Part shown: positions 1 to 24,287 of the stretch, in pieces
How positions within the stretch are numbered: position 1 is the first letter of the stretch
Layout of the letters: each line of letters begins with the position of its first letter
Source: a virus
Virus record (IMG/VR): IMGVR_UViG_3300049847_000049
Coordinates: 1-24,287 of that record
DNA length: 24,287 nucleotides
Direction: 5' to 3' (one strand)
The notes under the pieces: generated by a model
Told to the model about the DNA's origin: nothing
Database searches by the model: none
What the model saw: only the letters and a program-made list of their open reading frames with translations
Translations under genes and position numbers: made by a program

Positions 1-505
1 TAACTACGCCCAGGATGAAAGCGTTCATGTCCGACCTGTCGGCACCCTTGTAGATAAGCGATGCCTTGCACTTAACGCACTCAGCCACCGGAGTTCCGGT
101 CGAGAGGTAACGAAGCCGGACACTACCGACTCGGAGGTAACCTTCGCTGTCCGTGTAGACGTTAAGCGCACGGTCGCCCATGCTGTAGAGCAGGTTGTAG
201 TCGATGACCTGCATGAACGTTCCCTCGACACTTACGGTGTGGACAGGCTCGTCGCCCAACGTAAGAGCCACGACGTTACCGAGGTACTGCTCAAGCGTGA
301 TAGTGGACGAACCGTCGTCCTTGACGTTGTGCTCGTTGTCCGCCCGAGACACAACGGAGGTAAGCGAGACGTAAGCGTCCTCGTTGTTCTCTCGCGTCAA
401 GTACGTCTCGAAGCGCGGGTCGTTGCACTCTACGTAGTCAGCCTGGATGACGAACTCCGCAGCGATTTGGTTGGCGTCGTGCTCCGTGCTTGTGATGGTG
501 CGCAT
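1..505 (-). CDS. Hypothetical protein, 3' end cut by window edge
   Basis: This leftward reading frame has an ATG at 505-503 and stays open for 168 codons to the window edge with no stop, so the C-terminus is missing. A good ribosome site, AGGAG, lies at 516-512, six bases before the ATG. Codon choice (GTC, AAC, CTT, TCG, ACG) looks like a real gene, and the opposite strand reading at 239-580 is its shadow. The translation begins MRTITSTEHDANQIAAEF. It is acidic and mostly polar, with a CxxC pair at residues 143 and 146 that could be half of a zinc-binding site completed outside the window. I do not recognise the family. It is transcribed away from the structural operon, so it probably belongs to the early or middle (replication/takeover) arm of the phage. 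Confidence 0.8.
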   Translation of the reverse strand, partial: MRTITSTEHDANQIAAEFVIQADYVECNDPRFETYLTRENNEDAYVSLTSVVSRADNEHNVKDDGSSTITLEQYLGNVVALTLGDEPVHTVSVEGTFMQVIDYNLLYSMGDRALNVYTDSEGYLRVGSVRLRYLSTGTPVAECVKCKASLIYKGADRSDMNAFILGVV

Positions 506-607
506 GATGAACTCCTAAGCGATAGTCGAAAGCAGTCAAGAGTCTTTGCTCTTGATCTTGGTCTTTCGCCGAATGCTTAAGTAGTGGAGTAGTGAGAGGG
601 CAACTTG

Positions 608-673
608 TCCTTTCGGTGTGTTATTCCTGCTTCCGAGGAACGAGGAAGCGTTAAGGAATATCCACCGAAAGGA
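608..673. other. Long imperfect hairpin
   Basis: Outer arms TCCTTTCGGTG (608-618) and CACCGAAAGGA (663-673) are perfect 11-bp complements. Inside, ATTCCTGCTTCC (623-634) pairs with GGAAGC (644-649) and AGGAAT (654-659), interrupted only by a four-base bulge GTTA. The loop is nine bases. The internal loop between outer and inner stems is TGTT on one side and ATC on the other. There is no T-tract after either arm, so it does not look like a simple terminator. A leader-RNA structure or processing site is more likely, on whichever strand is transcribed. Confidence 0.75.
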
Positions 674-674
674 T

Positions 675-700
675 AGGTTGAGGCGCCCTAGCGCCGACCT
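675..700. other. Small GC-rich hairpin
   Basis: GGCGC (682-686) and GCGCC (691-695) enclose a CCTA loop. The stem is extended across a small internal loop by AGGT (675-678) with ACCT (697-700). It begins two bases after the larger hairpin ends, so the two would stack side by side in RNA. Confidence 0.55.
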
Positions 701-755
701 CTTACTACGTAGCGACTATATTGAGAGGCAGAAAAGACTGAGAGAGAGATTGTGA

Positions 756-816
756 GTGGCGGGCATGGATTGATAAGCGACACGCACTATCGTCGCTTAT
801 CAAGACCTGCGGCCAC
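756..816. other. Hairpin with perfect 12-bp core stem
   Basis: TTGATAAGCGAC (770-781) and GTCGCTTATCAA (792-803) are perfect complements around a ten-base loop. GTGGC (756-760) and GCCAC (812-816) add an outer stem across an imperfect internal region. It could be a cruciform or operator in DNA or a structured element in leader RNA. I checked it for tRNA features and found none. Confidence 0.75.
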
Positions 817-943
817 GCCCCCTAATACCAAAGTAGGACTGAGCATAGTAGGAGAGCGAGCATTGCTTACGTACTTAGAAGAACTGCCGGCGTTAACTTA
901 ATATTCGCGTTAATACTTAGCCCACTTTCCAGGCGAGTACGAT

Positions 944-952
944 TGATATACT
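944..952 (+). promoter_or_regulatory. Possible extended -10 promoter (plus strand)
   Basis: TGATATACT at 944-952 fits an extended -10 (TGn followed by TATACT). No good -35 lies 16-18 bases upstream. If active it would give a leader of about 250 bases ahead of the first late gene. Tentative. Confidence 0.25.
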
Positions 953-1136
953 GGGTGCTGCTTACTATCGTACTGCTGGTAGGTAAGGTGTGTCTGTCTA
1001 TAGGGGTGTGCCTTCGTACCTTAGCGTAAGTATGTGTGGTGTCGGTAGGCCCCACGTCGCTACTGCATGTCGTGTACGTAAGTTCACGTAAAGTACAGAG
1101 CGTAGCGGGGGACCCGTGCCCAATATTATTTTTTAG

Positions 1137-1158
1137 CACTAGTATACCACTAGTATAC
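1137..1158. repeat. Tandem 11-bp direct repeat, probable operator
   Basis: CACTAGTATAC occurs twice back to back (1137-1147 and 1148-1158). Each copy contains the palindromes ACTAGT and GTATAC, and the 11-bp period places both on the same face of the helix. The repeat sits 20 bases upstream of the late promoter -35 box. On the minus strand it contains TATACT, one copy preceded by TGG (1149-1141), which would be an extended -10 for leftward transcription. This is a natural place for a regulator to choose between the two directions. Confidence 0.55.
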
Positions 1159-1178
1159 CTACTTCCGTAAGCATTGAC

Positions 1179-1207
1179 TTGCGCTTTACGCCTCTTTCAC
1201 CTACACT
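1179..1207 (+). promoter_or_regulatory. Late-operon promoter for a leaderless transcript
   Basis: TTGCGC (1179-1184), a 17-base spacer and TACACT (1202-1207) form a sigma-70-like promoter. The first ATG of the operon is at 1215, seven bases after the -10 box, so transcription would begin at or next to the start codon. No ribosome site precedes that ATG, which fits a leaderless mRNA, a common arrangement in actinobacteria. A similar arrangement (TTGCAT, 17 bases, TACGCT) precedes the minus-strand gene at 24127. Confidence 0.55.
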
Positions 1208-1214
1208 TAGACTC

Positions 1215-1745
1215 ATGCCCCCCACTAAGGCTACGCTGCCTATTGAGGAGTCTCCCGTACGCGCGTTACGTGGTGACTACACTCAAGCGCAGTTTGCTAA
1301 CATCGTTGGGATTACGCGCATGGCTCTCTTACGATTTGAGCAAGCCTGTATTCCCGAACCATCACTTAAACTGAAGCCCTTTATTGCCGAAGGCTTACCT
1401 TGGGAAGCATTCGTTGAGGACTATCACGCCTACCAAGTATCACGACGACAATCTAACTACGGCATCTTAGATGACAGCCACCAATTTTCTCCAGGTTTAC
1501 GTGCCGAGGCTCACTTACACCCACTACAGGAGTGGATCAATGCTTCCCACAGTACCAGCCTTACACAAATCTGCGTCGCTCTCTGTGTACATTTACCCAC
1601 TATGTACCGATTCCTTAACGGACCTCACCCAAGTTTACCCCCAGAGTCCTTCTTAGATGCCCTTACCGACAGCGGTTACAAGTCCAGTGTAATTACTGAC
1701 TTCATGCTTGCTTACGCCGAGTGGAGGTCACGTTATGGCTCTTAG
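1215..1745 (+). CDS. DNA-binding protein with two HTH-like segments
   Basis: The protein is 176 residues from ATG 1215. An in-frame TTG at 1179 is rejected because the -10 box lies inside that extension. Residues 23-44 (from TQAQFANIVGI to ALLRFEQ) match the XRE/Cro-type helix-turn-helix pattern. A second HTH-like stretch lies at about 115-136 (SLTQICVALCVHLPTMYRFL). It is the first gene of the rightward operon and overlaps the small terminase gene by 11 bases. It could be an autoregulator acting on the tandem repeat at 1137-1158, or a partner of the packaging terminase. The HTH assignment is by eye and the role is inference. Confidence 0.7.
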   Translation: MPPTKATLPIEESPVRALRGDYTQAQFANIVGITRMALLRFEQACIPEPSLKLKPFIAEGLPWEAFVEDYHAYQVSRRQSNYGILDDSHQFSPGLRAEAHLHPLQEWINASHSTSLTQICVALCVHLPTMYRFLNGPHPSLPPESFLDALTDSGYKSSVITDFMLAYAEWRSRYGS

Positions 1746-2487
1746 CGACCAGCAAGAAGAGTTCCTTAACTTTCTAGAGCAGTACTGGTTTGAGTACGGG
1801 CTTATCCCTACTGCTGACCGGGCTGTAGAGTTAGGCATTCCTACCGACCTTTATACTGAGTCATTTAAGAGCGCAGAATTTCGTAAGGACTGCTTAGACC
1901 GCGGCATTAGTCTACGAGGGCTGCCTGTAGTGGGCCAAGGCACTAAGGCCGAGTGGCAGAACTACATGCTTACCGAAGAGCAACTTACTATTGCCAACGT
2001 ACTTATGGACATTACTGACAGCCGATCCGCTAAGAAGAAGTTACAGGATATGGGCATCAGTACGGCTAAGTACCAAGCCCACCTTAAAGACCCAGGTTTC
2101 CAGAACTACATTCGGGCTAGGTCTGAGAACGCCTTAGGTGACAACCAGCACGAAGCACACCTTGCTCTTATTGACCGAGTGCGCTCTGGCGACATTGGTG
2201 CCATTAAGTATTTTAATGAGTTAACTGGTAGGTACGTCCAAGCACGCGACTCTGCTAATGGACTTGACGTTACAATGATTCTGATTAGGACTCTTGAGAT
2301 TATTCAACGTTTCGTTACTGACGCAGCGGTTCAAGAGGCTATTGCCCAAGAGTTCCTTAAGTTATCGGAACCTGGTGCGTTAGCCCCCATTGGCTTAACT
2401 ACCACTAAGCCTAAGGTTATCGCAGGAACTACGATTAGTTCGGCTACCTCGTCTAGCCCTGTAGGGGAAGGAGTGAGTGACCTATAA
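1735..2487 (+). CDS. terS: Terminase small subunit (probable)
   Basis: The protein is 250 residues. ATG 1735 is chosen because GGAGG at 1723-1727 lies seven bases upstream, although the frame is open to a TTG at 1708. The middle region contains the pattern of phage small terminases: an HTH segment (SAKKKLQDMGISTAKYQAHL) followed by FQNYIRAR, then a helical segment ending GAIKYFNELTGRYV. The C-terminus is Thr/Ser-rich and probably flexible. Small terminases bind the packaging signal, form a ring and hand DNA to the large subunit. Its position two genes upstream of the large terminase supports the call. The family assignment is from memory of such sequences. Confidence 0.72.
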   Translation: MALSDQQEEFLNFLEQYWFEYGLIPTADRAVELGIPTDLYTESFKSAEFRKDCLDRGISLRGLPVVGQGTKAEWQNYMLTEEQLTIANVLMDITDSRSAKKKLQDMGISTAKYQAHLKDPGFQNYIRARSENALGDNQHEAHLALIDRVRSGDIGAIKYFNELTGRYVQARDSANGLDVTMILIRTLEIIQRFVTDAAVQEAIAQEFLKLSEPGALAPIGLTTTKPKVIAGTTISSATSSSPVGEGVSDL

Positions 2488-3062
2488 TGTCCGAAGGCTT
2501 TGACCGCTTAGAAGGCTTCAATAATAGGCCTGACATTAACAAGTCAATTCACGACCACCTGTACGACGACCTAGACAACTCACCAGACGCTCACCACCAC
2601 TCTCTAGGGTTCTCTCCAAACCAAGCGGTCTCCTACCCCTTGGCAAAAGAGAGGTTTGACGATCTTTATGCTGCTCCGTGGCAAGATTACGTTCCAACGT
2701 TTACAGGTTGGACTGGTGGAACCTACACTAGAAGTGGACGATTTACTAAGCGTGGAACTACTATAGATTACTGGGCATCAGTAGAGATCCTTACTATGCC
2801 TTCTGTTATTGATACACCTGTAATCGGCCTACCAGAAGCAGGACATAACCCTAACTACGGAACGCACAATGCACGAATTCTTGATTTAGGATCAGCAAAC
2901 TATTTAGCAGTATCTATTGCTGACGTGACTAACCCCTGGGTATCTCTGTTTCGTGTCTCTCTTGCCACTACTGCTTATGCTCTTATTACCTCTACAGCCC
3001 CGCACACTTGGGCTGTAGGAGACATTATGTTTATTAACGGCTCTTATGAGACGGCGGCCTAG
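2487..3062 (+). CDS. Fibre- or capsid-surface-like protein
   Basis: The protein is 191 residues, translationally coupled to the terminase small subunit (TAATG overlap at 2485-2489). The N-terminal third is acidic and His-rich (DAHHHSLG near residues 34-41). From about residue 66 the sequence reads WQDYVPTFTGWTGGTYTRSG and continues with RGTTIDYWASVEI, the pattern of beta-sandwich head-fibre or tail-fibre tips in phages of Gram-positive bacteria. Such domains display on the virion and may bind cell-surface sugar. It sits between the two terminase genes, an odd place for a surface protein. Whether it decorates the capsid or the tail cannot be told from sequence. Confidence 0.6.
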   Translation: MSEGFDRLEGFNNRPDINKSIHDHLYDDLDNSPDAHHHSLGFSPNQAVSYPLAKERFDDLYAAPWQDYVPTFTGWTGGTYTRSGRFTKRGTTIDYWASVEILTMPSVIDTPVIGLPEAGHNPNYGTHNARILDLGSANYLAVSIADVTNPWVSLFRVSLATTAYALITSTAPHTWAVGDIMFINGSYETAA

Positions 3063-3065
3063 TCA

Positions 3066-4628
3066 ATGGTTGCTAAGAAGAAGCAAACAGAACTTGACTC
3101 TCCTCAAGCAGTATTTAGATTACTTGGTGAGAAGTTAAAGGCCGGGTCTAGTCGCCCTAACATTTGGGGGTACAGTCCTCATGCAAAGCAAGTCCAGTTC
3201 CATAGTAGTGATGCAAGAATCCGCCTCTACATTGGTGGTAACCGATCGGGCAAGACTACGGGCGGAATCGTCGAAGATATTTGGTGGCTCACAGGGCGTC
3301 ATCCTTACCGTAAGGTGCCTGAAGGTCCGATTCGTGGGCGTATCGCCACGGTTGACTTTACCAACGGTCTTGAGAAGATTATCTTGCCAGAATTTGCCCG
3401 ATGGATCGCACCAAGTGACCTTATTAATGGCTCATGGGAAGATTCATATGATAAGCAACTCAGGACACTCACACTAGCGAACGACTCCTTTGTAGAGTTT
3501 ATGTCGTACGACCAGGACCTCGATAAGTTCGCTGGTACTAGTCGTCACTTCATTCACTTTGACGAGGAGCCTCCCGAGGCTATTTACGTAGAAAATAAGG
3601 CACGCCTGCTTGATACAGGTGGTAGCCACTGGTTTACCATGACCCCTGTAGATGGTATGACATGGATTTACGATGAAGTTTACGAGCCCGGTATGCGTGG
3701 CGAAAACGGCATCGAAGTTATTGAAGTAGATATGACAGAGAACCCCTACCTTTCTTCTGTAGAGGTAGGGCTGTTTATTGACGGGCTTAGTGAGGAAGAG
3801 AAGAACTCTAGGGTTCACGGTAAGTTCATCCAACTTGGTGGATTAATTTACAAGAACTTTGACCCTACCCCCGGAGGTTTACATGTCCTCAAGGAGTATC
3901 ACGACCCGCCTAAAGACCATGTTTGGATTCTCAGCCTCGACCACGGATTTAACAACCCGACTTGCGCCCTATGGCATTCGATCGACCCCGACGGTAGACT
4001 CCTTACATTTAAGGAGCACTACCAAACAGGATGGACGATTGACAAGCACGCCGAGCACATTCATAAGGTCAACAAGCAACTCGGGCGCGGGCCAGACATT
4101 CTTATTGCCGATCCATCAATTAGAAATACAGACCCGATTACCGGTACGTCGATCCACGAAGAATACGTGAAGTATGGCTTGCCGTTTATGTTTGCAAATA
4201 ACGATGTAGCCGCCGGCCTTATCCGTACTGCTAAGTACATGGAGCCCCGTAAGGACGGGAAGGCCATGTGGCACGTAACGCAAAACTGTACTAACTTAAT
4301 TCGTGAGGCTCAGCGTTATAAGTGGAAGACGTACTCATCTAAGAAGATGCAGTCACAGTCTAACGCTTTCGACCAGCCTCATAAGAAGGACGATCACGCA
4401 ATGGATTCTTTACGGTATGCCATTATGTCTCGTCCTGAACTTACGTCGGAATTCCAAGCACGTAAGGATTACGTTGCAGATGAGTTCCAGGAAATGCTAG
4501 GATACCCTCAGCCAGAGGGACTAGAGGTACAAGCAGACCCGTTCAGAGTAGTGGGTCAGCCTAACAGTGAGTATGCCAAATTAGACAACTCTTGGGCATA
4601 CGATGAGTTTTTAGGTGGAGAATACTGA
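3066..4628 (+). CDS. terL: Terminase large subunit
   Basis: The protein is 520 residues, the usual size. It is the ATP-driven packaging motor and nuclease acting at the portal. Walker A is GGNRSGKT at residues 57-64. Walker B is FIHFDEE at 162-168, giving the catalytic glutamate. The coupling segment is FTMTP at 190-194. The C-terminal RNase H-like nuclease shows the expected acidic residues: D292 in SLDHGFN, D349 in LIADPS, and D442/D443/D447 in KKDDHAMDSLRY. The start ATG at 3066 lies three bases after the upstream stop. The gene overlaps the next by one base. All catalytic motifs are intact. Confidence 0.95.
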   Translation: MVAKKKQTELDSPQAVFRLLGEKLKAGSSRPNIWGYSPHAKQVQFHSSDARIRLYIGGNRSGKTTGGIVEDIWWLTGRHPYRKVPEGPIRGRIATVDFTNGLEKIILPEFARWIAPSDLINGSWEDSYDKQLRTLTLANDSFVEFMSYDQDLDKFAGTSRHFIHFDEEPPEAIYVENKARLLDTGGSHWFTMTPVDGMTWIYDEVYEPGMRGENGIEVIEVDMTENPYLSSVEVGLFIDGLSEEEKNSRVHGKFIQLGGLIYKNFDPTPGGLHVLKEYHDPPKDHVWILSLDHGFNNPTCALWHSIDPDGRLLTFKEHYQTGWTIDKHAEHIHKVNKQLGRGPDILIADPSIRNTDPITGTSIHEEYVKYGLPFMFANNDVAAGLIRTAKYMEPRKDGKAMWHVTQNCTNLIREAQRYKWKTYSSKKMQSQSNAFDQPHKKDDHAMDSLRYAIMSRPELTSEFQARKDYVADEFQEMLGYPQPEGLEVQADPFRVVGQPNSEYAKLDNSWAYDEFLGGEY

Positions 4629-5143
4629 TGGAATCTATGGCTGATCCCTCGGGCAAGTATCAGCGAGTTTCTTCTGGCGAAATGCAATTACCTGCATGTT
4701 GCGCTGGTTGCGGCAAGACTGAACAGTACGAGGGTTTTGTTGACACTAAGATTGATGTTTCGTTTCACGGCGTAATTTACTTTTGCTGTGACTGCGCTTT
4801 TGAGATGACTACGGTTTTCCCAGAAGCACCGTACCACACGATGCGTAATCGCATCCTTATGTTAGAAGCAGATGTTGTTGCAAAGGATGCCGAAATCGCA
4901 TCGTTAGGAAGGGCTTTAGATGGAGTTACTGCTGCTCGTCTTAGTGATCGTGGCGTTACTGTTATTGGTGACACTGTTATCGGTGCTGATGTACCGGCAG
5001 AGTCGGAGCCACAACTCGCTCTTAGTCTCGATGCTAACGAGACAGGAGCAGACGTCGCAGAGCCTACTGAATCAGTTACGGACGCAGGACCCGTACACGT
5101 TACTAAGTCTGCAAAGCGCGACGATCCCATCATTAGCCTCTAA
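4628..5143 (+). CDS. Putative zinc-binding protein with coiled-coil segment
   Basis: The protein is 171 residues, starting at the ATG that overlaps the terminase stop (TGATG). GGTGGAG seven bases upstream serves as ribosome site. Two cysteine pairs, CCAGC at about residues 24-28 and CCDC at about 53-56, look like a four-cysteine zinc site. A helical, possibly coiled-coil stretch follows (MRNRILMLEADVVAKDAEIASL), then an acidic, low-complexity tail. The function is unknown. Its last 223 bases are shared with an ORF in another frame (4920-5285). In that shared part the codon choice of this frame (GTT, ACT, GCT, CGT) is the typical one for the phage, so this frame is the safer of the two. Confidence 0.7.
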   Translation: MESMADPSGKYQRVSSGEMQLPACCAGCGKTEQYEGFVDTKIDVSFHGVIYFCCDCAFEMTTVFPEAPYHTMRNRILMLEADVVAKDAEIASLGRALDGVTAARLSDRGVTVIGDTVIGADVPAESEPQLALSLDANETGADVAEPTESVTDAGPVHVTKSAKRDDPIISL

Positions 5144-5285
5144 CGGTGTAACTGAGCAGTACGTCCCTATGGACGATAATGCTGAGTACGCTAGGTTTGC
5201 CGGTGGTGTAGGGGATGAACTTACGCAGGAAGATATTGAGGCGTTTGGCTTCCCTGTAGTGTATGAGAGTGAGGCTGAGCGTTAA
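4920..5285 (+). CDS. Putative single-pass membrane protein, overlapping gene
   Basis: This 121-residue frame starts inside the preceding gene and ends on the A of the portal ATG (TAATG). AGGAAGGG at 4906-4913, six bases before ATG 4920, is a plausible ribosome site. Residues 1-24 are almost entirely hydrophobic (MELLLLVLVIVALLLLV), followed by a basic YRQSRS segment, a Gln/Thr-rich helix and an acidic C-terminus. Bases 5144-5285 are open only in this frame, so at least the last 47 codons are probably translated. Caution: other shifted frames in this phage also give Leu-rich translations because GTT ACT reads as TTA CTG-like codons. Alternatives are a +1 frameshift from the upstream gene or a short gene from ATG 5169. 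Confidence 0.5.
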   Translation: MELLLLVLVIVALLLLVTLLSVLMYRQSRSHNSLLVSMLTRQEQTSQSLLNQLRTQDPYTLLSLQSATIPSLASNGVTEQYVPMDDNAEYARFAGGVGDELTQEDIEAFGFPVVYESEAER

Positions 5286-7336
5286 TGAGCCTTGACCAGC
5301 GACAAGCACAGGATAACGCTAATCAGACGCTCTTAGCATCTATGATTGGTGCTCAGCAGGACCGGGCTATCGCAGCCTGGTTAATGAATGAGTACACTAA
5401 GGCTAAGAACGACCGAGTTCAGACCGAGCGTCAATGGTACATGAACTTAGCGTTCTACTTCGGTAAGCACTACGTTCAGTTTGTTACGCAGAACGCCAGT
5501 GGTAATTTCCAGTTACGTACGCCCGCAGCCCCTCCGTGGCGCGTACGAATGGTTGTTAACAAGGTTCGTGGTATTATTCGCCACGAAACTGCTCGACTGA
5601 CTTCTAACAAGCCGACGTTTACGGTTCTCCCTGCTACTACAGAGGACGAGGACCAAGCAGCGGCCCGTGTAGGAGAGCAAATCTTCGAAGCGGCTTACGC
5701 TGATAAGCACGTCGGTAAAGTAGTGCGACAAGCTGTCTGGTGGGCCAGTAACTGCGGAACGGGTTTTATCAAGCAGTATTGGGACCCTGACGTTATTGTT
5801 AAGGACGCAGTTGGCCCTAAGGGTGAGCCGCTACGTGGTGACATTATCATTGAGCGCGTCTCTCCCTTTAACATCTTCGTACCAAACTTAGAAGAAGAAG
5901 ATTTACAAAAGCAGCCGTTTGTTATGCACGTCACTACGAAGTCCCCGGACTTTATTAAGGCGACGTACGGCTTAGAGAAGTTACCTACTGTTAAGGCTGA
6001 GATTCCTATTGAGGACTCGTTCCTTAATATGATCGGTGCTAAGAACTCGATGCGCGATCAAGTCGTTGTTATCGAGTGCTGGATTAAGCCTGGCGGTCAC
6101 CGAGACTTTCCTAATGGTGGCTTAGTAACCCTTGTAGGGGGCTACCCTATTCAGGTTATTAAGGAGGGCTTCCCGTACGCACACGGCGACTTCCCCTTCT
6201 ATAAGATTGATATTGTTGCTACTGGCAAGTTTTACGGTGAGTCTAACACTACAGACCTCCTTCCGTTACAGAAGGAGTACAACCGTACTAAGAGCCAGAT
6301 TATTGAAGCCAAAAACTTAATGGCGAAGCCTAGGTTAATGGCCCCTCGGGGTAGCGTTAACGCTAAGCAGATTTCCTCGGAGCCAGGGCAGGTCATCTAC
6401 TACACTCCTGGCTTGAACCCCCCGACTCCGCTTCCGATGGATAGTCTACCACCTTACGTACTGCAAGAGTTGGATAGACTGCAATCGGATATGGATGACA
6501 TTAGTGGTCAGCACGAAATTACACGAGGTAGCAATCCCTCGCAGGTAACCGCTGCTACTGCTATTACGTATCTGCAAGAGCAAGATGATACTAAGCTTGC
6601 TTACGCAGTTGCGTCGATCGAAGAGTCTTTACAAGCCTTAGGTCAGCACTACCTTAAGTTCGTCACTCAGTATTGGGACGTGGCGCGCTTAGTACGTGTA
6701 GTTGGCCGCGATGGTGCTTTCGAAGCACAGCATTGGGCTGGTAACGCTCTCCGCGGTAACACGGACATTCGTGTCCAGAGTGGCTCTGCATTACCCCAAT
6801 CGAAGGCAGCCAGACAAGCATTTGTCATGGACCTTCTTAAGTTGGGTGTAATCCCGCCTGAACTTGCCTTAGAGATTCTCGACGTTGGTGGAATCGATAA
6901 GGTTTACGAGGACTACCTCGTTGATAAGAGGCAAGCAGAGCGTGAGAACCTTAAGATGGCAAGTATTGACCCTATGTTAGCAGTCGAGTTGGTTATGCCT
7001 CCTAAGGACACCACTACTGGTGAGTACCAGATGGACCCTGCTACAGGTCAGCCGGTTCAACCGCCGCCTGTTATGCCGGCTAACACTTGGGATAACCACC
7101 AGGCTCACATTATGGCTCACAACCGATTCCGTAAGACTCAGCAGTTTGAGTTATTACCGGACCCGGTTAAGGCTATTTTTGAGCAGCACGTAATGCTCCA
7201 TCAAATGAGCCTCCAACCCGTTACTGCTACTATGCCTAATGGTCAGCCTGGACCTGACTTACAGTCTGGTGGCGGTGCGGCTCCTGTAGGGGCTCCTCCG
7301 CAACAACAACCACCGGGAGCGATGCCTAATGGCTAA
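5285..7336 (+). CDS. Portal protein
   Basis: The protein is 683 residues, the size of podovirus-type portals. It forms the dodecameric ring at the capsid vertex through which DNA is packaged and ejected. The N-terminal part shows the usual beginning (AWLMNEYTKAKNDR, then ERQWYMNLAFYFGKHY), a central clip/wing region and the conserved helical segment around TDLLPLQKEYNRTKSQIIEA. The segment ISGQHEITRGSNPSQVTAATA resembles portals of the large P22/T7-like type. The C-terminus is Pro/Gln/Gly-rich. It lies downstream of the large terminase and upstream of scaffold and capsid, as expected. It overlaps the next gene by eight bases (ATGGCTAA). Confidence 0.92.
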   Translation: MSLDQRQAQDNANQTLLASMIGAQQDRAIAAWLMNEYTKAKNDRVQTERQWYMNLAFYFGKHYVQFVTQNASGNFQLRTPAAPPWRVRMVVNKVRGIIRHETARLTSNKPTFTVLPATTEDEDQAAARVGEQIFEAAYADKHVGKVVRQAVWWASNCGTGFIKQYWDPDVIVKDAVGPKGEPLRGDIIIERVSPFNIFVPNLEEEDLQKQPFVMHVTTKSPDFIKATYGLEKLPTVKAEIPIEDSFLNMIGAKNSMRDQVVVIECWIKPGGHRDFPNGGLVTLVGGYPIQVIKEGFPYAHGDFPFYKIDIVATGKFYGESNTTDLLPLQKEYNRTKSQIIEAKNLMAKPRLMAPRGSVNAKQISSEPGQVIYYTPGLNPPTPLPMDSLPPYVLQELDRLQSDMDDISGQHEITRGSNPSQVTAATAITYLQEQDDTKLAYAVASIEESLQALGQHYLKFVTQYWDVARLVRVVGRDGAFEAQHWAGNALRGNTDIRVQSGSALPQSKAARQAFVMDLLKLGVIPPELALEILDVGGIDKVYEDYLVDKRQAERENLKMASIDPMLAVELVMPPKDTTTGEYQMDPATGQPVQPPPVMPANTWDNHQAHIMAHNRFRKTQQFELLPDPVKAIFEQHVMLHQMSLQPVTATMPNGQPGPDLQSGGGAAPVGAPPQQQPPGAMPNG

Positions 7337-7571
7337 CACGCAACTCGGAGTTGTTAGGTCTGTAGTGGATAAGCGTCAGGTGCAAGTTGGTCCTACGCCT
7401 CTCCTTACGCAGCCGATTGCAACTCCGGCTAACTACGCAAGTGTTCAGACTATGCGAACTCGACTTAACGCTATTAGTGCTACTGCTTACTCGTCTGCTA
7501 ACTTAGACCTCATGACTGTTAACGACATGGTTTACGCTCTTCGACTCGCTGATGACGCGGCAGGCATCTAA
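7329..7571 (+). CDS. Small conserved-looking protein of unknown function
   Basis: The protein is 80 residues. The ATG at 7329 overlaps the portal stop by eight bases, with GGGAGCG upstream in the portal C-terminal codons acting as ribosome site. The first half is Gln/Thr/Pro-rich, while the second half (LNAISATAYSSANLDLMTVN, ending LRLADDAAGI) looks helical. The position between portal and scaffold suggests a virion or assembly factor. No function can be assigned. Confidence 0.7.
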   Translation: MANTQLGVVRSVVDKRQVQVGPTPLLTQPIATPANYASVQTMRTRLNAISATAYSSANLDLMTVNDMVYALRLADDAAGI

Positions 7572-7951
7572 TGGCTTTCTCCGTTGCATCGCGTGACAAG
7601 GGTACTGTTAAGCCTCCGGCTCTTGATCCTACTGTTATTCGTGGTAAGATCAAGGGCTTAGGTCAACCTCAAAATCAGATTACACCTACTCCTAGAGGTA
7701 ACACTGGTCCCTTTAAGCCAGGGATTCCTACTAAGTCTCCGCGACCGCCTATTACTCGCGGTAATCAAGGGCCGATGAAGCCCTCGATGCCTGCGGCTAG
7801 TGATAACGGTGACCGAATGCAGCGTAACGCTGCACGAGTTGAGCGCCAGCGCCGAATGATTGGTAAGTTACAGTCTAGCGGTGGCAAGGTTGATCGTAAG
7901 CAAAAGGACCGTCTTATGCGTGCGGCTAAGAGTCGCATGGGTAAGGGTTAA
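7571..7951 (+). CDS. Basic, proline-rich small protein of unknown function
   Basis: The protein is 126 residues and starts by TAATG overlap with the preceding gene. It is rich in Pro, Gly, Lys and Arg. It carries a loosely repeated pattern (TPRGNTGPFKPGIPTKSP, then ITRGNQGPMKPSMP) at about residues 37-75, and the C-terminal 45 residues are strongly basic and helical. High positive charge suggests DNA or capsid-interior binding. In this position, just before scaffold, an internal capsid or assembly role is plausible. The function is not recognised. Confidence 0.7.
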   Translation: MAFSVASRDKGTVKPPALDPTVIRGKIKGLGQPQNQITPTPRGNTGPFKPGIPTKSPRPPITRGNQGPMKPSMPAASDNGDRMQRNAARVERQRRMIGKLQSSGGKVDRKQKDRLMRAAKSRMGKG

Positions 7952-7964
7952 TTAGGAGTTAACA

Positions 7965-8741
7965 ATGGCATTCCAAGACCCCGGCTCGGACGAGGGCACA
8001 GAATTCCTTACCGCAGAAGAGGCTGCCGCTAGTGGTGGTCACCCTGCTTGGCAAGAGATTTTAGACGCTATTCCCGAGCAGTACCGTGAAGCCCTTATGC
8101 CGACTCTGGAAAAGTGGGATAAGGGCGTCAGTAAGAGATTCCAAAGCCTACACTCTAAGTATGAGCCACTTAAGCAGTATGAAGAGTACGACCCAAACGA
8201 ACTTGAGATTGCAATTAATCTTAAGCAAGCGATTGAGGCCGACCCCAGAGCAGTCTGGGAACTGCTGGCACAAACTTATGATTTGCAACCCTTAGAGCAA
8301 GGGGCATCGGAGCAAGGGAGCGTTGATATGGGACAGCAGTTTTACGAAGAGGGTGAAGGACCGGACCCTCTCCTGTTACAGACGCAACAGCAATTAGCAG
8401 AGCAAGCCGCTGAGATTGCTGCGTTAAAGCAGGCGCGTGAGTTAGAAGAGGCAGAAGAGCAGTTAGATGCTTACGTGACTTGGTTACACACTGAGCATGG
8501 CGAGTTTGACGATGACTACGTCGTTACTCTTATGGCTAACGGTGTTGATGGAGTCGAAGCAGTTAACCGCTACAACGCTAAGTTTGCCGCAAATGGTGGT
8601 GCTCCGGCATTACCTGCTGCACCTAAGGTTATGGGTGCAGGTGGCGGTGTACCGTCTCGCGCTATTGATCCCAACACGCTCTCCAATAACGAGACCAAGG
8701 ACCTTGTAGCACAAATGCTGTTACAAGCCCAACAAGGCTAA
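7965..8741 (+). CDS. Scaffolding protein (probable)
   Basis: The protein is 258 residues, strongly acidic and helical. AGGAG at 7954-7958 lies six bases before ATG 7965. The N-terminal segment with AWQEILDAIPEQYREALMP, followed by VSKRFQSLHSKYEPLKQYEE, is the pattern I associate with scaffolds of actinophages. The middle has a predicted coiled coil (QQLAEQAAEIAALKQARELE), and the C-terminus (SNNETKDLVAQMLLQAQQG) is a short helix of the kind that contacts coat protein. It lies immediately before the capsid gene, as scaffolds do. It is expected to guide procapsid assembly and then leave. Confidence 0.8.
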   Translation: MAFQDPGSDEGTEFLTAEEAAASGGHPAWQEILDAIPEQYREALMPTLEKWDKGVSKRFQSLHSKYEPLKQYEEYDPNELEIAINLKQAIEADPRAVWELLAQTYDLQPLEQGASEQGSVDMGQQFYEEGEGPDPLLLQTQQQLAEQAAEIAALKQARELEEAEEQLDAYVTWLHTEHGEFDDDYVVTLMANGVDGVEAVNRYNAKFAANGGAPALPAAPKVMGAGGGVPSRAIDPNTLSNNETKDLVAQMLLQAQQG

Positions 8742-8759
8742 ACGCTCAAGGAGCACATC

Positions 8760-9962
8760 ATGGCTGGTGAGGTTACTCTCACTACTGTTAACAACATCAT
8801 GAAGGAGGTCTACCAGGGCCGAATTCAGGATCAGTTACAGAATGAAGTTGTCGGTATTAAGCGTATCGAGAAGTCGTCTAACGGAGTTAGCCACGAAGTT
8901 GGTGGTAAGTACGTTACCTTCCCGGTTCGAGTTAAGCGTAACCCCTCGATTGGTTACCGCGCTGAGTTAGGTCAGTTACAGAACCCGGGTTTCCAGGGCT
9001 ACGCATCTGTCCGAATCGGTCTTAAGTACGGTTACGGTCGTATCCGTATTTCTGGTCAGACGATGGAACTTGCTAAGACGAACGCTCAGGCGTTCGCCAA
9101 CGCTATGGACTACGAGGTCAACGGCCTTAAGTCTGATATTGGTAAGGACGTTAACCGTATCTTCTACGGTGACGGTACTGGTTTCCTCTGCACGGCGACT
9201 GTTTCTGGTACTACGGTGAACTACCTTGACGTTGCAACCGCTCAGTACGTTAACATTGGTGACGTTGTTGACGTTGTTAACGCTGCTGGTGCGGTTCAGG
9301 GTACTTCAGGTCGTACTGTTACAGCGATCAACCGTACGTCGAGCCCGCAGCGCGTTACCTTCGATGGTGCTACTGTCTCGCCCGTTGCTGGTTGGGGCCT
9401 TGTTCGTACTGGTAACTTCGGTCTTGAGCCTAACGGTTTAGGTTCGATTGTTAAGGACACGGGCACGCTCTTCAACATCGATCCTGCTGTTGAGGCAACG
9501 TGGAAGGCGATTAACAACAACAACTCTGGTACTAACCGTGCTCTCTCTGAGGGCCTGATGATTAAGATGACCGACGACGCTCGTGTTAACGGTGGTCAGA
9601 CGTCGCTTATCCTCACGTCTCTCGGTGTGCGCCGTGCTTACTTCAACCTGCTTACTCAGCAGCGTCGGTACACGGACACTAAGGAGTTCTCGGGTGGTAT
9701 TCGTGGCCTTGCATTCAACAACGGTCGTGAGATTCCCGTTGTTGAGGACGTGGATGCGCCTCCGAACAAGTTATGGTTCCTTGACGAGTCCTCGCTTACT
9801 ATCTACCGCTCTACTGACTGGTCGTGGTTAGACACTGACGGTAGTGTGTGGAAGTGGCTTACGGACTACGACGCATTCCAGGCTGTTCTCCACAGTTACT
9901 GGGAGATTGGCGTTAACCGTCGTAACGCTAACGGTGTCCTCGCGGACGTTACCGAGGGCTAA
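8760..9962 (+). CDS. Major capsid protein (HK97-type fold, probable)
   Basis: The protein is 400 residues. AAGGAG at 8748-8753 lies six bases before ATG 8760, a strong site. The N-terminal part (LTTVNNIMKEVYQGRIQDQL) and the segment with YGRIRISGQTMELAKTNAQA match the coat-protein pattern following a scaffold. A beta-rich insertion at about residues 143-205 (YVNIGDVVDVVNAAGAVQGT) resembles the extra domain seen in several capsid families. The C-terminal part has TSLGVRRAYFNLL and EIPVVEDVDAPPNKLWFLD, typical of the A-domain. The gene is immediately followed by a long perfect hairpin (9962-10020). Confidence 0.9.
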   Translation: MAGEVTLTTVNNIMKEVYQGRIQDQLQNEVVGIKRIEKSSNGVSHEVGGKYVTFPVRVKRNPSIGYRAELGQLQNPGFQGYASVRIGLKYGYGRIRISGQTMELAKTNAQAFANAMDYEVNGLKSDIGKDVNRIFYGDGTGFLCTATVSGTTVNYLDVATAQYVNIGDVVDVVNAAGAVQGTSGRTVTAINRTSSPQRVTFDGATVSPVAGWGLVRTGNFGLEPNGLGSIVKDTGTLFNIDPAVEATWKAINNNNSGTNRALSEGLMIKMTDDARVNGGQTSLILTSLGVRRAYFNLLTQQRRYTDTKEFSGGIRGLAFNNGREIPVVEDVDAPPNKLWFLDESSLTIYRSTDWSWLDTDGSVWKWLTDYDAFQAVLHSYWEIGVNRRNANGVLADVTEG

Positions 9963-10020
9963 GTAGACTGAGAGGGGAGGACGTATGCTGCCGAGGGCTA
10001 CGTCCTCCCCTCTCTCTACT
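9962..10020 (+). terminator. Long hairpin after the capsid gene
   Basis: GAGAGGGGAGGACGTA (9970-9985) and TACGTCCTCCCCTCTC (9999-10014) are perfect 16-bp complements around a 13-base loop. AGTAGA (9962-9967) and TCTACT (10015-10020) extend the stem to 22 bp with one two-base bulge. It begins on the last base of the capsid stop codon. There is no run of T after it, and the downstream gene has no obvious promoter. Partial termination, RNA processing or protection of the capsid mRNA 3' end are more likely than full termination. Confidence 0.75.
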
Positions 10021-10035
10021 TTCTAAGGAGTAATT

Positions 10036-10593
10036 ATGGCCGTCCTTACTACGGATATTCTTTATAAGTTTTCAGTGGCTGCTGCGGCTGGTAACACTAC
10101 GGCTGGAACCCCCGCAGGATCTATTGGTGACCAAATCTCTACTACACAGTTAACTGATAACAGCCTTAACAACCTGTTTGACGACGTTACAGGTGATGAG
10201 AATGCTGCAAGCGCTGTGGTTGATTATCGTTGTATTTTTGTACACAATGCTCATGCCACCCTTCCCTGGCAGAACGTTGTTGCTTGGATTAACGCTGACG
10301 TTGCTAACGGTGTTGACGTTGCAATTGGTATTGATCCGGCTGCTGCTTCCGCTATTGGCTCGGGTTCGGCACAGGCCGCGACACCTGCAAACGAAACAAC
10401 AGCACCCTCAGGCGTAACGTTTACTAACTACGCTTCCGGTTCCGCTGTGGACATTAAGTCCCGTGGTCTTTCTGTAGGAACTATTGCCGCAGGCTCCTGT
10501 AGGGCTATTTGGATTCGTCGTACGTCGGCTAACCGCGCTGCTCTTAACAACGATGGTACGACTATTCGTTGTGAGGGCGATACGGCCGCGTAA
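10036..10593 (+). CDS. Virion structural protein, possibly capsid decoration
   Basis: The protein is 185 residues, with AAGGAG just upstream of ATG 10036. It is rich in Ala, Gly, Thr and Asn, with beta-strand pattern. The segment VVDYRCIFVHNAHATLPWQN followed by VVAWINADVANGVDVAIGID is typical of phage structural proteins found near capsid genes, and the C-terminal IWIRRTSANRAALN also fits. Its place as the first gene after the capsid hairpin suggests a decoration or minor head protein, though a tail role is possible. No enzyme motifs are seen. Confidence 0.65.
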   Translation: MAVLTTDILYKFSVAAAAGNTTAGTPAGSIGDQISTTQLTDNSLNNLFDDVTGDENAASAVVDYRCIFVHNAHATLPWQNVVAWINADVANGVDVAIGIDPAAASAIGSGSAQAATPANETTAPSGVTFTNYASGSAVDIKSRGLSVGTIAAGSCRAIWIRRTSANRAALNNDGTTIRCEGDTAA

Positions 10594-10889
10594 TGGTATG
10601 CGCTTTTGAGGGGTGTGAAGCGCCTATTAAAATCAGGGGACACTGTACTAAGCATTACGACTACCTAAGGCATAACGGTAAACTAGAGGTTACACCTAGA
10701 AAACACCGTAATCCTACAGTGTGGGACCCTAACGTTAAGGCCGCTGACTATAGAACACGTATGGAAGCGGCTAAGGCTAAGGTTAATCAAGCACTATTAA
10801 TGCTTAGGTACCCTGGTTCTATTTTTCCTGCAACACTAGAAGAAGTATTAGACGAAGCACTACAGGAGTTGGAGGTAGACGGTGGCTGA
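10593..10889 (+). CDS. Small zinc-finger protein
   Basis: The protein is 98 residues, starting by TAATG overlap with the preceding gene. The N-terminus CAFEGCEAPIKIRGHCTKHY places C3, C8, C17 and H21 in a compact CCCH-like zinc finger. In my experience this finger commonly precedes HNH homing-endonuclease domains in phages. No HNH domain follows. The remainder is a basic linker (TPRKHRN) and an acidic helical tail. It may be a stand-alone DNA- or RNA-binding factor, or the remnant of a homing endonuclease. It lies inside the virion-gene block, where such a protein is unexpected. Confidence 0.65.
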   Translation: MVCAFEGCEAPIKIRGHCTKHYDYLRHNGKLEVTPRKHRNPTVWDPNVKAADYRTRMEAAKAKVNQALLMLRYPGSIFPATLEEVLDEALQELEVDGG

Positions 10890-11721
10890 TCTACATACAA
10901 ACTTAGCAGTTAGTCTAGTGGCTACGGCTCCGTCTCCCGCTACGTCTGGTACCTCATTAGTTGTTACTGCTGGTGAAGGCACTCAGTTTGCTAGCGTACC
11001 ATGCAATGCAGTAATATGGCCTGCTGGTAGTGTTCCTACTAAGGCCAATGCTGAGATTGTTCGTATTACGGCTAGGTCTACAGACACACTTACTATTACT
11101 AGGGCACAAGAAGGTTCTACTGCTCGTACTGTTGTTGTTGGTGATCAAATTGCAATTGCAATTACGGCTAAGACATTAACTGATATCGAAGATGTTATTA
11201 ACGGAGTCACAGAGCCCGGAGACCACGGATACTTGTCATGGAACTTTGATCCGATTATCTGCCAGTCTACTTCGACTGTACTCGGTGCTAACGGAACCTG
11301 TTATGTTCAGAAACTTCGTATTGATAGGCCTACTTCGGTCACTAACATCAATACGTGGGTTTTAACTGCCGGTGCAACGCTTACTGCTTCTCAGTGTCTT
11401 GCTGGTCTATATGACGGTTCTAAGAACTTAGTTGCTGTTACTGGTGACCAGTCGGCTACTTGGAACAGTACAGGCCATAAGACTATGGCTCTGACTGGTG
11501 GGCCGTTCACGTTGCAGCCTGGATACTACTACGTTGTTCTTATGGCTAACGGTACTACTCGTCCCGCATTCCTTCGCGCTACAGGTAACGCTCATAACGC
11601 AAACCTTGCTGCTGCAAGTAGCCGGTGGGCCTCTGCTGATACTGGACGTACTACTACACTTCCTGCTACGTTAGGTGCCTTTACTGCCACCGCTAACCCG
11701 TATTGGGTCGCTCTCTCTTAG
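10882..11721 (+). CDS. Minor tail / receptor-binding protein (probable)
   Basis: The protein is 279 residues from GTG 10882, with GGAGG at 10871-10875 six bases upstream. The N-terminal 100 residues (LVVTAGEGTQFASVPCNAVI, then NAEIVRITARSTDTLTITRA and QEGSTARTVVVGDQ) are the attachment-domain pattern common to minor tail proteins of actinophages. A short helix (LTDIEDVINGV) leads to a C-terminal beta-sandwich of about 150 residues (from YLSWNFDP, through LAGLYDGSKNLVAV, to LQPGYYYVVLMANGT). That C-terminal pattern is typical of receptor-binding tips. It probably attaches the tail to the host surface. The stop is embedded in the next gene's ribosome site. Confidence 0.75.
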   Translation: MADLHTNLAVSLVATAPSPATSGTSLVVTAGEGTQFASVPCNAVIWPAGSVPTKANAEIVRITARSTDTLTITRAQEGSTARTVVVGDQIAIAITAKTLTDIEDVINGVTEPGDHGYLSWNFDPIICQSTSTVLGANGTCYVQKLRIDRPTSVTNINTWVLTAGATLTASQCLAGLYDGSKNLVAVTGDQSATWNSTGHKTMALTGGPFTLQPGYYYVVLMANGTTRPAFLRATGNAHNANLAAASSRWASADTGRTTTLPATLGAFTATANPYWVALS

Positions 11722-11729
11722 GAGGCATC

Positions 11730-12608
11730 GTGTTCGGTGGTGTCTCTTTCGGTGGCGCTTACTTTGGTGGTACGCCTAATGGTGTGACTAGTCTTACTGC
11801 TGTAGGTAAGAACTTACAGTTAGTCTGGAACGACAATGCCTCTGTAGGAAAGAACCTCCAACTAGTTTGGAACGATAGGGCTACAGTTGCTAAGAATAGT
11901 CAACTAATTTGGAACGTCTTAACTACTGTCACTAAAAACTCGCAATTAGTATGGAATACACGCGCCAACGTAGGTGTAAACTTACAACTTCTGTGGAACG
12001 ATAGAGCAACAGTTGCAGCGAATATTCAGTTGCTCTGGAACGTCTTAGAATTAGGTCTTACTGCTGTAGGTAAGGACTTAATACTACTGTGGAATGACCG
12101 AGCAGTAGTTGCTAAGAATCTTAGTCTGCTGTGGAACGATCGAGCAGTAGTCGGGACTAGTTCTCAATTAGTTTGGAACGTTCGTACTACTGTAGGTAAA
12201 ACTGTGCAGTTAGTGTGGAACAACCGTTCTCTCGTTAACAAGGACGTACAGTTAGTCTGGAATGACCGCGCTACTGTAGGTAAGCCGGTACAGTTAGTGT
12301 GGAACGTTAGCAGCACGATTGGCAAGACATTACAATTAGTTTGGAACAACCGCTCTAACGTAGGTAATAACGTTCAACTAGTTTGGAATGTTCGTTCCGC
12401 TATTGGCAAGAATTTAATCCTTGTCTGGAACGTCAATCAGAATGTAGCATGGATTGAAGCAGTCGTACCGGGCGGCTCATGGTCAGAGCAAGCAACTAGT
12501 GCTGCAACTTACGCAGAACAAACAGTGGCAGCGGGTACGTACTCGGAAGTATCTCGACCTAACGGTACATGGGTAGAGGTAGTTGTAGCCCCTAACACTT
12601 GGAGTTAA
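11730..12608 (+). CDS. Tail-associated repeat protein: 15 x 14-residue plus 5 x 10-residue repeats
   Basis: GTG 11730 is preferred over an in-frame TTG at 11703 because AGGAGG lies at 11720-11725, giving 292 residues. After a short Gly/Phe-rich start (FGGVSFGGAYFGG) come 15 units of consensus VGKNLQLVWNDRAT, with LVWN nearly invariant. The sixth unit carries four extra residues (LGLT-type spacer), dividing the array into six and nine units, and each block opens with LTAVGK. Then five exact ten-residue units follow, each starting aromatic-x-Glu (WIEAVVPGGS type), and the protein ends in WS. Short beta-strand repeats suggest a solenoid or fibrous tail spike. It lies between a receptor-binding-type protein and the adaptor, so a minor tail or fibre role is likely. 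No enzyme motifs. Confidence 0.85.
   Translation: MFGGVSFGGAYFGGTPNGVTSLTAVGKNLQLVWNDNASVGKNLQLVWNDRATVAKNSQLIWNVLTTVTKNSQLVWNTRANVGVNLQLLWNDRATVAANIQLLWNVLELGLTAVGKDLILLWNDRAVVAKNLSLLWNDRAVVGTSSQLVWNVRTTVGKTVQLVWNNRSLVNKDVQLVWNDRATVGKPVQLVWNVSSTIGKTLQLVWNNRSNVGNNVQLVWNVRSAIGKNLILVWNVNQNVAWIEAVVPGGSWSEQATSAATYAEQTVAAGTYSEVSRPNGTWVEVVVAPNTWS
11802..12443 (+). repeat. Array of fifteen 42-bp coding repeats
   Basis: Fifteen in-frame units of 42 bases encode the 14-residue repeat. One unit carries a 12-base insertion. The DNA copies are diverged at many third positions while GTA-GGT-AAG and the TTA-GT-TGG-AAC core recur, so the array is old and held by protein-level selection rather than being a fresh expansion. 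Confidence 0.9.
12450..12599 (+). repeat. Five 30-bp coding repeats (aromatic-x-Glu decapeptide)
   Basis: The five units start at residues reading WIE, WSE, YAE, YSE and WVE with an exact ten-residue spacing, ending just before a final Trp-Ser and the stop. The DNA is well diverged between units. Confidence 0.85.
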
Positions 12609-12609
12609 G

Positions 12610-13023
12610 ATGTACGTTCCCGCTGAGGACGGGTCTTGGGTTAACGAAAAGACTGCACGAATTGCAGAGTTAATCCAACAGTACGATCATCGTTTAGAGT
12701 TACGGTGGATTAGGCCCGATCAGCGAGTGCCGGGTGAGCCAGAGTTTGCAGTTATCGAGAAGAGTGATGACGGTCGTGAGTACGTAGCGTTTCTTATCCA
12801 GAACGAAGATTTTGTGGATGAGAGACTACTTGGCCGCATCTATGCAGCAGACAACAAAGATAAGAATGTCGGTGACGAAGCCGAGGCCCATAACCGAGCA
12901 GTACGTGCAGTAGTTGAGCAAGAGAAGCGCGACGAAGATGCTGCTGTTAAGGACTTAGCCTTGTCTATGCTTAAGAGTCAGTTACACACTTACCGGCACA
13001 ATGGCCGAAAGATTGATCTGTAG
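12610..13023 (+). CDS. Hypothetical acidic protein, phage-conserved type
   Basis: The protein is 137 residues from ATG 12610, with GGAG at 12601-12604 overlapping the upstream stop. The segment IAELIQQYDHRLELRWIRPD followed by PEFAVIEKSDDGREYVAFLI resembles small proteins often found in the virion-gene block of actinophages, whose function is unknown to me. The C-terminal half is charged and helical (AEAHNRAVRAVVEQEKRDED). It lies just before the adaptor gene, suggesting an assembly or connector-associated role. Confidence 0.7.
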   Translation: MYVPAEDGSWVNEKTARIAELIQQYDHRLELRWIRPDQRVPGEPEFAVIEKSDDGREYVAFLIQNEDFVDERLLGRIYAADNKDKNVGDEAEAHNRAVRAVVEQEKRDEDAAVKDLALSMLKSQLHTYRHNGRKIDL

Positions 13024-13031
13024 GAGGTTCT

Positions 13032-13679
13032 GTGTTAGTCTCTGAAATCGCCACTCGCGTTAAGCGTCAGTTTGGCGACGAAGGTGGAGCGCAGATTACT
13101 GATGCAGATATTATTCGTTGGGTTAACGACGCTCAGACTGAGATTGCTGTAGCAAACGACTTACTGCAAGTTTCTGCGACTACGGCTACCGTTGCAGGAA
13201 CGCAGAAGTACACTATTCCTTCTAACTTGCTTATCTTAAGGGCCGCTAAGTGGAAGGGCCTTAAGTTACAAGCAATTACGATGGAAGAAGCAGACGCTAC
13301 AATGATCGCCAACACTTCCCCGGCTGGCGACCCTACTCAGTTTTGGCAGTTTGCTCGACAGGTGTATCTGTGGCCCATCCCCTTGGCTAACGGCTCCACT
13401 GATCTTACGCTTTATTTTACCCGTCAGCCTGTTCAAGTTACTGTAGTCGGGGATACTCCTGAGTTACCTGTGCAGTATCACCCGCGCATCGTGGAATACT
13501 GTATTGCTCAAGCCGCAGAATTAGATGACAACTTAGCGCAGTACCAGTTAAAAATGGCGCAGTTTGAGAACGGCGTTACTAAGTTAAAGGACAACGCTGA
13601 TTGGGACTCACAAGACACATATCCCACAATTAGCGTGAGTCCTCGGGACTACGGAGAGTACGCTGAGTTCTATGGCTAA
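13032..13679 (+). CDS. Head-tail adaptor protein (probable)
   Basis: The protein is 215 residues from GTG 13032, with AGGAGG at 13022-13027 overlapping the upstream TAG stop. The N-terminal helix with ADIIRWVNDAQTEIAVANDL, followed by TIPSNLLILRAAKWKGLKLQ and FWQFARQVYLWPIP, is the pattern of podovirus-type adaptor (tail tubular A-like) proteins. The C-terminal ELPVQYHPRIVEYCIAQAAE fits too. Adaptors sit under the portal and seat the nozzle. The gene directly downstream is the nozzle, overlapped by eight bases (ATGGCTAA), the same junction as between the portal and its neighbour. Confidence 0.82.
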   Translation: MLVSEIATRVKRQFGDEGGAQITDADIIRWVNDAQTEIAVANDLLQVSATTATVAGTQKYTIPSNLLILRAAKWKGLKLQAITMEEADATMIANTSPAGDPTQFWQFARQVYLWPIPLANGSTDLTLYFTRQPVQVTVVGDTPELPVQYHPRIVEYCIAQAAELDDNLAQYQLKMAQFENGVTKLKDNADWDSQDTYPTISVSPRDYGEYAEFYG

Positions 13680-15876
13680 GCGACCCGTTACCGTAGGACC
13701 GTGGCCTCGGGGTATTAACCTCAAGGACGACTCACAACTTATCCAAGACAACCAACTAGTTGATGCTCTCAACGTAGTTATTCAGACTGACGGTTCTGTA
13801 ACTAATCGTCCAGGAATGCAGGCTATTTCTGCTACTGATATCGGTACTACGATTACGCAAGGATTAGAACGATTTGATGTTCTTGGTATAGTTGGTGATA
13901 ATACTTTTCTTGTAGGGAAGTCTGCACTTAATCCTAGTTGGATTACGTGGGAGACTCAAAAAATCTATAAAGGTAAGTTATCTACTGATCTTAATAGTCA
14001 GAGTATTATTTGGACAGACACTGGATTTACTCCTGCTGTTGCTCTTGGCGCTGAAAAGTTAGCCGCTACTGACGCAGGTTTTGAAACTAGTTTAGGTACG
14101 TGGCCTACTAGCGGTACAGGCTGCACTATTGCGTTAGATACTACTTCCTCTAATGCTCGTACAGGTAATAACTCTCTTAAGATGACTTTAACTGCTACTG
14201 GTGCTAGTTTAAATAACCCTACTAACTATCCGGTAACAGCAGGACTAGAGTATACTGTCTCTGGATATGCTAAGACTGTTACTAGGTCTTGTATTATATT
14301 TATTCGTCTATCTTTTTACGATAGCGGTGGGACTCAAATTTCTAGCATTGGAAACCTTGCTAATATTACTGCCCCTATAAATACATACACTAACATAAAT
14401 GGTAGAGGGGTTGCTCCTGTAGGGGCAGTTAATGCCCGTATTACTATTGGAGTTTCTACTGGATCAGGTGCTCTATCAGGCGATATAATCTATTGGGACG
14501 ACTTTAGTATCAAACAAGGTTGCTCTGGGTACTACGTTAAGGCCATTACATACTTAGATGATACATATTTAATTCCTAATTCTCGATCTAATACTATGCT
14601 TAAGACTAATAATAGTTCTTTCTCTAGTATGACCCCTATTACGGTTCCTGAAGGCCTAGACTATAACCCTCAAAACTACTTCAAGGCTCCAAGTGTTGAT
14701 CTTTGTTTTGTGTGGAAAGACAGACTTTTTATATGTTTTCAAGATACTGTATACTACAGTAAGGCCACTGATTTTACTAACTGGAGTACCGCTCCAGGTT
14801 TAGGTGGATTTTTTATTGTAGGTAATGATAGTTCTGGTAACTCTGACGGTAACTATATCAGTTCAACTATTGTAGTGGGAGACGCTCTCTATATTTTTAA
14901 AACTAAGGGACTTTACGCGTTTACATTTCAAACTGATCCTGGTACTGATGGGTATTTAAAGGTAGTTTCTAGTGCTCAAGGCACTACTTCCGCAGTAGAG
15001 TGGAAGGGAAGAATCTTTACTTGTAATACTAACTCTGTCTATGAATACGTATCTGGACAGTTTATTGATATCGGTAGGCAGTTAAACATTCTTAATGGCT
15101 CTAGTGGGTATAACACTGTTACAGGTAGCGGATACATTATCTCTACTTTACACGTTATGAATGACTATCTAGTTGTTGGGCCTCTTATTAAAGATACGGC
15201 TAGCATTAGCGGTAGATACTACGCTATGAACCTTAATAATGGTGCATGGTCTAAGTGGGACGTGTACAAGGGTGCTCTTCATCTTGTAGACGCAGGAGAT
15301 ACAGATACTGTAACTTGTCAAGGACCTATGCACAACATAGTTGGACCTCAACACGGTATGTACTATCTAGGCTCTAGTGAGTTAGGTACTCAAGTAATTT
15401 TTATGAACTATCGAGAGGCCGCTAATAAGGTAGCGGACGGGCTTAGTTCAGCACAAAGACTTCCTCGATACTATTTCGAGACTAAGATGTTTACGTTTAA
15501 CAACGAGGTCCAGTTTAAGAAGGTGTATCGTGTACAGTTTAACCGGAACCTCGGAATTTCCGACGGCGGAATCAGCACGACGTTTGCTAAGGGAGGGTTC
15601 GGCGTTCGATACGTCAAGCCCGCAGACTTACAAGTCTCTAGCACTACCGCCACACGAATTCAGAGCCTTCTTACAGACCACTTTGGAAACCTTAAGGCAG
15701 GAAGTACGTTCCGGTGCTTATCGTTCTCCATGTTCTATGAATACTACTACGTAAACCAACAGAGCATTACCATTGATGATACAGTTCGATCATATCGGTT
15801 CAGGATTAACAGTATGATTGCGTACGTTGATCTTAAGGCTGATTTTGCAAACGTCCAGACCCTAGCGGTTACGTAG
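13672..15876 (+). CDS. Tail nozzle protein with inserted carbohydrate-binding module
   Basis: The protein is 734 residues. The N-terminus (PWPRGINLKDDSQLIQDNQL followed by LNVVIQTDGSVTNRPG) is the hallmark of podovirus nozzle (tail tubular B-like) proteins, which form the tail tip below the adaptor. At residues of about 127-283 a galactose-binding-like beta-sandwich of the CBM_4_9 kind is inserted (DAGFETSLGTWP at its start, GDIIYWDDFSIKQG at its end). The nozzle body resumes after it (YLDDTYLIPNSRSN, then WKDRLFICFQDTVYYS). The middle of the gene is clearly AT-richer than its ends: the bases 13861-13920 are 35% GC by eye, while 15541-15600 are 57%. The module may bind cell-wall sugar. Confidence 0.8.
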   Translation: MAKRPVTVGPWPRGINLKDDSQLIQDNQLVDALNVVIQTDGSVTNRPGMQAISATDIGTTITQGLERFDVLGIVGDNTFLVGKSALNPSWITWETQKIYKGKLSTDLNSQSIIWTDTGFTPAVALGAEKLAATDAGFETSLGTWPTSGTGCTIALDTTSSNARTGNNSLKMTLTATGASLNNPTNYPVTAGLEYTVSGYAKTVTRSCIIFIRLSFYDSGGTQISSIGNLANITAPINTYTNINGRGVAPVGAVNARITIGVSTGSGALSGDIIYWDDFSIKQGCSGYYVKAITYLDDTYLIPNSRSNTMLKTNNSSFSSMTPITVPEGLDYNPQNYFKAPSVDLCFVWKDRLFICFQDTVYYSKATDFTNWSTAPGLGGFFIVGNDSSGNSDGNYISSTIVVGDALYIFKTKGLYAFTFQTDPGTDGYLKVVSSAQGTTSAVEWKGRIFTCNTNSVYEYVSGQFIDIGRQLNILNGSSGYNTVTGSGYIISTLHVMNDYLVVGPLIKDTASISGRYYAMNLNNGAWSKWDVYKGALHLVDAGDTDTVTCQGPMHNIVGPQHGMYYLGSSELGTQVIFMNYREAANKVADGLSSAQRLPRYYFETKMFTFNNEVQFKKVYRVQFNRNLGISDGGISTTFAKGGFGVRYVKPADLQVSSTTATRIQSLLTDHFGNLKAGSTFRCLSFSMFYEYYYVNQQSITIDDTVRSYRFRINSMIAYVDLKADFANVQTLAVT

Positions 15877-15885
15877 GAGGGTAGT

Positions 15886-16854
15886 ATGTCACAGGCAGGC
15901 GCATCAAATCCTTATGCCGCAGGTGCTAGGGTTTACCGTGGTGGTAGTAATGCAGCAACGCAAGGCGCTGTTGACCCCACGGGATACATTGATAGGTCAT
16001 TAAATAAGCAGCAACCCGGTTACACTCCTGGTGTAGCGGCTGGCGCTCTTAACACTCTTAGGAGTGCCAGCCCCTCACTACAAGGACAAGGTGGAGGTAG
16101 CGGACCCGCACCTATTACGCCCCCTGCACCTCCTACCCCTGCACCTACACAGTCGTCTACTACAGGCACTATCAGTTGGAAGATGCCTATAGATTACGAC
16201 TTGCAGATGCAGGGTATCCAGGCTAATAGCGACTATAACGACCTACTTACTCAGATTACAGCAATTAAGAATAACGCGGCTCAAAACGAAACTGTTGGCC
16301 TACGTGACGCTGCTGTTAATGAGACTAAGCAGACTCGTCGAGATACTAACGTTGCAGCGTACCGAGGTATGGCTCGCAGTAGTGGATATGTTAACCAAGT
16401 AGATGAGACTCAGCAGTTTTTTAATAACCTTAGGACTGATGTTGAGTCTAGGTTTATGGCCGCACTTAACGGAGCAGACTCTCAAGGACTTGCAGGTAAG
16501 TCTAGGTTAGACTCTACTATGGAGTCTATCTACAGCGAGGCTGCACGAAGGTTAGCAGAGAAGTTAGCGAATGATCCTAATGCTGGCGCTCTTGATCCTA
16601 TTACTGGTCAGCCTGCTACGCCTCCTAAGACTGGTCAGAACGGTCAAGGGGGACAAGGGGGACAAGGGGGACAAGGTACCCCTAAGCCTGCTCCTACTCC
16701 GCCTCCTAAGATTCCTACTACTACTGGTCCTATTACTCCTCCTAAGGCTCCGGCTAAGCCTAAGCCTAAGAAGCGTGGATACACTAACGCACAGTTAGAA
16801 GCAGCAAAAAAGCGTAAGAAAGCAAATCAGCCTAGTGGTTCGATCGGAGGTTAG
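15886..16854 (+). CDS. Probable internal virion / ejection protein, low-complexity
   Basis: The protein is 322 residues from ATG 15886, with AGGAGG at 15875-15880 overlapping the nozzle stop. The N-terminus is Gly/Ala-rich and there is a Pro/Thr linker near residue 80-95. A helical middle (DLLTQITAIKNNAAQNETVG, then YRGMARSSGYVNQVDETQQF) resembles internal structural proteins that sit below the portal. The C-terminus holds four GQG units from a 9-bp repeat, a Pro/Thr-rich linker and a lysine-rich tail (AAKKRKKANQ). The basic tail may contact packaged DNA. Gene position between nozzle and giant ejection protein supports an ejection role, by inference. Confidence 0.6.
   Translation: MSQAGASNPYAAGARVYRGGSNAATQGAVDPTGYIDRSLNKQQPGYTPGVAAGALNTLRSASPSLQGQGGGSGPAPITPPAPPTPAPTQSSTTGTISWKMPIDYDLQMQGIQANSDYNDLLTQITAIKNNAAQNETVGLRDAAVNETKQTRRDTNVAAYRGMARSSGYVNQVDETQQFFNNLRTDVESRFMAALNGADSQGLAGKSRLDSTMESIYSEAARRLAEKLANDPNAGALDPITGQPATPPKTGQNGQGGQGGQGGQGTPKPAPTPPPKIPTTTGPITPPKAPAKPKPKKRGYTNAQLEAAKKRKKANQPSGSIGG
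16642..16677 (+). repeat. Four tandem 9-bp units (GGACAAGGG)
   Basis: The first unit reads GGTCAAGGG, the next two are identical GGACAAGGG, and the last ends in T. They encode Gly-Gln-Gly four times. Because the unit is a multiple of three, gain or loss changes linker length without shifting the frame. Confidence 0.9.
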
Positions 16855-16856
16855 TA

Positions 16857-18356
16857 GTGCCTACTTCGGGTAACGAAAGTGGCGGTCCTAAGTACAAGAC
16901 TTATGTACCTCCGGGTAGTGGATATAAGCCAGTACCGGGTACTGGTGGACCTAAGACTGGACCCTGGGCTCCTAAGAAGAAGCCTAACACTCCTGGATAC
17001 AACAGTCTTAGCAACATTAATCAGTCTGACCATAAGGCCGGTACTCCTGGTCAACGAGTTAATGATGCAGCGACTAAGGACAAGACTCCTGCTAAGCGAC
17101 CTACTGTTAAGAAGGGCAGCACGGCTGCCAGGGCATCTGCTGCTAAGCCTAATAGGTCAGGCGGTAACAGTAGCGGTGCAGGTAAGGGAACCTCTAAGCC
17201 TACTGCTACTAAGCCTGGAACCTCTAAGCCGACTAAGACTACTACTTCTAAGACTACAAAGACTGACTTTAAGTCTACTGCTAGGGGTGCTGTAAGTGCT
17301 GAGTTAGACCCGAAGTTAAAGGCTATCAGGGACCAGCAGGCAGCCTTTGACAAGGCACAGAAGGACGCTCAGGACCAAACGAAGGCCCGAGGCGCCCAGG
17401 TCAGCCACGATATTCAGTTCCTTTACGATAACCTTGACAAGAAGTTAAAGGAACAGCAGGCATCTACGGCTGCTGCATATGGGTCTACTGCTAGTCAGGT
17501 GGATAGTAACTATGCTAAGTTACTTGGGACTCTTACCTCTAACACTTCTCAATCAGTGGATAAGGTTAACGCTGAGGCTGCTCGGCTGGGCTTAGCACCG
17601 CCTGTAGAAAGTCAAGCAGGGGCCGACGGTAACTTTGCAGGAATGCTTGCTAGTACTAATCGTCAGAACGCTGCACTTATGTTACAAGCACAAGGGCTTA
17701 ATTCCGATACTACTGCTAGTTTCATGCGAGACGCTAACGCAGGCTTAGGTGCTACTAAGACTGCTGATTTTAAGACGGCTAACAACAACGCGCTTAACGA
17801 TCAGATTAAGGGCCAACTGGCTCAAGACACTGAGTACGGCAACCAACTGACAAACCTTGAAATGCAGCGTTCTACTATGGAGAAGCAATACCTTCAGCAG
17901 TTAGAGCAGCAGGCTTACGACCGTCAGCAAGAAGCCGCACAGCAGCAGTTCATGAACAGCATGGCAGTTAATAAGTTCAATCTTAGCGCGGACAAGTTTA
18001 ACGCAGATCAAGCATACCGTCAGGCAACTCTTGACCTTAACCGACTTAAGATTATCAACGCTGGACAGAAGGCAGCATCTAGCAGCAAGCCTGCTCTTAA
18101 CCCTGGCGGCGCTACTGACTACATTAATAAGACAATTAACGACCCCAACACGGAGTTAGGTCTTAACCAGGCATTTAACTTTGCACGGTACAATGGGGCC
18201 TATGATTTCAACGATAAGAAGAACCGCAATCAAGCAATCGAAGCCATGCGTCAGTGGTTACAGCAGAACCGTCCTGATTTAATTCAGAGCAACGAGTTCT
18301 TAGGTTACCTCTCTAACGCATATGACATTTACACGGGAGTTCAGTATGCCCAATAG
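16857..18356 (+). CDS. Probable internal virion / ejection protein, basic N-terminus and coiled coil
   Basis: The protein is 499 residues from GTG 16857, with GGAGG at 16846-16850 six bases upstream. Residues 1-140 are Lys/Thr/Gly/Pro-rich and disordered-looking, with SKPTATKPGTSKPTKTTTSK typical of the region. The rest is Ala/Gln-rich and helical (DIQFLYDNLDKKLKEQQAST, then LEMQRSTMEKQYLQQLEQQA), likely coiled coil. No catalytic motif is visible. It precedes the giant ejection-type protein and shares the low-complexity style of the gene before it. A role in the internal core or DNA-ejection conduit is inferred. Confidence 0.6.
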   Translation: MPTSGNESGGPKYKTYVPPGSGYKPVPGTGGPKTGPWAPKKKPNTPGYNSLSNINQSDHKAGTPGQRVNDAATKDKTPAKRPTVKKGSTAARASAAKPNRSGGNSSGAGKGTSKPTATKPGTSKPTKTTTSKTTKTDFKSTARGAVSAELDPKLKAIRDQQAAFDKAQKDAQDQTKARGAQVSHDIQFLYDNLDKKLKEQQASTAAAYGSTASQVDSNYAKLLGTLTSNTSQSVDKVNAEAARLGLAPPVESQAGADGNFAGMLASTNRQNAALMLQAQGLNSDTTASFMRDANAGLGATKTADFKTANNNALNDQIKGQLAQDTEYGNQLTNLEMQRSTMEKQYLQQLEQQAYDRQQEAAQQQFMNSMAVNKFNLSADKFNADQAYRQATLDLNRLKIINAGQKAASSSKPALNPGGATDYINKTINDPNTELGLNQAFNFARYNGAYDFNDKKNRNQAIEAMRQWLQQNRPDLIQSNEFLGYLSNAYDIYTGVQYAQ

Positions 18357-21300
18357 TAAGCCGACTGTGCCGTCGTATACGCAGCACAGTTATGCTTATT
18401 GGGCCAACTTTTACGCCTCGCCGTCAGACTTAGTTATTAGTAAGGCGACGGGTAGTAATCCAGTTGCCCCTGTAGGCAATAGCCGCAATAGCCTTGCGAA
18501 CTTAAACAAGGACATTCAGGGATTAAATTACAAGGGTGCCGTTATTGGTGTCATTAAGGCAGGACCCGAAGTTCGCAAGGCTTCGGGCCTTACTCGTGAA
18601 ATGCTGGACCCTAAGGTTCAGCAACTTTACGACCAGACTCTTGCGGCAGAGGCTAAGGCTGGTACGGGTGGGGAGGACCCTAGTTTCCTCACCCGTACGT
18701 TTGATGTGCTTAGCCGGTTAAACTACGCAATTGCCGGAGCATATAAGCAGACTATTACAGAAGAGCAGAAGGCTAACGGCTCTACTGACATTAATGACCT
18801 GTCTTACATTCCTGTAGTGGGTAGTTCGTTCTGGAAGTCTCTTACTCAAGGTCAGGCCTTGTGGGACGGTCTTGCAGGGTACAATAAGGTTACGTTCTCT
18901 GGCGTCTTAGATCAGGCGCACCCTGAAATGAACGATATCGCTAAGGGTGTTCTTGGTTTTGCACTTGATGTTGGTATGGACCCTACTACTTACATCGGTG
19001 TAGGTGCAATTAAGAACGTCAGCGCCAAGGTTATTGGCGAGGGCGCTAAAATTGCTACTGACGCAGAGGCTACTGCTAACCACTTAGCAGACTTCTTTAA
19101 GGCTGACGGTACGCGAGTCGATAAGGTCCATGAGTTAATGGTGGACTCTTGGGAGAAGAGTGGTTTAGCACCTAGTAATAACTTCTTTACTGCGCTTAAG
19201 ACTGTAGACTTTACTGATCCTAAGGCAGTCGAGGAGTTCCTTACTTCTGGTGTAGGGTCGCACCCCGGTCGTGCTGAGGGTGCTGCACGACAGGGACTTA
19301 GTGAGCGTGCTAAGACTACACAAGTTGTCACTAAGTTCTTAGAGGCTACTTCTACGATGATGCACGAGCACTTATATTTAACGCATCTGGATGAACTTAA
19401 GGCTGCGGCTATCAAGGATGGTACTTTAATCCCTACTACTGCTCTTGTGCCTGACTCTATGGTTCGTACGCTTACGTACGAGGCTTTGACTATGCCTGAG
19501 GCTGAAGTCGTAGGTAAGATTAACACACTCCACACTAAGCGCGGCATCTTAGAGAGTCAAATCTCTACTGCTAAGAAGGAATTAACAGGTCGAGAGCAGA
19601 GTCAAATTATTGATGGTCTGCAATCGCAGAAGGCTGCTGTTAACGCTGAACTTAAGACGTTGATTACTGAGACTCGTATTGATATGGGTTCTCAGGACGT
19701 TCTTACTGCTATCAGGACACTCTCTAACTCCGATCCCGCTTTCCGAGCAGTAGATGCAGCATACAAGAAGGCTCACGATGTTATGCTCCATGATCCTAGG
19801 TATTACATGGGGCCTGAAGGTGCTAAGGTATCTATGTACCGTAGCATTCAGACTGAGCAACAACTATTAGACTTTGCAGCAGGTCAACTGTCTCACGTTA
19901 GGTTTGGCGCTAGCGGAACACTTCCCGTTAAGCGTGGCATTCGTGGTGCTAGTGCTGGCGATTCTGTTATGAAGGATAGCCTTATAGGACAAGATGTAGC
20001 CCGAGCGCAGAAAATGACTGCTCAAGACTACATCAACATGCACCCTGTGCTTAAGTCTTATCAGAAGGCATTACGTAGACGTGCAGAATTAGAGTCGCAA
20101 CGCGCACAGATGATTGCTGATCGAGTCTTACAGGCTACGAATGATGTTAACTTACCTGAGGCTGCACGTTTGGCTAAATACCGTAAGTTAAAGGATTGGC
20201 GTGACGTTGCTCAGACGTTCGTTAACATCTATGGCGCTGAGCGTAAGGCGACTAAGGCTGCTGAGACTGCGGCTATGTCTGCTGATAGCGTTGGTGACAT
20301 TGGCGGTACAGTTAAGGCTATCAAGGCTAAGGAAGCGTTAGGCCGTGGAAGCGGTAGTGTTAACAAGGCTCTTGAGAACGCACGTCGTGAGATTCAGTAC
20401 CGCATGTCTAAGGGCGAGTTAAGCGTCGAGGACTTACGTGCGTTCTTACGTGAGAACAAGATTGTTGCTCCTGACCTGCTGCATGATTTTGAAAACTTAA
20501 TGCCAGAAACTAGCCGTATCCTTCACTTTGGAGAAGGTTTTAAGCCTCTCACTGTTAAGCAGATGACTGCTGGCGGTATGGACGTACAGAAGGCTATTAC
20601 GGCTAACGGTATGGTCATGCACAGTCTTGAAGTTACGGCCAAGGGTCACGCAGATGAAATGACTAAGTTAGTTCTTGAGACTGCTAATGACTTACTGGTT
20701 AGGTCTATGACCCTACAGGCACGTAAGGCATTTGGCCTTCGTGTAGGGTTCTTAGGTAACGGTCCTGTAGTTGCATCAATGGCTATGCCTGAGTTATTTG
20801 ATAAGTTAATTGCTACTGCATACAAGTCTAACATTGTTGCTGCTAGTATTAAGGGCTTTAATAAGGCGCTGGTCTCTAGTGCTGGTATGGACAAGGACCT
20901 TGCTCGTATCCGTGGGCGTGAGGCTGGTCGTACTACGGAGTTTATTAAGATTAACGGTTTACGTATCTATCAGAAGTTTCAGCACGTAGCGCCTTCTGAG
21001 CGCATGACGGCTTTTCAGCAGTTAATGCGTACTGATATTAAGAACTACACTAATCCTCAAGTTGTTGACGACATTCGTTATGAACTTAACCTTATTGCTG
21101 AGAAGTTTGGCGACCAAGCGTTCTCTGGTTTACGTGAACCTCTTAGCCTTAGCGAAGTCAATAAGTGGATTCCTACACCTAAGCGACGGTTACGAGAGAA
21201 CCAGAAGCACGGCTGGACGATTTCTGGCGGGTCTCTAGGTGAGGGTGAAGATCCTGTAGAATGGCTACTCAACTCTATGAGGCTTGCTAACCTGCACGAT

Positions 21301-22806
21301 ATGGACCCTGCACAGTTAATCTGGGACCTACAGGTTGCTACTGAGAAGGCTCTTGCGCGTAAGGCTACTGTAGAGAGTATCGTTCAGAACTTTGGTATCG
21401 CTACAGGAACTACTTCTCAGGTTATGGACCCGTTAGCACAAAACCTAGTTAACAAGCACGGTTACCGACCGCACTCTATAGGTACCGAGCAGTTTATCTT
21501 TGATCCTGAAACGTATAAGCAACTTGATAAGATTCAAGAACTATTTTCTAGTCCGAAGATGATGGAAACGTTCGGAGAATACGCGGGTAGTATTACGCAG
21601 GCTTGGAAGCGTACGGTTACTGTTCGCAACCCAGGCTTCCACGCCCGTAACACTTTCGGAGATATCTTCGTCAGTTGGCTTGATGGAGTAAGCGGTGTCC
21701 ACGGTGTGCAATCGCACCGCATGGCGTTACGTACTGTTAGGAAGTTCCGCAACTTAGTTGATGCGGAGGACCCGATGGTTAAGGCTATGGGTCAGCCTAA
21801 CATGATGCAAGCGTACCAGGATGCTAAGCGAACTGGTCAGTTAGGTGAGAGTCACAACGCAGTTCTGTTTAAGAAGAACGGTAAAGACTTTACTATCGGT
21901 GACGTGTGGGCCGCATACGTTAACGAAGGATTGCTTAGTGGTTTCGCTAACACGGAGTTCGGAGCAGTCTTTAAGCAGCCTAAGAACATCGCTGCTACAG
22001 GCGTCGGGCAGGCTGTAGGTAAGGCTGACGCTAAGGTTCTTGCGTTCTCTGAGGCTCGTGAAGATGTTTTCCGACTCGCACACTTCATTGACATTATGCG
22101 TAAGACACCTATTAAGGATATTGAAAAGGCTGCTGCGGAAGCAGGAGCCAGAGTTCGTAAGTTTCACTTTGATTACTCAGACTTTACTATGACTGAGAAG
22201 TTAGCGTTTGCGCGAGTGTTCCCGTTCTACAAGTGGACTCGTAAGGCGTTCCCGCTTATGGTTGAGTCTCTGTTTGCTACTCCGGGTAAGATGCTTATGG
22301 TGCCTAGGGCGTCACAGGCTATTGGTGTAGCAGGAGGATTCGGCGGTAATAGTCCTGACGTAGTTACTCCTGACTGGATCACTAGCCGAATGCTGGCACC
22401 TGTTATGGGTCGCTCGGATGCTACTACTTACGCAGGCGTTGCGCTACCTTATGATGCCTTACGTGCTGTAGGAGCCCCTGGTGATTCGGTGCTTGGAATG
22501 CTACACCCTGGAATTAAGGGCGTACTTGAAGCATCTATGGGTCAGAAGGTTAACGGTCAAGAGTTTGACTTAAAGAATTACTTGACAGGACTACTGCCTC
22601 AGAGTAACATGTTAACTAAGCAACTCGGAGGAACGGGAACGCCCGAGCAGTTGGCCTCGTTCCTGACTGGTATTACGTTTACGCAGAATAACAGTAAGAC
22701 CATTCAGTCCGAACTCATTAAGCGGAAGGATAAGGCTTATGGCGCTATCCCCCCTAAGCCCCCAAAGCCCACAATCCCAGACTACGGGGCAAAGCCAGCC
22801 GGGTGA
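18346..22806 (+). CDS. Giant internal virion / ejection protein
   Basis: The protein is 1486 residues. ATG 18346 is chosen over an in-frame ATG at 18322 because GGGAG at 18334-18338 lies six bases before it. The N-terminal region has FALDVGMDPTTYIGVGAI, which I associate with large internal phage proteins. Long helical charged stretches follow. The C-terminal third contains NPGFHARNTFGDIFVSWLDG and FARVFPFYKWTRKAFPLMVE, both recurrent in large podovirus ejection proteins. No lysozyme or protease motif is seen inside it, unlike T7 gp16, but two wall hydrolases are encoded immediately downstream. It probably forms part of the trans-envelope DNA channel. Its last 68 bases overlap the next gene. 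Confidence 0.75.
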   Translation: MPNSKPTVPSYTQHSYAYWANFYASPSDLVISKATGSNPVAPVGNSRNSLANLNKDIQGLNYKGAVIGVIKAGPEVRKASGLTREMLDPKVQQLYDQTLAAEAKAGTGGEDPSFLTRTFDVLSRLNYAIAGAYKQTITEEQKANGSTDINDLSYIPVVGSSFWKSLTQGQALWDGLAGYNKVTFSGVLDQAHPEMNDIAKGVLGFALDVGMDPTTYIGVGAIKNVSAKVIGEGAKIATDAEATANHLADFFKADGTRVDKVHELMVDSWEKSGLAPSNNFFTALKTVDFTDPKAVEEFLTSGVGSHPGRAEGAARQGLSERAKTTQVVTKFLEATSTMMHEHLYLTHLDELKAAAIKDGTLIPTTALVPDSMVRTLTYEALTMPEAEVVGKINTLHTKRGILESQISTAKKELTGREQSQIIDGLQSQKAAVNAELKTLITETRIDMGSQDVLTAIRTLSNSDPAFRAVDAAYKKAHDVMLHDPRYYMGPEGAKVSMYRSIQTEQQLLDFAAGQLSHVRFGASGTLPVKRGIRGASAGDSVMKDSLIGQDVARAQKMTAQDYINMHPVLKSYQKALRRRAELESQRAQMIADRVLQATNDVNLPEAARLAKYRKLKDWRDVAQTFVNIYGAERKATKAAETAAMSADSVGDIGGTVKAIKAKEALGRGSGSVNKALENARREIQYRMSKGELSVEDLRAFLRENKIVAPDLLHDFENLMPETSRILHFGEGFKPLTVKQMTAGGMDVQKAITANGMVMHSLEVTAKGHADEMTKLVLETANDLLVRSMTLQARKAFGLRVGFLGNGPVVASMAMPELFDKLIATAYKSNIVAASIKGFNKALVSSAGMDKDLARIRGREAGRTTEFIKINGLRIYQKFQHVAPSERMTAFQQLMRTDIKNYTNPQVVDDIRYELNLIAEKFGDQAFSGLREPLSLSEVNKWIPTPKRRLRENQKHGWTISGGSLGEGEDPVEWLLNSMRLANLHDMDPAQLIWDLQVATEKALARKATVESIVQNFGIATGTTSQVMDPLAQNLVNKHGYRPHSIGTEQFIFDPETYKQLDKIQELFSSPKMMETFGEYAGSITQAWKRTVTVRNPGFHARNTFGDIFVSWLDGVSGVHGVQSHRMALRTVRKFRNLVDAEDPMVKAMGQPNMMQAYQDAKRTGQLGESHNAVLFKKNGKDFTIGDVWAAYVNEGLLSGFANTEFGAVFKQPKNIAATGVGQAVGKADAKVLAFSEAREDVFRLAHFIDIMRKTPIKDIEKAAAEAGARVRKFHFDYSDFTMTEKLAFARVFPFYKWTRKAFPLMVESLFATPGKMLMVPRASQAIGVAGGFGGNSPDVVTPDWITSRMLAPVMGRSDATTYAGVALPYDALRAVGAPGDSVLGMLHPGIKGVLEASMGQKVNGQEFDLKNYLTGLLPQSNMLTKQLGGTGTPEQLASFLTGITFTQNNSKTIQSELIKRKDKAYGAIPPKPPKPTIPDYGAKPAG

Positions 22807-23332
22807 GTTCTTTAAGTTACTTACTGACGCACACGCTAAGTCACAAGAGCGACAGAATAAGAATAAGAGTTTAATGTCGGACCTTGCTGCTCAGTCCCCC
22901 GCCTCAAGCGGGGGACTGAGTACGCAAAGTATCGGAGCAGTCTCTACTACGGGGGGCGCTGGTAATGGGTCAATCGTCAATGTTGCAAAAAGTTATATTG
23001 GCGTGCCTTATGTGGCCGGCGGTCGTACTCGTAAGAGTGGGTTGGATTGTTCTGGATATACCGCATTGGTTCTTAAAGAGGCTTTGGGTATCACAGTACC
23101 TGCTCTCTCTGGTAAGCAAGCACAGGGAGGTCAGGGTGTTAACTCGCTTAAGGACGCTCAGCCGGGCGATCTACTATTCTTTGACTTAGGACCCCGAGAC
23201 ACGTATAAGGGTATCGACCATGTTGCCATTTACCTAGGTAACGGGAGGATGCTTGAGGCACCTAGACCGGGCAAGTCTATTGGTGAGGTTAACGTGTACG
23301 CTGCTCCTAAGTTTATTCGGAGGTACGGTTAA
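22739..23332 (+). CDS. NlpC/P60-family peptidoglycan endopeptidase
   Basis: The protein is 197 residues. ATG 22739 has GGAAGGA at 22724-22730, eight bases upstream, giving a 68-base overlap with the giant protein gene. Residues 1-75 form a Gln/Ser/Pro-rich linker. The NlpC/P60 domain runs from about residue 78 to the end, with catalytic C104 in LDCSGY, H161 in GIDHVAIYLG and E173 in MLEAPRPG. The 12-residue His-Glu spacing equals that of the Cys-His-Glu triad of mycobacterial RipA. Such enzymes cut stem-peptide bonds such as D-Glu to mDAP. Position after the ejection proteins suggests a virion-carried entry enzyme rather than the lysis endolysin. A 13-bp hairpin lies in the linker-coding part. 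Confidence 0.88.
   Translation: MALSPLSPQSPQSQTTGQSQPGEFFKLLTDAHAKSQERQNKNKSLMSDLAAQSPASSGGLSTQSIGAVSTTGGAGNGSIVNVAKSYIGVPYVAGGRTRKSGLDCSGYTALVLKEALGITVPALSGKQAQGGQGVNSLKDAQPGDLLFFDLGPRDTYKGIDHVAIYLGNGRMLEAPRPGKSIGEVNVYAAPKFIRRYG
22890..22920 (+). repeat. Perfect GC-rich inverted repeat inside the NlpC/P60 gene
   Basis: CTCAGTCCCCCGC (22890-22902) and GCGGGGGACTGAG (22908-22920) form a perfect 13-bp stem with a five-base loop. It lies in the flexible linker coding region, just before the catalytic domain. No T-tract follows. Confidence 0.9.
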
Positions 23333-23333
23333 T

Positions 23334-23960
23334 ATGGCCCTTGCTGGTACTGATAAAGGCTATATTGGCGGCGTAGATTTAGCCAAGGTTCATACTGCTG
23401 CTAAACAGCGTATGGCTAGTAAAGACGCACTTATCAAGAAGTTAACAGCGGCTGAGGGGCCTGTAGGTAACTCAGTTAGCGCACCTAGTGCTCCTACAGG
23501 GCGCCCTCAGAACATGCCCGCTACAGGTGGTCAGTTAGTTAACTGGCTTAAGCAGGCAGGCTTTCAAGGCGAAGAATTACGCAAAGCGTGGGCTGTCGCT
23601 ATGCGAGAGTCTAATGGTAGGCCGGGAGCATTTAACGGAAACGCTGCAACCGGAGATAAGTCCTACGGATTATTTCAGATCAACATGCTTGGTAGTATGG
23701 GTGCTTCCCGTATGAAGCAGTTTGGTCTGAGTAGTGAGAAGGACCTGCTAGACCCGCTAGTTAACGCTAAGGCTGCGTACCAAATGTCCCGCGGCGGTTG
23801 GTCACCCTGGGATATTGATACTTCTGGTTATAACTACACTCATAACCGAGCGTCATGGCAGAAGCACTATAACGCTTACATGAAGTATTACAATCAATTT
23901 CCTAGTGAAACGCAGAACTTAGCCATGCGTACAGCGGCTGCCAAGAAGATCAGTAAATAA
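23334..23960 (+). CDS. Lytic transglycosylase / lysozyme-like virion protein
   Basis: The protein is 208 residues. ATG 23334 follows GGAGG at 23319-23323. An in-frame ATG at 23253 lies inside the NlpC/P60 gene and lacks support. The N-terminal 60 residues are a Lys/Ala helix and a Pro-rich linker. The catalytic domain contains AWAVAMRESNGRPGAFNG, where the glutamate is the likely acid, and SYGLFQINM, the paired motif of the lysozyme-like/SLT fold. The C-terminal WSPWDIDTSGYNYTHNRASW also fits actinophage examples. It would cleave glycan strands, complementing the peptidase encoded just upstream. It is the last gene of the rightward operon. Confidence 0.85.
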   Translation: MALAGTDKGYIGGVDLAKVHTAAKQRMASKDALIKKLTAAEGPVGNSVSAPSAPTGRPQNMPATGGQLVNWLKQAGFQGEELRKAWAVAMRESNGRPGAFNGNAATGDKSYGLFQINMLGSMGASRMKQFGLSSEKDLLDPLVNAKAAYQMSRGGWSPWDIDTSGYNYTHNRASWQKHYNAYMKYYNQFPSETQNLAMRTAAAKKISK

Positions 23961-23963
23961 GTA

Positions 23964-23994
23964 GAGGCCCCCTCCCTGTAGGGGAGGGGGCCTC
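23964..23994. terminator. Bidirectional operon terminator
   Basis: GAGGCCCCCTCCC (23964-23976) and GGGAGGGGGCCTC (23982-23994) form a perfect 13-bp, GC-rich stem around TGTAG, starting three bases after the last late gene. A weak T-rich run follows on neither side. It sits between convergent genes (late operon from the left, the 38-codon gene from the right), so it can serve both. Confidence 0.8.
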
Positions 23995-24010
23995 AATACT
24001 TGCCGAGGGC

Positions 24011-24127
24011 TTAAGCAGCCTTGGTAACGATAAGAATGGTAGCGCGACCACTCTTAATACTGGTAACAGTGGGCTTGGACTCTCCAAGCACGACTGCACC
24101 CTTGCCTGCGGGGACGGTGTGAATCAT
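24011..24127 (-). CDS. Small 38-codon gene on the minus strand
   Basis: ATG is at 24127-24125 and the stop at 24013-24011. A near-ideal ribosome site, AAGGAGGT (24140-24133), lies five bases upstream, and a good promoter lies at 24180-24152. The product begins MIHTVPAGKGAVVLGESK, continues with a Thr/Ser/Lys-rich middle and ends IVTKAA. It looks like a short beta-strand protein with no signal peptide or clear membrane segment. Codon choice matches the phage genes. It is convergent with the late operon and divergent from the lysin. The function is unknown. Lysis regulation or a host-directed small effector are conceivable, but nothing in the sequence shows this. Confidence 0.65.
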   Translation of the reverse strand: MIHTVPAGKGAVVLGESKPTVTSIKSGRATILIVTKAA

Positions 24128-24151
24128 GGCCGACCTCCTTTCGTTACCCAA

Positions 24152-24180
24152 AGCGTACACCACCCGCACGGCTGATGCAA
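24152..24180 (-). promoter_or_regulatory. Promoter for the 38-codon minus-strand gene
   Basis: Read on the minus strand, TTGCAT (24180-24175), a 17-base spacer and TACGCT (24157-24152) form a promoter. Transcription would begin near 24145, giving a leader of about 18 bases that contains the AAGGAGGT ribosome site. The boxes and spacing resemble those of the late promoter at 1179-1207 (TTGCGC, 17, TACACT). Confidence 0.5.
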
Positions 24181-24202
24181 GAGATAAAGAGGTATCAGTT
24201 TA

Positions 24203-24287
24203 ATGACGTGGCGACCACATGATGCAATTCCAGTTTTATTTGCACAGTTAGATGAGCGGTTCCCAAGTCGAGACAAGCGTACTGATG
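24203..24287 (+). CDS. Start of probable endolysin, cut by window edge
   Basis: ATG 24203 opens a frame of 28 codons that reaches the edge without a stop. AAGAGG at 24187-24192 is a moderate ribosome site ten bases upstream. The translation begins MTWRPHDAIPVLFAQLDERF and continues PSRDKRTD. That beginning, with a helix followed by FPSRDKRTD, resembles the start of an actinophage peptidoglycan-hydrolase domain that usually continues DGTIGD and SDHNP. If so, this would be the lysis endolysin, separate from the two virion hydrolases upstream. Confidence is limited by the short visible length. Confidence 0.55.
   Translation, partial: MTWRPHDAIPVLFAQLDERFPSRDKRTD

Follow-up and report, generated by a model that had tools for sequence, protein, structure and literature searches.

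A 14-residue tryptophan repeat array and its co-inherited 185-residue partner as a putative two-gene virion module in unrelated phages

Introduction

The closest annotated family to the repeat array analyzed here is PHROG 6079, labeled 'tail protein', whose 605-position profile is without a described structure or mechanism. Our array resembles it through a match to its repeat region, but the partner protein described below is no part of the profile. A second likeness is found in KVP40-like Vibrio phages, where the C-terminus of the tail-sheath stabilizer gp15 is an array of 14-residue, Trp-centered units on a virion protein and a homologue of the partner is encoded adjacent to it. Unlike our array, this extension is fused to a T4-type gp15 core (PF16724), belongs to a contractile-tailed phage, and carries a DWxxR rather than an LVWN motif. 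T4-like fiber proteins contain another 14-residue WN class, SANWNSxYTTV (loci L016, L019, L035, and others), which shares the 14-residue spacing with our units but has Tyr at +4/+5, an Asn/Ser-rich core, and contigs without the 185-aa partner. These repeats were put aside as a different class and used as the negative control.

The partner itself falls into PHROG 13135, a family that carries neither an annotated function nor a link to arrays. Tail-fiber assembly chaperones of the Tfa type are small proteins whose genes adjoin the fiber gene and are co-inherited with the fiber. The partner, however, has no sequence match to them, can lie upstream or downstream of its array, and tracks the repeat motif. 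Neither the repeat nor its partner was described in the open-access papers that we searched.

Results

The array gene and its neighborhood

The window, by which we mean the whole 24,287-base stretch of DNA that was analyzed, is a virus contig from an uncultured SU10-type short-tailed phage. A major capsid protein, a portal, and an adaptor of the SU10 type were all found on it (PF17236, PF23899, and PF24175), and the closest cultured relatives of the capsid protein, at 41–45% identity, are those of Arthrobacter, Microbacterium, and Cellulosimicrobium phages. The array gene (11730–12608) is positioned between the genes for the major capsid protein (8760–9962) and the head-tail adaptor (13032–13679; PF24175, E 6.7e-25). 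The same interval holds the gene for the 185-aa partner (10036–10593), a tail-fiber-like gene (10882–11721; phrog_8469) immediately 5′ of the array gene, and a gene for a 137-aa protein (12610–13023) between array and adaptor, with all of these genes on the plus strand.

Several minor features of this region were also recorded. Between the partner and fiber genes, at 10593–10889, sits an inserted gene for a 98-aa protein whose match to HNH endonucleases is weak (phrog_5351, E 6e-5); it was not seen at this position in the sister phage G008. The head-closure/nozzle-like protein (13672–15876) contains an extra domain of ∼150 residues (approximately residues 120–272, phrog_16363) that is absent from the 53–62% identical copy in G008. 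The protein at 15886–16854 has GGQ repeats encoded by a perfect 9-nt tandem, CAAGGGGGA, in 3.6 copies (16645–16676), and the structural module ends with overlapping genes for an NlpC/P60 peptidase (22739–23332) and an SLT lysozyme-like protein (23253–23960).

The open reading frame list starts the array gene at TTG 11703. Since an AGGAGG Shine-Dalgarno sequence (11720–11725), which overlaps the stop of the preceding gene, lies 4 nt before GTG 11730, the GTG is the likelier start and gives a protein of 292 aa. At its N-terminus, this protein has a short stretch rich in Gly and Phe; the fifteen units of 14 residues follow (11790–12431), and roughly five (W/Y)xE repeats of 10 residues each make up the C-terminus (residues ∼240–292; 12450–12605). 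The original prediction, made from the letters of the DNA, had described fifteen units in blocks of six and nine around a four-residue insertion, and our measurements agree: the W-W spacings read 14 five times, 18 once, and 14 eight times, with the insertion at the junction of units 6 and 7 (12042–12053), and the lag-14 self-identity is 115 residues compared with a shuffled mean of 23.8 and a maximum of 40 in 2000 shuffles. The near-invariant core and the LTAVGK opening of both blocks were likewise as described, the core being (L/V)xL(V/L)WN with Leu at −2, Trp, and Asn in 15 of 15 units and Val, Leu, or Ile at −1. The alternation of Asp/Asn/Val and Arg proposed for the residues after WN holds loosely, as the first of them is mostly Asp, Val, or Asn and Arg comes next in only 10 of the 15 units. 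In relatives, insertions of 1–5 residues occur at the same within-unit place as the four-residue insertion of the window.

A DNA pattern for four consecutive units gave nine matches in the window and none in 100 shuffles; Tandem Repeats Finder, run on the window, did not detect the array. When two units share a residue, they use the same codon in only 40% of cases. Thus, the array is old and its protein sequence is kept by selection, and a recent DNA expansion is excluded. For the C-terminal 10-residue repeats, which along with the partner gene are absent from the original prediction, we counted 15 self-matches at lag 10 and 1–5 at other lags. The array proteins of G008 and of a second sister phage, G006, also end in 10-mer runs (WVEV in G008 and WTPV in G006).

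Comparison with G008, whose major capsid protein is 79–81% identical to that of the window, revealed the same gene order: scaffold, major capsid protein, 185-aa protein, array gene, 137-aa protein (72% identical), and adaptor. In G008 the array protein is a 900-aa fusion: a different domain of ∼510 aa, which occupies the place of the window's tail-fiber-like gene, forms its N-terminus, the units are more numerous than in the window, and a tail of the (W/Y)xE type forms the C-terminus. In G006 (capsid protein 63–65% identical), the array again adjoins the adaptor and the 137-aa protein is conserved at 37%. All three of these related phages have the array between the capsid and adaptor genes, and the syntenic orthologues retain both array and C-terminal tail. 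The N-terminal domain and the unit number thus change fast while the array, the tail, and the neighbors stay. G006 has, in addition, a second, diverged copy of the 137-aa protein between the partner and the major capsid protein (L201:7593–8042). We also noted that the 62-kb contig IMGVR_UViG_3300009176_000031 (L201 and L202) carries the genes for the SU10-type major capsid protein, the partner, and the array in two copies each, its capsid proteins being ∼64% and 53% identical to that of the window; this doubling reflects either two joined phages or a duplication.

Distribution of the array

The array matches PHROG 6079 with an E value of 7.5e-12 (residues 140–270 to profile positions 47–180). 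The match is confined to the repeats of the profile (positions 18–206 of 605), the rest being unmatched, and the same repeat region is matched by the arrays of L077, L022, L041, L008, L011, L109, and KVP40 gp15. No match to the array protein was found in Pfam, NCBIfam, or PDB sequences. A single-protein search of viral contigs also returned no match because the units are too diverged. We therefore searched IMG/VR using DNA patterns in which WN codons recur every 42 nt, which recovered many arrays; after removal of junk frames and of the T4-like SANWNSxY repeats, 33 non-redundant arrays were kept. Arrays of similar type are present in many unrelated phages, and, in agreement with the original prediction, the number of units varies between relatives. 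The spacing is nearly constant: across a larger set of 70 arrays with ∼1,400 units, 1201 gaps are exactly 14 residues, 100 are 15–19, and four are 12–13. A stricter pattern, applied to 84,980 bacterial and archaeal genomes, found essentially one real array (L129, judged by eye) among low-complexity matches, which indicates that the array is virus-centered.

A protein co-inherited with the array

The partner gene lies 1.2 kb upstream of the array gene. Its product matches phrog_13135 (E 2.4e-24), an assignment shared by nine of nine aligned members, and is 74% identical to the G008 copy. No relative was found in PDB or Pfam, and from its sequence the protein is probably compact and β-rich.

The partner was present in 26 of the 32 contigs with a window-type array and in only one of 27 contigs with other 14-spaced Trp repeats (Fisher p 5e-10); several of the six array contigs without it are fragments. 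When the search was reversed, with the partner as its starting point, a chain of at least four Trp residues at spacing 14 was present at 46 of 80 loci, on the same strand in all 46. At further partner loci, Tyr, Phe, or Ala replaces Trp (LSYDV in L245, LKYDI in L283, and xANVR in L261), and at some the array is located elsewhere on the contig. Approximately 15 of the 80 loci were without an array; most are short or truncated contigs, and the clearest exception is L234 at 54 kb.

Annotated phage genomes gave the same picture. Among 50,697 records, we counted 2052 with the KVP40 gp15 core, 52 with its C-terminal array, 54 with the partner, and 51 with both array and partner. The two other complete partner-bearing genomes, Vibrio phage EniLVp02 and Alteromonas schitovirus PT15-A5, encode a 14-residue array with Tyr or Phe in an adjacent gene. 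No partner match was found in the array-less SU10-type relatives Jasmine, Shocker, DS1, and ctEqG8. Aeromonas phage PhAER-6 has a 14-residue PYNLR repeat and no partner within 9 kb. As read from these genomes, pairing of array and partner is near-obligate across unrelated phages. Since the partner is upstream of the array in the window phage and downstream in KVP40 and PT15-A5, simple linkage alone does not explain the pairing. The motif subtypes QxxW, RxTTW, and DxRW also cluster on the partner tree, requiring 13 changes compared with 27 in shuffles, none of 200 being as low. This co-divergence of motif and partner could reflect co-evolution or plain long co-inheritance.

Structure prediction

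AlphaFold2 (AF2) gave the array protein a pLDDT of 55 from the single sequence and of 72 overall when 24 relatives were aligned in register. In the latter model, the array reaches 77–86 and consists of one strand of 11–12 residues per unit with turns of 2–3 residues, and the C-terminal 10-mer repeats are at 33–53. Foldseek searches of the array model against PDB returned no significant match (best E 0.2, TM about 0.1–0.2), and neither did a search of viral models with the single-sequence array model; SufB and an antifreeze protein, which came up as fold relatives of the first model, were rejected as their matches were not significant. Of the β-solenoid or fiber shaft that had been predicted from the sequence, the β-strand content is credible from the model, and the solenoid is not established because AF2 is reported to yield confident yet unrealistic β-solenoids for repeat sequences (PMC11795689). 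Neither disorder of the whole array nor membership in a well-characterized domain family, the two outcomes named as refuting the prediction, was found. Resemblance between units is somewhat greater at a distance of three than at two or four (Wilcoxon p 0.005–0.02), with no extra codon identity at that lag, a hint that units three apart may be in contact. A strict three-unit period stays no more than a hint, given that lag 6 is not raised and that the blocks found in relatives do not come in multiples of three units.

Discussion

The main new finding of this work is that the array has a co-inherited 185-aa partner, which makes a two-component structure likelier than a shaft standing on its own. 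The pairing suggests that array and partner together build an undescribed virion appendage. That the array is a tail-region protein, as originally predicted, is borne out for a virion module by the 'tail protein' label of phrog_6079, the fusion to gp15, and the position between capsid and adaptor genes. We give roughly even credence to a model, drawn from comparison of the genes, in which the two form a virion module with the array as a backbone of docking strands for the partner. Each unit would present a short aromatic β-strand motif, (L/V)xLxW(N/D)V, with Tyr or Phe for Trp in other phages, and the partner would dock on these strands, probably with one copy per unit, such that repeat number would set the count of displayed partner copies and the length of the appendage. 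Fourteen extended residues would span ∼46–48 Å, enough for one globular partner of ∼20 kDa, and the near absence of gaps shorter than 14, when longer ones do occur, fits 14 as a steric minimum. Further docking motifs may be provided by the C-terminal 10-mer repeats. The anchor of the backbone would vary by phage, with gp15 at the neck serving in KVP40-like phages, fiber- or lectin-like N-terminal domains elsewhere, and probably the neighboring fiber (10882–11721) or the head-tail region in the window phage; the role of the module may be surface display or adhesion. We further propose, tentatively and with somewhat less than even confidence, that a polyvalent string of 14-residue strands captures many copies of the partner by strand complementation, which would constitute an undescribed decorated filament in many unrelated phages.

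An alternative closer to the original prediction is that the array folds by itself into a β shaft or β-solenoid, with one coil or strand per unit and unit number as its length, and that the 185-aa protein caps it or is its dedicated folding chaperone, as Tfa-type proteins are to other fibers. This is a serious rival, although we consider it less likely than the docking model. One strand per unit at a pLDDT of 77–86 is what the model with 24 relatives gives, its best Foldseek matches, although not significant, are β-helices, and stacking of every third unit could produce the lag-3 likeness without extra codon identity. A β-solenoid or another self-folding repeat would likewise fit the near-constant period of 14 residues, and a dedicated folding chaperone would produce identical co-occurrence of array and partner. 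These points are offset by TM-scores of 0.1–0.2 with no significant fold match, by the solenoid bias of AF2 for repeats (PMC11795689), and by the flat lag 6, which leaves a strict three-unit coil unsupported. Moreover, a small chaperone alone leaves the common 14-residue period under WN, YS, YD, and AN sequences unexplained.

The near-obligate pairing across unrelated phages despite altered gene order, the co-divergence of motif and partner, the strong β propensity, and the near-invariant spacing of 14 residues all make unlikely a reading of the array as a flexible and largely disordered spacer or adhesive string whose Trp-Asn motifs bind host-surface or environmental ligands, with the partner as an independent neighbor in a mobile virion cassette. 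Such a string would nevertheless suit the highly variable repeat number, the variable N-terminal domains, the absence of a fold match, and the low confidence of the C-terminal 10-mer repeats (pLDDT 33–53). Slippage readily generates tandem repeats, and on this general ground a low-complexity expansion without selected function might be entertained; a same-residue codon identity of only 0.40 between units and the retention of array and C-terminal tail in syntenic orthologues render it highly improbable.

The proposed module of array backbone and docked partner would join two families of no known function, the phrog_6079 repeats and phrog_13135, in a unit that recurs in phages of short-tailed, T4-type, and other kinds. 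Were the partner to dock on every unit of the array, virions would possess a natural display system that is both multivalent and tunable, and the unexplained gp15 extension in the well-studied KVP40 group would be accounted for. The cultured KVP40 relatives nt-1, QD01, and CZ01 have Vibrio natriegens as their listed host.
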